This document shows, piece by piece, positions 1 to 64,000 of a DNA stretch of 64,000 nucleotides. The stretch covers positions 1 through 64,000 of the forward strand of contig JAIQFA010000017.1 of assembly GCA_020073525.1 (NCBI GenBank). Direction: 5' to 3'. The DNA comes from Terriglobia bacterium (lineage in GTDB: Bacteria; Acidobacteriota; Terriglobia; Terriglobales; Acidobacteriaceae). A model generated the notes under the pieces. It searched no databases and was not told the DNA's origin. It worked only from the letters and a program-made list of their open reading frames with translations. Numbering within the stretch: the stretch's first letter is position 1; the number at the start of each line of letters is the position of its first letter. The translations under genes and the position numbers were made by a program.

Positions 1-393
1 GTGCCGGAACTTCGCATTGACCGCGGGGTCGGGCACGTCGCCACCCGACGGCACATAGACATTGTGCAAGACGAGGGGCTTTGACCCGCGCGCGCCGACG
101 CCAAGCGCCACCGACAGATGCCGCGCGTGACCGCGCCCGCAAATGTCGCGGCGCTCGACCACGTCGAAGGGGATGCGGGAGAGGGTGGCTACGCCGTGAT
201 AGCCCTTCTGCCCCGCCACCGCCACATGGTCGAAGCCGGCCGCACGCAGGGGCAGCTCGGGAAAGCTGCTATCCACGCATTTGATTTCTTGCAGGCAGAG
301 AATGTCGGGCTTGTACGCGCTCACGAAGCGCTCGACGAGATCGAGCCGGAGCCGCACCGAATTGATGTTCCAGGTGGCGAGACGAAAGCGCAT
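1..393 (-). CDS. xth: Exodeoxyribonuclease III, partial (3' end lies outside the window)
   Basis: An uninterrupted reading frame runs from an ATG at 393 to the window edge and gives the first 131 residues. It opens with WNINSVR (residues 8-14), then LQEIK with the metal-binding Glu near residue 36, GYHGVA (65-70) and NVYVPSG with the active-site Tyr near 113; these are the class I AP endonuclease/ExoIII signatures. The enzyme would cleave abasic sites and remove 3' blocks in base excision repair. The wording of the N-terminus is close to what I know from alphaproteobacterial XthA, unlike the acidobacterial character of the genes beyond 1.3 kb. The remaining half, including the catalytic Asp-His end, is not in the window. 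Confidence 0.85.
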   Translation of the reverse strand, partial: MRFRLATWNINSVRLRLDLVERFVSAYKPDILCLQEIKCVDSSFPELPLRAAGFDHVAVAGQKGYHGVATLSRIPFDVVERRDICGRGHARHLSVALGVGARGSKPLVLHNVYVPSGGDVPDPAVNAKFRH

Positions 394-484
394 GGAAGTG
401 AGAAGCCGTGCCCGCAAAAGAGGGGCGATTGTATACGTGACGCACCCGGGCCGGCACCGCTGAACGATCAGCAGCCCTCGAAGT

Positions 485-518
485 GAAGAAGCCCCGACGG
501 GGGAGACGGGGCTTCTTC
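485..518. terminator. Strong hairpin upstream of xth, terminator-like
   Basis: Arms GAAGAAGCCCC and GGGGCTTCTTC pair perfectly over 11 bp around a 12-nt loop. GC-rich stems of this type are common behind alphaproteobacterial genes. There is no clear T-run on either side and no identified gene ends here, so termination is only a suggestion. A partial second copy of the left arm lies near 627. Confidence 0.4.
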
Positions 519-669
519 GAGTCCTCGGGGGACTGGGTGATGGGAGGGAACTCCATCACCGTGCTGACATAGCGCGTCAGGAATTGAGAACAACCCCGCC
601 GATCATCAACATTTTGTCATGAGTTAAGAAGAAGCCCCGGCCGAGATGGCCAAAAGAAAGGCGATATTA

Positions 670-716
670 CCCTTGACGTACCCAGGCCATAAGCCTATAT
701 ATTGGGTACGTCAGGG
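670..716. repeat. Inverted repeat just upstream of the IS1595 transposase
   Basis: TGACGTACCCA (674-684) pairs with TGGGTACGTCA (703-713), and the outer CCC/GGG bases extend the pairing. It lies 8 bp before the transposase ATG. It may be part of the IS end or its promoter/operator; no partner end is found downstream because the element is truncated. Confidence 0.5.
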
Positions 717-724
717 GGATCGCT

Positions 725-1119
725 ATGACATCCGTACTCTCACTCAAACATTTTCACGACGAAGCCGAAGCCTACAAGTTCGTCGAGGCTCACGTTTGGC
801 CTAATGGCCTGTGTGTCCGCGCTGCGAGCAAGGGGATCGGATCGGCAAGCTAGAGGGCAAGAGCACTCGGCTAGGCGTCTATAAGTGCTATCGCTGCCGG
901 AAGCCGTTCACGGTGAAGGTGGGCACGATCATGGAGGATTCGCATATCCCCATGCATCTGTGGCTCCAGGCCATTCATCTGATGTGCTCCAGCAAGAAGG
1001 GCATTTCGAGCAACCAGCTTCATCTCACTTTGGGAGTGACGCTCAAGAGCGCTTGGTTCCTGTCCCATCGTATCCGCGAGGCAATGCGGACTGGCGACCT
1101 CGCGCCATTTGGTGGTGAA
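725..1119 (+). pseudogene. IS1595-family transposase, frameshifted and truncated
   Basis: Translation from ATG 725 gives a typical IS1595 (ISXO2-like) start through WPNGL. One base then appears to be missing near 809, and the frame resumes with the zinc ribbon CPRCEQGD...CYRCRKPF, followed by TVKVGTIMEDSHIP and the helix-turn-helix region ending RIREAMRTGDLAPFGGE. Just before the DDE-like catalytic core should begin, near 1117-1123, homology stops and the DNA becomes the antisense of an MFS gene. The element therefore lacks both an intact N-terminus and its whole catalytic domain. It is dead, or it marks a join between unrelated sequences. Confidence 0.8.
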
Positions 1120-1120
1120 G

Positions 1121-1333
1121 CACCCCGCCCATCCCGGACGCCAGCAGGGTCAGCGTGTAGAGCAACCCCGAAGTCGCCTTCGACATGCCGAGATCGCGCA
1201 TGACGTGGGCCAGCACCAGCGCGTAAAGCATCGCGTCAAACGCGTCGAGCATCCAGCCCAGAGCAGCCGCTAGCAGCGTGCGCCGTTGCTCGGTCGTTGC
1301 CTGTCGCAAGAGTTGAATCGGGCCGATGGCCAT
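1121..1333 (-). pseudogene. MFS transporter, N-terminal fragment
   Basis: From ATG 1333 the frame encodes about 70 residues typical of the first helices of an MFS sugar/metabolite transporter: a short cytoplasmic start, AAALGWMLDAFDAMLY (TM1) and LLYTLTLLASGMGGVL (TM2 region). After GGVL the similarity ends and the frame reads antisense through the transposase. The rest of the transporter, normally about 400 residues, is missing. The break coincides with the truncated end of the IS1595 gene, with a few bases (gtgaag) compatible with both partners. Confidence 0.7.
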
Positions 1334-1357
1334 GCGGGGAGCGATTGTAGCAGTATG

Positions 1358-1391
1358 GGGTGGCCCGTCCTATCGCGAAGCGAAGGGCGGG
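1358..1391 (+). repeat. REP hairpin, family A, copy 1
   Basis: This is a 34-bp unit with a 5' GGTGG motif followed by a stem: CCCGTCCT pairs with AGGGCGGG (one G-T pair) and an inner TCGC/GCGA pairs around a GAA loop. The 5' GTGG-plus-hairpin form matches the REP elements mobilised by RAYTs. Identical copies lie at 1745-1778 and, inverted, at 2029-2062. Confidence 0.8.
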
Positions 1392-1474
1392 GAAGCGGGG
1401 ACGCCGAGAAATGTAACAATCGCGCAGTTCAGTCGTCACCGCGTCTTTGCCGCCCCGAGATCTACGCTCCAAAC

Positions 1475-2050
1475 ATGCCCTGGGGATTGAGGCGTTATCA
1501 GCAAACCCGGCAGCTCCATTTTGTAACCTTTACTTGCTATCATCGCAAACCATTTCTCGCCGACCCGCGCATGTGCGATCAATTTGAGCAGACTCTTGAA
1601 ACCGTGAGGCGATGGTACGGTTTCTGGATTACCGGGTACGTGGTCATGCCCGAACACTTGCATCTGCTAGTAAGCGAACCGGAGCGGAAAAACCTCGCCC
1701 TGGCTCTGCAAATGCTGAAGCAAATGGTTTCCCGGAATCGCGTCGGGTGGCCCGTCCTATCGCGAAGCGAAGGGCGGGTGCCCTTCTGGCAGGCGCGTTA
1801 TTACGATTTCAATGTTTGGAGCGAAGCCAAGCGCGTGGAGAAGCTGCGCTACATTCATCGCAATCCGGTGACGCGGAAATTGGTGGAGCGCCCGGAGGAC
1901 TGGCCTTGGAGCAGTTTCCGCCACTATCTAACTGGTGAGGAAGGAATAGTCGAGATCGAATCGCACTGGACAGCAAACAAGCGGGAAACGCTGGGCGTTC
2001 ATCCCACTGTGCAGTTGCGCGATCAGAACCCGCCCTTCGCTTCGCGATAG
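1475..2050 (+). CDS. REP-associated tyrosine transposase (RAYT, IS200-like Y1 family)
   Basis: The protein is 191 residues from ATG 1475. It carries the HUH metal motif in VVMPEHLHLLV (His61, His63) and, downstream, FWQARYYDF, whose Tyr109/110 is the likely nucleophile, then NPVTRKLV and WPWSSFRHY, all usual for RAYTs. Such enzymes nick and join REP hairpins as single strands. One identical 34-bp REP copy lies inside the gene (1745-1778, residues 91-102, GWPVLSRSEGR) between the HUH half and the catalytic Tyr without breaking the frame. The C-terminus and stop codon are read from a third, inverted copy. A frame extending upstream to 1286 reads through REP copy 1 and is unlikely to be used. 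Whether the enzyme tolerates the internal insertion is unknown. Confidence 0.85.
   Translation: MPWGLRRYQQTRQLHFVTFTCYHRKPFLADPRMCDQFEQTLETVRRWYGFWITGYVVMPEHLHLLVSEPERKNLALALQMLKQMVSRNRVGWPVLSRSEGRVPFWQARYYDFNVWSEAKRVEKLRYIHRNPVTRKLVERPEDWPWSSFRHYLTGEEGIVEIESHWTANKRETLGVHPTVQLRDQNPPFASR
1745..1778 (+). repeat. REP hairpin, family A, copy 2, inside the RAYT gene
   Basis: Identical over 34 bp to copy 1. It is read in frame as residues 91-102 of the transposase, between the conserved helix ending VSRNR and the PFWQ catalytic segment. Confidence 0.85.
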
Positions 2051-2062
2051 GACGGGCCACCC
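2029..2062 (-). repeat. REP hairpin, family A, copy 3 (inverted)
   Basis: Exact reverse complement of copies 1 and 2. It overlaps the last seven codons and the TAG stop of the RAYT gene, so the enzyme's present C-terminus (NPPFASR) comes from the repeat. Copies 1 and 3 bracket the gene as inverted flanks. Confidence 0.85.
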
Positions 2063-2070
2063 GTCCAGTT

Positions 2071-2673
2071 CTAATGTCTGCCTCGTGGCGATTTCCCGCC
2101 AGAATTCGGCCTGGGCACCGTGCGGGTAACGGCGTGTTTGATTTTAAGATGGTCACCCGATTTCCAAGCCTGAATAAGCATTTTGCCTTTAGGGCTGAGA
2201 TTCACTGAATAGGTGACCAAGAGCCCTCTGTTATTGCTCTTTGGGGCGAAGGAAGCAAGTCCAGCGGCAATCAATCGATCAAAGTGAAGCACACCATCAC
2301 CACTCACGATGAGAAAATCCTTGGCCAGAGATTCCAAGAACATCAAGCGGTCAATTGACTCAAGATCAAAGGCCCGATTGATCGCCACCAAAATGGATTT
2401 GTAAGCAAAGATCGATTCCCGGCTGATGTGTCCCCTATGATAGTACGCATGGCAGGTAGGGCATAAAGCAACCAGATTTGCCAGTTCGTCCTTCCCGTTT
2501 TCAGACACTTGATAGATGTGGTGTAAATCTAAGAGCAAAAGCTCGCGGCAGGTAGGTACCGCACATCGATATCCAGCTTCGGTGAGAATCTGGGTTTTGA
2601 TGTTGATCGGAATTCGTTTGCGCTCAACTGGGGAAGCCCTTTTCTTTGCGCGTTTGGGTAGGGCACTAGTCAC
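2071..2673 (-). CDS. HNH endonuclease with C-terminal winged-helix-like region
   Basis: A GTG start at 2673 gives 200 residues. It overlaps the upstream TGA as GTGA and has GAAGG just before it; a longer ATG frame from 2736 would overlap the neighbour by 67 bp. The HNH core is clear: C37-x4-C42, DLHHI (49-53, HH being the catalytic pair), NLVALCPTCHAYYH (66-79) with C71, C74, H75 and H79. The C-terminal ~100 residues end in VNLSPKGKMLI, which resembles the wing of an HTH domain. It is the last gene of an operon with four small HTH-like proteins. The likely role is DNA cleavage in defence or element maintenance; the target is unknown. Confidence 0.8.
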   Translation of the reverse strand: MTSALPKRAKKRASPVERKRIPINIKTQILTEAGYRCAVPTCRELLLLDLHHIYQVSENGKDELANLVALCPTCHAYYHRGHISRESIFAYKSILVAINRAFDLESIDRLMFLESLAKDFLIVSGDGVLHFDRLIAAGLASFAPKSNNRGLLVTYSVNLSPKGKMLIQAWKSGDHLKIKHAVTRTVPRPNSGGKSPRGRH

Positions 2674-3059
2674 TTGCTGCCTTCTAAGATCGACTTCTTG
2701 GTTGCCTTGGAAAGCGATTTGAAGAGCTTGCTCCACTCAAAAGTCGGTTTTCCTCCACCGTCAGTCCGTTGGTGAATCAGATCAGCTTCCCTGAGCGGGC
2801 GAAGGTGATGATCAAGTGCCTGAATATTCTCGAATTTCAGTTCTTTCCTTAACTGTTCGCGTGTATGCGGTTCCTCACATTTCCCCATTATTTTTCTGCG
2901 CTGTGGAGTTGTCAGATGGCTTCGCGCCTGTGCTTCTACCACCGCTCGATTAGCGAGGCTGGTGATCGTCTCCAGCGAGCCAATCCGCTCCTTAATTTCG
3001 ATTAATTCAGCTGTTACCTGATCGGACGTAACCTCAAGGCCCTCGGTTTTGCGATTCAT
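2670..3059 (-). CDS. Small winged-helix-like protein (operon gene 4)
   Basis: 129 residues. The N-terminal ~45 residues are likely coiled-coil (VTAELIEIKERIGSLETI). They are followed by a region with the pattern of a winged HTH: RRKIMGKCEEPHTREQLRKE, then IQALDHHLRPLREADLI and a short wing ending GGGKPTFEWS. The start overlaps the preceding stop as ATGA and its own stop overlaps the HNH start as GTGA, so all are translationally coupled. It is less like the other three and resembles ArsR/MarR-style domains. No catalytic motif is seen. Function unknown. Confidence 0.7.
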   Translation of the reverse strand: MNRKTEGLEVTSDQVTAELIEIKERIGSLETITSLANRAVVEAQARSHLTTPQRRKIMGKCEEPHTREQLRKELKFENIQALDHHLRPLREADLIHQRTDGGGKPTFEWSKLFKSLSKATKKSILEGSK

Positions 3060-3388
3060 CTGTTGGCCCGTCCATTATTTTGATCTTCCGGCGTGTTAAG
3101 CCCGAAGTCGTCCAGATCGAAAAGTCTGACGCGCTTCTTGTCTTCCCTTATTTCCATTAACCCCATTGCAACGCACTTCTGAGTGAGTGCCCCAAGGCCA
3201 TTAGGGCTCATCTTGCAGCTAATCCGGACTTGGTCCATGGATTTTGTTCCGTCGAGCATCTGGAACGCTGCACGAGACTTAACGTCAGGTAACGCTTCTC
3301 GGAGCAATGATCTGACCGAGTTAAACGACGCAGCTCGAGTCCAGTTCAATATCTCTTTAAGGACTACCACAGAGTTCTCATCTGGCAT
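3056..3388 (-). CDS. Small HTH-like protein (operon gene 3)
   Basis: 110 residues. A short N-terminal helix is followed by SRAAFQMLDGTKSMDQVR and MSPNGLGALTQKCVAMGLMEI. This is the same layout as the two upstream paralogues (DGT-x-T/S, then a Gly-rich turn, then GL-I/M) but diverged. The C-terminus is charged (NTPEDQNNGR). The start overlaps the upstream stop as TAATG. It is probably an HTH scaffold whose recognition helix has changed. Not recognised as a named family. Confidence 0.7.
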   Translation of the reverse strand: MPDENSVVVLKEILNWTRAASFNSVRSLLREALPDVKSRAAFQMLDGTKSMDQVRISCKMSPNGLGALTQKCVAMGLMEIREDKKRVRLFDLDDFGLNTPEDQNNGRANR

Positions 3389-3723
3389 TACTTGGCCTCA
3401 CCTTCGAAGAAGTTCGGCGGAATCGAGATGGCGAGCTTAGGCTGTTTCCCGTCACCCGCGAGTAACTTGCTCGCGTTCAATTGCTTCACAAGAGTGCTTA
3501 AATGCCCTTGATTGATCCCGGTCACTTTCTGGATAGCTGCTTGTGTTCGGCTCCCGTCCATGAAGAACACGGCTTTTGCTTTACTCCCGCTGCTCCCCAC
3601 TACCCGTCGAAGCTCCGTTCGGGCCTTCTTATCGTGTTCGGCAATAGCGGGCTCTGCCATAATCCGGACGAGGTCCCGAATCTCTTGAATGGCGCTCAAC
3701 AACTCAACAGAGGTATCCACCAT
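3388..3723 (-). CDS. Small HTH-like protein (operon gene 2), paralogue of gene 1
   Basis: 111 residues. The N-terminal helix (LLSAIQEIRDLVRIMAEPA) leads to KAVFFMDGSRTQAAIQKVTG and INQGHLSTLVKQLNASKLL, a helix-turn-helix pattern. The tail PKLAISIPPNFFEGEAK is near-identical in form to that of gene 1 (PKLLIAIPANFFETTEK). The start overlaps the previous stop as TAATG. It is clearly a tandem duplicate of the upstream gene. A DNA-binding or adaptor role is inferred only from the HTH-like pattern. Confidence 0.75.
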   Translation of the reverse strand: MVDTSVELLSAIQEIRDLVRIMAEPAIAEHDKKARTELRRVVGSSGSKAKAVFFMDGSRTQAAIQKVTGINQGHLSTLVKQLNASKLLAGDGKQPKLAISIPPNFFEGEAK

Positions 3724-4043
3724 TATTTCTCCGTAGTCTCGAAAAAATTAGCGGGAATCGCGATAAGCAGCTTCGGTTGCTCATCGGCTGTTATCAGTCC
3801 TTTCTCGCGTAGAGATTTTGCTAGCCGACTCAGGTTCCCTTGGTCTATGCCGGAACCTTGGCGAATCGCCGCCCGGGTTCTTGTGCCGTCCATCAGCAGG
3901 ACTGCTTTTGCATTCGGTTTGCTTCGTCCCACTAACTCCCGCAAGGCAACCCTTAGCCCCTCATCACGCTTCGCTAACGCAGGCTCGGCTATCAGCCGAA
4001 GGAGATCACGAATTTCACTAAGTAATTCGGTTTGCTCATTCAT
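3723..4043 (-). CDS. Small HTH-like protein (operon gene 1)
   Basis: 106 residues and the first gene of the five-gene operon. The layout is LLSEIRDLLRLIAEPALAKR, then LRELVGRSKPNAKAVLLMDG, TRTRAAIRQGSGIDQGNLSR and LAKSLREKGLITADE, ending in the conserved IPANFFE motif. The central part reads as an HTH with a Gly-rich turn (SGIDQGNLSR). I have a sense of similar uncharacterised proteins annotated MarR-like elsewhere. The operon promoter is probably in 4044-4190, but I see no convincing -35/-10 pair there. Confidence 0.75.
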   Translation of the reverse strand: MNEQTELLSEIRDLLRLIAEPALAKRDEGLRVALRELVGRSKPNAKAVLLMDGTRTRAAIRQGSGIDQGNLSRLAKSLREKGLITADEQPKLLIAIPANFFETTEK

Positions 4044-4188
4044 AGCAAAGGACCTAGCCGTTCAACGGGGGAATTTTACCAGAGAAAGACCGGGAGAATG
4101 CTATGGCAATAATTTGAAGGATCTCATTGTCAACCAGTCCGGAGCGGGACGCCTCGGTCGTTATTGAGAAATCGTGATCTCCAGCGAT

Positions 4189-4304
4189 CCGCGCTACCCG
4201 AAAGAACCAATCCCTGCGTGCCCTAACTGCCGCAAATACTTCTACGCCTGCCGCATATCCTGCCGGATCTGCTCTTTCAGCGTGCCGACCGACGGAAGCC
4301 GATC
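4189..4304 (-). pseudogene. Relic of a ribF 3' end
   Basis: On the minus strand this stretch reads DEI..., then TLKEQIRQDMRQA, an in-frame TAG, and KYLRQLG. That parallels the real RibF tail DEIKFPSVEALKEQIGRDVRKA-QKYLRRLG at 5222-5340. One base is lost before the Leu-Lys-Glu part and the copy is clearly diverged (many third-position and other changes), so it is old or comes from a related strain. With the intact ribF end it forms direct repeats bracketing the toxin-antitoxin genes. Confidence 0.75.
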
Positions 4305-4847
4305 TCATCGCGCGGCTGCCTCCCGGAAGAGTTCCTCAATCGTCTGCATCAGCATAAAGAGTCGGTTCGGATGATCCGGAAGGTCTATAAATCCGTAACT
4401 CAGGTAGAAGTTTCGCGCCTTCTCATCTTTGGCATCGACGACAACGGCGAGCGAGGCGATGTTTTTGCTGTGGAGTAGAGCCCTTTCGAGTGCTCCCATC
4501 AGCAGGATCTCTCCGAGGCCCGCTCCTTTGAACTCTTTGCTACGCGCAAGTCTTCCCAAGAGAGTTGCCGGCAACTTGTCGTACTTTGGTAGGCGCAGGC
4601 GCTAAACCGCGTCATCCGGCAAATCTCCGGCTTCGATCGTGTATTGGGAAAGCGTGTAGTAGCCGGCGATCGTTTTGCCGTCCGGGGTGAGAACATAGAC
4701 AGCGGCCACTCGCTTCTGCACTTCCTGACTTGCTCTTTGCTTTAAGTAGACATTGAGCGCTTCGTGTTCACAAGAAAAAGCCGCTCGGTTATGTAATTTC
4801 TTGTCGAGCGGCTCAAATCTAAACTTTTGTTTTTCTTGATCGGCCAA
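4305..4847 (-). pseudogene. GNAT-fold toxin (TacT-like), interrupted by an in-frame TAG
   Basis: The frame starts with TTG at 4847, directly after the antitoxin stop. The first part has the TacT-like start FRFEPLDKKLHNRAAFSCEH...YLKQRA and VYVLTPDGKTIAGYYTLSQY. A TAG at 4602-4604 interrupts it. The same frame then continues RLRLPKYDKLPATLLGRLAR, the acetyl-CoA loop region FKGAGLGEILLM, VVVDAKDEKARNFYLSYGF and the C-terminus. The total of 181 codons fits the family. TAG probably replaces a Lys or Ala codon (family pattern A/K-R-L-P). Intact TacT enzymes acetylate aminoacyl-tRNA and stop translation. Loss of the toxin beside a whole antitoxin is plausible decay, though a sequence error is possible. 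Confidence 0.8.
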
Positions 4848-5129
4848 CTAGGCGATCTCCCGCTTGAATCGCTTTGCGGCCGCGATCGCCTTCTCGTTCG
4901 GTGCTGGCGGATTCAGGAGCGCTTCCACAAAAACCCGTCTGGAGTTCTGCGTGAGAGTCAGGGTTTCATTTTCACGGATTGTGTGAAGAGCAGCTTCCTT
5001 TGCGGCCATCCGCAAGAAATCCGAAGCCGAGGTGCCACGCAGACGGGCGGCTTCCTCGATAGTCTCTTTTTCTTCGCGAGTCACTCGCGCATCCAGTCGT
5101 TCGCTGCGTGCTACAGATGCGATCGCCAT
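4848..5129 (-). CDS. DUF1778 antitoxin (TacA-like)
   Basis: 93 residues from ATG 5129, with AGAGG at good spacing; an upstream in-frame ATG at 5168 overlaps the promoter and is unlikely. The ribbon-helix-helix part is SERLDARVTREEKETIEEAA followed by RGTSASDFLRMAAKEAAL. The C-terminal part, with NSRRVFVEALLNPP, is the toxin-binding segment in the family. It should bind its GNAT partner and repress the shared promoter. The stop is followed immediately by the toxin's TTG start. Confidence 0.85.
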   Translation of the reverse strand: MAIASVARSERLDARVTREEKETIEEAARLRGTSASDFLRMAAKEAALHTIRENETLTLTQNSRRVFVEALLNPPAPNEKAIAAAKRFKREIA

Positions 5130-5148
5130 GGCAAACCTCTTATAAGTA

Positions 5149-5178
5149 AATGTACGGCAAAATGCCACACATTGTCAA
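5149..5178 (-). promoter_or_regulatory. Promoter of the toxin-antitoxin pair, with an internal palindrome
   Basis: On the minus strand TTGACA (5173-5178) and TACATT (5149-5154) are separated by 18 bp. The spacer holds GGCATTTTGCC, a perfect short palindrome well placed to be the autorepressor site for the RHH antitoxin. The start codon is 20 bp downstream of the -10. Confidence 0.6.
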
Positions 5179-5221
5179 GCGTGAGCTATAATGCCCCTAA
5201 AATCAATTAGTTGCAAATTCG

Positions 5222-6184
5222 TTAACCAGTCAGTGATCGTCCCAGTCGTCGCAAGTACTTTTGTGCCTTCCGCACATCCCGCCCGATCTGCTCTTTCAGC
5301 GCTTCTACCGACGGAAACTTAATCTCATCGCGCAGACGATCCAGAAAATGCAGTTCGACTTCCGTTTCCGCCGAAAGCTCGATGGGATGGAAATTCAGCA
5401 GGTGCGTTTCGATGGCAAAAGAATCAGCGCCAAACGTGGGCCGATTCCCAACGTTCGTGACCGAATCAAAGCACTCGTTTTTATCACCGCTGCCGATCCG
5501 CGTCCGCGTGATGTACACGCCATCCTTGGGCACAAGTTCTTCGTAGTGCGCCAGATTGATGGTCGGGACGGTATATTTCGCCCCATATCCGCGACCGCGT
5601 CCAGCAGTAGAAAGAATGCTGAACGGACGCCCCAGCAAGTGGCGCGCCCGGCTGACCCGCCCGTCAAAAAGCAGCTTGCGGATGTGGCTGCTCGAAACGT
5701 TCTCCCCGCGCAGGCGCATCTCGGGATAATCGTGCACCTCGAATCCCATCTCCCGGCCTAACTCGCGCAACATTTCAATATTGCCCGCCGCCTTGTGTCC
5801 GAAGTGGAAGTTGTAGCCTTCGTGAACTTCGCGAGCACGCAAGCGCTTCTTCAGAATTTCATGAGCAAACTGGTGCGGCGTCATCAGCGAAAGATCGCGC
5901 GAGAAGGGAAGCAGCAGAACCGCGTCGATCCCGGTAGCTTCGAGCAGCCGCAGTTTTTCCGGAAGCGGAGTCAGCAACTTGAAAGTGTGATCCGGACGCA
6001 GAATGCGGGCAGGATGCGGCTCAAAAGTTACCACTACCGAATGTGCGCCCTCGGCCTTGGCCCGCCGCACGATCTCGTCGATCACATGCCGGTGCGCCCG
6101 GTGTACGCCGTCAAAGTTCCCGACGCTGACCAGCGCCGGCCCGAAGTCGTGAGGAACATCGTCGAGATGGTGAAAGATGTTCAT
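5222..6184 (-). CDS. ribF: Bifunctional riboflavin kinase/FAD synthetase
   Basis: 320 residues. The N-terminal FMN adenylyltransferase half has VGNFDGVHRAH (21-31), TFEPHP and the VSSSHIRKLL signature. The C-terminal kinase half has GRGRGYGAKYTVPTINL (a PTAN-like motif), PKDGVY, VTNVGNRPTFG and IETHLLNF. It converts riboflavin to FMN and FMN to FAD in the cytoplasm. The full length matches the family. The 3' end is partly duplicated as a relic at 4189-4304. The gene heads away from an inverted-repeat element and the metallo-hydrolase gene. Confidence 0.95.
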   Translation of the reverse strand: MNIFHHLDDVPHDFGPALVSVGNFDGVHRAHRHVIDEIVRRAKAEGAHSVVVTFEPHPARILRPDHTFKLLTPLPEKLRLLEATGIDAVLLLPFSRDLSLMTPHQFAHEILKKRLRAREVHEGYNFHFGHKAAGNIEMLRELGREMGFEVHDYPEMRLRGENVSSSHIRKLLFDGRVSRARHLLGRPFSILSTAGRGRGYGAKYTVPTINLAHYEELVPKDGVYITRTRIGSGDKNECFDSVTNVGNRPTFGADSFAIETHLLNFHPIELSAETEVELHFLDRLRDEIKFPSVEALKEQIGRDVRKAQKYLRRLGRSLTG

Positions 6185-6191
6185 GAAAGCG

Positions 6192-6288
6192 CTGAACCGC
6201 GGAGATCGCAGAGTGCGCAGAGAAATCAGGCGAAAAGCCGGTTATCTTTTCCAAAATCTCTGCGCACTCTGCGATCTCTGCGGTTCAG
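6192..6288. repeat. Long inverted-repeat element, family F
   Basis: The arms run 6192-6224 and 6256-6288 (CTGAACCGCGGAGATCGCAG against CTGCGATCTCTGCGGTTCAG) with near-perfect pairing around a ~30-bp centre. It fills the gap between the metallo-hydrolase and ribF. It belongs to a set of intergenic palindromes with arms of the same style. Confidence 0.8.
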
Positions 6289-6297
6289 TCTTAATCC

Positions 6298-7071
6298 TCA
6301 AATTTCAAACTCCAACTTCATTCCGTCAAACGCCAGCCGCACGTCCGGCGGCAACGTCGCATTGGTTGCCTCGTGCGGCAGGTCGTGGCAGATGTGCGTG
6401 AAAAACGTCCGCTTCGGTTTCACCGCATCCACGATTCTCAGCGACTGGTCGACGGTCGAATGCGTGGGGTGCGGCGTGTAGCGCAGCGCGTCCAGAAACA
6501 GGATGTCGAGTCCGCGCAACTTCTCCAGCGTCTCGGCGGGCACATGGCTGTGATCCGTCAGGTAAGCCGCCGATCCGAAACGGAAGCCCAGAATCGGAGT
6601 CTCGCCATGAATCACCGTCACCGGTTCGAAGCGCGCGCCAAACAATTCAACCGGGCCCTCGATTGGTTTCAGATCGACCTGCGGGAGTCCACCAAACTTG
6701 TAGTCAGCTTCAAAAATGTAGCGAAACATGTTGCGCAGGAACTCGCAGTTTCGCGGCGTGGCATACAGCGGCATCTTGCCCGGCTTGTGGTGATACGTCA
6801 GAGGCCGCAGGTCGTCAAGGCCGAGGATGTGGTCGGCATGCGTGTGCGTATAGAGCACCGCATCGAGTTGCGTAATGTTTTCGCGCAGCGCCTGTTCGCG
6901 AAAGTCCGGCGTGCTGTCGATCATGACGTGGCGCCCGTTGTAGCTGACCATCACGGAGGGACGAGTGCGCCGGTCGTGCGGGTCCGACGAACGGCAGACA
7001 GTGCAGTCGCAGCCGATCGTGGGTACCCCCATCGACGTGCCGCTGCCTAATACCGTCAGAGTCGCCTGCAT
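6298..7071 (-). CDS. MBL-fold metallo-hydrolase (PhnP-like phosphodiesterase)
   Basis: 257 residues. The metallo-beta-lactamase motif THTHADH is at residues 75-81, with further metal ligands in HSHV and FTHICHD. An N-terminal GCDCTVCRS (20-28) is the Cys-rich loop typical of the PhnP/cyclic-phosphodiesterase branch. Members hydrolyse cyclic or simple phosphodiesters; the substrate here is not predictable. Its ATG overlaps the TGA of the upstream DUF1844 gene by one base, so the two are co-translated. Confidence 0.9.
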   Translation of the reverse strand: MQATLTVLGSGTSMGVPTIGCDCTVCRSSDPHDRRTRPSVMVSYNGRHVMIDSTPDFREQALRENITQLDAVLYTHTHADHILGLDDLRPLTYHHKPGKMPLYATPRNCEFLRNMFRYIFEADYKFGGLPQVDLKPIEGPVELFGARFEPVTVIHGETPILGFRFGSAAYLTDHSHVPAETLEKLRGLDILFLDALRYTPHPTHSTVDQSLRIVDAVKPKRTFFTHICHDLPHEATNATLPPDVRLAFDGMKLEFEI

Positions 7072-7697
7072 CAGCCGTTCGTACCTGTGCTGGGTCCGGG
7101 GGCCTGCGGAGGCCGCGCGAGGGCATTGGTTACTTCCACGTAGGCCATGCGCAGTTCGTAGAGGCAGTTCTGCAGGAATCCTTGTTCTTTCGGAGTGAGG
7201 TTGCCCTTGGTTTTCTCGGCGATCATGCCGAGCGTGTCGATGGTTTGCCGCGCTCCGATCAGGTCGACTCCAGGCTGGCCGCCCTGTTCGTGCATCAGGC
7301 CGAGCTGCATCATGGCCGTCATGTAAAGCGACGCCATGAAGCGCTCAAAACTCATTTCGAGTTCTTTCGCCGAGTGTCCGCTCAACTCGACTCGTTGATC
7401 GAGATCCCGCGACGATTGCTTGTAGGCATCGTGCTGCGCCTGCTGTTCGGAGGCGGTGGGCGGTTCGGGGACATCCGACTCGTGTGTGGGCGCCACGGCC
7501 GCGGGCGTGGGTTCGGGGACGGTCGAGATCGTTGGAGCCGCGGGCGGAGCTGCCGTCGAAGCTGCGGTTGCCGCTGGCGGCTGCGCGCCTGGAGGAGCGG
7601 CTTGTTCTTCGGAGGAATCGCGCAGCTCTCCGTCAGAGGTGAACAAGCGCCGGTCGCTCACTTTGAATTCGCTTTCTTCTTTTCTTTTTTGAGCCAT
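7071..7697 (-). CDS. DUF1844 domain protein
   Basis: 208 residues from ATG 7697 (MAQKRKEE). An upstream in-frame start at 7799 would read into a repeat. The first ~100 residues are low-complexity Ala/Pro/Glu-rich. The C-terminal domain (MSFERFMASLYMTAMMQLGL, then IDTLGMIAEKTKGNLTPKEQ and LQNCLYELRMAYVEVTNA) is the helical DUF1844 unit found widely in acidobacteria and deltaproteobacteria. Function is unknown. It is coupled to the metallo-hydrolase by a one-base overlap. Confidence 0.85.
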   Translation of the reverse strand: MAQKRKEESEFKVSDRRLFTSDGELRDSSEEQAAPPGAQPPAATAASTAAPPAAPTISTVPEPTPAAVAPTHESDVPEPPTASEQQAQHDAYKQSSRDLDQRVELSGHSAKELEMSFERFMASLYMTAMMQLGLMHEQGGQPGVDLIGARQTIDTLGMIAEKTKGNLTPKEQGFLQNCLYELRMAYVEVTNALARPPQAPGPSTGTNG

Positions 7698-7774
7698 ATG
7701 GTTTCTCTGGTTTCTAGTAACTCTTGTTTGAAAATCGGCAGCGATTAGTTCCACTATAAAACTAAAAACTAAGC

Positions 7775-7849
7775 AACCACCAAGAACGCGAAGTATCACG
7801 AAGGCTCTTAGCTCAGGTCCTTAGTGTACCTTCGTGCCCCTTTGTGGTT
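7775..7849. repeat. Inverted-repeat element, family F
   Basis: AACCACCAAGAACGCGAAG at the left and CCTTCGTGCCCCTTTGTGGTT at the right pair imperfectly. The element lies between the DUF1844 start and the ygfZ stop. Same family as 18695-18775, 46521-46600 and 50742-50820. Confidence 0.75.
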
Positions 7850-7881
7850 AACGCTCGACAAATTGACCCACTACCCGGAGT

Positions 7882-8919
7882 TCACGCTATCGGCAGCGAT
7901 GCCGGCTTTAATTTGGCTGTTCCCGCACGCAGATCTTTTCCCGCAGCCTCACGTCGCAGATATCCCAAGGCGACGGCCTGATCGCCGCCGACCAACGGCA
8001 AGACGGCGCTGCTCGTGATCTCGCCGACTTCCTTTTCTTCAGCCAGAATCTTCACGCCCGGTTCAGGCAGCGGGCCCTCGGCTGCGAACGTGGTGAACTG
8101 CCGGTGCACAGCGCCGCGTGAGCGGATGCGCTCTACGATCTCCTGTCCGAGGTAGCATCCTTTGGTGAAATTCAAGGCGCGTGTCTGTCCGGTTTCCTGC
8201 GGCAGGTCGCGTTCGCGTATGTCCCCGCCAAATTGCGGGATGCCGCGCGAGATGCGAAAAAGATTCAGCGCCGCTGTTCCGGTAGGCCGCCCGCCCGCCT
8301 TGAGCAGCGCATCCCAAAGTTTGCCCGCGCTCTCGGGAGCCATCCAGACTTGCCAGGATTCCCGAGCTTCCTCGCCCGAACGCAAAAGGGTGACGGTCTG
8401 TTGTTGCCAGGCAACGTCAGCAAACTGCAGGTCCACGAGATCGGGCACGGCGAGGCCGGCGCGTTCAAGTACGCTTCGCGACTTTGGTCCGCTCACCCCG
8501 ACTGCCGCGAGTTTGTCGCTGATGTCGGCGACTTCAACATCGTCGGCAATGATGTAGTGATCGAACAGCTGCAACACTTTTTCTCGCTGACCGCGTTCCG
8601 TATCCACCAGCAGAGAGTCACCGCGCTGAAAGGCGTAAATATCCGCCTGAATGCGGCCCTGCGCGTTCAGCAGAAAGGCATAGACGCCGTGGCCGGGGGC
8701 AAGATCGCGAACGTTGTTCGTGACCATGCCGTTCAGCCAGCGTACGCGGTCGCCGCCGGTCACCGCGATCTTGGCGCGCCAGCTCAGGTCATAAAGCCCG
8801 CAACCCGAGAGCAAGGCCTGGAATTCGGCGCGGACGTCGCCGAAGTCGGTCGCTCCGGTGGCGCTGCTGTGCTCAGTTGAATTAGCCCTCGGAAGTGTAG
8901 TCGACGTCATAAGTCCCAA
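7882..8919 (-). CDS. ygfZ: YgfZ/GcvT-like folate-binding protein (Fe-S cluster maintenance)
   Basis: 345 residues. The GcvT-type fold is evident from FQALLSGCGLYDLSWRAKIA, RWLNGMVTNNVRDL and the diagnostic KGCYLGQEIVERIRSRGAVH, where the Cys of KGCY-x-GQE is essential in YgfZ. The protein helps repair or assemble certain Fe-S enzymes using tetrahydrofolate. Two ATGs (8919 and 8910) are possible starts. The gene stands alone between repeats. Confidence 0.9.
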   Translation of the reverse strand: MGLMTSTTLPRANSTEHSSATGATDFGDVRAEFQALLSGCGLYDLSWRAKIAVTGGDRVRWLNGMVTNNVRDLAPGHGVYAFLLNAQGRIQADIYAFQRGDSLLVDTERGQREKVLQLFDHYIIADDVEVADISDKLAAVGVSGPKSRSVLERAGLAVPDLVDLQFADVAWQQQTVTLLRSGEEARESWQVWMAPESAGKLWDALLKAGGRPTGTAALNLFRISRGIPQFGGDIRERDLPQETGQTRALNFTKGCYLGQEIVERIRSRGAVHRQFTTFAAEGPLPEPGVKILAEEKEVGEITSSAVLPLVGGDQAVALGYLRREAAGKDLRAGTAKLKPASLPIA

Positions 8920-9027
8920 TCTCTAATTATAGCGAAGGGCGCGATTCCACTGGAGCGTAGCTTCCCACAGTGAGCAGATGATTCCAGCATGCAAAACGTC
9001 GCAAGGTCCGCGATTAGATGATGGAGA

Positions 9028-9046
9028 GACGGGCGCCCCGCCCGTC
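9028..9046. repeat. Small REP-like hairpin
   Basis: GACGGGC pairs with GCCCGTC around a GCCCC loop, preceded by GGAGA. It lies in the gap before the dehydrogenase gene. Confidence 0.5.
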
Positions 9047-9125
9047 CCCGACGTCCGGCACACAACAGCCTCTGAATGAAGTCGTGGGTTTATGAATGGT
9101 TCATGCTTGTGCTAACGTTTCGAAC

Positions 9126-10196
9126 GTGAGTGCGACGAAGCGCATTGCTGTGATTGCCGGTGATGGGATCGGAAAAGAAGTCATTCCGCAGGCTCTGAAA
9201 GTCATGGTGGCCGCGAGCGCCTCAGTCGAATTGACCTCGTTCGACTGGTGAGCCGACCGCTATCTCGCCGACAAAACGACGGTCCCGTCCGACGGTTTCG
9301 CCACTCTGGCTCGAGATTTCGACGCCATCCTGGTTGGTGCTTTTGGCGATCCGCGCGTGCCGTCCAACGTTCATGCCAAGGAAATCCTGCTGGGCATGCG
9401 CTGCCAGATGGATCTGTTCGCCAATGTCCGGCCGGTGCGCCTGATGGACGCGTCGCTCTGCCCGCTCAAAGGCATCGAACCCAAAGACCTCGACTTGGTT
9501 GTGATTCGCGAGAACACCGAGGGCGTCTACGAAGACCTCGGAGGGGTCTTCAAGCGGGGAACGCCGGACGAAGTTGCCATCCAGGAAGACATTAACACGC
9601 GCAAAGGTGTCGAGCGCATCATCCGCTACGCGTTTGAGTATTGCGCGACCAGCCGCAAGCTCGATGGTTCGCCAAGGCGGCGCGTGCTGATGTGCGACAA
9701 ATCCAATGCCATGACCCACGCCGGAGGCCTGTGGCAGCGCGCATTCAAGGAAGTCGCCGCCGAGTATCCGAAGATTGAGACGCAGCACATGTACGTCGAC
9801 GCGCTCTGCATGCAGCTGGTGCGCGACCCGCGAGGCTTTGATGTGATCGTCACCAACAACATGTTCGGCGACATCATCACCGACCTCGCTGCAGGATTGC
9901 AGGGTGGTTTGGGGATGGCTGCGAGCGGCAACCTGCGTCCTGGGCATACGTCGATGTTCGAGCCCGTCCACGGTTCCGCGCCGCCGATTGCGGGGAAGAA
10001 TATCGCCAATCCCTTCGGCGCAATTCTGACTGCGGCAATGATGCTGGCGCATCTTGGAATGGCGGCCGAGGCGCAGAAGATCGAAGCGGCCGTGCTCGAA
10101 GCCGTGCGCCAGAAAAAAACGACGGCCGACATCGGCGGAACGCTGGGAACGCGCGAAGCGGGGGGATGGATAGCACAGTGGCTGGCAAGGAGATGA
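9126..10196 (+). pseudogene. Isocitrate/isopropylmalate-type dehydrogenase with an in-frame TGA
   Basis: From GTG 9126 the frame reads KRIAVIAGDGIGKEVIPQAL, a typical start of this beta-decarboxylating dehydrogenase family, up to SFDW. A TGA at 9249-9251 then takes the place of an expected Gly (family pattern FDWGADRYL), and the same frame continues to 10196. Later motifs are intact: VVIRENTEGVYEDLGG, DKSNAMTHAGGLW, VTNNMFGDIITDLAAGL and FEPVHGSAPPIAGKNIANP. The full length is 356 codons. Whether it acts on isocitrate, isopropylmalate or tartrate-like acids cannot be settled by eye. A start at 9357 would lack the first part of the nucleotide-binding fold. It is either a pseudogene by one base change or a sequence error. 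Confidence 0.85.
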
Positions 10197-10202
10197 AACA
10201 GA

Positions 10203-10520
10203 ATGACCGGAAATTTCAAGGCCTACGTTGGTGATCCCGACTTCCACGACGGCATCATCAAACAGGTTCGGCGGGAAGTTTCCGAGGTATATGTTGAGAT
10301 CGCTAGCTATAGCGGGGCTGTCTACACAGTCCGATTCACTGGGGTTGAATCTGTCATATCGGACAAGCCGGAAGGCATGGTGCTCTATGCGATGGGGGAA
10401 GCAGAAGGACAACCGCCATTGCGCGAGTTCTATTTCGCAAACTCCAACGAACCACACGAAGAGGGCGGTGACTCCAGATTGAAGATTCGTGCTAGAGCTT
10501 TTTCCATTGAGAGAATGTAG
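10203..10520 (+). CDS. Hypothetical protein
   Basis: 105 residues starting seven bases after the dehydrogenase stop. It is rich in beta-strand-like patterns (VYVEIASYSGAVYTVRFTGV) and ends in basic strands (RLKIRARAFSIERM). There is no signal peptide, membrane segment or known motif. The position suggests co-transcription with the dehydrogenase. Not recognised. Confidence 0.6.
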   Translation: MTGNFKAYVGDPDFHDGIIKQVRREVSEVYVEIASYSGAVYTVRFTGVESVISDKPEGMVLYAMGEAEGQPPLREFYFANSNEPHEEGGDSRLKIRARAFSIERM

Positions 10521-10567
10521 TTCTGCGATCACATATTGCTTTTCGGTTTTGTTCAGATAGAGGAAAC

Positions 10568-12079
10568 ATGAAGTTTTGGAAGTCAGTCATAGTTGTTCTT
10601 TTCTTCGCAGTGCTGGTTCGTGGAGCATGGACCCAAAATCAACCGCAGCCTCCAGCCGGCAAAAGCAATGCCGATAGCCTAGGACTACAGGTTCAGGACC
10701 AGCCGCAGACCGCGCCGGCCCAGAACCCTCCATCAACGGAGCCCACCGTCTCCTCCAAAGAGGGGAAGGAACTCTTCAAGTCGGTTGACGAAATCCTGCA
10801 GTTTGCCAGCCATGATACGAATCTGCCGATCAAAGAGAAGGTGAAGCGCAGGCTGGCCAAGCGCGACGAGGTGCAGTCCTACATCGAAAAGAACATGAAG
10901 GAGGACAAGGACGCGAAGCGACTGGAAAGGTCCTCGGCCGTGCTTAAGAAGTTCGGGTTGCTGCCCAAGAACTTCGACTTGTCCAATTTCCTGGTGGCGA
11001 TGCTGCGCGAGCAGGTGGCCGGATACTACGACGTCAAAACGAAAACGGTGAATTTGCTGAATTGGGTGGACGTCGAACAACAGAAGCCAGTGCTGGCGCA
11101 CGAACTGACGCACGCGCTCCAGGACCAGTCGTTCGGCATCGAGAAGTGGATGAGAGGTCCGGCGGAAGATAGTGACAATAAAAAGAATGATCCCAGTCCC
11201 AGCGACATCGAAAACGACGAAGTAACGTCTGCGCGGCAAGCGATCATCGAAGGTCAGGCAATGGCGGTGCTGTTTGACTATTCGCTGGCGCCGCAGGGGA
11301 AGACGATTCTTGACGCACCCCAGATTGTCGAAGCGTTGAAGCAGGGCATGCTGGAGGGGACGGCGGACTCTCCAAGATTTCGCGATGCTCCGATGTTTTT
11401 GAAAGAGGAGCTGACTTTCCCCTATCGCTACGGGCTCGACTTTACCCGCGCGCTTCTGCAGGCCGGCGGGAAGGAACTCGCCTACGCGGGCGCGTTCAAG
11501 GATCCGCCCAAGACAACCCGCGAAATCATGGAGCCCGACACCTACCTCGCGCACGAGAAGCTCGAGCCGATGAAGATGATCGACATGGACAAAGACTTCA
11601 AGGGCTACGATCCTTTCGATATCGGCGCGATGGGCGAGTTCGACGTGGATATTTTGGTCGAGCAGTATGCGGGCCGGGAGGAGGCCGGGGCGATGTATCC
11701 GGAGTGGCGTGGCGGCTATTACTATGCCGGCAAGCGGAAGGGAGATAAATCGGCGCCGATCGGTGTGCTGTACGTTTCTCGGTGGTCGAGCGCGGCCAAG
11801 GCCGCGGAGTTCGCGGCCGTGTACGCGAAGTCGCTGGGCCAGCGCTATCAGAAGCGGCAAGCGCTAGGCACGGACGGCAAAGTGGCAGAAGACGCGCCGC
11901 CGGTGGATTCCTGGCGAACGTTGCGCGGGCGCCACGCGTGGATGACGGAAGAAGGAGTTGTCGTGATCGAAGTCCGCGGCGACGAGATTCTCATCAGCGA
12001 AAGTCTGGACGACGCGACGACGAAGAGAGTGGAAGGGGATTTCTGGCCGGAAGAAAAAGCCGCGCCCGGCAAGCCATGA
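10568..12079 (+). CDS. Secreted protein with a zinc-protease HELTH motif
   Basis: 503 residues with a signal peptide (KSVIVVLFFAVLVRGAWT) and a Pro/Gln-rich linker (25-60). A helical region leads to VLAHELTHALQDQSFGIEKW, where H178-E179-x2-H182 is the gluzincin-type zinc site. A candidate third ligand is E233 in the IEGQAMAVLFDYS stretch. The remaining half has no motif I can name (MEPDTYLAHEKLEP, FDIGAMGEFDVDILVEQYAG). It is probably a periplasmic or outer-surface metalloprotein with an acidobacterial distribution. The substrate is unknown. The RBS is AGAGGAAAC before ATG. Confidence 0.75.
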   Translation: MKFWKSVIVVLFFAVLVRGAWTQNQPQPPAGKSNADSLGLQVQDQPQTAPAQNPPSTEPTVSSKEGKELFKSVDEILQFASHDTNLPIKEKVKRRLAKRDEVQSYIEKNMKEDKDAKRLERSSAVLKKFGLLPKNFDLSNFLVAMLREQVAGYYDVKTKTVNLLNWVDVEQQKPVLAHELTHALQDQSFGIEKWMRGPAEDSDNKKNDPSPSDIENDEVTSARQAIIEGQAMAVLFDYSLAPQGKTILDAPQIVEALKQGMLEGTADSPRFRDAPMFLKEELTFPYRYGLDFTRALLQAGGKELAYAGAFKDPPKTTREIMEPDTYLAHEKLEPMKMIDMDKDFKGYDPFDIGAMGEFDVDILVEQYAGREEAGAMYPEWRGGYYYAGKRKGDKSAPIGVLYVSRWSSAAKAAEFAAVYAKSLGQRYQKRQALGTDGKVAEDAPPVDSWRTLRGRHAWMTEEGVVVIEVRGDEILISESLDDATTKRVEGDFWPEEKAAPGKP

Positions 12080-12200
12080 GTTTCAGTTCTGTATAATCAG
12101 CAGTTCCGTGGTAATTTTCAACGTAAGATGGCTTCACAAAATCGGTTTGGCTAGGTACAGATTCACAGGCTGGCGAGAAATTCAGCTTTGTCCTTAAGAT

Positions 12201-12274
12201 TTTGGGTGGCGCAGCGCTTCAGCGCTGCGATAACTCGCTTGTCATAAGGCGCCGGCTTTAGCCGCTGAGGTAAG
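12201..12274. repeat. REP pair, family D, copy 1
   Basis: GGGTGGCGCAGCGCTTC opens a hairpin (GCAGCGC/GCGCTGC). A second half, GGCTTTAGCCGCTGAGG, follows 25 bp later. The same two-part unit recurs at 14258-14328, and its second half alone at 63778-63794. The GGTGG before the stem is REP-like. Confidence 0.7.
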
Positions 12275-12331
12275 ACTGCCATGCTGCGGCTGGAGAGATG
12301 CTTTTAGACCTAGACCTATTCAGGAGTGCAA

Positions 12332-13195
12332 TTGCAGCAAGCAGAAATTGGCATTATCGGCGGCAGCGGCCTGTACCACATGCCGGGTTTCAGTGACGCG
12401 CATGAGGTGCAACTCCAGACTCCATTCGGCGATCCTTCCGATGCGTACATTCTGGGAACGCTAGAGGGCCACAAGGTAGCTTTCCTCGCGCGCCATGCCC
12501 GCGGGCACAAGCTTCTGCCGAGCGAACTAAATTTCCGGGCCAACATTTATGGCTTCAAACAGTTGGGAGTGGAGCGCATTATTTCAGTTTCCGCTGTGGG
12601 CTCGCTGAAGGAAGAGCACAAGCCGCTCGATTTCGTGATCCCGACCCAGTTTTTCGACCGCACTCGACACCGCGTGGACACTTTTTTCGGCGACGGCATT
12701 GTAGCGCACATCGGATTTGGCGACCCGGTGTGCGGAGAAATGACCAGGATAGTCCGCGGTGCATGCCAACTGGCAGGAGTCACCGGGAAGCTGGGCGGCA
12801 CTTACATCTGCATGGAAGGCCCGCAGTTTTCCACCAAGGCCGAGTCGAACGTGTATCGCAGTTGGGGCGCGGATGTGATCGGCATGACCAACCTGCAGGA
12901 AGCCAAACTCGCGCGCGAAGCGGAGCTTTGCTACGTCACCATCGCCATGGTAACGGATTATGACTGCTGGCATCCGCATCATGATTCCGTGACCGTGGAG
13001 CAGATCGTTTCCGTGCTGGTCAAGAACGCGGAGAATGCCGCGAAAGTGGTGAAGGCCACGGTGTCGGCGATGCCGAAAACACGTGACTGTAAGTGCGGAC
13101 AGGCGCTGGCCAATGCCATCCTGACCGATCCGGCCAAGATTCCAGCCGCGACGAAAGAGAAGTTGCAGTTGATATTGGGAAAATATCTGAAATAG
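12332..13195 (+). CDS. mtnP: S-methyl-5'-thioadenosine phosphorylase
   Basis: 287 residues from TTG 12332, chosen because CAGGAG ends six bases before it; the GTG at 12326 would overlap that RBS. The start [14 protein letters not shown] is the MtnP phosphate-binding loop, followed by [20 protein letters not shown], the [11 protein letters not shown] nucleoside-site segment and [20 protein letters not shown]. The enzyme splits methylthioadenosine into adenine and methylthioribose-1-phosphate in methionine salvage. The next gene is a PfkB kinase that could use a salvage product. Confidence 0.93.
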
Positions 13196-13204
13196 TCGTT
13201 GAGA

Positions 13205-13289
13205 ACAGTCGTTAGTCGCTAGTCGTTGCCTTGATACGGAATGCACCTGTGCTCCGCGAGCGACCAACGACCATCGACCATCGACTGTC
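13205..13289. repeat. Inverted repeat between mtnP and the kinase
   Basis: A left arm of repeated GTCGTTAGTCG units faces a right arm of CGACCAACGACCATCGACC. The same style of palindrome occurs at 31144-31276. Confidence 0.6.
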
Positions 13290-13301
13290 TTACGGAGACT
13301 C

Positions 13302-14225
13302 ATGAGCATTTTGGTAGTTGGTTCGGTTGCCTTTGACACAATCGCCACGCCTTCCGGCCAGGTGAAAGACATTCTCGGGGGGGCCGCGACCTATTTCTCG
13401 CTGGCCGCAAGTTACTTCACCGAGGTCCGCATGGTGGCGGTAGTGGGCGAAGACTTTTCGGCTGAACACGAGGCTGTCTTGAAAAGTCGCGGGGTGGACA
13501 CGCGCGGCATCGAGCGCACGCAGGGAAAAACCTTCCGTTGGGGCGGGCAGTATCTCGACAACCTGAACGAGGCCAAGACTGACTTCACGGAACTGAATGT
13601 GTTTGAAAAATTTCAGCCGCGTATTCCCAAAGAATATTCGGACACGCAGTTCCTGTTCCTCGCGAACATCCACCCGACCCTGCAAGCGGCTGTGCGCCTG
13701 GAGATGGATGGCGTGCGCCTGACAGGCGGCGACACCATGAATTTCTGGATCAAGGGAACGCCCAAGGAACTAGCGGAAACGTTGAAGCTGGTGAACGTTC
13801 TCCTGATCAACGACACCGAGACCAAGATGCTGGCAGGGGAGACGAACCTTCCCCGCGCCGCGAAAAAAGTTCTCGCCATGGGACCGAAAGCGCTGGTAGT
13901 GAAGCACGGCGAGTATGGGGCAACCATCTTTTTCCGCGAGGGAGCTTTCGGCATCGGGTCACATCCTTTTCGCGCCCCGGCGCTGCCGATTGAAGAAGTA
14001 AAGGATCCCACCGGAGCCGGCGATTCCTTTGCCGGAGGATTCATGGGATATATCGCGTCGCAAGGCGATATCAATCGCGAGGTGCTGAAGCGAGCTTTGT
14101 TTTACGGCGGAGTGATGGGATCGTTCGCCGTAGAACGCTTCGGGACCGAGCGGCTGCAGAATCTTACCCGCGGAGAAATCGACGCGCGCTTTCAGATTTT
14201 CCGCGAACTGACGCACCTGGGATAG
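13302..14225 (+). CDS. PfkB-family sugar/nucleoside kinase
   Basis: 307 residues. The PfkB signatures are present: GSVAFDTIATPSG at the start, the GGAATYFSLAASYF glycine motif and the C-terminal DPTGAGDSFAGGFMGY, whose Asp is the catalytic base. The acceptor cannot be read from sequence. The position after mtnP makes adenosine, ribose or a methylthioribose-related compound plausible. Full length for the family. Confidence 0.88.
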   Translation: MSILVVGSVAFDTIATPSGQVKDILGGAATYFSLAASYFTEVRMVAVVGEDFSAEHEAVLKSRGVDTRGIERTQGKTFRWGGQYLDNLNEAKTDFTELNVFEKFQPRIPKEYSDTQFLFLANIHPTLQAAVRLEMDGVRLTGGDTMNFWIKGTPKELAETLKLVNVLLINDTETKMLAGETNLPRAAKKVLAMGPKALVVKHGEYGATIFFREGAFGIGSHPFRAPALPIEEVKDPTGAGDSFAGGFMGYIASQGDINREVLKRALFYGGVMGSFAVERFGTERLQNLTRGEIDARFQIFRELTHLG

Positions 14226-14257
14226 ACCAGCTCTCGATCAGGTTGCGGAAAAACTGA

Positions 14258-14328
14258 TTTTGGGTGGCGCAGCGGTTTACCGCTGCGACAACTGGAATAT
14301 TTTCAGGATCGGCTTCAGTCGCTGAGGT
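14258..14328. repeat. REP pair, family D, copy 2
   Basis: TTTTGGGTGGCGCAGCGG with GCAGCGGT/ACCGCTGC pairing, then CGGCTTCAGTCGCTGAGGT. Two-part structure as at 12201-12274. An open frame passes through it into the next gene, which makes that gene look longer than it is. Confidence 0.7.
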
Positions 14329-14374
14329 CACACTCTTCTGCACCAGCCATGACCGAGCCCACAGCGAGCACAGA

Positions 14375-16033
14375 GTGAACATAAAATCAGTCCCGGTTCC
14401 CGACCGCAGCCTGGCGCGCGTGGCTGGAATCGCCATCCTTGTCTCCCTCTTTTCTTTTCTCTATTACTTCCAACACAGCGACCTTCTGCTCTACGGCGAC
14501 GCGGTCGCGCACATCAACATCGCGCGGCGCGTGTTCGATTCGCTGACTCCCGGCCTGCTGCAACTAGGGACTGTGTGGTTGCCGTTGCCCCACCTGCTGA
14601 TGATCCCGTTCATCTGGTCAAACTCCATGTGGCAAAGCGGTGCCGGCGGTTCGATTCCCTCGATGATCGCCTATGTGCTTGGGGTTATGGGCATCTTTCG
14701 CCTGGTGCGCGGCATGCTGGAAGGCGATCTACGCGCAAAATCCGCAGCCGCAGTGGGTGCGTGGGCCGCCGCCTTCGCTTATGGAGCCAATCCGAACCTG
14801 ATTTACATGCAGGCGACGGCCATGACAGAGTCAATCTACCTGGCATTGTTCGTCTGGGCTGTTGTGTACTTCGCGGAATTTGTGCGTGCCCTGCGAAAGA
14901 ATGAAGATCCAGATCGACAGGCGAAAGTAGCGGGCTCTCCGCTGATGCGTTGCGCCTGGTGTCTGGCGGGCGCCGAACTCACGCGTTACGACGGATGGTT
15001 CCTGGCTGGCGTGCTGGCATGGGCGGTTATGGTCATCGCGCTCCGGCGCTGGAACGATCGCGGCCTGCGACGGGTAGCAGCAAAGTTCCTGTTGGGCATC
15101 GCTGTGGTTCCCGTTCTGTGGCTTGCGTACAACGGAGTTGTATATGGGAATGCCCTGGAGTTTGCCAATGGTCCTTACTCGGCGAAGGCGATTCAGGAAC
15201 GCGTCGGCGCACCAAATCCGGCGCTTCGCCACCCCGGGGTCGCGGCCATCTACTTCTTGAAATCGGCGCAGTTGAATATGGCAGAAGGGGACTGGGGCCG
15301 CTTCTGGCTGGCGGCGGCCTTTGTGGCATTGGCGATCGCTACCAGGAAACTGCGGACCCAATCGGCATCGCTATGGTTCCTATGGGTTCCGCTGCCCTTT
15401 TACGCGCTTTCGATTGCCTATGGCTCGGTGCCTCTTCATGTCCACACGTGGTGGCCGTTTGCCACTTTCAACCAGCGCTACGGACTGCAGTTGCTGCCGA
15501 TGTTCGCAGTCACGGCCGGAGTGCTGATCGGTGCCATCTCTCTTCTCGGCGCGGGCCGGCGGCATGTTGGGAAACTGGTAGCGGCGACGTTTGCGCTGAT
15601 GATCGTCAGTTACGCATCCGTTTGGAAAGCGGAGCCGCAATGCCTGCAGGAAGCCCGAAGAAACTGGGATATCCGGCACACATTAAATTCCACAGTGCAG
15701 GACGTGGTCGCCCGACTGCCACAAAATTCACGGTTCCTCATGGATCTCGGCGAACACGTGGGCGTTATGGAGCAGGCGGGCATCCCGCTGCGCCGCGTGG
15801 TCAATAACGAAAATCACCGCCCGTGGAAGCGGCCCACCGACCCCGAAGGCCTGTGGGAACGCGCTCTGGCCGATCCGCCGCGCTACGTGGATTTTGTCAT
15901 CGCCTTCGAGGGCGATGTGGTGGATCAAACCGTGAACCGGGCCAACCTCACCCTGCTGACGGAAATTCACGCGACTGGACAGCCGCATGCCCGTATCTAC
16001 GCGACTCGGGGCGCCCCGAATCAATCGCGTTAA
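14375..16033 (+). CDS. GT-C-type polytopic membrane protein (glycosyltransferase 39/87-like)
   Basis: 552 residues from GTG 14375 (NIKSVPVPDRSL). The upstream in-frame ATG at 14264 lies in a repeat. At least ten hydrophobic helices follow. The first loop has YGDAVAHINIARRV, reminiscent of the acidic D-x-x loop of dolichyl/undecaprenyl-phosphate sugar transferases, then LGTVWLPLPHLL. Other features are AELTRYDGWFLAG and a C-terminal periplasmic segment of ~130 residues. It probably transfers a sugar from a lipid carrier at the outer face of the inner membrane. The exact family is not certain. Confidence 0.75.
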   Translation: MNIKSVPVPDRSLARVAGIAILVSLFSFLYYFQHSDLLLYGDAVAHINIARRVFDSLTPGLLQLGTVWLPLPHLLMIPFIWSNSMWQSGAGGSIPSMIAYVLGVMGIFRLVRGMLEGDLRAKSAAAVGAWAAAFAYGANPNLIYMQATAMTESIYLALFVWAVVYFAEFVRALRKNEDPDRQAKVAGSPLMRCAWCLAGAELTRYDGWFLAGVLAWAVMVIALRRWNDRGLRRVAAKFLLGIAVVPVLWLAYNGVVYGNALEFANGPYSAKAIQERVGAPNPALRHPGVAAIYFLKSAQLNMAEGDWGRFWLAAAFVALAIATRKLRTQSASLWFLWVPLPFYALSIAYGSVPLHVHTWWPFATFNQRYGLQLLPMFAVTAGVLIGAISLLGAGRRHVGKLVAATFALMIVSYASVWKAEPQCLQEARRNWDIRHTLNSTVQDVVARLPQNSRFLMDLGEHVGVMEQAGIPLRRVVNNENHRPWKRPTDPEGLWERALADPPRYVDFVIAFEGDVVDQTVNRANLTLLTEIHATGQPHARIYATRGAPNQSR

Positions 16034-16104
16034 CCTTGCGCGGAAAGCAGCACAGAAAGTCCCCAACGGCGGTGATAGAATCCGCTCGAAGCACGGGTAC
16101 TGCA

Positions 16105-16806
16105 ATGAACCCAATCCACCAAGGTATCGATCTGCTGCGCAATGAACTGGGCGTAGTGCTAGGTTCGACGCTCACGCGGTTGCTGCTCGCCGTCACGCTG
16201 GGCGGCATCATCGGCCTCGAACGCCAATTGCGACACAAGCCGGCGGGACTGCGCACCAACATGTTCATTTGCTTTGGCGCGGCAATGTTCACTATTTTGT
16301 CGCGGCAGCTCGGCACGGAGTCGGACGCCACACGCATTGCGTCGCAGATCATCCCGGGTATCGGTTTCATTGGCGCGGGTTCGATATTGCACGCGCGGGC
16401 GTCGGTGACGGGCCTGACCACGGCGGCGACTATTTTCGTGGTGGCATCGGTAGGGATGGCAGCCGGAGGGGGCCTGTATCTGACGGCTGTTTTCGCCACG
16501 ATCATCATTCTGGTAGCGCTCGAGTTGTTGGGGCGAATGGAGACCGCGTTCTTGCTCAAGTCGTTTGTTACCACCTACGAAGTGACAGGCCGCAACGTCG
16601 ATGGAATGTTGCAGGAAGTGAACCGGCTTCTCGACTCCGAGCAACTCACCATGCATAGCGTGCACATCGCGCAGGCGGAGCCGGATTTCCGCATGGTGTT
16701 CTCGGTGGCTTGTGAGCGTGAACAGCAGAGCGTGTTTTCCATACGGTTGCACGAGTCGACAGCGTTTGGCAGCGTGACTTCGCTCGGGGTTACGGAACAC
16801 GAATGA
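16105..16806 (+). CDS. MgtC/SapB family membrane protein
   Basis: 233 residues. The MgtC domain is seen in LLLAVTLGGIIGLERQLRHK, AGLRTNMFICFGAAMF, IIPGIGFIGAGSIL and VTGLTTAATIFVVASVGMA, with about four to five helices. A C-terminal ACT-like region (VACEREQQSVFSIRLHES) follows. Members are linked to Mg starvation and, in pathogens, to intramacrophage survival; in soil bacteria the role is open. Its TGA overlaps the dapF ATG (ATGA). Confidence 0.9.
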   Translation: MNPIHQGIDLLRNELGVVLGSTLTRLLLAVTLGGIIGLERQLRHKPAGLRTNMFICFGAAMFTILSRQLGTESDATRIASQIIPGIGFIGAGSILHARASVTGLTTAATIFVVASVGMAAGGGLYLTAVFATIIILVALELLGRMETAFLLKSFVTTYEVTGRNVDGMLQEVNRLLDSEQLTMHSVHIAQAEPDFRMVFSVACEREQQSVFSIRLHESTAFGSVTSLGVTEHE

Positions 16807-17612
16807 GCGCCTCGCAGAACGCCAGCCAGAACACGGGAATCCCTTTCACCAAGGCAACGGCATGCGGCAATGATTTTCTGTTGATGGAAGCGCCGCACGC
16901 TTCCGGCGACCTTGCTGCGCTCACCCGCCGCTTATGCGATCGTCATAATGGAGTCGGTGCCGACGGTGTGGAATGGCTGTTTCCGGATGCGGGCGCCGAT
17001 GTGAAGGTGCGCTTGATCAACGCGGATGGTTCGGAAGCGGAGATCTCCGGCAACGGTACGCGTTGTGTGGCAGCCGAGATTTGTTCGCGGGAGAACAAGA
17101 AGGAAGTGGTGGTTCGCACCGGTGCCGGATTGAAGGCCTGCCGGCTCACGGGGCAGCAAGGCTCTACCTTCGAGTTTGAAGCCGATATGGGCCAGCCGGA
17201 GGTCGGGGGGCAGTTGGCGATTGAGACCATGTGGGTGCGGGCCGTTGGAACGAAAATTTCGATGGGCAATCCGCATTTTGTAATTTTCGTGGAGGACTTT
17301 CAGGATGGGTGGCAACGGCAGGCGGCGCTGATCGGGACGCAGCCGCAGTTTCCACAGGGCACGAATGTAGAGTATGTGGTGGTACGCGGCGCAAATGAAA
17401 TCGAGGTCCGCCTGTTCGAGCGAGGCGTGGGCGAGACCCAGTCGTCGGGTACGGGATCATGCGCGTCAGCGGTAGCAGCGATTGCCAGCGGACGAGTCGC
17501 TTCGCCGGTGACGGTGATTGCGCCCGGAGGTTCGCAGACAGTGCGCTGGGACAGCCGCGTCTATCTGCGAGGTCCGGCGACGCTCATCTGCCGTGGAGAG
17601 TTCTTCGTTTAA
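16803..17612 (+). CDS. dapF: Diaminopimelate epimerase-like protein with Ser at both catalytic Cys positions
   Basis: 269 residues with clear DapF layout: CGNDFLLMEA (21-30), NADGSEAEISGNGTRC and ERGVGETQSSGTGSC. In E. coli DapF the catalytic pair is Cys73 in AQCGNGARC and Cys217 in GETQACGSGAC. The aligned codons here are TCC (Ser) and TCG (Ser). Other conserved positions (GNDF, SMGNPH, ERG-GET, GTG) are kept. DapF interconverts LL- and meso-diaminopimelate for murein and lysine. A Ser/Ser form may be slow, inactive or altered in function; related epimerase-fold enzymes with replaced Cys act as dehydratases or isomerases. It is coupled to mgtC and lies upstream of ldcA and mpl, both of which handle meso-DAP peptides. 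Confidence 0.85.
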   Translation: MSASQNASQNTGIPFTKATACGNDFLLMEAPHASGDLAALTRRLCDRHNGVGADGVEWLFPDAGADVKVRLINADGSEAEISGNGTRCVAAEICSRENKKEVVVRTGAGLKACRLTGQQGSTFEFEADMGQPEVGGQLAIETMWVRAVGTKISMGNPHFVIFVEDFQDGWQRQAALIGTQPQFPQGTNVEYVVVRGANEIEVRLFERGVGETQSSGTGSCASAVAAIASGRVASPVTVIAPGGSQTVRWDSRVYLRGPATLICRGEFFV

Positions 17613-17745
17613 CGGTTCGTGCTGTAGTTGAGGTTCGTATCAGGGCAAGCCTTCAGGCGTGCCGCAGGTGCATAGCATCGATGTGCCTTCAGGCGCTGGT
17701 CGTCGCAATTTAGGTTTCAATACAGCCTGTTAAGATCAAGTCCGC

Positions 17746-18696
17746 ATGGTTTCCGTTTCCCAAAATTCGCGAATCAAGCCGCGCTCTCTCCGTCCGGGCG
17801 ACAAGGTGGGAATTGTAGCGCCCGCGTCGAACGTGAAGCGTGACATGCTGGAGGCAGGTTGCGAGGGTCTTCGCCGTGCCGGCTATGAGCCGTTTTATTA
17901 CGAGTCGATCCTGGACCGCGACCTGTACTTTGCCGGTTCGGTGGAGCGCCGGGCGCGGGAACTGGAAGACATGTTTCAGCGCGACGATATCCGCGCGATT
18001 GTTTGCGCGCGCGGAGGATATGGATCGAACTATCTGCCGCTGATGCTTGATCCCACGAGGATCGTTTCGCACCCCAAAATCCTAGTGGGCTACAGCGACA
18101 TTACGACACTGGTGTGCTGCATCGCCGATTCGGCGAACTTCGTGACCTTTCATGGGCCGATGGTGACCAAGGATTTCGCCGTGGCCGACGGTGTCGATCT
18201 GACTTCATGGCAGAACGCGCTAGGCGGAGGGCCAGAGTGGGAGATTGGGGAGGAATCAGGCGCCAAACCGCTGCTTCCGGGAGAGGCAGAAGGAATCCTC
18301 TATGGAGGTTGCCTTTCAATGCTCGCAGCGTCGCTCGGTACCCAGCACGAGATTCGAACTTCGGGCACACTCCTTTTCATCGAGGACATCGCGGCCAAAC
18401 CCTTCCAGATTGACCGCATGTTGATGCAGTTGAAGCTGGCGGGCAAGTTGAAAGATGTGCGCGGCATTGTCTTTGGCGAAATGATGGATTGCCGCCAAAG
18501 TCCAGATCAGGATTACACGTTGGAGGAAGTCATTCTGCGCATTGTGGAAGATTTGCGGATCCCCGTAGCGTTCGGGCTGCGCTCGGGCCACGTCTCGCGA
18601 GCGAACATTACGCTGCCGATCGGAGTGCGGGCGCGGCTGGAAGTCGGGAACAGCGTCAAACTTAAGATTTTGGAAGCTGCGGTCGAGACCCGATAA
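17746..18696 (+). CDS. ldcA: LD-carboxypeptidase (murein tetrapeptide carboxypeptidase)
   Basis: 316 residues. The S66-family layout is present: LRPGDKVGIVAPAS, ICARGGYGSNYLPL, VGYSDIT with the nucleophile Ser, FHGPM, GILYGGCLSML, IEDI and the C-terminal LRSGHVSRANITLPIG supplying the catalytic His; the Glu of IEDI or the nearby GEMMD is the likely third member. The enzyme removes the terminal D-Ala from cytoplasmic L-Ala-D-Glu-mDAP-D-Ala so that the tripeptide can be reused by Mpl, encoded next. Its stop codon overlaps the edge of a repeat. Confidence 0.92.
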   Translation: MVSVSQNSRIKPRSLRPGDKVGIVAPASNVKRDMLEAGCEGLRRAGYEPFYYESILDRDLYFAGSVERRARELEDMFQRDDIRAIVCARGGYGSNYLPLMLDPTRIVSHPKILVGYSDITTLVCCIADSANFVTFHGPMVTKDFAVADGVDLTSWQNALGGGPEWEIGEESGAKPLLPGEAEGILYGGCLSMLAASLGTQHEIRTSGTLLFIEDIAAKPFQIDRMLMQLKLAGKLKDVRGIVFGEMMDCRQSPDQDYTLEEVILRIVEDLRIPVAFGLRSGHVSRANITLPIGVRARLEVGNSVKLKILEAAVETR

Positions 18697-18775
18697 CCAC
18701 AAAGGGCACGAGGGTACACGAAGCAACCGATGATGTCTTTGAATTTCCTTCGTGTACCTTAGTGTCCTTGGTGGT
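18695..18775. repeat. Inverted-repeat element, family F
   Basis: AACCACAAAGGGCACGAGGG at the left and CTTCGTGTACCTTAGTGTCC with TTGGTGGT at the right. It lies between ldcA and mpl and overlaps the ldcA stop codon. Confidence 0.75.
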
Positions 18776-18797
18776 GGATGACCTGTGACGACAACAA

Positions 18798-20219
18798 ATG
18801 ACTAATTCCAAACACATTCACCTCATCGGTATTTGCGGCACGGCAATGGCTTCGCTGGCTGGCATGCTGCAAGAGCGCGGCTTTCGCGTCACCGGCTCGG
18901 ATGCTGCGGCCTATCCACCGATGTCGACGTTTCTCGAATCCTTGGGCATTCTCGTGTCGCAGCCCTTTGCCGAGGCGAATCTGAATCCAAGGCCTGATCT
19001 CGTGGTCGTGGGCAACGCGGTTTCTCGCGGAAACGTGGAACTGGAGCGCATTCTCGACGAGCGCATTCCGTTTTGCTCCCTGCCGCAGATTCTGCATGAT
19101 GAGTTTCTGGTAGGGAAAGACGTTCTGGTCGTCGCCGGAACCCACGGCAAAACCACGACCACGTCGATGCTGGCGTGGATCTTCGAGACCGCTGGCCTTC
19201 AGCCTTCGTTTCTGATCGGAGGCATCGCGGAGAATTTCGGCCGCAGTTTTGGCCTGGGCGATGGCAAGCACTTTATTCTGGAAGGCGACGAGTACGATAC
19301 GGCGTTCTTCGACAAGGGTCCGAAGTTCCTGCACTACTTTCCGGATTCCGTGATTCTCACCTCGGTCGAATTCGACCACGCGGATATCTACAAGGATCTC
19401 GACGCGGTAGAGACCGCCTTTAAGCGACTGGTGAATCTGGTTCCACGGCGCGGGCGAATTGTCAGCTTTGATTTGGGAGAGAGCATCGACCGCTGTCTGC
19501 AGAAAGCCTTCTGCCCCGTTGAACGTTATGGCGCGTCCGATCGCGCAGCCTGGAAACTTACAAATTTGAAGTTGAACGAGGAACGAACTTCCTGGTCGGT
19601 CATGCGCGACGGAAAACTCTGGGCGGATTTCGAATTCGCGCTCGGTGGAGAATACAACGTCTGGAACGCGACCGCGGCGGCGGCGTTGGCGTCCAATTAT
19701 GGAATTTCGAAAGATGCCATTACCAAGGCTCTCAAGACTTTTCGCAGCGTGAAGCGGCGACTCGAAGTAAAGGCCGAGGTCAATGGCATCACGATCATCG
19801 ACGATTTTGCGCACCATCCCACCGCCATCGAGCAGACAATTCGCGCGCTGCGGGCCCGGTATCCGCAATCGCGGCTGTGGGTGGTCTTGGAGCCGCGCTC
19901 GAACACCATGCGCCGCAACGTGCTGCAGGATGCGCTGGCCCGCAGCCTGGCGCTTGCCGACCAAGTGATCGTGGCCGCCATCTTCAAGTCGGAGGCGATT
20001 CCTGAGGCGGAACGGCTCGATCTGAATCGAGTGATCGCTGAGATCCAGAAGCACGGAAAGCAGGCGCGCATCCTCGCTGACGCCGATGCCATCGTGAACG
20101 CAGTTGCGCCGGAACTGCGCGAGCGCGACGTGGTTGCCATTCTCTCCAATGGCGGATTCGGCGGCATCTATGAGAAGCTACCGACGCGCTTGCGGAATCT
20201 AAAAACAGCAAACCAGTAG
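18798..20219 (+). CDS. mpl: UDP-MurNAc:L-alanyl-gamma-D-glutamyl-meso-DAP ligase
   Basis: 473 residues. It is a Mur-ligase with a Rossmann-like start (HIHLIGICGTAMASLAGML), the ATP loop AGTHGKTTTTSM, the EGDEYDTAFFDKGPKF stretch diagnostic of Mpl, EFDHADIY and DDFAHHPTAIEQTI. Mpl joins recycled tripeptide to UDP-MurNAc, bypassing MurC, D and E. With ldcA directly upstream and anmK-nagZ at 23-26 kb, it completes a murein recycling set. Confidence 0.95.
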   Translation: MTNSKHIHLIGICGTAMASLAGMLQERGFRVTGSDAAAYPPMSTFLESLGILVSQPFAEANLNPRPDLVVVGNAVSRGNVELERILDERIPFCSLPQILHDEFLVGKDVLVVAGTHGKTTTTSMLAWIFETAGLQPSFLIGGIAENFGRSFGLGDGKHFILEGDEYDTAFFDKGPKFLHYFPDSVILTSVEFDHADIYKDLDAVETAFKRLVNLVPRRGRIVSFDLGESIDRCLQKAFCPVERYGASDRAAWKLTNLKLNEERTSWSVMRDGKLWADFEFALGGEYNVWNATAAAALASNYGISKDAITKALKTFRSVKRRLEVKAEVNGITIIDDFAHHPTAIEQTIRALRARYPQSRLWVVLEPRSNTMRRNVLQDALARSLALADQVIVAAIFKSEAIPEAERLDLNRVIAEIQKHGKQARILADADAIVNAVAPELRERDVVAILSNGGFGGIYEKLPTRLRNLKTANQ

Positions 20220-20221
20220 TT

Positions 20222-20293
20222 CCTCTGTGAAACCCTGTGTCCTCTGTGGTTGCAGGTTTTGTCAACCACAGGGTACACAGAGGTGCACAGAGG
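20222..20293. repeat. Inverted repeat between mpl and plsC
   Basis: CCTCTGTGAAACCCTGTGTC with CTCTGTGGTTG at the left pairs with CAACCACAGGGTACACAGAG and GTGCACAGAGG at the right. The arms are about 30 bp around a 10-bp centre. A similar composition occurs at 38634-38710 and half of it near 31196-31225. Confidence 0.75.
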
Positions 20294-20309
20294 AAGACCA
20301 GAGAGAATC

Positions 20310-21080
20310 GTGGACCGTACGGAGTCGGCGGTGAAAGTGGCAACTCACAATCGCAGGGAAAGAACTGCGTCGCCGATCCGCACCATTCTCATGCTCGTGT
20401 TCTGGGCCGCTGCCCTCCAGTTCGCGGCGCTCTTGGGGTTTCCCTGGACCTATCTGACCAAGGACATCACCTTCCTGTACCGCGGTTGCATGTTTGCCGC
20501 CTTTACTGGCGTGCGCATCGCTGGGGTGAAAGTGCGGACGGTGGGATTGGAAAAACTTGATCCGGCGCGCACCTACATCTTCATGTCGAATCACATCTCC
20601 AATCTCGATCCGCCCATCACGCTGCCTCTGATCCCGCGCCGCACTTCGGTGATGGTAAAGAAGGAGCTGTTTAAGGTTCCAATTCTGGGCAGGATCATGC
20701 TCATCGGATCGCTTGTGCCGGTGGATCGGGGAAACCGCGATGCGGGCATCTCGGCCGTGCGCGACGCGGTCAAAGCCATCGAGCAAGGATTGAACATGAC
20801 CATCTACGTGGAAGGGAAGCGCTCCTTTGATGGCAAGCTCCTGCCTTTCAAGAAAGGCCCGTTTTATCTCGCCGAGGAGTGCAAAGTTCCGGTGGTTCCC
20901 ATCACGATTTCAGGCACCGAAGAAGTCATGCCGAAGGCGCGGTTTGCGATTCGTCCGGGGATGGTGACAGTGCAATTTCACGATCCCATCGAGCCCGCCG
21001 ATTTCGGAGAGCGCGATTGCCTGATGGCCCAGGTGCGAGCGGCGATCAACAGCGGGCTTCCGGCGGAGCTGCGAGAGTAG
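20310..21080 (+). CDS. plsC: 1-acyl-sn-glycerol-3-phosphate acyltransferase (PlsC family)
   Basis: 256 residues from a proposed GTG at 20310 (GAGAG ahead of it). Earlier in-frame starts lie in the repeat, and a later GTG at 20331 is also possible. Two hydrophobic segments precede the acyltransferase motifs: SNHISNLDPP (NH-x4-D catalytic pair), then PVDRGNR, YVEGKRSFDGKLLPFKKGPF and VPVVPITISGTEEVMP. The enzyme adds the second acyl chain in phosphatidic acid synthesis at the inner membrane. Confidence 0.88.
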   Translation: MDRTESAVKVATHNRRERTASPIRTILMLVFWAAALQFAALLGFPWTYLTKDITFLYRGCMFAAFTGVRIAGVKVRTVGLEKLDPARTYIFMSNHISNLDPPITLPLIPRRTSVMVKKELFKVPILGRIMLIGSLVPVDRGNRDAGISAVRDAVKAIEQGLNMTIYVEGKRSFDGKLLPFKKGPFYLAEECKVPVVPITISGTEEVMPKARFAIRPGMVTVQFHDPIEPADFGERDCLMAQVRAAINSGLPAELRE

Positions 21081-21128
21081 GCAGCACACAACCGCTCATT
21101 GCCTTTGCTGATGTCGACACAGCGGCCT

Positions 21129-21920
21129 TCACCGCAGCATTAACCGTTCCATCCCTGTGGCGCGCCCGGTCTGGTCGTCGCACTGCACCACTACGGCGCA
21201 CAGGCGGACGTCGCCGTTGGCTGCCTCGAAGCGCGCCGGCATCCCGCTGAGAAACCTGTCGATCACCAATTCCTTTTTCACCCCAATGACACTGTCATAG
21301 GGCCCGGTCATGCCGACGTCCGTAATGTACGCCGTCCCTTTCGGCAGGACAGTTTCATCTGCGGTGGGAATGTGAGTGTGTGTGCCTACGACGGCGGTCA
21401 CGCGTCCGTCAAGATACCAGCCAAAGGCAACTTTTTCGGAACTGGCTTCGGCATGGAAATCCACAAACACAATCTTCGCCTTGATCTGCTCCAGAAGCCG
21501 GTCCGCGAAGCGAAAAGGATCGTCGCTCGATCCCATGAACACACGTCCCTGAAGGTTCGCGACGGCATAACCGATGCCGTTTTTCTGGCCTTCATACACT
21601 CCCCAACCGGGCAAGTTCGGCGAGAAGTTTGCCGGGCGCAACAACCGGCGCGCCGGACTGTGCGGATTGCCGTCTGCCATCTGGAAGTATTCGATGATCT
21701 CGCGTTTATCCCAGACGTGATTTCCGGTGGTCATCACGTCGATGCCCAGGTCGAAAAGTTCTTCCGCCAGCGCAGGCGTAATTCCAAACCCAGCCGCGGC
21801 GTTTTCACAGTTGGCGATGACCAGATCCACGGCGTGTTGCTGGCGCAGTTCGGGCAGGCGATCTTTCACGATCGTCCGTCCCGGACGCCCAAAAATGTCA
21901 CCAATAAAAAGAATCTTCAA
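21129..21920 (-). CDS. ymdB: YmdB-type metallophosphoesterase (TIGR00282)
   Basis: 263 residues. Start KILFIGDIFGRPGR, then ANCENAAAGFGITP, TTGNHVWDKREI, FVDFHAEASSEKVAFGWYLD and VGTHTHIPTADE, with the Asp, Asn, His and Glu ligands of the di-metal phosphodiesterase. In Bacillus YmdB hydrolyses 2',3'-cyclic nucleotides and affects RNA turnover and multicellular behaviour. It is monocistronic here. Confidence 0.92.
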   Translation of the reverse strand: MKILFIGDIFGRPGRTIVKDRLPELRQQHAVDLVIANCENAAAGFGITPALAEELFDLGIDVMTTGNHVWDKREIIEYFQMADGNPHSPARRLLRPANFSPNLPGWGVYEGQKNGIGYAVANLQGRVFMGSSDDPFRFADRLLEQIKAKIVFVDFHAEASSEKVAFGWYLDGRVTAVVGTHTHIPTADETVLPKGTAYITDVGMTGPYDSVIGVKKELVIDRFLSGMPARFEAANGDVRLCAVVVQCDDQTGRATGMERLMLR

Positions 21921-22009
21921 AATAAGGTCTCAGGTGTCAGGTCTTAGGTCTCAACGCTGCTGACCCTCGCGGGTGTGCGCGAGTTTGATGTTATCACGCT
22001 GAAAACTGG

Positions 22010-23533
22010 TTACTGGTACTGGCTACTGATCTCAGCCGTTTTCAGAAAGTCGTAATTCCCTGACGGATTCAGGGTCACGTTTCGCACCCGCCGCGTGTGT
22101 ACGAGGACGTTGTCGAAGTACCACAGGTTGATATAGGGCACATCCTGCGCCAGAATCTCCTGAACTTCCCCGTACATCTTCTTGCGGACATTCTGATCAG
22201 TCTCACGGCGCGCTTGGTCGATCAGGCTGTCGATCTGGGGATTGGAATAGAAACCGCGGTTCGCGCCTTTAGGCGGAAACCGGTTAGAGTGAAAAGAGTA
22301 CTCAAAAATATCAGGGTCCTCGTTGCCTCCGATCCAGCGCAACGAATAAAGCTGGAAAGCTCCGCTGGTGACGTCGGCAAAAAATGTAGCAAACTCAAAC
22401 GTGCGAATATCGAGCGCGATACCCACGTCGCGCAATTGCTGCTGCAACACAGCTGCCAGCAGCCGCGTGGACTCCTCGGTCGACGTCTTCATCGTCAGGT
22501 GAAAACGAACGCCGTCACGACTCCGGTAGCCGGCTGCGTCAAGTAACTGGCGAGCTTTCTCTGGATCGTGCGGGTAAGCCGCCACATCCTTGTCATACGC
22601 CCAGCTTTGCGGTGGGAGCACACTCAGAGCGGGCTGCGCGAAGCCGCGCCAGATGTACTGCAAAAGAGGGCCGCGGTCGATAGCATACGCGATCGCCTGA
22701 CGAACCCGCATGTCCTGCAACGTCGGATCGCGCAAATTGAACGCCAGATAGGAGAGCACCGTGCCCGGTGCCCGCTCAATCTGCAGGTTTGCTTCTCGTT
22801 CCAGCGCCACGATCGTGTCGGAAGTGAGTGCATTGATCGCGGCATCGGCGCTCCCCTTGCGCAATTCGAGTGCCCGGGTCGTAGCATCCGGCACAACAAT
22901 GAAGCGCACGCGAGCTAAGCGGGCCTTCGTTCCCCAGTAGTTGTCATTGCGTTCTACGATGACTTCTTTGTCCTGCTCGGCGCTAACAAACCTAAACGGC
23001 CCCGTCCCGATGGGCTTGCGTGTGATTTCATCGAGCGACCCGTAGGGGACAATTCCACTCGCGCCTTCGGAGAGATTCCACAGCAGGGTTGAGTTAGGCT
23101 CCTTCAGATGAAACACCACGGTGGAATCGTCGAGGGCATCAATGTGGTCCACGAAACGGTAAGCCGCTGATTTTGTGCTGCGGATTTTGCCCTCGAGCAG
23201 AGAGTCGAAAGTCCACTTCACATCCCGCGCACTAAGCGCCTGCCCGTTGTGAAAGGTCACGCCATGATGCAGGTGGAAGACATAAGTCAACGGATCTGGA
23301 ATGTCCCAGCGCTCCGCCAATCCGGGCTGAACATTCAAGTGCTCATCACGCGTAAGCAATGCGTCAAAGAGAAGTTCGCCGATGCGCTCCGATTGCGCAT
23401 CGATTCCTACTCGCGGGTCAAGATTCGTCGGGCTGCTTTCAATGATCATCACTAGAGTGTTCGGATCGGGAGCTTGTGAACAGGAGAGGAGCGGCAGTAC
23501 CCATGAACTAATGAATAGAAGAAAAATTGTCAT
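22010..23533 (-). CDS. ABC-type peptide-like substrate-binding lipoprotein (SBP family 5)
   Basis: 507 residues from ATG 23533. Signal peptide MTIFLLFISSWVLPLLSC with a lipobox Cys near residue 18. Family-5 features: SPTNLDPRVGIDAQSERIGE, YVFHLHHGVTFHNGQALSARDVKWTF (spread over residues ~80-105), IGTGPFRF and VRQAIAYAIDR. It would capture a peptide or similar ligand in the periplasm; no permease genes are near. The chosen ATG lies inside a dispersed repeat (23526-23557). An alternative ATG at 23590 overlaps the anmK stop (ATGCGTGA) and would add 19 residues before the hydrophobic core. Confidence 0.85.
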   Translation of the reverse strand: MTIFLLFISSWVLPLLSCSQAPDPNTLVMIIESSPTNLDPRVGIDAQSERIGELLFDALLTRDEHLNVQPGLAERWDIPDPLTYVFHLHHGVTFHNGQALSARDVKWTFDSLLEGKIRSTKSAAYRFVDHIDALDDSTVVFHLKEPNSTLLWNLSEGASGIVPYGSLDEITRKPIGTGPFRFVSAEQDKEVIVERNDNYWGTKARLARVRFIVVPDATTRALELRKGSADAAINALTSDTIVALEREANLQIERAPGTVLSYLAFNLRDPTLQDMRVRQAIAYAIDRGPLLQYIWRGFAQPALSVLPPQSWAYDKDVAAYPHDPEKARQLLDAAGYRSRDGVRFHLTMKTSTEESTRLLAAVLQQQLRDVGIALDIRTFEFATFFADVTSGAFQLYSLRWIGGNEDPDIFEYSFHSNRFPPKGANRGFYSNPQIDSLIDQARRETDQNVRKKMYGEVQEILAQDVPYINLWYFDNVLVHTRRVRNVTLNPSGNYDFLKTAEISSQYQ

Positions 23534-23557
23534 CCTGAGCGCAGCGAAGGACCTGCT
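23526..23557. repeat. Dispersed repeat, family G, copy 1
   Basis: ATTGTCATCCTGAGCGCAGC followed by GAAGGACCTGCT. The same 32-bp unit with one mismatch is at 35884-35915. Here its TCCTGAGC/CAT edge supplies the start codon of the binding protein when read on the minus strand. Confidence 0.75.
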
Positions 23558-23582
23558 TTGTGCGCGCTCAACCCAGGCCGCC

Positions 23583-24776
23583 TCACGCATACGAGATTTT
23601 CCCCAGGATCGCCGTCCGCTTCGCCCCGGTAGCCGAGGGCACGTTGCTCGGCCGCCGATGCCACGTTTCATGCGCGAGGAGCGCAAAAGCCACGGCCTCC
23701 TTCGCCTCCGCTGGAAGTCCGAACTCATCCGAGAAATGTAGTGCGACCCCCAACGGTGCGATTTCCTGTCGCAACATCGCCATCAACGTCAGATTCTTCG
23801 TACCTCCGCCCGACACAATCATTTGGTGACCGGGCGCCTTTCGCCGCCCGCCAAATCGCGGCAACACGAAGCGCTGCACCGCCTCGGCAATGGATCGCGC
23901 GGTCAAAGCGGTTGCCGTGGCCACAACGTCGGCTTTACTGGCGCCGCGGCAGATCTGAAGAAATCGTCCCACATACTCCCGGCCAAACTCCTCGCGGCCC
24001 GCCGTCCGCGGCGGTTTTTGCCGGAAGAAAGGCGCGCGCAGCAACCGCGCAATCACCTCATCCAGAACGCGTCCAGAGGCGGCGATCTTGCCGTCGCGGT
24101 CGTAGCGTTTCTCAAAAAGCTCTTCCGTTGTTGCGTCGATCACCATGTTTCCAGGCCCGGTGTCGAAAGCCAGCACATGGCGGAGCGCAGTGCCCGCGGG
24201 GATCGCCGTCAGATTCGCAATCCCGCCAATATTCTGCGCGATGCGCCCGATACGTGATGAGCGGTACAGAGAGTAATCAAGGAAGGGAACCAGCGGAGCG
24301 CCTTTGCCGCCCGCTGCCATATCCGCAGGCCGAAAATCAGACACGACCGGCACACCCAGTCGCGCCGCAACCACCGCACCTTCCCCCGTTTGCCAAGTCA
24401 CCGCCAGCTTTCGCCCGAGAAAACGCTCGGCCACTCCCTGGTGATACAGCGTCTGGCCATGGCATCCAACCAAGTCAATCTTCACCCGATGCCTGCGCGC
24501 AGTTTTTGCCACCGCCTCAGCGTAGAGTTCCCCAAGAAGAAAGTTGAGCCGCGCCAGGTCTGCAACGCGGGCTAATTCCGCGTTCATCATCCCCAAAATC
24601 GCCCGTCGCACCGAGGCAGGGAACGGATACTCCTCGTGGCCAACAAGTGTGAACTCTGCATGTCGATTCTTGTGTGGTGACGGGCCTCTGGCCCGTCCGG
24701 ACCGTGAGTCGAAGCGCACCAGCGCCACATTGATCCCATCTGCCGAAGTACCGCTCATCACGCCGGCAACGATCAT
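23583..24776 (-). CDS. anmK: Anhydro-N-acetylmuramic acid kinase
   Basis: 397 residues. ATP/sugar kinase signatures: GVMSGTSADGINVAL, DLVGCHGQTLYHQG, TWQTGEGAVVAARLGVPVVS, ADMAAGGKGAPLVPF, NIGGIANLTAIP, FDTGPGNMVID and VSGGGTKNLTLM. The enzyme phosphorylates and opens 1,6-anhydroMurNAc from murein turnover. Residues ~27-36 are encoded by an inserted REP hairpin (24669-24697), which lengthens the loop after the first strand compared with E. coli AnmK. The start overlaps the nagZ stop as ATGA. Confidence 0.93.
   Translation of the reverse strand: MIVAGVMSGTSADGINVALVRFDSRSGRARGPSPHKNRHAEFTLVGHEEYPFPASVRRAILGMMNAELARVADLARLNFLLGELYAEAVAKTARRHRVKIDLVGCHGQTLYHQGVAERFLGRKLAVTWQTGEGAVVAARLGVPVVSDFRPADMAAGGKGAPLVPFLDYSLYRSSRIGRIAQNIGGIANLTAIPAGTALRHVLAFDTGPGNMVIDATTEELFEKRYDRDGKIAASGRVLDEVIARLLRAPFFRQKPPRTAGREEFGREYVGRFLQICRGASKADVVATATALTARSIAEAVQRFVLPRFGGRRKAPGHQMIVSGGGTKNLTLMAMLRQEIAPLGVALHFSDEFGLPAEAKEAVAFALLAHETWHRRPSNVPSATGAKRTAILGKISYA
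24669..24697 (-). repeat. REP hairpin, family B, inside anmK
   Basis: A 29-nt unit: CTTGTGTGGT, then GACGGGCC-TCT-GGCCCGTC, a perfect 8-bp stem with a 3-nt loop preceded by GTGG. It is identical over all 29 nt to 28427-28455 in mutS. Read on the coding strand it contributes about ten residues without a frame break. Confidence 0.85.
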
Positions 24777-25855
24777 GCGCGTTCCTCGCGAGCGAGGGTA
24801 GCCATCCGAATCTCTTCCCCAAACTCCCAGAGTTGGCGCGTCAGTTTCTCAACTCGTGCAGGAGTGGGAGCAGGAGTATGGCGTCTCGACAGCGACTTCT
24901 TCTTCAAGGCCAGCACGCGCCGTGCCGAGTCCCGTACGCGCCGGGCAAACCTGCCGTCGCGTTCCGCCTCGCGAACCATCGCTTCGTGCGCCCGCAGAAT
25001 GAAATCTTCCTGATGGCAGATCAGCCCAAGATCGCCCCCGGCGCGGATGTGCCCGATCATCGCCTCCTCGATCGGAGCGGCCGCCAATACGCCGCCCATC
25101 TCCAGATCGTCGGAACAGATTAGGCCGCGGTAGCCGATCTTCTTGCGCAGAATGTCAGTGACGAACTTCTTCGAGAGCGACGCCGGTGTCCGCGCTTTCG
25201 TCACTGCCGGAAATGCCGCGTGCGAAACCATGACCAGAGGCAACTCGCGCCGCAGTGCGCGATAAGGAATCAGATCCTGCTCCCACAATTTGCGAAGCCG
25301 CTTGTCTACGATGGGAAGCTCATGATGCGTATCAAGCGTGGCCTCGCCCAATCCGGGGAAGTGTTTGCCGCAGCCGAGCACGCCGGCATCGCCCAATCCG
25401 CGCAGAAACTCGCGTGCGTAGATAACCACCTGCTTCGGATCGTCCGAAACCGCTCTCGAACTCATCACCGAGCGCGAAGCCTCGAAGGCCAAGTCGAGCA
25501 CCGGGGCAAAATCCAGGTTGAAGCCAAGTGCTCTGCAGTTCTCGCCGATCACGCGCCCATGCTTGCGAAAGAGCGTCCGGTTGCCCGTGACAAAAACCTC
25601 TGCCGGAGAAGGCGCCGACCCGATCACGCTGCGAAAGCGGTCCACCGTGCCGCCTTCAAGGTCCACGCAAGTGAAAAGCGGCGTTGCCACGCACTGCTGG
25701 CAGTCGCGCAGAAGAGTATGCGTCTGCTCCGCTCCGGTAATGTTGCGGGCAAACAGAATCACCCCCGCCGGCTGAATCTTCGTAAGCAGGGAAGTGAGCT
25801 GCGGAGATATCTCGGTTCCGTCGAAGCCGATAATTAGGAGTTGGCCGATTTGCAT
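24773..25855 (-). CDS. nagZ: Beta-N-acetylhexosaminidase (GH3)
   Basis: 360 residues. GH3 NagZ motifs: IGFDGTEISPQL, VDLEGGTVDRFR, GKHFPGLGEATLDTHHELP with the catalytic His/Asp loop, MVSHAAFPAV, and SDDLEMGGVL containing the nucleophile Asp. It removes GlcNAc from GlcNAc-anhydroMurNAc peptides in the cytoplasm. The product is the AnmK substrate; anmK follows with a 4-bp overlap. There is no signal peptide. Confidence 0.93.
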   Translation of the reverse strand: MQIGQLLIIGFDGTEISPQLTSLLTKIQPAGVILFARNITGAEQTHTLLRDCQQCVATPLFTCVDLEGGTVDRFRSVIGSAPSPAEVFVTGNRTLFRKHGRVIGENCRALGFNLDFAPVLDLAFEASRSVMSSRAVSDDPKQVVIYAREFLRGLGDAGVLGCGKHFPGLGEATLDTHHELPIVDKRLRKLWEQDLIPYRALRRELPLVMVSHAAFPAVTKARTPASLSKKFVTDILRKKIGYRGLICSDDLEMGGVLAAAPIEEAMIGHIRAGGDLGLICHQEDFILRAHEAMVREAERDGRFARRVRDSARRVLALKKKSLSRRHTPAPTPARVEKLTRQLWEFGEEIRMATLAREERA

Positions 25856-25860
25856 GGTAG

Positions 25861-26292
25861 TTAGGAGTCAGGTCCCTGTTCGTGGAATTGATTCCAGTGA
25901 ACCACAGATCTGAACCATTGAATGACGGCAACGAAAATGATTGTCAACGCGACCTGCTTGAGAAGCGCTCCGCCGGTTGCGGCGGCGTGTTGAACGTGAG
26001 TAGAAGCATGGGGGTGGCCCGGCACGAAGGCAGCTTCTACGCCTACTCCAAACATAGAGAGGGCAATCTTCAAGTATTTGGGCCGGAACAGAAATGCGAA
26101 CACAAAGAATAAGAACCCGTCGAGACCGTCAGCTATGGATTCCCTAGCAGCCACGTTGCCAGAGACTAGATCACGCATTTCCCAGATGAATATCCAACCA
26201 GAAGTTACGAGAAGTACTACCATCGCAGCCGTAGTAATCCAGTCGCTGTCGATCGTTATCTCTCGTTTGGTCGCTGCGGCATTTTGTTTCAT
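25861..26292 (-). CDS. Small polytopic membrane protein, hypothetical
   Basis: 143 residues. Hydrophobic helices at about 22-40 (AAMVVLLVTSGWIFIW), 57-75 and 105-125 (LLKQVALTIIFVAVIQWF). The loop after the second is His-rich (PGHPHASTHVQHAA), which might bind metal. It sits five bases upstream of nagZ, so it may be co-transcribed with nagZ-anmK. No family recognised. Confidence 0.6.
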   Translation of the reverse strand: MKQNAAATKREITIDSDWITTAAMVVLLVTSGWIFIWEMRDLVSGNVAARESIADGLDGFLFFVFAFLFRPKYLKIALSMFGVGVEAAFVPGHPHASTHVQHAAATGGALLKQVALTIIFVAVIQWFRSVVHWNQFHEQGPDS

Positions 26293-26325
26293 TCTGTTTT
26301 CTCGGCGTACCCCGCGTCGCGGCGG

Positions 26326-29046
26326 TTAGATTTCCTTTTTTAGCTCCGCCAGCAAGTTTAGCGCTTCCAGCGGCGTCAGCCGGTTCAAATCCACTTCGCG
26401 AAGCTTTTCCAGCACCGGCTGCGAGAGCGGTGTGAAAATGGTCAACTGCGTGGGACGCTCCGCTTCCGCGCCCGGCGTCAAATGTCCCGAAAGCCGGTGC
26501 TCGGACGATTCATGCTCGGCCAGCACCTCCCGCGCACGCACCACGACTTCGTTCGGCAATCCCGCCAGCTTCGCGACTTCGATTCCGTAGCTGCGATCGG
26601 CCGCGCCCGGTTCGACCCGGCGCAGAAAAACCACGCCGCCGCCGGTCTCTTTGACGGACACGTGATAGTTCTTCACCCCGCTCAATTGCTCCGCCAATTC
26701 GGTTAGCTCGAAGTAGTGCGTGGCAAACAGAGTCTTAGCCCGCACTCGCACATGCAGATACTCGACGGCCGCCCAAGCAATTGCCAGCCCGTCATAGGTG
26801 GAAGTGCCACGCCCGACTTCGTCGAGCAGGATCAGCGACCGCGCCGTCGCCGTGTGCAGAATCGCCGCCGTCTCTGTCATCTCGACCATAAATGTCGATC
26901 GCCCCCGAGCCACGTTGTCGCTGGCGCCGATCCGCGTAAACACGCGGTCCACAATGCCCAGCCGCACAGCGCGCGCGGGAACAAACGAGCCCATCTGCGC
27001 CATGATCACGATCAGCGCCGCTTGGCGCAGATAGGTGCTCTTGCCACCCATGTTCGGCCCCGTCAGCACCACAATATTGTGCGTCGATGAATCCAAGAAC
27101 AGATCGTTGGGAACGAAGCGCTCGCTCCCTGCCGCCAGTTCCTGCAGCTCGATCACCGGATGACGGCCTTCGACAATCTCCAGATCAAGGACGTCCGCGG
27201 TCTTTTCAGCTTCGTCGATTTTTTGCTCAAACCGCGGACGGCAGTAATTCCGCAGCGCTGCAATCTGCGCCATGCAGCCCAGTACATCGACTTCCGCCAG
27301 CGCCAGCGCGGTTTGCCGGATGCGCTTAGCCTCGGCCGCGATTGACGACCGCAACTCGGCAAACAGCCGCCGCTCGATTTCGACGATCTTCTCCTGCGCG
27401 TCCAGAATCTTCGACTCGTACTCCTTCAGCTCTGGGGTCGTGAAACGCTCGGCATTCACCAGCGTCTGCTTGCGCTCGTAGTCGGCGGGTGCGTGATGAA
27501 GGTTCGCTTTCGAAATCTCGATGTAGTAACCAAAAATCGAATTGAACTTAACCTTGAGCGACCCAATCCCCGTCCGCTCGCGTTCGCGAATCTCCACTTG
27601 CGCCAGGTACTGCTTCGAGTTGCGGCTCAGGTCGCGCAGTTCATCCAGATCCTTATCAACGCCGGGCGCGATCACGCCGCCATCACTCAACGTCAGTGGA
27701 GGTTCCGGCACCAGCGTGCGTTCGATCTTCTCCCGCAGATCCCCCAGTTCGTCAATCGCTCCACGCAGAGTGGCCAGCCGCGCCGCCGCCAGCCCATCCA
27801 GCACCGTTCGCACCCTCGGGATTCGCCCAAGCGAAGCCGCCAGAGCCAGCACGTCGCGCGGATTCGCCGTTTCCAGCGTGACCCGGCTCAGCAGTCGCTC
27901 GAGATCCAGAATTCCGTCAAGTGAGCGCCGCAACTCTTCGCGCCGGACCGTATCTTTAACCTGCACTGCAACGGCATCTAATCGACCCTCAATTTCGCCT
28001 CGATCCAAAGACGGGCGGAGCATCCACATACGGAGCAGGCGCTTGCCCATCGGCGTCACGGTCGCATCGAGGCAGCGGAAAAGGGTCACTCCGGCGTCGG
28101 TTCCCGCGAACAGCGGTTCGATCAACTCTAGGTTGCGCACCGTCACCGCGTCGAGCACCAGGCAATTCTGCCGCTCGTAGAAGCCGATGCGGTCCACATG
28201 ATCGAGCGTGCCGCGCTGCGTGGACCGGATGTAGTACAGAATCGCTCCCGCCGCTGAAGCCGCCGCCGGTTTCCCGGCCAGCCCGAAGCCCTCCAGCGAA
28301 AGCACTCCAAAATGATTTTCGAGAAGCGGGATGGCGTGGTCAGGAGCAAAGATCCAATCGTCTAAAGGAGTCTCGGCCCAGCCGAAGCCCGAAACGCGAG
28401 CAATCGGCGCTGTGCCGGTGGAGAGACTTGTGTGGTGACGGGCCTCTGGCCCGTCAAGCGGAGCGAAGCTCCGCATCTGCGTAGTCGTCCGCTCCAACAA
28501 AGGCGCCGAAGACCCATACAGCATCTCCCTTGGCCGCAATTGCTCAAGTTCTTCTTGAATACGCCGTCCAGCCGACTCGCCCGCGAACTCCGTAGCTCGA
28601 AACTCTCCGGTTGAAAGGTCGAGCGCCGCAAAACCCACCCGATCTCCGACCGTTGCCACGGCCGCGAGAAAGTTATTCTCCTCCGCGTTCAGGGACGAAT
28701 CTGCCGCCGTGCCCGGCGTGACCACGCGCGTTACCTCGCGCCGTACCAGTTTCTTCGCCAAGCGCGGGTCTTCCACCTGCTCGCAGACTGCCACCTTAAA
28801 TCCGCGCCGGATCAGTTTTGCGATATACCCGTCGGCGGCATGGTAAGGTACGCCGCACATCGGAATGTCCACGCCTTTTTCTTTGTTGCGCGAGGTCAAT
28901 GTGATCTGCAATTCGCGCGCCGCCAGCACTGCGTCGTCGAAGAAAAGCTCGTAGAAATCCCCTAGCCGGAAGAACAGCAGAGCGTTCGGGTGCTCTTTCT
29001 TAATGGCGGCATACTGCCGCATCAGCGGCGTCGAGGGCTCAGACAT
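26326..29046 (-). CDS. mutS: DNA mismatch repair protein MutS
   Basis: 906 residues from ATG 29046 (MSEPSTPLM); an upstream ATG at 29088 lies in an AT-rich repeat. The mismatch-reading FYE motif is in [12 protein letters not shown]. The ATPase has [30 protein letters not shown] and [16 protein letters not shown], ending in the HTH-like C-terminus. An identical REP hairpin to that in anmK is read in frame at residues ~198-207 (EARHHTSLS), in the connector region after the mismatch-binding and connector domains. Otherwise full length. Confidence 0.96.
28427..28455 (-). repeat. REP hairpin, family B, inside mutS
   Basis: 29 nt identical to the copy in anmK (24669-24697). It is followed at 28458-28474 by a second small hairpin, GCGGAGC-GAA-GCTCCGC. 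Both are translated as part of MutS. Confidence 0.85.
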
Positions 29047-29062
29047 AGGAAAATGAGTGATT

Positions 29063-29174
29063 GGCAATTTGTAATTTGTAATCTGCAATTCTATGCTGGA
29101 ATGGCCCCAGGCGTCCGCTGGTTAATCAGGGATGCGGCTTGAATTACAAATCACCAATTGCAAATTACAAATTC
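29063..29174. repeat. AT-rich inverted repeat between mutS and galT
   Basis: GCAATTTGTAATTTGTAATC at the left faces GATTACAAATT-like units at the right (AATTGCAAATTACAAATTC). The centre of ~50 bp is GC-rich. The two promoters for the divergent mutS and galT must lie in or next to it. Confidence 0.65.
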
Positions 29175-29192
29175 TTTTGTTCTTCTTACGCC

Positions 29193-30179
29193 ATGGAACT
29201 CCGCAAAGATCCCATCACCCGATCCTGGGTGATCACGGGTGACGATGTCATCGAGCCCACTCCACGCTCCCAAGCGTGCCGGTTTTGCGGTCCATCGGCC
29301 GAACCCGGCCAAGTCATCGCAACCTTGCCCGGAGTGAGCGGTAGCGCATGGTCGGCGCGCTCCTTGGTCCATCCGCAGGCGCTCTACCACATCGAAGGCG
29401 AGCCGGCCCGCCGCGGCGATGGCCTCTACGACCGCATGGGATCGGTCGGTGCTCATGAGGTTCTGCTAGAGAATCCGCGCCACGACGGACACCTCTGGAA
29501 CGCAAGCGACGTCGAGGTGGAGCAGTTCCTGCGTCTGGCCGCACAGCGGCTTCAGGATTTAAAGCGTGACAGCCGCTTTAAGTACATCAGCATTTTCAAA
29601 AATCACGGCGAGGGAGCCGGACAGGAATTCGAACACCCTACCTCCCAACTCACTGCCACCACGTTCGTGCCGCGCCGTGTCCTTTATGAACTTCGCGCTG
29701 GACGCGACTATTTTGAAACCAAGGAGCGCTGCGTCTTCTGCGACATTCTGGCACAGGAGGAGCGTCAGAATATGCGCATTGTGGAAATTCGCGGCGACTA
29801 CGTTGCTTTCTGTCCCTATGCGCCGCGGGTCCCGTACGAAACCTGGATTATGCCTCGCAGCCACGAATCTTCCTTTGAGCGTACCGGCTCCTCGCGAGTG
29901 GGCAGCGTGACCGATCTGGCCGCGCTCCTGCGGCGCACCCTGCAGCGCATTCGCACGGTTACCGAAGCCTTCCACCTCGTGCTCCACACCTCGCCCAACA
30001 GCCAGCACCCTTCGGAAACACTCGGATATTGGAAAACCCTCGACGAGGATTACCACTGGCACATCGAGATTTTGCCCATCATCGAGTCGAAGGCGAGGTC
30101 GTACACCTTCAAAGAGATTTATTATTCTCCAGTCACCTCCGAGACCGCAGTCAAACGTCTGCGCGAGGCAAAGATCTAA
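29193..30179 (+). CDS. galT: Galactose-1-phosphate uridylyltransferase
   Basis: 328 residues from ATG 29193. Features are a first Cys pair CRFCGP and a second CVFC at about residue 187, GAHEVLLENPRHDGHLWN, NHGEGAGQEFEHPTSQL and the active-site HxH in YHWHIEILP. It moves UMP from UDP-glucose to galactose-1-phosphate in the Leloir pathway. The next gene follows after three bases. Confidence 0.88.
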   Translation: MELRKDPITRSWVITGDDVIEPTPRSQACRFCGPSAEPGQVIATLPGVSGSAWSARSLVHPQALYHIEGEPARRGDGLYDRMGSVGAHEVLLENPRHDGHLWNASDVEVEQFLRLAAQRLQDLKRDSRFKYISIFKNHGEGAGQEFEHPTSQLTATTFVPRRVLYELRAGRDYFETKERCVFCDILAQEERQNMRIVEIRGDYVAFCPYAPRVPYETWIMPRSHESSFERTGSSRVGSVTDLAALLRRTLQRIRTVTEAFHLVLHTSPNSQHPSETLGYWKTLDEDYHWHIEILPIIESKARSYTFKEIYYSPVTSETAVKRLREAKI

Positions 30180-30182
30180 GTC

Positions 30183-31145
30183 ATGCAAAGAAAGCTTGTC
30201 GCGCAACGGGCAGTCGCTGTTTACGTGATCTTGGCCGGTCTGTTTCTGGCCGCGTTCGCGTCCGCTCAAACTCCACCTCCGCCTCCCTCCGAGAAGCAGA
30301 CGGTCCTCTGGATGAAGCTGGAGAAATCCATTCTTGACGTCGACCGCAGTCTCGATGGGGTGATGGGCGTTGCCATTGTCGATCTCACGGACGGCCACAA
30401 GTACCTGCTTCACGCCAACGACGTTTTCGCGCAGGCCAGCTCCATCAAGATCTGTGTTCTCGCCGAGCTTTACCGGCAAGCCCAGCAAGGCAAACTGAAA
30501 CTCACGGATCTCTATACAGTCAACGCTGCCGACTTGGTGCAGGACAGCGACATCATGGGCGGCCTCACGCCCGGCGTCACCCGGATCACGCTGCGTGATC
30601 TCGCGACCATGATGGTGGCCGTCAGCGACAATTCCGCCACCAATGTCCTAATCGACCGTGTCGGCATGGACAGCGTGAATGCCTTCCTGACGGCACAGGG
30701 CCTGCACGAAACCAAGCTTCGCCGCAAGATGATGGACCTCAAGGCTGCTGAAGAGGGTCGCGAAAATATTTCCACGCCCAACGAGATGTTGAGCCTTCTC
30801 CAGGCGCTCTACCGCGGTCAGATCCTGAATAAAGAGATGACCGACGATTTTTTCAAAATCCTTTCCACTCACAAGGACAGCTGGATTCCGCGCAATCTCC
30901 CCGACGATTTGAAGATCGCCAACAAGCCCGGCGCGCTGGAAGGTGTGCGCAACGATTCGGGAGTGATCTTCGTCGACAAGCGGCCGTATATCCTCTGCGT
31001 CATGACCACGTACCTGCGTCGCGAGCGCGACGGAGAAGAGGCCATCAGCAACATCTCGCTCGCCGCCTGGCGCATGTTCGATCGCATTGCGCGCGCCAGC
31101 GAGTATGGGAGAGTGATTTCGCCGGGGAATAGTGCTAGTCGATAG
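30183..31145 (+). CDS. Serine beta-lactamase-like hydrolase (class A fold), secreted
   Basis: 320 residues with a signal peptide (VAVYVILAGLFLAAFASA). Penicillin-recognising motifs: SSIK at 86-89 (nucleophile Ser and Lys), SDN at 148-150, a Glu-containing loop, and NKPGAL in the KTG position with Pro in place of Thr. The family contains beta-lactamases and DD-peptidases. The PG dipeptide instead of TG suggests it may not be an efficient beta-lactamase. It follows galT by three bases. Confidence 0.82.
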   Translation: MQRKLVAQRAVAVYVILAGLFLAAFASAQTPPPPPSEKQTVLWMKLEKSILDVDRSLDGVMGVAIVDLTDGHKYLLHANDVFAQASSIKICVLAELYRQAQQGKLKLTDLYTVNAADLVQDSDIMGGLTPGVTRITLRDLATMMVAVSDNSATNVLIDRVGMDSVNAFLTAQGLHETKLRRKMMDLKAAEEGRENISTPNEMLSLLQALYRGQILNKEMTDDFFKILSTHKDSWIPRNLPDDLKIANKPGALEGVRNDSGVIFVDKRPYILCVMTTYLRRERDGEEAISNISLAAWRMFDRIARASEYGRVISPGNSASR

Positions 31146-31276
31146 TCGTTAGTCGTTCGCTGGTTCGTAGTCAGGGCAGGGCATTGAATTGGTTTTCCCC
31201 TGTGGACCTCTGTGCCCTCTGTGGTTAAAGCTTTTGACGTTGTTGTCTGATCGCCAGCGACCAACGACCGACGACT
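31144..31276. repeat. Inverted repeat with half of another palindrome inside
   Basis: A left arm of GTCGTTAGTCGTTCGCTGGT faces CCAGCGACCAACGACCGACG at the right, as at 13205-13289. Within it, 31196-31225 carries CCTGTGGACCTCTGTGCCC, one arm of the family seen at 20222 and 38634. Confidence 0.6.
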
Positions 31277-31283
31277 GGCTCCT

Positions 31284-31634
31284 ATGACCATCCGCCGCCT
31301 CAAAACCTATACCGGCTCTCAAGGCTACGTGTACCAGTACTATTTCGTGGGAAAACGTCCGGCCCCGCAATCCGCTGCCGACGAGTACATCTTCGATGTC
31401 ACTTCCGATCGCAAGCTGACCTACGCGGTCAGTATCTTCCTTCCGCACCAAGTCGTCGCCACCTGGTCCACATCCCACGGTCGTCCCCTCGCCGATTCCG
31501 AGCAGTACGCCGCCGTCAAGATGCGTCTGTTCCACGCCTTCGACGAACTGGAAGATATGCAGGCGCAAGGCCGGCAGCTATGGATCGACTTGCAGTCGCT
31601 GGAAGAATCGCTGGCGTCGTTAGGTGTGGAATAG
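31284..31634 (+). CDS. Conserved hypothetical protein
   Basis: 116 residues. RLKTYTGSQGYVYQYYFVGK, then DEYIFDVTSDRKLTYAVSIF and a helical C-terminus (LFHAFDELEDMQ...LEESLASLG). No signal or membrane segment. The composition and frame look real; I do not recognise the family. Confidence 0.65.
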   Translation: MTIRRLKTYTGSQGYVYQYYFVGKRPAPQSAADEYIFDVTSDRKLTYAVSIFLPHQVVATWSTSHGRPLADSEQYAAVKMRLFHAFDELEDMQAQGRQLWIDLQSLEESLASLGVE

Positions 31635-31806
31635 GGTGACGGTCCGTGTTTGGGATGCTTAAGAGTGATGACTTGAAGCGAAACTATTGCAACGAAAGGA
31701 GATTCTGAAGCGGCCAGCCATGTCTTTCGTCACGTTGAATAGCCACCAGTGACCACGTAAAGTCAGACTAGATGTCTGTTGGCTTCCTGGTGAAAGGTGC
31801 GTTTCT

Positions 31807-32529
31807 ATGTCTGGGATTTCCTTGGCACTACGAACAATCGCTTCGGTCCTGCTGTTACTGGCCATGTTTACCGGCACGCAATTGTTCTCACAAACCGAAT
31901 CTCTTGGTGACGTAGCTCGCGAACAAAAGGAAGTTCGAAAACAACACGAGAAAAATGGTGAAGCCTCTAAGACCCTGACCAATGACGACCTCACCCCTGG
32001 ATCGGTGGCGCCAACCCCTGGAATAACTGGCTCGCCAAATCTACCCCAAGCTCAAGACGCTCAGTCCAAAGAAAGTAAGAGTGCTGCAACAACCAAATGC
32101 AAGCCGGCCGAGACAGTTGGCAACAAAGGTAACCCTGGTGGGTGCTCTCCCGGTGGTTCAGTTCTCGACCAGCCCAAGGATTCTACTGCGGACGTGATTA
32201 TTGTTCCTGCGGGGACAGAGCTCAAAGTCGACATCGGAGCACACAAAACTGTGGTCCCCGTCCGCGTAGGATTCGCGACCCCCATTCCCGCTCTGTCGCA
32301 AGTTACCGTGGAAGTGTCGCGGACTTTTTTCGACATCCCATACTCCTATGCCGGCGTACCCTACACCGGAATGCCCTACGTCAATTACGCGGAATACGCG
32401 ACCATCACGGCGGTCACGGTGGCAGGGAAAACGTACCAGGTACAGACAGACTCGTTGCCACTTCAAATCGGCGGGACGAACAGCGAGCTGACCTTTACGC
32501 TGGGCGGCCCCGTGGAAGTCTTGCGCTAA
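31807..32529 (+). CDS. Secreted hypothetical protein
   Basis: 240 residues. Signal peptide ALRTIASVLLLLAMFTGTQL, a charged helix (SLGDVAREQKEVRKQHEKNG), a low-complexity linker with Cys-containing CKPAETVGNKGNPGGC, and a beta-rich C-terminal domain (VPAGTELKVDIG, VRVGFATPIPAL, TFFDIPYSYAGVPYTGMPYV). The beta domain has the look of a TrbI/pilus-type or SH3-like strand domain, but no motif is diagnostic. Its 3' end is followed by the regulatory gap of the heme genes. Confidence 0.6.
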   Translation: MSGISLALRTIASVLLLLAMFTGTQLFSQTESLGDVAREQKEVRKQHEKNGEASKTLTNDDLTPGSVAPTPGITGSPNLPQAQDAQSKESKSAATTKCKPAETVGNKGNPGGCSPGGSVLDQPKDSTADVIIVPAGTELKVDIGAHKTVVPVRVGFATPIPALSQVTVEVSRTFFDIPYSYAGVPYTGMPYVNYAEYATITAVTVAGKTYQVQTDSLPLQIGGTNSELTFTLGGPVEVLR

Positions 32530-32655
32530 ACCTGTCCGCAGGATCCCCCGACCTGCCCAAGCTTCCTGCGGCGTAGCCGGCGGAAAATCACGGTTACACC
32601 GCTGCCCCATGTCGTCATTGTCCGTCTCTCCAGGGTGATTCCCCGCGTCAGCCCA

Positions 32656-32673
32656 ATGTGACCGACGTCACAT
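32656..32673 (+). promoter_or_regulatory. CRP-type palindrome upstream of the heme genes
   Basis: ATGTGAC-CGAC-GTCACAT is a perfect 7-4-7 palindrome containing TGTGA-N6-TCACA, the classical CRP/FNR-superfamily consensus. A partial extra half-site TTGTGACA follows at 32678. A -10-like TATAAT lies at 32722-32727, which puts the palindrome about 70 bp upstream of a likely start site, a usual class I activator spacing. Confidence 0.55.
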
Positions 32674-32721
32674 GCACTTGTGACAGGGTCCGTTTCCTCC
32701 CACCGACTCCACCCGGCAAAC

Positions 32722-32727
32722 TATAAT
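32722..32727 (+). promoter_or_regulatory. -10 element of the heme operon promoter (proposed)
   Basis: A perfect TATAAT 50 bp before the first gene of the operon. No good -35 is seen at 17 bp, consistent with an activator-dependent promoter. Confidence 0.4.
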
Positions 32728-32777
32728 CACCCAGGCGGGGTGGGGGGTACGACACCGGCCTGCGGAAGCACCTAAGA

Positions 32778-33596
32778 ATGATGACTTTAGTCTGGCTGCG
32801 CGTTGCGCTCATCTGTTATGCCGCGGGATTGCTCTATGCCTTGGTGGCGTTGACTCGCACCTCGGAAATCCTGAGCAAAGTCGCACTCCATGCCTCTTAC
32901 CTCGGCATGGTGTTTCATCTGGTTTCGCTGACCGAAGCGGTCGTGGAGACCGGCCAGCTCGCCTCGGCTTCGGTGCACAATTCGGAGTCGCTGCTGGCTT
33001 TCCTGATCATGGTCGTCTTCATGCTTGCCTATCTGATCTATAAGACGACCACCCCGGGTATCGTGGTTTTCCCCTTGGTCTTTCTGCTGACCTTCGTCGC
33101 CGCCACCGGTCAGCAGCCGCTCGTCTTTGCCTCGGATGTCGTGAAGAAGGGCTGGCTCGCCGTGCATATCCTCATGATCTTCACCGGATACGCGGCCCTG
33201 TTCCTCAGTTTTGGCGCCAGCCTCCTCTACCTCATGCAGGAACGCGCCCTGAAATCCAAGAGTCCGAGCGGAATGTTTTCGCGACTGCCCGCCCTCCAGA
33301 CCATTGACGATATCGGCTACCGCTCGCTCATGCTCGGATTTCCTTTCATGACATTGGGCCTGATCGCCGGTTCGGTGGTCGCCGAATCCACCTATGGTCA
33401 CATTGATTTTTCCGATCCCAAGATTCTGCTTTCCGTTCTGATGTGGGCCGTATATCTGCTGATGGTATTCACGCGGCTGAATGCCGGGTGGCGCGGACGC
33501 CGGGCCGCCTTGCTGGCCAGTGCCGCGTTCGTCGCGGCCATCGTGGCCTGGATCGCCAACTACTTCAGCGGAATGCACAGGTTTATCGCCTCATGA
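32778..33596 (+). CDS. HemX/CcsA-like cytochrome c assembly-type membrane protein
   Basis: 272 residues with about eight hydrophobic helices. The GWLAVHILMIFTGYAALFLS segment matches the conserved helix of HemX/CcsA/CcmC proteins. The WWD loop of heme handlers is not obvious, which favours HemX. HemX-like proteins sit with hemA in many genomes and affect glutamyl-tRNA reductase levels. Its TGA overlaps the hemA ATG (ATGA), so they are coupled. Confidence 0.82.
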   Translation: MMTLVWLRVALICYAAGLLYALVALTRTSEILSKVALHASYLGMVFHLVSLTEAVVETGQLASASVHNSESLLAFLIMVVFMLAYLIYKTTTPGIVVFPLVFLLTFVAATGQQPLVFASDVVKKGWLAVHILMIFTGYAALFLSFGASLLYLMQERALKSKSPSGMFSRLPALQTIDDIGYRSLMLGFPFMTLGLIAGSVVAESTYGHIDFSDPKILLSVLMWAVYLLMVFTRLNAGWRGRRAALLASAAFVAAIVAWIANYFSGMHRFIAS

Positions 33597-34912
33597 GATT
33601 CCAGCTCATCGGCGTCAATCACAAGACCGCGCCCGTCGAAGTACGCGAGCGCCTGGCCATTCCCGAATCGCGTTTGCCCGACGCATGTAAGAAGCTGGCC
33701 GAGCATCCATCGGTTGCGGAAGGCATGATCGTCTCGACCTGCAACCGTGTCGAATTCATCGCCAACATGAGGAATGGCACCGGCGACCTGCGCGAATTCC
33801 TGCGCGAATATTTCGAGACCGATCTCAGCCAGTTTGAAACTCATCTCTATGAATTCCGCGAAGATGAGGCCGTCCGCCACATTTTCCGAGTAGCGGCCAG
33901 CCTCGATTCCATGGTCGTCGGCGAACCCCAGATCCTGGGACAGGTCAAGGAAGCCTATGCCACGGCCCGCGCTGTCGGAGCCGTGCGCGCACAACTCGAT
34001 CAGCTGCTCACCCGGGCATTTGCCGTAGCCAAGCGCGTCCGTACCGAAACCGCCGTCGGATCGTCGTCGGTTTCGATTGCTTCGGTAGCCGTCGAACTGG
34101 CCGAGAAAATCTTCGGGAACCTGCATGGGAAGAACGTCTACTTGGTGGGAGCTGGGAAGATGAGCGAATTAGCGGCCCGGCATCTGCTCGCGCACGGCGC
34201 CGCATCTCTCTTTGTCGCCAATCGTACCTACGACCGCGCCATTCGTCTGGCGCAGAAATTTGACGGGCAGGCGATCGAATTCAGCCGACTCTACGACACC
34301 TGCGATCGCGCCGACATCGTGATTACCTCCACCGGCTCGCCGCACTTTATCTTCCGGCGCGAACACGGCGAAAAGCTGATGGCGCTGCGCAAGAACAAGC
34401 CCATGTTCTTCATCGATATCGCCGTGCCGCGCGACGTTGATCCGGAAATGAACAAGCTTGACGGCCTCTTTGTCTATGACATCGACGATCTGCAGCAGGC
34501 GGTGAGTTCCCACGTCGCCGACCGCAAGAAGGAAGCGGAAAAGGCGGAGGCGATCGTCAATGGCGAAGTCGACAAATTCCACGCCCGCTTGCAGACTCTC
34601 GACGTGGTTCCGACCATCGTCAGCCTGCAAGACCATCTGGAAACGATCCGTCAGGCCGAGATTGATCGCGTTCGAGGACGTCTCGGTACGATGACGACCG
34701 ACCAGGAACTCGCCGTCGAAGCGCTCACTCGGGGAATCGTCAACAAAATCATGCACACTCCCATCAGCACACTGAAAACCGCCGCGCGCGATCCCGAGTC
34801 CACGACTGTCATCGAACTGGTGCGTCGCCTCTTCAACCTGCACGAGGACGGAGACAAAGCCAGCGCTTCGAAGTCTGGTCGAGGGAACTCAGATAAAGGA
34901 AACCAAAACTGA
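33593..34912 (+). CDS. hemA: Glutamyl-tRNA reductase
   Basis: 439 residues from ATG 33593. Catalytic Cys50 lies in STCNRVEF, with [13 protein letters not shown] at the start, [12 protein letters not shown], the NADPH-binding [25 protein letters not shown] and VPRDVDPE, then the dimerisation helix end. It makes glutamate-1-semialdehyde, the first committed step of C5 heme synthesis. It overlaps both neighbours and is part of the run hemX-like, hemA, hemC, hemD. Confidence 0.96.
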
Positions 34913-35847
34913 TGGCCCGCCTGCGCATCGGCTCCCGCGGCTCCCAACTCGCTCTCTGGCAGGCCCATCACATTTCCGACCTGCTACGCGCTCAGGGCCA
35001 CACGGTGGAACTCGAGATCATCAAGACCACAGGCGACAAGATCACCGACGTCGCCCTCGCGAAAGTCGGCACCAAAGGCATGTTCACCAAGGAAATCGAA
35101 GAAGCCCTGGTGGAAAATCGCGTCGACCTCGCTGTACACAGCCTGAAAGACCTGCCCACGGAACTGGCCTCCGATTTCGAAATTGCTGCCGTCACCACCC
35201 GCGAAAATCCACGCGACGTTTTCTGTTCCGTGAAGTTTGCCGGCATCGAAGAATTACCCCAGCAGGCGAACGTCGGCACCAGCAGCCTGCGCCGCCAAGC
35301 CCAGTTGATGGCGGTTCGTCCGGACCTGCACATTCATCCACTCCGTGGCAACGTGGACACGCGCCTGCGTAAGCTTGAGGCCGGAGAGTACGATGCCATC
35401 ATTCTGGCCGCCGCCGGACTGAACCGCTTGGGAAAAACGCAACTGGTTCGTCAGGTCATCCCAGCAGAAGTGATGACCCCCGCTGCCGGACAAGGCGCCC
35501 TGGGCATCGAGATTCGCAACGGCGACAGCACAACGCGGGCACTGCTCGCCTTTCTGGATGACGCCGCCGCCCGCGCCACGACCACCTGCGAGCGCGCCCT
35601 GCTCAACAAACTAGGCGGCGGCTGCCAAGTCCCGATCGGAGCCTTTGCCGAGGTAATAGCAGGCCGCATTCGTTTGAGTGCCTTGGTCGCGCATCCCGAC
35701 GGAACCAAGGTTCTCCGCGAAACCCGCGAGGGTGATGATCCCGTGCGCCTGGGCGAAGAAGTAGGCGAGACGCTCTTGCGCAGGGGCGGCGATGTTATTC
35801 TCGAAGAAGTCTACGGCGAAGGCTTCGCTCTACCGCAACAACCATGA
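34912..35847 (+). CDS. hemC: Porphobilinogen deaminase
   Basis: 311 residues. [14 protein letters not shown] start, [14 protein letters not shown]-type loop [32 protein letters not shown] and [12 protein letters not shown] with the dipyrromethane-attaching Cys at about 238. It polymerises four porphobilinogen units to hydroxymethylbilane. The ATG shares its A with the hemA TGA. Confidence 0.96.
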
Positions 35848-35883
35848 AACAATCGCCCATCCAAGAATTGTCACTTATTAAGA

Positions 35884-35915
35884 ATTGTCATCCTGAGCGA
35901 AGCGAAGGACCTGCT
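35884..35915. repeat. Dispersed repeat, family G, copy 2
   Basis: Matches 23526-23557 with one mismatch. It lies in the 144-bp gap between hemC and hemD, which otherwise holds no motif I can name apart from a weaker repeat of AAGAATTGTCA just upstream. Confidence 0.75.
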
Positions 35916-35991
35916 GTTTGTCGCCCATATTCCAATTAGCGGGAAGGAAGATTCAAGCTAAGAGCCAAAAGGTAAGAGCTAAAGGCCAAGC

Positions 35992-36798
35992 ATGCGCAAG
36001 CCCAACGAAAAATACCCTCTCGCCGGAACCCGGATTCTAGTCGGTCGCGCCCGCCATCAGGCCGGCAGCCTTTCCGCCAGCCTGCGCAGTCTGGGCGCTT
36101 CCATCGTTGAAATCCCTTTCATCGAAATTCGCAAGCCGCAGTCCTACCAGCCACTCGACGATGCTCTGAAAAATATCAAGGCCTACGACTGGCTCATTCT
36201 GACCAGCGCCAACGGCGTCGAAGCAACGTGGGAGCGACTCCGCAAACTTCGCATCGCGCCCCGGAGCCTCAAGAAGCTCCAGATCGCCGCCATCGGACCC
36301 GCGACCAAGAAGGCGATCGTGAAGCATGGCCTGAAGGTCAAGATGGTGCCCGAGGAGTATGTCGCCGAGTCGGTGGTGAAGGGGTTGCGCGACAAGATCA
36401 ACGGCAAGCGCGTGGTGCTGATCCGAGCGAAAGTCGCACGCGACGTGATTCCAGAAGAACTGCGCGCAGCCGGAGCGCATGTGGATGTCGTCGAAGCCTA
36501 CGAGACCGTGGTACCCGAGAAATCACGTGCGCGTCTCCGTGCGCTGATGAAGAATGCCACTCGTCGTCCGCACGTCGTCACGTTTACCAGTTCCTCGACT
36601 GCGAAGAATTTTGCCGAACTGCTGGGCAAGGTCGCGCCCAGTTCACTTCGCGGCGTCCAGTTTGCTTCGATTGGTCCGGTAACTTCGGCGACTTTGCGCG
36701 AATTGGGGATGCCGGTGGCGCTGGAGGCCCGCGAATTCACCATGGGTGGATTGATCCGCGCGATCGTCCTCGCCCGCTACGCCGAGGCTTTGGTGTAG
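35992..36798 (+). CDS. hemD: Uroporphyrinogen-III synthase
   Basis: 268 residues. The two-lobe HemD pattern is seen in LAGTRILVGRARHQAGSLSA, IPFIEIRKP, YDWLILTSANGVEATWERL, AAIGPATKKA, VVLIRAKVARDVIPEELRAA, VTFTSSSTAKNFAELLG and FASIGPVTSATLRELG. It closes hydroxymethylbilane to uroporphyrinogen III. Its TAG stop is formed by the GTAG head of a REP unit (36795-36859), so the C-terminus has been set by the repeat. Confidence 0.92.
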   Translation: MRKPNEKYPLAGTRILVGRARHQAGSLSASLRSLGASIVEIPFIEIRKPQSYQPLDDALKNIKAYDWLILTSANGVEATWERLRKLRIAPRSLKKLQIAAIGPATKKAIVKHGLKVKMVPEEYVAESVVKGLRDKINGKRVVLIRAKVARDVIPEELRAAGAHVDVVEAYETVVPEKSRARLRALMKNATRRPHVVTFTSSSTAKNFAELLGKVAPSSLRGVQFASIGPVTSATLRELGMPVALEAREFTMGGLIRAIVLARYAEALV

Positions 36799-36859
36799 AG
36801 ACGGGGCTTGCCCCGTCTCCATTGGACGCGGTCGGAGACGCGGCAAGCCGCGTCTCTAC
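36795..36859. repeat. BIME-like REP doublet, family C
   Basis: Two inverted REP units head to head: GTAG + AGACGGGGC-TT-GCCCCGTCT (36795-36819), then, inverted, AGACGCGGC-AA-GCCGCGTCT + CTAC (36835-36859). The GTAG tetranucleotide at each outer end is the hallmark of RAYT-linked REPs. The first overlaps the hemD stop codon. Confidence 0.85.
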
Positions 36860-36899
36860 GAGAAATCAGATACTCTTGCAGTTTTGAATAACCACGAAT

Positions 36900-37571
36900 C
36901 TACTGAGCCTTTGGAGCCGAGACTCCCATCTGCGGATCAATCGCGTCCAGGTAGGCCTGCATGCGCTCCTTCATTTCGGTATGCATGCCGGTAAACTCAA
37001 TTCCGTTGCCCACGCCCGGGTCGCACGTCCGGACCACCGCCGTGATGTTGACGCGTTCCGAGTCAAGCCAGAAGTCGAGGCGCAGCACGGTGCCCAGCGG
37101 AAACGGCAGCATGTTCTCGACGTAGCAGCCGTTGCCGCTCACGTCGGTAGCGTTGATGCGCATCGGCGAATTGATCCGCTCGTCGCGAATTTCCAGGGGC
37201 AGTGACAGCTTGTGCCGGTGCCAGCGCCGCCGGTTCGAGCCGGAAATCGTCACCGTCGCGCCTTCCATGGGCAAGTAGCTCTTCCACGGGCACTCCTGGT
37301 TAGCCACCAACTTCACACCCACCTGATTCTTCTTGACCGGACCGGTGTTCACCACCCAGATCACCGTGCAGCGCGTCTTTTTCTCCTCGCACTGCACCCC
37401 GACCACGTCCCCGACTTTCAGTTCATTGTCTACGCCGGAGATCAGCGCACCCTCGGAGCTGATGTTCTGGGCGCGGGCATGTTGGGAAAAGGGGCGTCCG
37501 TCGGCACTCATCCCCCATATCCGCACTGGCAGGTCCACACTAAGACGGGGTTCGGATTGATGTTCAGGCAT
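36900..37571 (-). CDS. Protein with two PilZ-like domains
   Basis: 223 residues. The N-terminal unit starts EPRLSVDLPVRIWG and has HARAQNISSEGALI; the second starts RRRWHRHKLSLPLEIR and has NATDVSGNGCYVE. RxxxR and D/N-x-S-x-x-G are the c-di-GMP-binding elements of PilZ. RRWHRH in the second domain fits; the first is weaker. It is likely a cytoplasmic c-di-GMP or surface-behaviour adaptor. It stands alone. Confidence 0.82.
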   Translation of the reverse strand: MPEHQSEPRLSVDLPVRIWGMSADGRPFSQHARAQNISSEGALISGVDNELKVGDVVGVQCEEKKTRCTVIWVVNTGPVKKNQVGVKLVANQECPWKSYLPMEGATVTISGSNRRRWHRHKLSLPLEIRDERINSPMRINATDVSGNGCYVENMLPFPLGTVLRLDFWLDSERVNITAVVRTCDPGVGNGIEFTGMHTEMKERMQAYLDAIDPQMGVSAPKAQ

Positions 37572-37689
37572 AACTTATCCTCGTATCCGCTTCCTGCGAT
37601 GATACCGCCCTCTGATGCGCCGCGGTATTGCAAAAGTTAGCCGGTGCAGTAACGAGCGAAGCACTACTTTCGGCACCTGCCCATGTCAT

Positions 37690-38604
37690 TCAGGGACGGT
37701 TTTCAGGGACTGTTTCTGCTAACTGCCGGTAACTGATTACCCGGATCTTCTGCTCCTCCAGGAACTGCCGCAGTTCAGGGGAGGTTAGCAGACGCCGCTC
37801 TTCCTCGCGAGAATCGAGCAATCGCGTGCCCGCCGCGCCCAGGTCGGCGTCGTTGTAGCCGGGGTGGCAAACCCATTCCCAGGTTCCCTCCGGCAGGCTG
37901 GCGAGCGTCTGGCGCAGCAGGGAACTATAGCCCGAGTTCTCGCCCGATCCGGTCTCGATCACTCCCACCACGCCGTCGGGTGTCAGCAGTCCCGCCCTCC
38001 TGGTCCGCTGCAGGAATTGCCCCGAGAACGTGTGCAGCATCCGCACTTGGCCGTAACGCTTCCAGAGGTCCCGCTTGCCTTTGAACTGCCGCGCCGGCAT
38101 CGCCTTCAAGGGAACAAAGGGATTGCGGATGGCGCGCACCCCGCAGATCCGTGCCGCCCGCAGCAGCGCCGTCAGAATCTCGGGGAAAATGTGGGCGTGT
38201 TTGTGGGTGTCGAGGTGCGTTACCTGGACACCGGCGGATTGAAGTTTCCGGATTTGCGCCGTCACTTCCGCGACCAGTTGATCGCGATCAAACCCGCCCA
38301 GCATGGCGCGCGCCGCGAAGGCCGAGAGACTGGTGTAGAACTTTTCCGGTTCTGCCGAGCGAATCGCCAGCAACGTGTCCACCGCGTCTGGCGGCAACAC
38401 CGGCGTTCCGTTGGCCAGCACGACGTGACAGCCCACCGAGAGATTCGGTGCCGAGCGCGCCGCAGTCACCGCGTCCTCGAACGCGCCGCCGCTGGCCATC
38501 AACGTCGTCGACGAGACAACTCCGCCGGCGTGCGTTTCGACGATCGCTCGATTCACTCCCGCGGTCAGACCGAAATCATCGGCGTTGACGATTAACTTGC
38601 GCAC
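37690..38604 (-). CDS. ChbG/YdjC-type carbohydrate deacetylase
   Basis: 304 residues from GTG 38604; the longer frame upstream reads through a repeat. Metal-site motifs: NADDFGLTAGVNRAI at the start and HLDTHKHAHIFPEI in the middle (His and Asp ligands). ETGSGENSGYSSLLRQTL and WEWVCHPGYND follow. Family members remove N-acetyl groups from chito-oligosaccharides or hopanoid-linked and similar sugars. The genuine substrate here is unknown. Confidence 0.85.
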   Translation of the reverse strand: MRKLIVNADDFGLTAGVNRAIVETHAGGVVSSTTLMASGGAFEDAVTAARSAPNLSVGCHVVLANGTPVLPPDAVDTLLAIRSAEPEKFYTSLSAFAARAMLGGFDRDQLVAEVTAQIRKLQSAGVQVTHLDTHKHAHIFPEILTALLRAARICGVRAIRNPFVPLKAMPARQFKGKRDLWKRYGQVRMLHTFSGQFLQRTRRAGLLTPDGVVGVIETGSGENSGYSSLLRQTLASLPEGTWEWVCHPGYNDADLGAAGTRLLDSREEERRLLTSPELRQFLEEQKIRVISYRQLAETVPENRP

Positions 38605-38633
38605 CAAGAAAGTGTAGCAGCCGCGCAGGAGGT

Positions 38634-38710
38634 CAACCACGGAGGGCACAGGGTTGCACGGAGGAGAGCAAGAGGCGCTTGCCTCTGTGTTCCCTGTGTC
38701 CTCTGTGGTT
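38634..38710. repeat. Inverted repeat upstream of the deacetylase
   Basis: CAACCACGGAGGGCACAGGG at the left faces CCCTGTGTCCTCTGTGGTT at the right, separated by a loop with AGGCGCTTGCCT. Same composition family as 20222-20293. Confidence 0.7.
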
Positions 38711-38835
38711 ATGAAGTTGCTTTTGAGCCGGGAGCACGAGTGTGCCGCCGTTTGACCGGCGAGGGAACGGTCCAGTATTCTCAAAATAGTTTCCGCGAGC
38801 GGCAAACCACGCGTCGTTCCATCCCCGCGCGGAGC

Positions 38836-38912
38836 GGGCGGTTAGCTCAGTTGGTTAGAGCGCCTGCCTTACAAGCAGGAGGTCGCAGGTTCGAGTCCTG
38901 CACTGCCCACCA
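38836..38912 (+). tRNA. tRNA-Val, anticodon UAC
   Basis: A full cloverleaf: acceptor GGGCGGT/ACTGCCC, D-arm TTAGCTCAGTTGGTTAGAGC, anticodon stem CCTGC/GCAGG around loop CTTACAA (anticodon TAC), T-arm GCAGG-TTCGAGT-CCTGC, discriminator A and an encoded CCA (38910-38912). 77 nt. Confidence 0.97.
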
Positions 38913-38923
38913 ACTCATCCTAG

Positions 38924-39364
38924 CTAGTGGATGACTAGAACCAAGGTGGCCGAGGTTCCGCCATTCTGGCATCTCATATCCGCGACCGAGTCCTGCGACC
39001 TTACTGAAATCCGCACGCTGCTTCCGGCTGAGCCGCCAAAGGACTCGAAAGTCTGCTGCGTAATCGTGGTCTGAAGATGGTGCGAATCCATGAACGTGGT
39101 TTCCAATGCGCTTCCGTTCCACAGGATCTGCGATTGGGGACTAAACCTGTTCCCGGTTACCTCCAGCAAAACAGATTGCGCATCGCTTTGAATGGCGCCC
39201 GGCACCAGAGAAGTGGTTTGGGGTTGCGGCACCGCGCCTTGACAGCTTTGGAACTCAATCATTGCATTGCAGGTCCAGCCGGATGACACCAGGATCAAGA
39301 CTGCAATGAGAGCAATGCGAACCAAAGGGAGAGGCTTGCAGAAATAAACGAGGCAGGAACGCAT
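38924..39364 (-). CDS. Secreted IPT/TIG-like small protein, hypothetical
   Basis: 146 residues from ATG 39364 (MRSCLVYFCK). The hydrophobic signal is LVRIALIAVLILVSSGW. The mature part holds one Ig-like (IPT/TIG) repeat: SVLLEVTGNRFSPQSQILWN then TTFMDSHHLQTTI. Two Cys (near positions 41 and 49 and again near the end in MRCQNGG) may form a disulfide. A single-domain IPT protein is an odd minimal form. Function unknown. Confidence 0.6.
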   Translation of the reverse strand: MRSCLVYFCKPLPLVRIALIAVLILVSSGWTCNAMIEFQSCQGAVPQPQTTSLVPGAIQSDAQSVLLEVTGNRFSPQSQILWNGSALETTFMDSHHLQTTITQQTFESFGGSAGSSVRISVRSQDSVADMRCQNGGTSATLVLVIH

Positions 39365-39533
39365 ACTGGCCTCCCATACTTCGAGCGCTAATATTTTACG
39401 CTCAAAACGACCGTCGCGCCGTGCGCATCCCGAAGCCGCTTTCCCGGGAATGCAGTTCATCAGCCCGCACAGCAGCTGCAAAAATGGATCTGGCCGAGGC
39501 GAGAGGGTTGAACCACGGCCAGACCCGTGGAGG

Positions 39534-40637
39534 CTATTCAGCGTTACCTCGTTGTTCGCTGCTGGTCGCGGTGATCATGCCGTAGATTCCGTCGGCTTCG
39601 TCATTTGCGCCTGCCGTGAAAAACAACTGGTTGGCGAAACCGCTGGTCGCGTTATCGCCGCCGAAACTCAGCCCCCACAATCCGCCGATCGACAGCGGAT
39701 TGCCAGTGGCGTCCAGCAATGTGCCTTCAAATTTTCCGCTGACCGCGTTGAACGCATTGATGCGTCCATCGCCGAAGTTGCCGATCAGCAGGCGATGGCT
39801 GAACGGACCGAAGTCCCCAGGCGCCTCAGCAATTCCCCAGGGCGCGTTGAAGTACAGGCCATGCTTCAACCGCAGCAGCAGTTTTCCCGAAACATCAAAC
39901 ACGTCAACGTATCCGACTCCGGGGCCGTGATCTTCATCCAACGAGCCGGCTTTACGGTGCGCGAAGGTGACCACGATGTTGCCGCCCACATTCTGAATGC
40001 CGAATGGAGCGTAGTTGAGCGGGAGATTTGCATCGGCGAAACCGCCGGTCACATGCACCGAGTGGAAATGTCCATCAAACACATCCACCGTGCCGCTCAT
40101 GAAGTTCGATGCATACAGCCGCGGACCTGACGAAGTCATCGCCAGTGCGAGCCCTTTGTAGACTGCGTTCCCGGCTCGATTCACTTTTAGGATCGCAGCA
40201 GTCCCATTCACGTTGGGATTCCAGCCGGATATCGTTCCGTCTTCGGTGGCGAAGAGGAAGAACGCCGATTGTCCGGCAGCAACTTCAAACTGGCCGGTGT
40301 AATTGAAGATGGCGCCGGTGGGAGTTCCACCCGGCTGCCCATTGGGCGCGGGAATCGAAACGACCAGCGACTTGGGCGCGCCGGTGCTGTCGTACAGCGT
40401 CGACAGCGAGGTGCCGTTGTCCGAGATCCACCAGGGTGAACCGGATGAGCGCGCCATTCCCCACGGGTTCACGAGGTTGGGATCGATGTTCGGCGCGGGC
40501 GAGGTGCTGGAGTTGTCCGCGGTCAGATCGGTTCTCGTGTAGTGTTGCGCCAGCCCGGAGCTGACGGCGAACAGGATGAAAGTCAAAGTGAGCGCGGCCA
40601 CCCCGGCTGCATGCTTCCAATTTCGTGAGTACGACAT
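39534..40637 (-). CDS. TIGR03118-family secreted beta-propeller protein
   Basis: 367 residues from ATG 40637 with a strong GAGGAG ahead. Signal peptide AALTLTFILFAVSSGLAQ. The repeats DPNLVNPWGMARSSGSPWWI, YTGQFEVAAG, FATEDGTISGWNPNV, YKGLALA, FVDG-like DVFDGHF and LLIGNFGDGRINAFN belong to the TIGR03118 family of unknown function, common in acidobacteria. It is probably an exported NHL-like propeller. Confidence 0.85.
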   Translation of the reverse strand: MSYSRNWKHAAGVAALTLTFILFAVSSGLAQHYTRTDLTADNSSTSPAPNIDPNLVNPWGMARSSGSPWWISDNGTSLSTLYDSTGAPKSLVVSIPAPNGQPGGTPTGAIFNYTGQFEVAAGQSAFFLFATEDGTISGWNPNVNGTAAILKVNRAGNAVYKGLALAMTSSGPRLYASNFMSGTVDVFDGHFHSVHVTGGFADANLPLNYAPFGIQNVGGNIVVTFAHRKAGSLDEDHGPGVGYVDVFDVSGKLLLRLKHGLYFNAPWGIAEAPGDFGPFSHRLLIGNFGDGRINAFNAVSGKFEGTLLDATGNPLSIGGLWGLSFGGDNATSGFANQLFFTAGANDEADGIYGMITATSSEQRGNAE

Positions 40638-41194
40638 AAGTGTTCTCCTCGATGCGATTTCTCGATTGTTTGGAACGAACCTGGGTATCAGTGGAGTGTC
40701 TAGCCCAGGTTCGAACAATTTACGTTAGGCGCAATGCATGGAACGAATTGTCACGAACTTGTAAAGAAACGGTCATATCTTAAGCTGCACTGCCTCCAAG
40801 TTGAGGCTAGCTGGCGGGTTCCGGGACGAAGGGAACGAATCAGATTTGTCGCTATCTCATCCGTCCACCTCTCTCTTTTGCCCGGAGTCACTGCGCTATG
40901 TGGTCGAACATATACTCGCAATCTAGCGGTTCATAAAAAACCTATATCGTATTGTGTAAACAAGGCTTAGCGAAGTACTTGGTCCACGCACCGAACTGCA
41001 AGTCCGTGCCCCCGCAGCGAAGAGCCGGGAAAATCATGACGTACTTTGCAGCGCGAGTTTACAAATCGCGTCCGAACTTGCATCCAACAAAACTGTATTG
41101 GGCGTTCAGTTTCGGATGCTGACCGGCGAAAAATCGTGGAAGCCATCCGAGCGCCGTGTCTTTGAAAACCTTACCCCCCGAGGTGACGGCTGCA
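40638..41194. other. 557-bp gap between two divergent secreted-protein genes
   Basis: The gap contains the RBS/leader of the TIGR03118 gene and of the phospholipase gene. AT-rich segments near 40925-40960 (TATATCGTATTGTG) could be promoters. No ORF, repeat or RNA is convincing. Confidence 0.4.
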
Positions 41195-42634
41195 ATGAAC
41201 AGATTTCGCATCTTGGTATGCGTTAGTGTCGTATTCGCAGTGGGAGGCACTCTCGTCAGTCTCAACGGCTGCGGCGGTGCTGGCAGCAGTCCCGGACAAA
41301 ATCCTCCTCCGCTTGGAACAATCAAGCACGTCGTCGTAATTTTCCAGGAGAACCGCAGCACCGACAATCTTTTCCAGGACCAGGTACTGATCGGCCGCGG
41401 CGCGGACATTGCCGGCAGTGGAAAAGACTCCCATGGCAATACGATCCCGCTGAAGAAGATCAGTCTTGCTGTGGACTACGATCCCGGTCACTCCCACGAT
41501 GCCTTCAACAAGATGTGCGACCTGAATTCGTCGGGACAATGCCAGATGGACGGAGCGGACTTGATTGCCGTTCATTGCAGCCCTGGTGCGAAAGACTGCC
41601 CCGCGCCCGACCTGACGTTTGCCTATGTGGACCCCGTCGAGGCGGCGCCCTACTTCCAGTTGGCCGAGCAGTACACCTTTGCGGACCGCATGTTCCAGAC
41701 CAACCAGGGCCCCAGTTTTCCGGCGCATCAGTTCATCATTTCCGGGACGTCGGCTCCATCCTCCGCAAGCAATCTGTTTGCCTCTGAAAACGCCTACAAT
41801 CCCGGCGGCGGGGCGCCAAACGCGGGATGTGATGCACCTGCGGCGGACAACGTTGCGTTGATCGACCCAACCGGCAACGAAAACTCCAACAGCCCGATCT
41901 ATCCGTGTTTTGAGCACCAGACCCTGACCGACCTGCTGGAGGCGAAAGGGGACGCATGGCGCTATTACACGCCGTCGTCCCCCGCGATCTGGACCGGCCC
42001 CGAGGCCATTCAGCACATCTGCGGACCAAACCAGCCGCCGCCCAATGGCACCGCCTGCGTGGGATCGGATTGGACTAACCATGTAATTCTCAATCAGAAG
42101 CAGATTCTCACCGACATCACCAACAACCAGTTGCAGGATGTGAGTTGGGTGATTCCGGACGGCACGGATTCCGATCACGCCGGAACCAGCGGCACGAGCG
42201 GCCCATCGTGGGTGGCCTCGGTGGTCAATGCGATCGGCAACAGCCCCTACTGGGCCGACACAGCCATCTTCATTACCTGGGACGATTGGGGAGGCTGGTA
42301 CGATCACGTGCCGCCGCCGCAAGTGCTGGTCAATTGCGCGCAGTGGGGATGCGGCTACGTCTACGGCTTCCGCGTCCCGCTGATCGTGGTCTCGCCCTAC
42401 GCAAAAGCGCAATACATCTCGCACGCCCAGCACGACTTCGGCAGCATCTTGAAGTTCATCGAGGGCACGTTCAGTCTGCCGTCGCTCGGCTACGCCGACG
42501 CTGCCGCCGACGACCTCTCCGATTGCTTCAATTTCAATCAAACGCCTTTAAAGTTTCAGACCATCCAATCGCCTTTGAAAGTGCAGGATTTTCTGAACCG
42601 GCACACGGCACCGAAAGACCCGGACGACGACTGA
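41195..42634 (+). CDS. Phospholipase C/acid phosphatase-type phosphoesterase, lipoprotein
   Basis: 479 residues from ATG 41195. Signal FRILVCVSVVFAVGGTLVSL with lipobox LNGC. The phosphoesterase family (PF04185) motifs: KHVVVIFQENRSTDNLF, FADRMFQTNQGPSFPAHQF and FITWDDWGGWYDHVPPP, where Glu, Asn and the Asp/His set bind metal and phosphate. It would act on phospholipids or phosphomonoesters outside the inner membrane. Compared with the usual QENRSFDNYFG, Thr replaces Phe. Confidence 0.87.
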   Translation: MNRFRILVCVSVVFAVGGTLVSLNGCGGAGSSPGQNPPPLGTIKHVVVIFQENRSTDNLFQDQVLIGRGADIAGSGKDSHGNTIPLKKISLAVDYDPGHSHDAFNKMCDLNSSGQCQMDGADLIAVHCSPGAKDCPAPDLTFAYVDPVEAAPYFQLAEQYTFADRMFQTNQGPSFPAHQFIISGTSAPSSASNLFASENAYNPGGGAPNAGCDAPAADNVALIDPTGNENSNSPIYPCFEHQTLTDLLEAKGDAWRYYTPSSPAIWTGPEAIQHICGPNQPPPNGTACVGSDWTNHVILNQKQILTDITNNQLQDVSWVIPDGTDSDHAGTSGTSGPSWVASVVNAIGNSPYWADTAIFITWDDWGGWYDHVPPPQVLVNCAQWGCGYVYGFRVPLIVVSPYAKAQYISHAQHDFGSILKFIEGTFSLPSLGYADAAADDLSDCFNFNQTPLKFQTIQSPLKVQDFLNRHTAPKDPDDD

Positions 42635-42656
42635 TGAAGGCGGGAAGTGAGCGCTC

Positions 42657-42712
42657 GTGGAGGGACGGCCGCCCCCGGCCATCCAAGCCGAGCGTAAGCT
42701 CGGCGCCCTCCC
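42657..42712. repeat. REP pair after the phospholipase gene
   Basis: GTGG followed by AGGGACGGCCGCCCCCGGCC pairs imperfectly, then GCCGAGC-GTAA-GCTCGGC and CGCCCTCCC. GTGG-headed like families A and B. Confidence 0.6.
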
Positions 42713-42850
42713 GCGGGTCACTTTCCACCTCGCTTGCTCTAAAGCGTTTCCGTCAACCATGTACGCGAACGGGAAGCGGCGAGATTCGCTCCCGCCGACA
42801 GCCGAGGACGGTGTTCCTACCTGAGCAGGGCCCTGGGGACGCAGCAAGAT

Positions 42851-42878
42851 AAAAAAAGGCGCGGAACTTGTCCGCGCC
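42851..42878 (-). terminator. Rho-independent terminator of the S53 gene
   Basis: On the minus strand GGCGCGGA-CAAGT-TCCGCGCC forms an 8-bp stem followed by seven T. It lies 32 bp past the stop codon of the S53 protease gene. Confidence 0.85.
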
Positions 42879-42909
42879 CTTGTTTGCCGATGCTGATAAC
42901 TGCAGCTCC

Positions 42910-45900
42910 CTATTGTACGGTCACCGTGGGGGCCGGGGTCAGGTTGTGATTCGTCTGCGCCTCGGTTACGGTCACGGTAATCCCGTAGCTCCCGGGCACG
43001 GTTGTCGGTTTTAGGGCTATCGAGGCAGTTCCCGTCTTGCTTGTGTCGGCCACGGAAGTTGCCGTGATGGTGACCGGGGAACTTGCTCCCACTGTTGGAG
43101 CCGTGAACAGGCCGGTTGCGTCAATCGAACCGGCGGATGCAGTCCACGTGACCCCCTTATTGCCGGAGTCGTTGGTAAGAGTCGCAGCAAACTGTGCCGT
43201 TTGATTCGGCCAGCTATCGGCAGCATTGTTAGGGAAAACACTCCCTGGGCCGGCGACTGCGACGGTGATCGGGTGCGAACTGCTACCGCAGGCGACCAGG
43301 AAACCGGCGAGCGCCAACGCGAGGCACAGGCTGGCAACCACGGAGTATTTGGACAGCTTGCGTCCCGCGAACCCCACCATAACCACGCCCGCAAGGGGTA
43401 GGGTCAGTGGCAACCAGGGCAGACGGTTGTCAGCCCGACGACGTATTTGTCGCGTCGGCGATCCTATGTTCTGGTTCGGACCGGCAGTGGCAAGGTTGAT
43501 TGTTACCGGGACTCCTCCGACGCCGTTGGTGCCGGCCGGAATCGAGGTGGGATTGAAGGTGCAACTGCTGCTGGTCAGCGTTGGGTCGGTCGGGGTGAAA
43601 CTACTACAGCTGAATGTCACTGTGGCAGCGAAGGTGGTCTCCCCATTTCCCGGCGTGACTGTGAAGCTGTAAACAGGTCCCGTCGTTTGTCCTGCGAGCA
43701 CGGTCGGGTTTGAGGCGGTAGTGTTTGTAAGAGTGAAGTCGGGGGAAACGACGTCAACGATGGCGGGGGTTGTGGTCGCAGCAGGCGCGTTGTAGCCGTC
43801 ACCGGCGTAAGAGGCATTGATGTTATTGGTCCCGACCTGAGAAGCGGTTGGTGTCCAAGTAAACGTGGCGACACCGTTGCTCACCGACGTGAGCGTCGCT
43901 GTTCCCAAGGTTGTATTCGAGGGATTGTCGGTGGTGAAAGTCACGGTGCCAGTCTCGTTTCTGATTATGCCCGGTCCGGGTGACACTGTTGCGGTCAGAG
44001 TCACTGTCCGGCCAAGAATGACCGATCCCGATGACGACTGAACCGCAATGGTGGACGGCGCGCGACCAGCGGCCCAAGCGATAGCGAGGGCGTTGGCATC
44101 GACGGAGCCGAGGCCCGTCACGAGATTGTAGCCTGTGGTTGCATCGAAGTTCGAGGCGTCAAACCCCAGGAACCCGCCAGACGGACACCGCAGTGCCACC
44201 GGCTGATTCGACGGCGTTCCCGGGGTACAGTAGGCGCCGTTCGAGCCGACTGTCAGCGCTGCCGGGGTGGATACCGCCGAGTGGAAAGCCCCGTTTGAAG
44301 GGGTTGCTGCTAAGGAATAAAGAGTCGGGTTAATGTTGCCCAGCCCCGTGCCTCCAAGGTACTGATTGAGCAGTGTGACCATACCGGCAAAGATGGGATA
44401 GGCGACCGAGGTGCCCCCAAAAACGGAGCACAGTCCACTCCCACTACACACCACTGCGCTAGGAATGCCGCCGGCACAACTACTCGCGGACCCAGATCCC
44501 CCGATCTCTGACTGGGCGGTGCAGACAATAAATCATGGCCAATAGATCGACGCTAGAAGCGAGACGTCGGGAGAGAATCGAGCGACGGATTGGCCGGAGA
44601 GGTTTAACCCGCTTAGCCCTAACTGATACGTCGGCTGCGGAAAACCGCCCTGACACACTCCGCTCCCGTTCGTGCTCGTGCAGTTGCTGACACCTCCGCC
44701 ACCGCCCAGGATGCCGAAGAAATTCTGTGCAGTCTGCCAATCGCTAAATGGGAACCCGTTACAGTTTCCACTAGCCGCAGCGCAAAACGCACCCCATTCC
44801 TGGGGATCGTTCCAGCCGTTTTCGGGAATATAAGACACTGCAGAGCCACCGTCGGTGCCGTTACCCGCGTTCCAGAACTGCGAGGTGTATTCGTTAAAGG
44901 GAATCAGAGTGCCGCCTACTCCGGTAGCCTCAGGGCTGCTCGCCGGATAGCTGACTGAGTATCCCCTCACCGCCGGGCTCGACGTGTAGTCGCACTCCGC
45001 AGCGCCGCTGTCACCCGAAGAGTTGAGGAATGTGATGCCTTCGAGGTTGGCTTGCTGTAGTACGCCTTCATCGAAACTGAAAAACCCCACTTCGTCCAAC
45101 TCACAGAGACCGTAGCTCATGGTCATCACCGGTGCTAGGGTGTTCTCGACAACATGGTCCAAGGAGGCAAAGACGCCAGAAATCGGTGCGTTGACATAGA
45201 TAATCTGCGCGTTCCGCGCAACGGCACCTGACCATTCGATGTCAATGTCGGCCTCAGCTAGATCGTCCTGGATGGAATTGGGGAAGCCGGGATCTGTGTC
45301 GCCCGCCGCTACCACGTATTTGAAGTTCGCGGTGTCACAAGCGGTGATGACATTATTCGAGTTAACGGTGCAACCGCTGATGGGGCTGAGCCCGAAACCG
45401 CTTCGAAAGTCACTGAGATCTGCCAGGTACACGTCAGTTTCGCCGATAACTGCCAGCGTTTGCCCGGTGCCGTCGATGCCGGCAGTGTAAAGCGGGGCGA
45501 CGTCATAAACGGTCGAAATGTCGCCGGGGGCGAGGAAAATGTTGTTGCTTGAGGTGGTGTAGTCCGGGCTTGGTTTCAACCGCGAGGCGTGCGACTTTGG
45601 ATGAAAATTGCTCACGCCGCGAACTCCAACCACGACGCCGGAAAGCGCGGCGGGAATCGAGAGCGGAGTGGTGTTGGAAAAATGTGTCTCTCCGTTGATG
45701 TCGAAAGTGTGAAGACTGGTCTGGAAAGCGCTCTCAGCCTGCGATGCGGTTCCACTGAAAGTGATCCAATTGCGGCCGCGGGCGACGTGGTTGACGCTGA
45801 ATCCCTGGGACTGGAGCCAGGCAGTGATCTTCTTGATGTCATTCGGGCCGAGTCCGAATCGGTCGGCATACTGCTCGGGCGTGAGCCACTTGTGGTACTG

Positions 45901-46203
45901 AGTCGAGCGGGGGTCTTGCTGCTGCGCTAGAAGCCGGCTGATGGCCCTTTGCTGGCTGGCGCTGGGTACCGTGAGCAGCGTCATGTTGCTGAGTTTGAGC
46001 GAGGGATCGACTGCGCCACGATCATACTGCGGCTGAGCCTTGTAAGGAACGCTGGCTGGAAGTTGTATGAACTGCCGAGCGACCACCGGGCCAGCGATGC
46101 GATCGGGTGCGGCCGCGAAACTGAAAGTTGACAAGAGCACGATGCAAAGGATGAGGATCAAGAGGCTGGAGGCAGACAGCAAGGCAGAAGACGAACGTCG
46201 CAT
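42910..46203 (-). pseudogene. S53 (sedolisin/kumamolisin) protease with Ig-like tail, interrupted by one TGA
   Basis: ATG 46203 is preceded by GGAG. Signal ASSLLILILCIVLLSTFSFA, then a pro-kumamolisin activation domain (SASQQRAISRLLAQQQDPRS, HKWLTPEQYADRFG). The catalytic domain has LAEADIDIEW (Glu/Asp pair), NSSGDSGAAE (oxyanion Asp) and, after the break, FGGTSVAYP with Ser at about 599. A TGA at 44533-44535 (codon 557) stands between SIYWP and FIVCTAQSE, where the family usually has Gly; the frame is the same on both sides. After the protease come Ig-like repeats, a membrane-like segment (LTLPLAGVVMVGFAGRK), a second lipobox-like LVACGSS and a final BIG2-like domain. If translation stops at TGA, the nucleophile is lost. 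Confidence 0.85.
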
Positions 46204-46392
46204 GGTTACTCCGTGCACGGCTAGATTGTGGTGAGGGACTCCGAAGCATTATCACTGCTTCTCCCCGTCTGATCAAGTTATTCCTTGCTGGGGTTGTATG
46301 GCGGGAAACACTTAGTTAACGTTTGTGACGATGGTCACTGATTTTTGTCGCTCAAAGTAGTACCCGGTGTCCAACTTTTGTCAATAATTGTC

Positions 46393-46455
46393 ATCCCGAA
46401 CAAGGTGAGGGATGCATTGTGCGGCGAACCGCAGATCCCTCATTTCGTTCGGGAT
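46393..46455. repeat. Inverted repeat, variant of family G
   Basis: ATCCCGAACAAGGTGAGGGAT at the left (46393-46413) pairs with the complementary arm at 46434-46455, mismatched only near the middle. It is preceded by TTGTC as in family G. Confidence 0.65.
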
Positions 46456-46520
46456 TACAACAGAGAGCTCGAGATAACGAGAAGCAAAAGAGGGTAGTGG
46501 GTAAATTTTGCGAGATCGCT

Positions 46521-46600
46521 AACCACGAAGTTCGCGAAGGTAAACGTAAGGATGCGCTTGAAACCAAAACCTTTGTGATACTTCGTGTCCTTGGTGGTTC
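46521..46600. repeat. Inverted-repeat element, family F
   Basis: AACCACGAAGTTCGCGAAGG at the left and CTTCGTGTCCTTGGTGGTT at the right, loop of ~40 bp. Confidence 0.75.
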
Positions 46601-46715
46601 AGGTTTTTCTGGGCCTCATCGCGAAACTGCCCCATTACCCAAAAGAGCATCAGCTTGACATAAACGTGAAAGGATGGCGAGGGTAAGGTATTTTCGACAC
46701 TGAACCTCAGGCTGC

Positions 46716-48554
46716 CTAGACTTCCGCTAACTCTTCTTCCAGTAACTGCTTGTTATAAAGATCGGTGTAATAGCCGTTACAGGCGATGAGTTGGTCGTGG
46801 GTGCCGAGTTCTACGATGCGTCCCTGGTGCAGGACGGCGATGGCGTCCGCATTGCGGACGGTGGAGACGCGGTGGGAGATGAAGATGGTGGTGCGCCCTT
46901 GCATGATTTCTCGGAGATGGTTGAGGATCTTGTCCTCGGTCTGCGTGTCGACGCTGGAGAGGGCGTCGTCGAGGATCAGGATGCGCGGGCTGCGCAGCAG
47001 GGCGCGCGCGATGGCGGTGCGCTGCTTCTGGCCTCCGGAGAGCGTAATGCCGCGTTCGCCAACCGTCGTATTGTAGCCTTCGGGAAAACTCTCAATGTCG
47101 TACGCGATATTGGCGGCGGCAGCAGCGGCTTTGATCTCTTCGAGTGAAGCCTCGCCACCTTCCTGCGAGACGCCGTAAGCGATGTTTTCGCGAATCGTGT
47201 CGCTGAACAGGAATGTTTCCTGCGGAACGAACCCGATGTGCCGGCGCAGGGAGTCGAGAGGAAATTGGCGGATAGGGCGGCCGTCAATGAGGACCGCGCC
47301 GGGTTCGGCATCGTAGATGCGCGGGATCAGGTTGACGAGCGTCGTCTTGCCGGAGCCCGTCGGGCCGACGATGGCCAGGCTCGAGCCGGCAGGGATGCGC
47401 AGGTTAATGTCGTTGAGCACAGGCACGCCGTTATAGGCGAAGTTGAGATCGCGGAACTCGATCTCGCCAGAGAAATCGGGTGATCGGGTGATCGGGCCAT
47501 CGGGTGATTCAAAGGCAAAATTGCGTGTTGCTGGGGATTGATTTTCAGATGACCCGATGACCCGATCACCCGATGACCCGATTTCGTCGGCGATCTCGCG
47601 CTTCTGGGATAGAATCTCGTCAATCCGCGTCATGGACGCGGTTCCGCGTTGGAAGATGTTGATCACCCATCCGAGCGCGATCACCGGCCAGGTCAATTGC
47701 ACCATGTAGGTGTTGAACGCAACAAAGTCGCCGACGTTGATCTTCCCCATCAGCACCTGCCGTCCGCCGATCCAGAGCACGATGACGACGGCGGCGCCGA
47801 GCATGAGTTCCAGTGTCGGCCAGAGCATTCCCATCAGGCGGACCAGACCGAGGCTGCGGCGAATATATTCCTGGTTGGCGGTCTCGAAGGCGGCGATCTC
47901 GGCCTGTTCCTGCACATAGGCGCGAATGACGCGGGCCCCCGAGAAGTTTTCCTGCGCGCGCGCCGAGATATCGGAGAACATGGCCTGAATGCGTTCGAAG
48001 CGCTCGTGAATGCGGCGTCCGAAATACTGGATGACGATGCTGGCGATGGGCAGCGGTAGAAATGCGATGACTGTGAGTTTGGGGCTGATGGCGAGCATGA
48101 AGCCCAGCGCGCCCGCGGTGAATACGATGGTGTTGGCCGAGTACATGATGGCCGGGCCGAGCAGCATCCGGACCGCGTTCAGGTCGTTGGTGGCGCGCGC
48201 CATGATGTCGCCCGTGCGGTTGCGCTGGTAGTACGAGTAAGAAAGGCTCTCCAGGTGCTTGAACAGGTCGTTACGCAGGTCGAATTCGATGTCGCGCGAG
48301 ATGCCGATCACCACCCAGCGCGTCAGGAACTGGAAGATGCCCTTGATCAAAGCAATCGCGATCACGAGCAGCGAGTAAGTGAGAAGCTTCTGGCGGGTCA
48401 CGCCAGAGTGAAGATCGTTGATCGCCCGCCGGAGAACTTGCGGAAAAAGTATCCAGATTCCGTTATTGAATAGAACGCACAGTCCGCCCCAGACGAGACC
48501 GCTGCGGTAGCGCTTCAGATAGGGAACCAGCGGGCGTAGGTTCTTCGGCACCAT
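46716..48554 (-). CDS. ABC exporter, fused membrane and ATPase domains
   Basis: 612 residues. The N-terminal six-helix domain (exporter type I) contains the coupling-region pattern YYQRNRTGDIMARATNDLNA. The ATPase has Walker A GPTGSGKTT near residue 396, Q-loop FVPQETFLF, signature LSGGQKQRTAIARALL, Walker B ILILDDALSSVD and the switch His in FISHRVST. It resembles YheH/LmrA-type multidrug or lipid exporters. The linker between the domains (residues ~325-360, IGSSGDRVIGSS to ITRSPDF) is encoded by an inserted 108-bp palindromic element; the insertion is a multiple of three. Confidence 0.93.
   Translation of the reverse strand: MVPKNLRPLVPYLKRYRSGLVWGGLCVLFNNGIWILFPQVLRRAINDLHSGVTRQKLLTYSLLVIAIALIKGIFQFLTRWVVIGISRDIEFDLRNDLFKHLESLSYSYYQRNRTGDIMARATNDLNAVRMLLGPAIMYSANTIVFTAGALGFMLAISPKLTVIAFLPLPIASIVIQYFGRRIHERFERIQAMFSDISARAQENFSGARVIRAYVQEQAEIAAFETANQEYIRRSLGLVRLMGMLWPTLELMLGAAVVIVLWIGGRQVLMGKINVGDFVAFNTYMVQLTWPVIALGWVINIFQRGTASMTRIDEILSQKREIADEIGSSGDRVIGSSENQSPATRNFAFESPDGPITRSPDFSGEIEFRDLNFAYNGVPVLNDINLRIPAGSSLAIVGPTGSGKTTLVNLIPRIYDAEPGAVLIDGRPIRQFPLDSLRRHIGFVPQETFLFSDTIRENIAYGVSQEGGEASLEEIKAAAAAANIAYDIESFPEGYNTTVGERGITLSGGQKQRTAIARALLRSPRILILDDALSSVDTQTEDKILNHLREIMQGRTTIFISHRVSTVRNADAIAVLHQGRIVELGTHDQLIACNGYYTDLYNKQLLEEELAEV
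47475..47582. repeat. Palindromic element, family E, inside the ABC exporter gene
   Basis: Left arm 47475-47510 consists of repeated ATCGGGTGATCGGG units; right arm 47546-47582 of GATGACCCGATCACCCGATG units; the ~35-bp centre ends GGGGATTGATTTTCA. Arms and the GATTT(T)CAGATGACCC edge recur around the S23 gene at 49.5-49.95 kb and at 53591-53649. Confidence 0.85.
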
Positions 48555-48792
48555 TCCGTCTTGTAGATGAGATTGTAGCAGCGCGGGCTGCGGATTTTCC
48601 CTGCCCGGGTGCGAGAGCGACGAAAGTGGCGGTGAGCAGCAGCGCGGTCCAGACGGATAGCATGCCGGCGGCGAACATCAATCCCGAGTAGAGCAGGTCG
48701 GCGCGTTCCATTCGGCAACTCCAGTTCAAAAAAGCCGGGCGAGGGCGGAGGTTGGAGGTTCCGTTCCTCACCCGGGTTGGAGAGAGACTTTC

Positions 48793-48858
48793 GTAAAGAC
48801 GCGGCTTGCCGCGTCTCCGGCCGCGTCGAAAACGAGACGGGGCAAGCCCCGTCTCTAC
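48793..48858. repeat. BIME-like REP doublet, family C, copy 2
   Basis: GTAA + AGACGCGGC-TT-GCCGCGTCT (48793-48817) and, inverted, AGACGGGGC-AA-GCCCCGTCT + CTAC (48834-48858). The same pair of stems as at 36795-36859 but in swapped order; the left head is GTAA instead of GTAG. Confidence 0.85.
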
Positions 48859-48865
48859 ACGAACG

Positions 48866-49333
48866 CTAATCCGCGGGCGGAGGCGCCATGTGTTCTTTCA
48901 TGCGTGCCTCGCGCTTGGCCTCAAACTCGGCAAACTTGGCTTTTTGATCGGCGCTCAGAACCTGCATCATTTCCGACTTGATGCGAGCGTGCTGCACCTG
49001 CATTTCGATCATGGTCTGCGCCTGCTGCGTGGCCAGGACGCGGGTCTTGGCTTCGTCGAATGGACCACTGGCCGCAAGGGCTCGCATGTCGGCATGATTC
49101 TGGTGCATCTGCTGCATCAGGGGCTGAAGCGCGGGTTTCTCCTTTTCCCAAATCGCCTTGATCTGGTCCTGTTGCGCGCTGCTCAGATCGAGATGCTTGG
49201 TATAGAACGCGAGCATGTGGTTGAAGTCACCACGGGGGCCACCATGACCGTGCATGCCTTGCGCGATCGCGGCTGCCACAGCCAGAATCAGCGCGGCGCC
49301 GATGGTGAGAATGCGGACACGAGTTGATTTCAT
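48866..49333 (-). CDS. Spy/CpxP-like periplasmic stress protein
   Basis: 155 residues. Signal ILTIGAALILAVAAAIAQ, a His/Gly-rich stretch MHGHGGPRG, and the two LTxxQ-like motifs of the Spy/CpxP family as LDLSSAQQDQIKAI and LSADQKAKFAEF, in an all-helical mature part. Such proteins act as periplasmic chaperones or sensors of metals and envelope stress, and CpxP restrains CpxA. A CpxR-type box lies ~115 bp upstream of the start, and a CpxR/CpxA-like pair is encoded divergently at 50-52 kb. Confidence 0.82.
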   Translation of the reverse strand: MKSTRVRILTIGAALILAVAAAIAQGMHGHGGPRGDFNHMLAFYTKHLDLSSAQQDQIKAIWEKEKPALQPLMQQMHQNHADMRALAASGPFDEAKTRVLATQQAQTMIEMQVQHARIKSEMMQVLSADQKAKFAEFEAKREARMKEHMAPPPAD

Positions 49334-49447
49334 TGGAACTCCTTATGACCTGCTTGATTCTCTAAGAGGTTCGGGAGGCAGCCCGAACATCCATGCAGAT
49401 AAGAACACTAATCTCAAAAATAAGAGGTAAAGAGTCGGTCAAGCGCG

Positions 49448-49462
49448 GTAAAGTTTTGTAAA
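49448..49462. promoter_or_regulatory. CpxR-type box, perfect consensus
   Basis: GTAAA-GTTTT-GTAAA exactly matches GTAAA-N5-GTAAA. It lies between the spy-like gene and the S23 insert, preceded by GCGCG. Confidence 0.65.
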
Positions 49463-49467
49463 GCAAT

Positions 49468-49500
49468 CCGGCCATCGGGCGATCGGGTCATCGGGCCATC
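49468..49500. repeat. Family E left arm beside the S23 gene
   Basis: CCGGCCATCGGGCGATCGGG then TCATCGGGCCATC. It pairs with the arm at 49911-49947, so the S23 gene is bracketed by inverted arms of the family found inside the ABC gene. Confidence 0.8.
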
Positions 49501-49545
49501 TTACGATCTATGATCGGTTGACTGCTGTCTCTGGGGATATTGCAT

Positions 49546-49917
49546 ATGGAACAAACTCTAAGTAAGCAGGAAGAGCTTCGGAATCGGACTAAGCGATTTT
49601 CGCTTCGGATCATTCATCTGTTCCAGCACTTGCCCCGGTCGACAGAAGCGCAGGTGCTGGGTAAGCAGTTGCTACGCTCTGGAACTTCGATCGGGGCCAA
49701 TTACCGGGCGGTCGGACGTGCGAGGTCGAAGGCGGAGTTTGTCTCGAAGATGGGCGTTGTCGCTGAGGAAGCCGACGAGGCCGTTTTCTGGATTGAGTGC
49801 CTGATCGAATCAGGAATTGTTAGCCGGATCTACTCGCTGATCTGCTCTCCGAGGCAAATGAGCTTATCGCAATCTTTGCGGCGTCCCAAAGGACCGCGCG
49901 GGGCTGATTTCAGATGA
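49546..49917 (+). CDS. Four-helix-bundle protein (S23/TIGR02436 family), C-terminus frameshifted
   Basis: 123 residues from ATG 49546 with GGGGAT ahead. Family features: RNRTKRFSLRIIHLFQHLPR, VLGKQLLRSGTSIGANYRAV, RARSKAEFVSKMGVVAEEAD and EAVFWIECLIESGIV. After RIYSL the frame becomes atypical. The expected ending ADLLSEANELIAIFAASQRT is present in another frame (to a TGA at 49905-49907), so one base seems lost near 49830. The family was first seen in 23S rRNA intervening sequences and is related in fold to Avd of diversity-generating retroelements; its role is not known. The gene is flanked by inverted family E arms and lies between two CpxR-type boxes. Confidence 0.75.
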   Translation: MEQTLSKQEELRNRTKRFSLRIIHLFQHLPRSTEAQVLGKQLLRSGTSIGANYRAVGRARSKAEFVSKMGVVAEEADEAVFWIECLIESGIVSRIYSLICSPRQMSLSQSLRRPKGPRGADFR

Positions 49918-49947
49918 CCCGATGGCCCGATCACCCGATGACCCGAT
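49911..49947. repeat. Family E right arm beside the S23 gene
   Basis: CAGATGACCCGATGGCCCGA then TCACCCGATGACCCGAT. The stop codon of the S23 frame lies in its first bases. Edge sequence GATTTCAGATGACCC matches the right edge of the copy in the ABC gene. Confidence 0.85.
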
Positions 49948-49952
49948 ATCTT

Positions 49953-49967
49953 TCTACAAATCTTTAC
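49953..49967. promoter_or_regulatory. Second CpxR-type box, near-consensus
   Basis: On the minus strand GTAAA-GATTT-GTAGA, one mismatch from GTAAA-N5-GTAAA and also preceded by GCGCG. It lies 27 bp before the response-regulator ATG. Its flanks resemble those of the box at 49448 in reverse. Confidence 0.5.
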
Positions 49968-49993
49968 CGCGCCCAGACAGCGGAAGGTGTTGA

Positions 49994-50710
49994 ATGAATA
50001 GAAGAATGGATCACGTACTCGTAGTGGATGACGACATCGAATTGTGCGTCCTGGTGCAGGAGTACCTCACGGCCGAGGGTTTCAGCCTGAAGGCTGTCCA
50101 TGACGGCGAACAGGGGCTGCAACAGGCGCTGACCAACGAGTATGCGCTGGTGGTGCTCGACGTCATGCTCCCCGGCATCAATGGCTTTGAGGTGCTGCGG
50201 CGGATTCGCAGCGTATCGAAGATTCCGGTGCTGCTGTTAACCGCGCGCGGCGAGGACGTGGACCGCATCGTCGGATTAGAAATCGGGGCCGACGATTATC
50301 TTCCAAAGCCCTTTAACCCGCGAGAGTTAGTCGCGAGAATTCGCGCTATCCTGCGCCGCACTCAGCCGGGCAAGGCGTCGGACGGAGTGCCGGAAGTGCT
50401 GAGCGTGGGCGACGTGGAACTCGATCCGGCGACTCGCAGTGTGCAGCGAGCGGGGCAACCGGTCGATCTGACCTCAGTGGAATTCAATCTGCTCGAAGTT
50501 CTATTGCGCGAGGCGGGACGGGTTGTGACGCGCGAGCGGCTGGTGAATGCCGTGCTCAGCCGGAAATTCATGCCCTTTGATCGCAGCATCGACATGCATG
50601 TCAGCAAGGTCCGGCGGAAGTTGGGCGACTCCGAAGAGGAAGGCGACCACATCAAGACGATCCGAGGCGTGGGTTACATGTTTGCGCGTCCGGCGAAGGC
50701 GAAGAAATGA
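49994..50710 (+). CDS. CpxR/OmpR-type response regulator
   Basis: 238 residues from ATG 49994 (GGAAGG ahead); ATG 50006 is an alternative. The receiver has the acidic pair VDDD (11-14), phospho-Asp56 in VVLDVMLPG, TARGEDVDRI and the Lys of YLPKPFNPREL. The C-terminal winged helix has LTSVEFNLLEVLLREAGRVV and SIDMHVSKVRRKLGD. GTAAA-N5-GTAAA-type boxes just upstream support a CpxR-like identity and autoregulation. Confidence 0.92.
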   Translation: MNRRMDHVLVVDDDIELCVLVQEYLTAEGFSLKAVHDGEQGLQQALTNEYALVVLDVMLPGINGFEVLRRIRSVSKIPVLLLTARGEDVDRIVGLEIGADDYLPKPFNPRELVARIRAILRRTQPGKASDGVPEVLSVGDVELDPATRSVQRAGQPVDLTSVEFNLLEVLLREAGRVVTRERLVNAVLSRKFMPFDRSIDMHVSKVRRKLGDSEEEGDHIKTIRGVGYMFARPAKAKK

Positions 50711-50741
50711 GCGTGGTGGCGTCAGTTTTAAGAAAGACATT

Positions 50742-50820
50742 AACCACTAAAGGGACGACAGTTCACGAGGGCTTTTCGCCTCAAGGGTTTCCTCCGTGGA
50801 CCTTCGTGCCCTTGGTGGTT
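50742..50820. repeat. Inverted-repeat element, family F, between regulator and kinase genes
   Basis: AACCACTAAAGGGACGACAG at the left and CCTTCGTGCCCTTGGTGGTT at the right. It splits an otherwise expected tight regulator-kinase operon by 150 bp. Confidence 0.75.
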
Positions 50821-50863
50821 AATGCTTTTGCCAGTGACTCACTGCTGAAATAAGACAACAACA

Positions 50864-52252
50864 ATGAAGAGCCTCTTCCTCAAAATTTTCCTGTCGTTCT
50901 GGGCAGCGCAAGCGTTGTTCCTGGTGCTGGCAATTCTGGTGACGATTGCTTTGCGCCCAGCCCGACATGGGATCGAGAGCGAAGGACCGCAGATTTTGGC
51001 AGAAGTGGTGAACGCCTACCAGAGCGGTGGAGAGCGCGCCGCCCGCGACTACGTGGAACAACTTTGGCACACACAGCATGTCTGGGCATTAGTTTTTGAT
51101 CCGTCGGGCCGTGAGCTCTCCGGACGACTAGCGCCACGGATGGAAGACGGTCCGCCGGGTGGTCCACCCGGCATGCCGCGCCACCACGGATGGCTGGACA
51201 ATTTCCTGCCGAATCGCATCATCCGGCAGGCGCTGACGTTGGATGGAAAACGGTACACCCTGGTGTTGGTGCTGCCGCCAGGACCCAGAGTGTTCTTCGG
51301 GCCGCACGACATCCCCGGGCCGGGCATCGCGATTGCCGTCATCACGTCTGGGTTAATGTGCTACCTCCTGGCGTGGTCGATGACCAGTCCGGTGGCTCGT
51401 TTGCGGAAGGCGGCGCAGAGCCTGGCCGCAGGCGACTTGAGCGCACGCACTGGCGCACCGGTGAGCCGGCGAGGCGACGAATTGTCGGAGTTGATGCGCG
51501 ACTTCGACCGCATGGCCGAACGCATCGAAGGCCTGGTGGACTCGCAATCGCGGCTGCTGAAAGATGTTTCGCACGAGCTGCGTTCGCCGCTGGCCCGGCT
51601 AAGTGTCGCTCTGGGCCTGGCGCGGCAGCGGGCAACGCCGGACGTTGAGGGTTCGCTCAACCGCATCGAGCTCGAGGCTGACCGTCTCAATCAACTGATC
51701 CAGCGGTTGCTGACGATTTCGCGGCTGGAGTCGGGAACCGATGGTTTGCGAAAAACCAGGTTGTCACTGCGGGAACTAGTGCAGCAGGTGGCCCGCGACG
51801 CCGAATATGAGACTCCGGGACGCGGCTGCCAGGTGACGACGCCGGCGGACGCAGCGGATGAATTTCCGGTCGAGGCCGACCCGGACTTGTTGCGGAGCGC
51901 CATCGAGAATGTCGTAAGGAACGCCACGCGATATACTGCTGAAGGCACGACCGTGGAGGTGCGACTGGAGCGGCAGCCGGCGGCGAACGGCGAAGAAATC
52001 GTGATTTGCGTGCGTGATTCGGGTCCAGGTGTTCCCAATGAATCGCTGCAAAAGATATTTGAGCCTTTTTACCGGCTTGACGATGCCCGCAACCGCCAGA
52101 CCGGAGGCGCGGGTTTGGGCCTGTCGATCGCGGATCGGGCCATCAGACTGCACGGTGGGCAACTTCGTGCATCCAATCGCAAAGAGGGTGGGTTAGAGGT
52201 TGAAATCCGGATTCCGGCGGCTGTCGGGTTTGCTCTTCCCGCTCATTCCTGA
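50864..52252 (+). CDS. CpxA-like sensor histidine kinase
   Basis: 462 residues. TM1 at 7-30, a periplasmic sensor of ~120 residues with a Gly/Pro/His-rich strip (DGPPGGPPGMPRHH), TM2 at about 146-168 and a HAMP. The H-box DVSHELRSPLARL carries phospho-His237. The N-box is ENVVRNATRYTAEG, then DSGPGVP and GAGLGLSIADRAI. It probably senses envelope stress and pairs with the adjacent regulator; the Spy/CpxP-like protein nearby may be its target or its brake. Confidence 0.92.
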   Translation: MKSLFLKIFLSFWAAQALFLVLAILVTIALRPARHGIESEGPQILAEVVNAYQSGGERAARDYVEQLWHTQHVWALVFDPSGRELSGRLAPRMEDGPPGGPPGMPRHHGWLDNFLPNRIIRQALTLDGKRYTLVLVLPPGPRVFFGPHDIPGPGIAIAVITSGLMCYLLAWSMTSPVARLRKAAQSLAAGDLSARTGAPVSRRGDELSELMRDFDRMAERIEGLVDSQSRLLKDVSHELRSPLARLSVALGLARQRATPDVEGSLNRIELEADRLNQLIQRLLTISRLESGTDGLRKTRLSLRELVQQVARDAEYETPGRGCQVTTPADAADEFPVEADPDLLRSAIENVVRNATRYTAEGTTVEVRLERQPAANGEEIVICVRDSGPGVPNESLQKIFEPFYRLDDARNRQTGGAGLGLSIADRAIRLHGGQLRASNRKEGGLEVEIRIPAAVGFALPAHS

Positions 52253-52339
52253 TACACAAATATATTTCAGCCACAAGCTTCAGTCTCCGTGACGGCTGGC
52301 GGCGTATCGCCTGCGGACGGGAAGCGGCTGGGAGAACTG

Positions 52340-53590
52340 ATGTCGAAGAAAATAGGCGGAGTGTTTGCGCTCGCGGGCCTGTGTGCCCTGAGCTTGTTTC
52401 TGCTCAATTGCGGCAGTTCCTCGTCCCGCCCGGCGGGCGCCCTCTATGTGCTGACCCAGGGCAGCAACGGCGTCGGGAACAACGTGACTTCCTATGCTAT
52501 CGACTTGGGTAGCGGCAACCTGTCGCTGATCAATTCGAATGCGAGCACGTGCACGAGTCAGGGGACGTCGTGCGGCCCTCCGCTCGACATCGTGCTGGAT
52601 CCTACCGGAGCGGCGGCTTTTGTGCTGAATCAGGGTGTCCCGTCCATCCCTGCCGCGCCGACGATTTACGCTTACACGATCGGTTCCGACGGAAGCTTCG
52701 GATCGCCAACCGTCGCTGCGACTCTGACGCCGGGAGACACGGCCATTGCCATGACCCGCGACGCGGACGGCAAATTCTTGTTTGTGATTACGCTCGCCCC
52801 GCAGGTGCTCGTGTTCAGCACGAGTCCGGGGTCCACGACTCTAACGCCGGTGGACAATTCGGCTCTTTCTGTAACGAGAATTCCAACTGCGCTCTCGGCA
52901 ATTACGTTCACACCGCAAGGCGGCACGGCTCAGGAGTTTCTCTTCGTAACCAGCAACAACGACCCGGTCCTGCACAACGACAATACTTTGAGCGTATACG
53001 TCGTGGCTTCCGATGGAACCCTGACGGAGCAAACGGGTTCTCCCTACGCCACGACAACCGACCCCCTTTCGGTGCAGGCAGTCAACACGAACCCGGCGGG
53101 ACAGAACGTCGGCGGTGTGTTCGTTTATGTGGGCAGCCAGCCGACGGCGGCAGGCGCGCTGAACATATTCGAGATGTGTACAGTGGTCGACGCGGTTTGC
53201 TCGCAGTCGGATGTGACCAATGCACTGCTGATGCCGGTGACCACGCCACCTCCGCCCTCACCGGGGGCAAACCCGGTCGCCATGCTGGTGGATCCAACGA
53301 ACACCTTTCTTTACGTTGTCTGTGAAGGCAGCAGCCAGGTTTTTGGATATAAAATCGGCACGACGTCGGGCACGCTGACGGCGCTGAGTCCGGCGAGTGA
53401 GCCGACGGGGCTGCACCCGGTGGCCATGGCAATGCACCCCAGCGTAAAGTCGAGCGGCGCGTTTCTCTACACCTCGAACAGCGGGTCGAGTAACATCTCG
53501 GGCTTTTCGGTGAGCACAACAACCGGATCGATGAGCAGTCCGATTACGGTGAGCAGCCCATCGGTGCCGAGTGGGATGGCAGCGAGATAA
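52340..53590 (+). CDS. Lactonase-like beta-propeller lipoprotein
   Basis: 416 residues from ATG 52340 (GGGAG at 52330). Signal with lipobox FLLNCGSSSS. Repeated blades of the YVTN/6-phosphogluconolactonase type: ALYVLTQGSNGVGNNVTSYA, AIAMTRDADGKFLFVI, FLYVVCEGSSQVFGYKI and AFLYTSNSGSSNISGFSV. Likely an outer-membrane or periplasmic protein; enzymatic activity is not assured. Confidence 0.82.
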   Translation: MSKKIGGVFALAGLCALSLFLLNCGSSSSRPAGALYVLTQGSNGVGNNVTSYAIDLGSGNLSLINSNASTCTSQGTSCGPPLDIVLDPTGAAAFVLNQGVPSIPAAPTIYAYTIGSDGSFGSPTVAATLTPGDTAIAMTRDADGKFLFVITLAPQVLVFSTSPGSTTLTPVDNSALSVTRIPTALSAITFTPQGGTAQEFLFVTSNNDPVLHNDNTLSVYVVASDGTLTEQTGSPYATTTDPLSVQAVNTNPAGQNVGGVFVYVGSQPTAAGALNIFEMCTVVDAVCSQSDVTNALLMPVTTPPPPSPGANPVAMLVDPTNTFLYVVCEGSSQVFGYKIGTTSGTLTALSPASEPTGLHPVAMAMHPSVKSSGAFLYTSNSGSSNISGFSVSTTTGSMSSPITVSSPSVPSGMAAR

Positions 53591-53649
53591 CCATCGGGTG
53601 ATCGAAAAATCAATCCCGACAGGTTTTAGATGACCCGATCACCCGATGG
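53591..53649. repeat. Palindromic element, family E, short copy
   Basis: CCATCGGGTGATCG (53591-53604) pairs with the CGATCACCCGATGG end of the right arm (53628-53649). The right edge has GGTTTTAGATGACCC, similar to the other copies. It sits directly between the stop codons of two convergent genes. Confidence 0.8.
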
Positions 53650-53659
53650 CCAGATTTCA

Positions 53660-55999
53660 TTAGGTGGGCATCCGAAGAATTAGATACCCTCCGATGAAAC
53701 CGAACACTAGGTCTGGAGACCAGGCCGCGACTGCGGGTGGAAGCTGGCTCAGATTGCCCATCGCCTCGAATAATCCAGAGATCGTCCAATAGACAACGCC
53801 GATGCCGATGGCGGTCGCAACCCCTGCGACTGCGGAACGCTTGCCCGTGGAAAGCGCAAAAGGTATGGCGAGTACTGCCATCACCAGCGTGATCAGTGGG
53901 TAGGCAATCTTCTTCTGCAGTTGCACGCGCAGACGCACCACGTCAAAGCCGCTTTGCTCGAGATCGTGAATGTAGCGGTGGAGCTCTTCGTAGCTCATTT
54001 CCGAAGATTGTTTGATTTCTTTCTTGAAATACGCCGGGACCTCGGCTAGTTCGGGATAGGTGGCGGCATCGAACTTACGGTAATTCTCGATGGCGGGACC
54101 GCTCAGGCTGCGCTCCCATCCTTGTTCGTAAACCCACCGACCCATGGACTCCGACCAGTGCGCGCGGTCGGCGGTGATGCGGTGCGTAATTTGGAACGTG
54201 TGCGGATCGAACTGAAAGACGGAAACGCCGCCGAAGGTATTCTTATCGGGATCGAAGAACTGGTAGTAGTAAATATCGGAGTGCTGGCCGAAGATCCACT
54301 TGCGGTCGGGCCGCAGGTAGGTCTGCGCGGGCTTGCCCTTGATGCGGTTGCGTAGAGCGTCCTGCCGCTTGTTGGTGTAGGGCAGATAGAGTTGGTCCGA
54401 GAGGAAGAGCACGCCCGCGACCAGGGTCGAGGCAATCAGCACCGGGACGATTATGCGGTAGAGACTGATACCCGTAGCCTTGATCGCCGTAATCTCATTC
54501 GACCGCTGCAACAGGCCGAAAGTCACCAGCACCGCCAGCAGCATGCTCAGAGGCGTGGTGTTGTACAGAAAATAAGGCACCACATTCAGCAGGTATTCGC
54601 CCACCGTCAGCGGCGAGACCTGATTCCGCATGATGTCGCCGAGCAACTCAAACAGGGTGAACACCAGCAACAGCATCAGGAACGCCGCGACAATCATGCC
54701 CAAATAGAGAGTAAAGTCGCGCAGTACATAATCGTCAAGGATTGTAGGGAAGCGAAGGTTGAACAAGCGCCAGCGCCTCGGCCAGCGCGTAAAGATGCTT
54801 TCGCGCAGGGGCGCTCGATACGAGTTTCCATTGAGTGGAGGGGCTAGCCCTGCAGGTTTTAAAGCCTTGAACCACGATCGCCAACCCGCCAACTCAATCG
54901 GGCGGCGCTCGGATTGCCAAAGGAGAAAAATACCTCCGGCTAGAAACACGAAGTCGGCGAGCCAGACGCCGGCAGCCGGGGAGAGGCGTCCTTGCTTGGC
55001 GAAAGATACTCCGATCAGTGAAATTGAATAGTAGAGAAACACCAGTAGAATGGTCAGTACAAATCCGCTGGACTTGCCGCCTTTTTTCGACGAGAGGCCG
55101 AGAGGAATGCCCACCAGCGCCAGCACGATGCACGCTGTCGGCAAAGCCAGGCGCCGGTGGTACTCGATCAGGTGCCAGCGGCGGGTGACGGGGTCGGCGG
55201 TTTGCGCGGTGCGGAGAAGGTCGGAAACTTTAAGCTCGCCCAGCGTCGCCGGTTCGTGTTCCTGCCCGTTTTGAGCCGCGGGAATCTTGATCGGTATGTC
55301 CGTCGTCTCAAACGTGGAGATCTGGTACTGATCCGGATTCTTGGGATCGGTTTCGTGCGTGGAACCATCGGTCAGATGCAGGTCGAGAGTGTCGGGCCCC
55401 TGGCTGACCAACAGTCCTTCCCGCGCCAGGCTGATGCGCGGCGACGCGGGGTCGCTCAAATCGGCGAGAAACACGCCTTTCCAGAGCGCCCCTCCGGACA
55501 TGGCCTTGACGTCCTGCACATACAGAACGGTCTTCGGAAATCCCTCGTAAAACACCCGGGGCTGCACTTCAAAAGAAACCTGCGAAGATTTGAGGCGATC
55601 CTGGAGTTGTCCCAGCGAAGCGAGTGAGCGGGGTGCCAGGTAGACACTGTTCCCGAGAGCGAGCAGCCATGCCACTGCCACAAAGATCGAGATGACACGG
55701 AGGAAGGTCCATACCCCCATGCCACTGGCGCGCATGGCTGTGATTTCGCTGTCCGCCGCCAGACGGCTGAGCCCGATGAGGATGCCAACGAGCACCCCCA
55801 TGGGAATGGTGTAAGTGAGCGCGACGGGGACGGTGAAGAAAAAAATTTGCGCCACGCTGGGCAGCGGGGCGCTGTTGCGAACAACCAATTCGAGGATTCG
55901 GCCGAGATCGCGGGTGAAAAGAACGAAAGTGAAAACCGCCGCGCCGATCAAGGCGTGAGAGACGACTTCTCGCAGAATATAGCGGGTGAGGATGCGCAT
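53660..55999 (-). CDS. lptFG: Fused LptF-LptG permease for lipopolysaccharide export
   Basis: 779 residues from ATG 55999. Two complete LptF/G (YjgP/YjgQ) units in one chain: the first starts MRILTRYILREVVSHALIGA and ends near residue 375; a linker of ~60 residues follows; the second starts TILDDYVLRDFTLYLGMIVA and ends in the final helices (VMAVLAIPFALSTGKRSAVA, VVYWTISGLFEAMG). Each unit has six helices and a jellyroll periplasmic domain. E. coli uses two separate proteins as partners of LptB2. The fusion is usual in acidobacteria as far as I know. Confidence 0.9.
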   Translation of the reverse strand: MRILTRYILREVVSHALIGAAVFTFVLFTRDLGRILELVVRNSAPLPSVAQIFFFTVPVALTYTIPMGVLVGILIGLSRLAADSEITAMRASGMGVWTFLRVISIFVAVAWLLALGNSVYLAPRSLASLGQLQDRLKSSQVSFEVQPRVFYEGFPKTVLYVQDVKAMSGGALWKGVFLADLSDPASPRISLAREGLLVSQGPDTLDLHLTDGSTHETDPKNPDQYQISTFETTDIPIKIPAAQNGQEHEPATLGELKVSDLLRTAQTADPVTRRWHLIEYHRRLALPTACIVLALVGIPLGLSSKKGGKSSGFVLTILLVFLYYSISLIGVSFAKQGRLSPAAGVWLADFVFLAGGIFLLWQSERRPIELAGWRSWFKALKPAGLAPPLNGNSYRAPLRESIFTRWPRRWRLFNLRFPTILDDYVLRDFTLYLGMIVAAFLMLLLVFTLFELLGDIMRNQVSPLTVGEYLLNVVPYFLYNTTPLSMLLAVLVTFGLLQRSNEITAIKATGISLYRIIVPVLIASTLVAGVLFLSDQLYLPYTNKRQDALRNRIKGKPAQTYLRPDRKWIFGQHSDIYYYQFFDPDKNTFGGVSVFQFDPHTFQITHRITADRAHWSESMGRWVYEQGWERSLSGPAIENYRKFDAATYPELAEVPAYFKKEIKQSSEMSYEELHRYIHDLEQSGFDVVRLRVQLQKKIAYPLITLVMAVLAIPFALSTGKRSAVAGVATAIGIGVVYWTISGLFEAMGNLSQLPPAVAAWSPDLVFGFIGGYLILRMPT

Positions 56000-56385
56000 C
56001 CGCAAGCGTGGTTGACCTTTTGCGAGTCTAGCATGAGACCGGCAGCGCGGCGTGATGGCTGTAATTGATTTCCAGTGGGAAGAGCTGGTTTCCACGATCG
56101 TCCTGGGAAGGGCACGGCCTCACAGGCCGCGGAAAAATTCGCGTGTTTGAAAGGGTCCGGTTTTGCAGTCAGCGGAAACACTCGGACGACCTGGCCCCGA
56201 ACGGGAAGGGCACGGCTTCAGCCGTGCCGCCAGAGGCGATAAATACGAGGGCTTCAGCCCCTAAGGGCCCCAATCGCTTGCTTCCTCGGCTTCAATACGA
56301 GGCGGCTTCTAGATTTGCATTGCGGGCGCGCTTCGTAGAGAATGCCCCTTCGCCTAGCGAAGCGTGGTTTTGGGCCGGAGGAGAA
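56000..56385. other. 386-bp gap with REP-like hairpins before the M28 gene
   Basis: It contains GGGAAGGGCACGGC-type hairpins at 56104-56130 and 56206-56260 (GGCACGGC-TTCA-GCCGTGCC, then GGGCTTCAGCCC). The unit GAACGGGAAGGGCACG recurs at 63730. The M28 gene starts after a strong GGAGGAG. Confidence 0.6.
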
Positions 56386-57840
56386 ATGAATCTGCGTCGT
56401 GCAGTCGTATTAGCGGGCTGGTGGGTGATCCCGGTGCTGGCATGGGCTCAGCAACCATCGGATATGAAACCGGTGACCGATCGGTTGGCAGCCTCGATTT
56501 ATACCGGGCCTTCTATGGCAACCCTGGGAGAACTCACGGACAATGTCGGCGGCCGGCTGACGGGTTCTCCAGCCTATGTGCGCTCGACGGAGTGGGCGGC
56601 AGCGAAGTTCCGGAGCTATGGCATCGAGAACGTTCGACTCGAGCCGTTCAAAATCGAAGCGGGCTGGCAACGAGGGACGGCAACCGGGTCGATGCTGGCG
56701 CCGCTGCCGCGCCCGCTAAACGTGGCATCGTTAGGTTGGGGACCGCCAACCCCTCCGGGAGGGGTGCACGGCACGGTGGCGATCGTCGCGGACGTCGCGC
56801 CCGAGGTGCTGCGATCCCGGGAGGCCGAACTGCGGGGCAAGATTGTCTTTCTCGATGCCAGCAAGATCTACGCCGAGGGCTACGGCAAGGCTATGCCCAA
56901 GATCCAGGCGGCATGGCTCGCGTTTCAGAAGGCTGGCGTACTCGCCGTGATTATGTCCGATCGCGAGAGGAACAACGTTCTGAATGCTCATGGCGTAGGG
57001 TGGGGCGCAAAGTTGCTTCCACTGCCCGGAGTCGAAGTTGGAATGGAAGATTCGAAGATGATTCAGCGGGATCTGGAGCGCGGGCCGGTCACCATCCAGT
57101 TGACCATCGATAACAAAACGTCGGGAGAGACGACCGTCAACAACGTAGTGGCGGAGATTCGGGGCAGCGAGCGGCCGGACGAGTGGATCCTGATCGGCGC
57201 GCACCTCGATTCGTGGGACTTCGGCACCGGCGCGCAGGACAACGGTACCGGTGCGATCAGCGTCCTAGAAATCGGCCGCGCTCTGATGGCGCTGGGGAAA
57301 GCGCCGCGGCGCAGTATCCGGCTGGCGCTTTGGGGCGGAGAAGAGGAAGGCTTGCTCGGATCGTATGCCTACACGCAGACGCACAAAGACGAGTTGGATA
57401 AATGCGTGGCCGTTCTCAATACCGATAACGGCGCGGGACATCCGAAAGGTTGGAAAGTGGAAGGCCGCGACGATTTGAAAAAAGCAATGCAGCCCTGGAG
57501 CGACGGCCTATTGAAGGATTTAAACGGCGGCGATCTTTCCTCGGATACCACTTACGACACCGACCACGGTCCGTTCATGTTGTATGGAATCCCGGCGCTC
57601 GACTTGTGGGTGGACATGACCCACTATGGTGAGATCCATCACAAGTCGAGCGACACGCTCGACAAAGTTGATTCGCTGGATTTCAAGGGTGGAGAAGTGA
57701 TTGTAGCCGTCACCGCCTACGCCATCGCACAAAGCGAAGCGCCGATCGCACCCCATATTGATCACGCGGCGGTGGGAGAAATCATCAAGAAGGCAAAATT
57801 AGAGGACATGCTGGTGAACGTCGGGGTGTGGAAACCGTAA
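56386..57840 (+). CDS. Secreted M28 aminopeptidase with PA-like insert
   Basis: 484 residues from ATG 56386. Signal VVLAGWWVIPVLAWA. The PA-like segment (residues ~130-240) precedes the M28 zinc domain. Its motifs are IGAHLDSWDFGTGAQDNGTG (His and bridging Asp), LWGGEEEGLLGSY (catalytic Glu-Glu), NTDNGAGHPK, TDHGPFMLYG and THYGEIHHKSSDT with the last His. It is a periplasmic or secreted di-zinc exopeptidase. Confidence 0.92.
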   Translation: MNLRRAVVLAGWWVIPVLAWAQQPSDMKPVTDRLAASIYTGPSMATLGELTDNVGGRLTGSPAYVRSTEWAAAKFRSYGIENVRLEPFKIEAGWQRGTATGSMLAPLPRPLNVASLGWGPPTPPGGVHGTVAIVADVAPEVLRSREAELRGKIVFLDASKIYAEGYGKAMPKIQAAWLAFQKAGVLAVIMSDRERNNVLNAHGVGWGAKLLPLPGVEVGMEDSKMIQRDLERGPVTIQLTIDNKTSGETTVNNVVAEIRGSERPDEWILIGAHLDSWDFGTGAQDNGTGAISVLEIGRALMALGKAPRRSIRLALWGGEEEGLLGSYAYTQTHKDELDKCVAVLNTDNGAGHPKGWKVEGRDDLKKAMQPWSDGLLKDLNGGDLSSDTTYDTDHGPFMLYGIPALDLWVDMTHYGEIHHKSSDTLDKVDSLDFKGGEVIVAVTAYAIAQSEAPIAPHIDHAAVGEIIKKAKLEDMLVNVGVWKP

Positions 57841-57884
57841 CCGCGACATCTCGGCTGAGATCTCTGAGCGGAGCCCCGGCCTCT

Positions 57885-59531
57885 TCACGGCCCTTGATAC
57901 GCCCCAACGTTGTAGACATGCCCGGCCGGGAAGCCGTGTCCCCAGAAATCCTGGGTGCCCATGGAGCATCCGCTGATTTCGCTGCAGATATTGGCTCCCG
58001 CGCGCTTGGCCGGAGAGCCGGGCAACAGATGGAAGGCGGTGGCTGGCCTGCCCGCGGCGTGATAGTTCGGGCTGCTCAGCAACGGGTCGGCGTAGAAGCT
58101 GTGGGCATCTTGGTTCGTCGCCGCTTGATAAGCCCTGAAGCTCGTGTAAGTGGTTGCGTCGACCTGCCAGCTGGGGGGAGTCGTTGAAGTCGTCCAATAG
58201 ATATTGTTGTCCAGAACAAACGCAGAGGTTGCCTGGATCATGCCGGGCACTGTGGCGTAGATGATATTGTTCTTGAAAAAGCGCGGGTTACTGCCTGAAT
58301 ACTCCGCATCGCTGGTGGTGAAAGCAGCCGCATTAGAAGCTGGATTCCAGAAGAACGTATTGTTGTAGATCTGCACGCCGTCGAGTGAGCCCCCGTCCCA
58401 GGTATGAAGGAAGACCTCTCCTTGCTTCGACAGGTCGCTTCTCCGCCCGTTGTTGGCACAGACGTTGTAGCGAAAAACGTTGTCGTGATTCGCCCTCCCG
58501 CCCGCGCCGAAGAAAGCCACGCAATAACCCGCCGAGTCGTGCCCATAGTTGTACTGCACGACATTATTGTCGTTGTAGTAGTCGATATCGAAATCTCCAC
58601 CATCCCCGCCCCAGCTCTCGTTGGCATAGGACTCGTTATACTGCACCAAACACGTATGGCAGTACCACTCCCAGAGGCCTACAGGTGTGCTGCCGGTGCA
58701 GGTTGGACAAAGCCCGCTCTTGTATACGACATTCCTTTGCAGCAACCCATTGCTCAACTCCGCGATAAGAATGCCATCGCCGTAGATGTCGTGCGCTGTC
58801 GAATTCTGTACCGTGACCTTGCTTCCCAGGGGCTGCGCGACGCCATTCCCCTCGATCCATGTTCCACCTGCGCTTACGAATATGCCTTCGGAGACGTGGC
58901 TGTCATGGGCCGTCACTCTGTCGATCAGAACATCATTCAAGATCTGTCCGGCCGCATTCGGGGAAATGAAGACTTCGCCCGAATCCGCCCGCTTGGTCGA
59001 CGTGTACGTGGCGCCGTGCACGTCCAGATTTCTCAGGTAGATGTGATTGAGGCTTGAATTGGGAATGTTGCCCGAGACATAGACGCCATACCGGTTGCCG
59101 CCCGTGATCTCAAGATTGTTGATCTCCCAGTATTGCTGGTTGAACAGCTTCAAGGCTTCCTCGGCACTGCCCCCGTGGACCACCGGCTGCGCCCCCGTCC
59201 CGTAAGCGTCGATCACGATGGGAGAGTTCGTAGCACCGGAGCCTTGAGGACTCAGCGACCCGTCGCAAGCCGTGCCTCGCTTGAGCAGAAGATGATCTCC
59301 CGCCCGCAGAGTAAATGCATTCGCAGGCGCCAGGGAGTTCCACGGCGAACCTTGCGTCCCGTCCCCGTTTTGGCTGGCCGAACAGTCGAGGTAGTAGGTG
59401 GTGGCGGAACCTGATGGAGGCGGCACAGGAGCGTGGACCGGTCTCGAGCATGCATGGAGCACAGAAAACACGAGCAGCGCCATAGCCGATTTCAGGCCGC
59501 GGGTCAAAATATTCCGGATCGGGTACGACAT
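57885..59531 (-). CDS. Right-handed parallel beta-helix lipoprotein
   Basis: 548 residues. Signal SAMALLVFSVLHAC with a lipobox Cys. Short repeats of the pectate-lyase/NosD type: IVIDAYGTGAQPVVHGG, WEINNLEITGGNRYGVYVSG, IDRVTAHDSHVSEGIFVSAG, VQNSTAHDIYGDGILI and VQIYNNTFFWNP. It probably acts on or binds extracellular polysaccharide. Catalytic residues cannot be assigned. Confidence 0.82.
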   Translation of the reverse strand: MSYPIRNILTRGLKSAMALLVFSVLHACSRPVHAPVPPPSGSATTYYLDCSASQNGDGTQGSPWNSLAPANAFTLRAGDHLLLKRGTACDGSLSPQGSGATNSPIVIDAYGTGAQPVVHGGSAEEALKLFNQQYWEINNLEITGGNRYGVYVSGNIPNSSLNHIYLRNLDVHGATYTSTKRADSGEVFISPNAAGQILNDVLIDRVTAHDSHVSEGIFVSAGGTWIEGNGVAQPLGSKVTVQNSTAHDIYGDGILIAELSNGLLQRNVVYKSGLCPTCTGSTPVGLWEWYCHTCLVQYNESYANESWGGDGGDFDIDYYNDNNVVQYNYGHDSAGYCVAFFGAGGRANHDNVFRYNVCANNGRRSDLSKQGEVFLHTWDGGSLDGVQIYNNTFFWNPASNAAAFTTSDAEYSGSNPRFFKNNIIYATVPGMIQATSAFVLDNNIYWTTSTTPPSWQVDATTYTSFRAYQAATNQDAHSFYADPLLSSPNYHAAGRPATAFHLLPGSPAKRAGANICSEISGCSMGTQDFWGHGFPAGHVYNVGAYQGP

Positions 59532-59716
59532 CAGCTCTTTCCCCTCGCAGACATTTGATATGAGACTCCGTCTGATAGGGTAACTTGTTTGAGCGAAAAA
59601 CAGTCGAGTCGCTGCGTGGTTTTATCTCGTAGGCAATCTAGAACTAGAAGTTCCGGCGCGATGTACGGCTCGGCATGTCAACCCACACCGAAATCGGTTC
59701 CGGTCGATGAGACGAG

Positions 59717-59890
59717 CTACTGGATGCCTGTGCCCCTAAGCTTAACGCGCTGACTGGCCAAGGGAGTCTTGTTCAAAGCGTTGTCGATGAAGGTTGCGGT
59801 GCCGGTGATTCTGCCTGCAACTTGAGGCACGAATACGATGACCAGCGTACAGGTTTGGCCGGCTGCAAGCGAGAAGGAAAACAATACAAA
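59717..59890 (-). pseudogene. Remnant of a choice-of-anchor-D/ASH-like domain
   Basis: On the minus strand: FSFSLAAGQTCTLVIVFVPQ, then VAGRITGTATFIDNALNKT and VKLRGTGIQ ending at a TAG. This is the last domain of the repeat proteins that end in TATFTDNA-LxGTG. No start codon and no upstream domains remain before glgB, so it is the tail of a deleted gene. Confidence 0.7.
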
Positions 59891-59915
59891 CCGCGGATTG
59901 CCAACCGATCCGCGG

Positions 59916-61853
59916 CTACGCCTTTCTCAGAAACAGCGCCCCTAGTGGCGGCAACGTCAGCCGCAAGGAATACGGACGGCCGTGAGTTTCTTCCGGCAGG
60001 GCCTCGGCGCCTCCCATGTTGCCTGTGCCGCTGCCTCCATATTCGCGGGCGTCGCTGTTGAGCAGTTCCTTCCAGTAGCCGCCCATCGGCACTCCAACCA
60101 TGTATCCCACTCTAGCTACGGGCGTAAAGTTGCACGCGACCAGCACAGGATTCTCCCCGTCCTTGCCATTGCGCAGCAGCGAGACGACGCTGGCCGGCGC
60201 GTCGTTGCAGTCCACCCACTCAAAACCCTTGGCATCGTTATCGAACCAGTGCAACGGGGATTCGCTGCGATAGACGCGGTTGAGTTGCTCGACCCAATTC
60301 ATGAGGCCACGATGCACCGGGTACTGCAGCACGTCCCAGTCGAGGCTGCGATCATGCGACCACTCGCTAACCTGGCCGAACTCGCAGCCCATAAACAGCA
60401 GTTTCTTGCCGGGTTGCGCGAACATGTAGGCGAAGAGCAGGCGCAGGTTGGCAAATTTCTGCCATTCGTCGCCGGGCATTTTGCCGATGAGCGAGCCTTT
60501 TCCGTGCACTACTTCGTCGTGGCTCAAAGGGAGAACGAAATTTTCGTGGAACGAATAGAGCATGCGAAACGTCAGCTTGTTGTGGTGAAACTGGCGATGA
60601 ATCGGGTCCTGGCTGAAGTACTGGAGAGTGTCGTGCATCCAGCCCATGTCCCACTTCATGCCGAATCCCAGCCCTCCCAGATGCGTGGGCCGCGAAACCA
60701 TGGGATATGACGTGGACTCCTCCGCGTAGGTTTGAATATCCGGGTGCTCTTTGTAGGCTTCGAGGTTGAAGCGGCGCAGGAAGTCGATGGCCTCGAGGTT
60801 CTCACGCCCGCCGAATTGGTTCGGAATCCATTCGCCTTCCTTGCGCGAGTAGTCGAGATAGAGCATGGAAGCGACGGCGTCCACTCGCAGGCCGTCAATG
60901 TGATATTTGTCCAGCCAGAACATCGCGCTCGACATCAGGAAACTCCGCACTTCACTGCGGCCGTAGTTGAAGATCATCGTCTTCCAGTCAGGATGAAAGC
61001 CCTGGCGTGAGTCGGAGTGCTCGAACAAATGCGTGCCGTCGAAGAAGGCAAGTCCATGCCCGTCGGAAGGGAAGTGCGATGGAACCCAGTCGAGAATGAC
61101 CGCAATGCCCTGCTGGTGCAGGTAATCCACGAAATACATGAAATCCTGCGGCGTGCCGTAACGCGCCGTCGGGCAGAAGTAGCCGGTCGTCTGATATCCC
61201 CAGGAACCGTAAAAGGGATGCTCCATGATGGGGAGCAGTTCAATGTGAGTAAACCCAAGTTTGTTTACATACTCGGCCAGGCGCGGTGCGATCTCGCGAT
61301 AGGTGAGCGAGCGGTTGTGCTCTTCGGGGACGCGCATCCAGGAACCGAGGTGAACCTCGTAGATCGACATCGGAGCGTGCAGCGAGTTGACGGCGGCGCG
61401 CTTTTCCAGAAAGGCTGCGTCGTTCCAGGTGTAGTCGAGATCCCAGACCACGGAAGCCGTACGCGGCGGCTTCTCCGCGAAAAGCCCCAACGGATCCGCT
61501 TTCTCGGCCCTGTGCCCATGTTGGGTGGAGTCGATATGGAACTTGTATAACGTGCCTTTGTCGACGCCCGGAATAAATCCTTCCCAGATTCCGGACGACC
61601 CGCGCGGCTGAAGCCGGTGGGATTGTGGGTTCCACCCGTTGAAGCTTCCGATCACCGACACCTGACGGGCGTTAGGAGCCCATACGCTGAAGACGGTGCC
61701 CTTCGTTCCCTTGGATTCCACCGAGTGTGCGCCCATCTTCTCGTAAATGCGGTAGTGGCTGCCTTCGTTGAACAAATAAAAGTCTTCCGCAGTCAGCAGG
61801 GACACGTCGTAACGGACCCGGGAAATTTCTTGAGTTGGCGGTTTTTGCGTCAT
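59916..61853 (-). CDS. glgB: 1,4-alpha-glucan branching enzyme (GH13)
   Basis: 645 residues. CBM48 unit near residue 40-130 ([20 protein letters not shown]). GH13 motifs: [25 protein letters not shown] with the nucleophile Asp, the acid Glu in TYAEEST, and [15 protein letters not shown]. It cuts and rejoins alpha-1,4 chains as alpha-1,6 branches in glycogen. It lacks the long N1 domain of E. coli GlgB, which is normal for many bacteria. No other glycogen gene is beside it. Confidence 0.95.
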
Positions 61854-61974
61854 TGGTTTCGCTTCGTGTCTAGTGTATTCGAATCTGATGCAGGATACGC
61901 GTCCGGGAGCTGTCTTGACCGCCTTTTCTTAGAGATCGACACCCTGGAGTCCGGTGTGGTGGAGCGAGGACAGG

Positions 61975-62589
61975 TTAGACGTGTCGACGCTGAGTCTTGG
62001 TGCGTCGATAGAATTTCCTCACCTTGGTGCGGTTGCCGCACACCTTCATGTCGCACCAGCGACGGCTATGGTTTTTGCTGCGGTCCACGAACATCCAACG
62101 GCACGTGTTTGCGCCACATTCGCGGACACGTGCGAGATCGTCGGAAGTGAGCAACTGTCCGGCTGACTTGGCGATCGGCCACCAAACCATCTCCAAATTC
62201 ACCGGCTCCTTCGTCCAATCCAACCGAAACCCGCTTCGCGTCGGTCGCAGTTGCAGGTGGGAGAGAGCTTCACCGAGCGTCGCGCTGAAGGCCCGCCGGT
62301 CCAGCTCGTCAATGCGCCGCCCCGCCAATCTGGTTTTCAGGATGCGATACAAACTCTCGCGAAGTTGAAGGGCTCGGGTCAGTACCGCGTTGGCCGTCAC
62401 GGGATTCGCCTCAGCCTCACGGATGAGTGCCGACCGCAAGGCCGCATCGATCGCTCCGGCCTGGGCAGCCCAGTCTGCGAGGTCTTCGTACGAACATAGC
62501 AATTCTTTTCGCCGCTCGGGAACCGGCCGGTTATCGAGCGTGTTGATAAAGTCAAGGCACAATTCGCCGGCAATAATTTGGAACTCCAT
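61975..62589 (-). CDS. CGNR zinc-finger regulator (ABATE domain)
   Basis: 204 residues. The N-terminal ABATE domain starts FQIIAGELCLDFINTLDNRP. The C-terminal zinc finger is CGANTCRWMFVDRSKNHSRR followed by WCDMKVCGNRTKVRKFYRR (C-x4-C and C-x4-C with the CGNR name motif). It is a stress-linked transcription factor, likely controlling the divergent exporter gene through the palindrome between them. Confidence 0.9.
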   Translation of the reverse strand: MEFQIIAGELCLDFINTLDNRPVPERRKELLCSYEDLADWAAQAGAIDAALRSALIREAEANPVTANAVLTRALQLRESLYRILKTRLAGRRIDELDRRAFSATLGEALSHLQLRPTRSGFRLDWTKEPVNLEMVWWPIAKSAGQLLTSDDLARVRECGANTCRWMFVDRSKNHSRRWCDMKVCGNRTKVRKFYRRTKTQRRHV

Positions 62590-62631
62590 GTCCTAATAAG
62601 CATCATTATACGCTAACCACTAAATAGTGTG

Positions 62632-62667
62632 TTGACAGGTTATATTCAGTCGGGCTAGTCTATAACC
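62632..62667 (+). promoter_or_regulatory. Promoter with palindromic operator for the EamA gene
   Basis: TTGACA (62632-62637) and TAGTCT (62656-62661) are 18 bp apart. GGTTATA (62638-62644) and TATAACC (62661-62667) form a perfect inverted repeat covering the space between and overlapping the -10, as for a repressor site. The CGNR protein is the natural candidate. Confidence 0.55.
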
Positions 62668-62689
62668 ATCAAAACGATGGTAGGTGGTT

Positions 62690-63646
62690 ATGGCGGCGAC
62701 GACAACGGTAGGTGCGATGATCTCTGCGAAATCCACTCCTTCGAGGCTGTGGTTGGCCCTCGCATTCTTCGCCATCTATGTGATCTGGGGAACCACGTAC
62801 TTGGCGATTCGCTGCGCGGTTGAGACCATCCCGCCCTTGGTCACCGCGGGCGTACGCCACACGGTTGCCGGAGTAATCCTGCTGGCCATCGCCTGGTCTC
62901 GCGGTTTCCGGCCACGCAAGGAACACCTCCTCGCGGGCGCGGTGCTGGGCGCGTTGTTCTTTTTGGTCGGCCACGGCTCGCTGCACTGGGCCGAGAAGTA
63001 CGTCGCTTCCGGACTAGCCGCATTGCTGGTAGCGACCGAACCGTTGTGGATTGTGCTAATCGGGGCAGCGATGCGCCAACAGAAAATTAACCGCTTGAAC
63101 GGCGCGGGCTTGCTGCTCGGACTCGGTGGCGTAGCAGTCCTCACCTCGCGTGAATTTACGACCCAGAGTTCGTTGACCGTGGCGATCGTTGCCATTCTGG
63201 TAGGCGCAGCGTCATGGGCAGTCGGTGTCTGCCTGTCACCCCGCTTGCGTCTTCCGAAAGATATGGTCGGGCGAGCCGCCGTGCCGCTGGTATGTGGCGC
63301 TCCCATGCTGCTGATTGCCGCGGCAGTTACAGGGGAGTTTTCCTCGGTGCACTGGAGCGCGATTTCCACCAAGTCGCTGCTTGGGCTGGCTTACCTGATT
63401 GTCTTTGGATCGGTCGTAGCCTTTACCGCGTACAGTTGGCTTCTGCAGCACTGCTCGGCCACATTGGTGGCCACGCATACCTTCGTAAACCCGCTGGTGG
63501 CCGTGCTGATTGGCTGGTTCTGGGCGTCGGAGCCATTGAGTTTGCGCGCGGTGATTGCGACGGTGGTCATCCTTGGAGCAATCATCCTGATTCAGCGCGG
63601 CGACCGCCATGCGGAACTGCAAGCCGAAGCCGTGCAGTCGGACTGA
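62690..63646 (+). CDS. EamA-family transporter (DMT exporter)
   Basis: 318 residues from ATG 62690 (GGTGG ahead; GTG 62684 is an alternative). Ten helices in two EamA repeats: WLALAFFAIYVIWGTTYLAI with GVRHTVAGVILLAI in the first, and GLAYLIVFGSVVAFTAYSWL with THTFVNPLVAVLIGWFWASE in the second. Probably a small-metabolite exporter. Substrate unknown. Divergent from the CGNR gene. Confidence 0.9.
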   Translation: MAATTTVGAMISAKSTPSRLWLALAFFAIYVIWGTTYLAIRCAVETIPPLVTAGVRHTVAGVILLAIAWSRGFRPRKEHLLAGAVLGALFFLVGHGSLHWAEKYVASGLAALLVATEPLWIVLIGAAMRQQKINRLNGAGLLLGLGGVAVLTSREFTTQSSLTVAIVAILVGAASWAVGVCLSPRLRLPKDMVGRAAVPLVCGAPMLLIAAAVTGEFSSVHWSAISTKSLLGLAYLIVFGSVVAFTAYSWLLQHCSATLVATHTFVNPLVAVLIGWFWASEPLSLRAVIATVVILGAIILIQRGDRHAELQAEAVQSD

Positions 63647-63677
63647 GTGCGGAACTAAACGCTGAGAATAGTTCGTG

Positions 63678-63701
63678 TAGAGACGGGGCTTGCCCCGTCT
63701 A
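63678..63701 (+). repeat. REP unit, family C, single
   Basis: GTAG + AGACGGGGC-TT-GCCCCGTCT, the same stem as in 36795-36819. No inverted partner follows. Confidence 0.8.
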
Positions 63702-63729
63702 GGGCCACCCACGAACTATGTTCGAGCAA

Positions 63730-63794
63730 GAACGGGAAGGGCACGACTGTCGTGCCGTCAGCACGCTCCATAAAATTGGCTTTAGCCGCTGAGG
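63730..63794. repeat. REP-like hairpin plus family D half-unit
   Basis: GAACGGGAAGGGCACGAC with GGCACGAC-TGT-like pairing to GTCGTGCC, followed by GGCTTTAGCCGCTGAGG. The first half is shared with 56206, the second with 12201-12274. Confidence 0.6.
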
Positions 63795-63802
63795 GCCGAG
63801 GG

Positions 63803-64000
<198 letters not shown>

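Follow-up and report, generated by a model that had tools for sequence, protein, structure and literature searches.

S23 (IVP) genes, which annotators name 'four helix bundle protein' or 'S23 ribosomal protein', appear to represent, within a class of mobile hairpin elements, those members that bear a gene; we give a probability of about 60% to this reading, in which the S23 protein would bind heptamer units and a host enzyme would also take part. Comparison of the sequences demonstrates that the arms that flank these genes and the repeat period of those arms are nearly constant, that there is one unit type for each S23 gene in a genome, and that the elements occur as insertion polymorphisms in which target DNA has been replaced.

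The window (the whole 64,000-nt stretch of Terriglobia DNA that was analysed) carries an S23 gene between two arms that belong to a period 8 family and are 85–89% complementary over 27-nt stretches (Table 1). PF05635 is the sole Pfam match of this gene, at 44.5 bits against a cut-off of 33.8. Its frame is that of the intact ortholog in a related genome (G011) only until about nt 49828 and is shifted thereafter; the predicted fourth (last) helix is thereby lost, so the window copy is probably non-functional. The G011 ortholog is predicted to form four helices (mean pLDDT 88), and the solved structures nearest to its model are the S23 proteins 2rld and 2gsc (chains A–E of each listed); Avd (4dwl) and ribonucleoprotein entries of diversity-generating retroelements (DGRs; 8ub7) rank lower, with weak E-values and high fold overlap. 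Outside the arms stand two GTAAA-type boxes which 17 of 18 genus orthologs fit, whether they have a hairpin or none, and which look alike by eye in the 18th (G002); the outer palindrome formed by these boxes is therefore host sequence. The locus lies outside a 23S rRNA gene, since its neighbours are protein genes and a search of the whole window with Rfam gave one tRNA and nothing else. An earlier note on this DNA had described the S23 gene between inverted arms and gene-less copies of the arms nearby, and both observations are confirmed.

Table 1. Coordinates in the window of the S23 locus, its host boxes and the gene-less hairpins
Feature	Position	Strand	Remarks
Gene-less heptamer hairpin, AATTTGT-type unit	29052..29173	.	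unit type as at S23 loci L086, L087, L391 and L393
ABC-transporter ORF	46716-48554	-	host of the gene-less hairpin at 47475-47582
Gene-less ATCGGG-unit hairpin, 108 nt	47475..47582	.	in frame within the ABC-transporter ORF
Host box left of element (GTAAA-type)	49443..49460	+	outside the element; present in genus orthologs with or without hairpin
Left arm	49466..49500	+	tandem 8-nt units ATCCGGCC ATCGGGCG ATCGGGTC ATCGGGCC ATC
S23 / 23S_rRNA_IVP (PF05635) gene, 125-aa ORF	49540..49917	+	Pfam match; comparison with intact G011 ortholog
Right arm	49913..49947	-	inverted units GATGACCCGATGGCCCGATCACCCGATGACCCGAT
Host box right of element (inverse GTAAA-type)	49955..49972	-	outside the element; genus ortholog comparison
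Gene-less ATCGGG-unit hairpin, 67 nt	53591..53657	.	directly 3' of the stop codon of a beta-propeller (Lactonase family) gene

The right inner edges of the three ATCGGG hairpins in the window read GATTTTCAGATGACCC, GATTTCAGATGACCC and GGTTTTAGATGACCC. The pattern ATCGGGYSATCGGG has 32 matches in the 6.0-Mb genome to which the window belongs and its reversed form has none, which excludes chance recurrence of the window arm. These matches make up 17 clusters, or 15 places when the S23 element and one other widely spaced pair of arms each count as a single place, and S23 is present at only one of the 15. Eleven further ATCGGG loci were read by eye, of which at least three (L011, L013 and L036) start immediately after a stop codon. 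Only the arms and a short inner edge are common to the 11, and the origin that the earlier note suggested for the short copies, by internal deletion from the unit that bears the gene, is thus not established. The unit of another S23 locus of this genome (L001), CAGGTSTCAGGTSTCAGG, gives 232 overlapping matches at up to two mismatches and none when reversed, and it is found at only that one of the genome's eight S23 loci. In 464 kb scanned, window included, there are 23 hairpins, 13 of them periodic, against 1 per 400 kb in base-shuffled sequence. Dispersed gene-less hairpins with gene-flanking sequence were seen for two units of this genome.

Two ATCGGG arms 774 nt apart (G000:C72:46074 and 46848; L016:1485-2350) bracket what by eye is a cytochrome-c-like ORF, and both share an odd ATCGGA second unit, as if the element took in a host gene. 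A long direct CAGGTCT array at G000:C151:39006-39107, with 13 overlapping matches and a slippage-like appearance, makes up one arm of a gene-less hairpin. Finally, at 1511-1861 and 1744-2063 of the window, a weak Y1_Tnp match (E 1.6e-9) overlaps an arm of a 36-nt inverted repeat that has a 248-nt loop.

Inverted arms flank all eight S23 genes of this genome, each with a different unit; the seven other than the window gene were judged by eye, and their 7- or 8-nt tandem units are AGGTCTC, CAGTTCT, CAGCTNT, GTCGCTA, AAGTCAG, AGGTTTCA and ATTGAATC. Each locus was given an arm score, the best local complementarity of its two 400-nt flanks, left against right (+1 for a match, -1 for a mismatch). 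This score is 19–42 at the eight loci, compared with a mean of 12 and a maximum of 22 for cross-pairs of the same flanks. A strict test combined a score of at least 16 with a best period, 7 or 8, that was the same for the two arms at a lag identity of 50% or higher. The thresholds were chosen after these first eight loci were known.

PF05635 is present in 33 of 41 related genomes, which gives 136 S23 loci after the merging of 9 pairs of adjacent matches. Four of these have flanks shorter than 100 nt on one side or the other; among the remaining 132 testable loci 120 score at least 16 (12 fall below), 109 score at least 18, and 99 pass the strict test (33 fail). The cross-phylum set consists of the best 80 of at least 585 confirmed matches, in named genomes, to one profile led by a Bacteroides S23 structure, and is for that reason weighted to Bacteroidota and Clostridia; titles among these best 80 include Bacteroidetes, Clostridia, Verrucomicrobia, Lentisphaeria, Fibrobacter, Richelia, Propionigenium, Sulfurovum, a gammaproteobacterium, Pyrinomonadaceae and others. 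One of the 80 contig loci was omitted for flanks under 100 nt. In the 79 testable loci from these best 80 of at least 585 matches, scores of at least 16 were found at 74 (with 5 below) and of at least 18 at 72, and 69 pass the strict test (10 fail), with a period of 7 in 68 and of 8 in one. S23 also occurs in 26 plasmid records and 2 phage records. Fourteen plasmid loci were read, mostly from cyanobacteria (Nostoc and others), with Treponema saccharophilum in addition; each of the 14 scores at least 16 and 13 are strict with period 7, three of the 14 being one insertion, and at one plasmid locus (L331) the inverted repeat is of a different kind.

Control genes and control flanks gave few such arms. 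None of 30 ParE toxin genes, a small family in the same genomes, scores 16 or more. Among 108 random ORFs of 80–250 codons in 400 kb, four score at least 16 and two at least 18, the latter being a nuoK-like ORF between two gene-less hairpins and a Y1_Tnp gene within a long inverted repeat. When the flanks are shifted 1000 nt outward, the strict test is passed by 0 of 64 (first 76 relatives loci) and 0 of 62 (79 cross-phylum loci), with a single score of at least 18 in each set; a shift of 600 nt gives 1 of 66 and 0 of 68, respectively. Flank pairs taken across loci were dropped as a null, as 5.8% and 22% of such pairs score at least 18; the loci share units, so these nulls are contaminated, and we therefore relied on the shifted flanks and ParE. 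For the relatives, the shifted-flank, polarity, unit-count, folding, correlation and same-genome tests were performed on the first 76 testable loci and not on the later 56.

ATCGGG arms are found at only 3 of the 136 S23 loci of the 41 genomes, all three at one orthologous site. ATCGGG arrays have matches in 16 of 24 genus genomes, and one genome with 74 overlapping matches (G003) has ATCGGG arms at none of its eight S23 loci. The ATCGGG arm is not characteristic of S23 as such; every S23 has its own unit. Either these hairpins outlast their S23, or the units on which S23 acts are not its own, or the agent is something other than S23. The earlier note had proposed that S23 and its arms constitute a mobile unit, and a discrete unit, dispersed gene-less relatives and empty sites do emerge from the present analysis; what speaks against its simple pairing of an autonomous element with MITEs is that so many genus genomes have ATCGGG arrays yet the ATCGGG-armed S23 loci are confined to one site.

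That site, here called cpx-like, is the gap between an LTXXQ gene and a response-regulator gene, with GTAAA-type boxes at both sides, in the genus of the window. At its 18 orthologous loci there are two ATCGGG hairpins with S23 (G000 and G011), one gene-less ATCGGG hairpin (G019), 10 gene-less hairpins of other heptamers, three near-empty gaps (17, 27 and 30 nt) and two with other sequence; G002 and the weaker hairpins (script score 9–14) were read by eye, and a paralog (L286 in G004) is left out of the count. A further genome outside the 18 (G006) likewise has S23 with ATCGGG arms at this site, and in G011 a second, gene-less ATCGGG hairpin lies immediately beside the S23-bearing one (L277). 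The in-frame spot within the ABC-transporter gene was compared by eye in 21 genomes, eight of which have ATCGGG hairpins (two composite or degenerate), two a hairpin of another heptamer, six REP-like repeats and five none of these; the five include G023, which has a short palindrome. Near-empty or hairpin-free states among relatives, for which the earlier note had advised a search, are thus found at both sites. By the terms of that note, abundant arms together with S23 genes that lack them, or the fixation of all three loci across relatives, would count against its proposal; arms are indeed abundant, S23 genes without any arms are rare, and neither of the two sites compared is fixed.

Filled and empty forms of S23 sites are found on cyanobacterial plasmids as well. 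On three Nostoc plasmids an S23 element lies within a DNA cytosine methyltransferase gene that is uninterrupted on Nostoc C052, C057 and UHCC 0302 plasmids; in N6 the 466-nt element replaces about 328 nt, and the flanks of N6 and C052 are 92% and 88% identical. Plasmid pC052_A of Nostoc C052 has an S23 element of about 430 nt in place of 197 nt found on a sibling plasmid of the same strain, with a right flank identical at 155 of 155 nt and a left flank 88% identical. In Anabaena cylindrica and Nostoc TCL26-01 an element stands between cas2 and cas1, with about 60 nt replaced (by eye), and cas2 adjoins cas1 in Nostoc UHCC 0870 and N. edaphicum. These three filled and empty sites lead us to conclude that S23 elements are mobile units. 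In Dolichospermum an S23 element occupies a gap with a helicase gene on one side and a methyltransferase gene on the other; in two relatives this gap has a different short sequence. Target DNA, about 60–330 nt at the three Nostoc/Anabaena plasmid sites, is replaced, and no target duplication was seen at the sites compared, at which the element ends can be placed only approximately. In four empty-site cases annotation gives S23 as the sole gene within the arms. Beside the left junction, the methyltransferase target has a single CAATTCG, which is also the unit of the element inserted there (L320, L321 and L323 compared with L315, L316 and L326); we rejected a target heptamer as a guide for insertion, as this match was noticed post hoc and the other sites, read by eye, have no such match.

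Unit number and polarity were analysed at loci with period 7 in both arms (52 in relatives, 68 cross-phylum). The units per arm, calculated as aligned length divided by 7, have a median of 5.07 in relatives and 5.0 in the cross-phylum set; the aligned length takes in some flank outside the repeats. In the direction of the gene, the cross-phylum arms are purine-rich at 62 of 68 loci and pyrimidine-rich at 6, and GC skew is positive at 59 and negative at 7; polarity is weaker in the relatives (30 of 52 purine-rich and 21 pyrimidine-rich, with a GC skew of 35 to 16). In that set the unit consensus is AG plus five more variable letters (G 85%, A 73%). In predicted RNA folds, 60% or more of the left arm pairs with the right arm at 57 of 63 and 57 of 72 loci folded. 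Similarity of arms tracks similarity of the S23 proteins, with Spearman coefficients of 0.43 (61 loci) and 0.22 (71 loci) after removal of same-site pairs, and these values were reached by none of 999 permutations; the loci retained exclude L006, which has no protein, arm scores below 18 or above 50, and other periods. Within a genome, similar arms are found in 1 of 91 S23 pairs, compared with 70 of 2255 pairs between genomes (69 of the first 76 loci, those with arm score 16–50 and period 7 or 8).

Among the 33 S23-bearing genomes RVT_1 was not found in 16, Y1_Tnp in 5 and PDDEXK_3 in 11, and all three were undetected in G025 (98% complete, 4 S23 matches) and G034 (82% complete, 1 match). Thus, so far as draft genomes show, no single one of these enzyme families is needed everywhere, and the idea that S23 must be partnered by a reverse transcriptase, a Y1 transposase or a GxxExxY nuclease is unsupported. 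The number of S23 genes correlates with the numbers of RVT_1, Y1_Tnp and PDDEXK_3 genes (rho 0.38, 0.52 and 0.65; 41 genomes). GxxExxY (PDDEXK_3, PF13366) genes of the relatives (L108–L137) also lie between inverted arms: 30 loci were fetched, 23 of 29 testable ones score at least 18 and 7 are strict, and flanks shifted by 1000 nt give 0 of 23. Their arms are a separate class, ACCACGGAGACACGGAG-like with a period of 8–10, and gene-less hairpins of this class are found in the window at 6192-6288 and 50733-50829.

In the Coxiella 23S rRNA intervening sequence (IVS) an S23 ORF lies in the loop of a 428-nt element with complementary borders and a 28-bp stem; the sections of PMC4990558 drawn on here term it a selfish genetic element and cite Ralph and McClelland 1993 for the proposal that mobility requires this ORF as a component. 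The S23 loci described above have the same plan, an S23 ORF in the loop of an element with complementary ends. An IVS is set in a helix of the 23S rRNA gene, unlike the window locus, and RNase III excises it from the RNA; for the S23 loci the corresponding stem is a predicted one. They differ in that, where neighbours are known, they lie between or inside protein genes, and also in their tandem-heptamer arms, which vary from gene to gene, and in their dispersed gene-less copies. Each RAYT (TnpA-REP) is a single copy beside its own REPIN class, according to the relevant sections of PMC3116915 and PMC2817692, and to that extent REP/REPIN–RAYT systems share with the S23 hairpins the dispersed gene-less hairpins and one gene per hairpin class. 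The S23 hairpins would work like a REPIN/RAYT pair but are not RAYT systems as these are defined, because their partner is a four-helix bundle and not a Y1 (HUH) transposase; moreover, the arms are tandem 7/8-mers rather than REPs. Unlike an IS element or MITE, the S23 elements have no transposase gene annotated between the arms in the four empty-site cases. Tandem heptanucleotide (STRR-type) repeats, mostly intergenic, are described for Xanthomonas (GGGAATC), Nostoc and Calothrix in part of PMC4692102, with 70 and 75 close convergent pairs in two Xanthomonas genomes, and for Beggiatoaceae (TAACTGA) in part of PMC4679880, where horizontal spread is suspected by a mechanism that was not evident; period 7 is likewise that of 68 of the 69 strict cross-phylum S23 loci here, although the window family has period 8. 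The term S23 is absent from both papers and no gene partner is proposed in those parts of them, and no report of a link between S23 and heptamer hairpins was found in the open-access literature (PMC), the scope searched. Avd is an accessory protein essential to DGR retrohoming, and PF05635 is said to resemble it, in the section of PMC10053308 concerned. S23 has the same fold as Avd; S23-bearing genomes differ from DGRs in that RVT_1 is undetected in nearly half of them (16 of 33).

S23 and Avd are pentamers. In the mechanism that we favor, the element would consist of two inverted arrays, with about five units of 7 nt (in some cases 8 nt) in each, and one S23 gene in the loop between them. The pentamer, with its Avd fold, would bind the heptamer array, one unit per subunit, either on a folded transcript or on single-stranded DNA, and the resulting nucleoprotein would be brought to a host enzyme that copies or patches the element into gaps or breaks. 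It is from the arms, the correlation between unit and protein and the Avd fold that we infer both the binding and the completion by a host enzyme; the agreement of five units with five subunits is a coincidence between medians. The intervening sequences of 23S rRNA, whose inverted repeat likewise has S23 in its loop, would be the most familiar special case of such an element.

S23 might instead be a passenger that survives best in the loops of hairpins spread by another enzyme (Y1/RAYT, GxxExxY nuclease or reverse transcriptase) or by recombination. This would account for gene-less hairpins that far outnumber those with S23, as with the 232 matches to CAGGTSTCAGGTSTCAGG, for genomes rich in ATCGGG hairpins that have no ATCGGG-armed S23, and for the correlation of S23 number with that of the three enzyme families. 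We nevertheless consider it unlikely, as G025 and G034 have no match to any of the three families and many other S23-bearing genomes lack one or another, arms follow the identity of the S23 protein, and S23 is the only gene annotated between the arms in the four empty-site cases.

That the hairpins are immobile, with arms that develop in situ through slippage and templated inverted duplication and are perhaps selected as terminators or for control of the S23 message, seems to us quite improbable. The long direct CAGGTCT array, the units that differ between species at one site, and the ATCGGG loci that begin right after a stop codon (as does the window hairpin at 53591) would fit such growth; the recurrence of one unit at many places within a genome would not, nor would the whole S23 elements that lie inside the methyltransferase gene and between cas2 and cas1, at places where both the arms and the S23 gene are absent from relatives, and a terminator role leaves unexplained the in-frame copy inside the ABC transporter. 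Least probable in our judgment is that host repair captures whatever stable hairpin fragment is present at a break, and that S23 has no part in the choice but protects the fragment or folds it. Here the loss of target and the lack of visible target duplication at the three Nostoc/Anabaena plasmid sites are as expected, and so are the REP-like repeats at the ABC-transporter site in six of 21 genomes, which mean that one site can take unrelated hairpins; however, capture without choice fails to predict either the near-constant 7/8-nt period or the co-variation of unit and protein.

Taken to its full extent, the idea of S23 genes as gene-bearing members of a mobile hairpin class would make S23/IVP proteins pentamers that read heptamer arrays and act as partners to a bacteria-wide class of mobile hairpins, which move without a transposase and replace stretches of their target; the over-abundant heptamer repeats in bacterial genomes would then be largely the debris of these hairpins, and the 23S rRNA IVS one landing place of many. 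We put forward this wider proposal tentatively, at somewhat less than even odds. If true, it would give a common frame for S23/IVP function, for the commonness of heptamers among mid-length bacterial tandem repeats and for the origin of rRNA intervening sequences, and it would describe a mobile element whose only gene encodes a four-helix bundle in which no catalytic domain is recognised. By their arms, S23 genes can be recognised in a simple way as mobile DNA.
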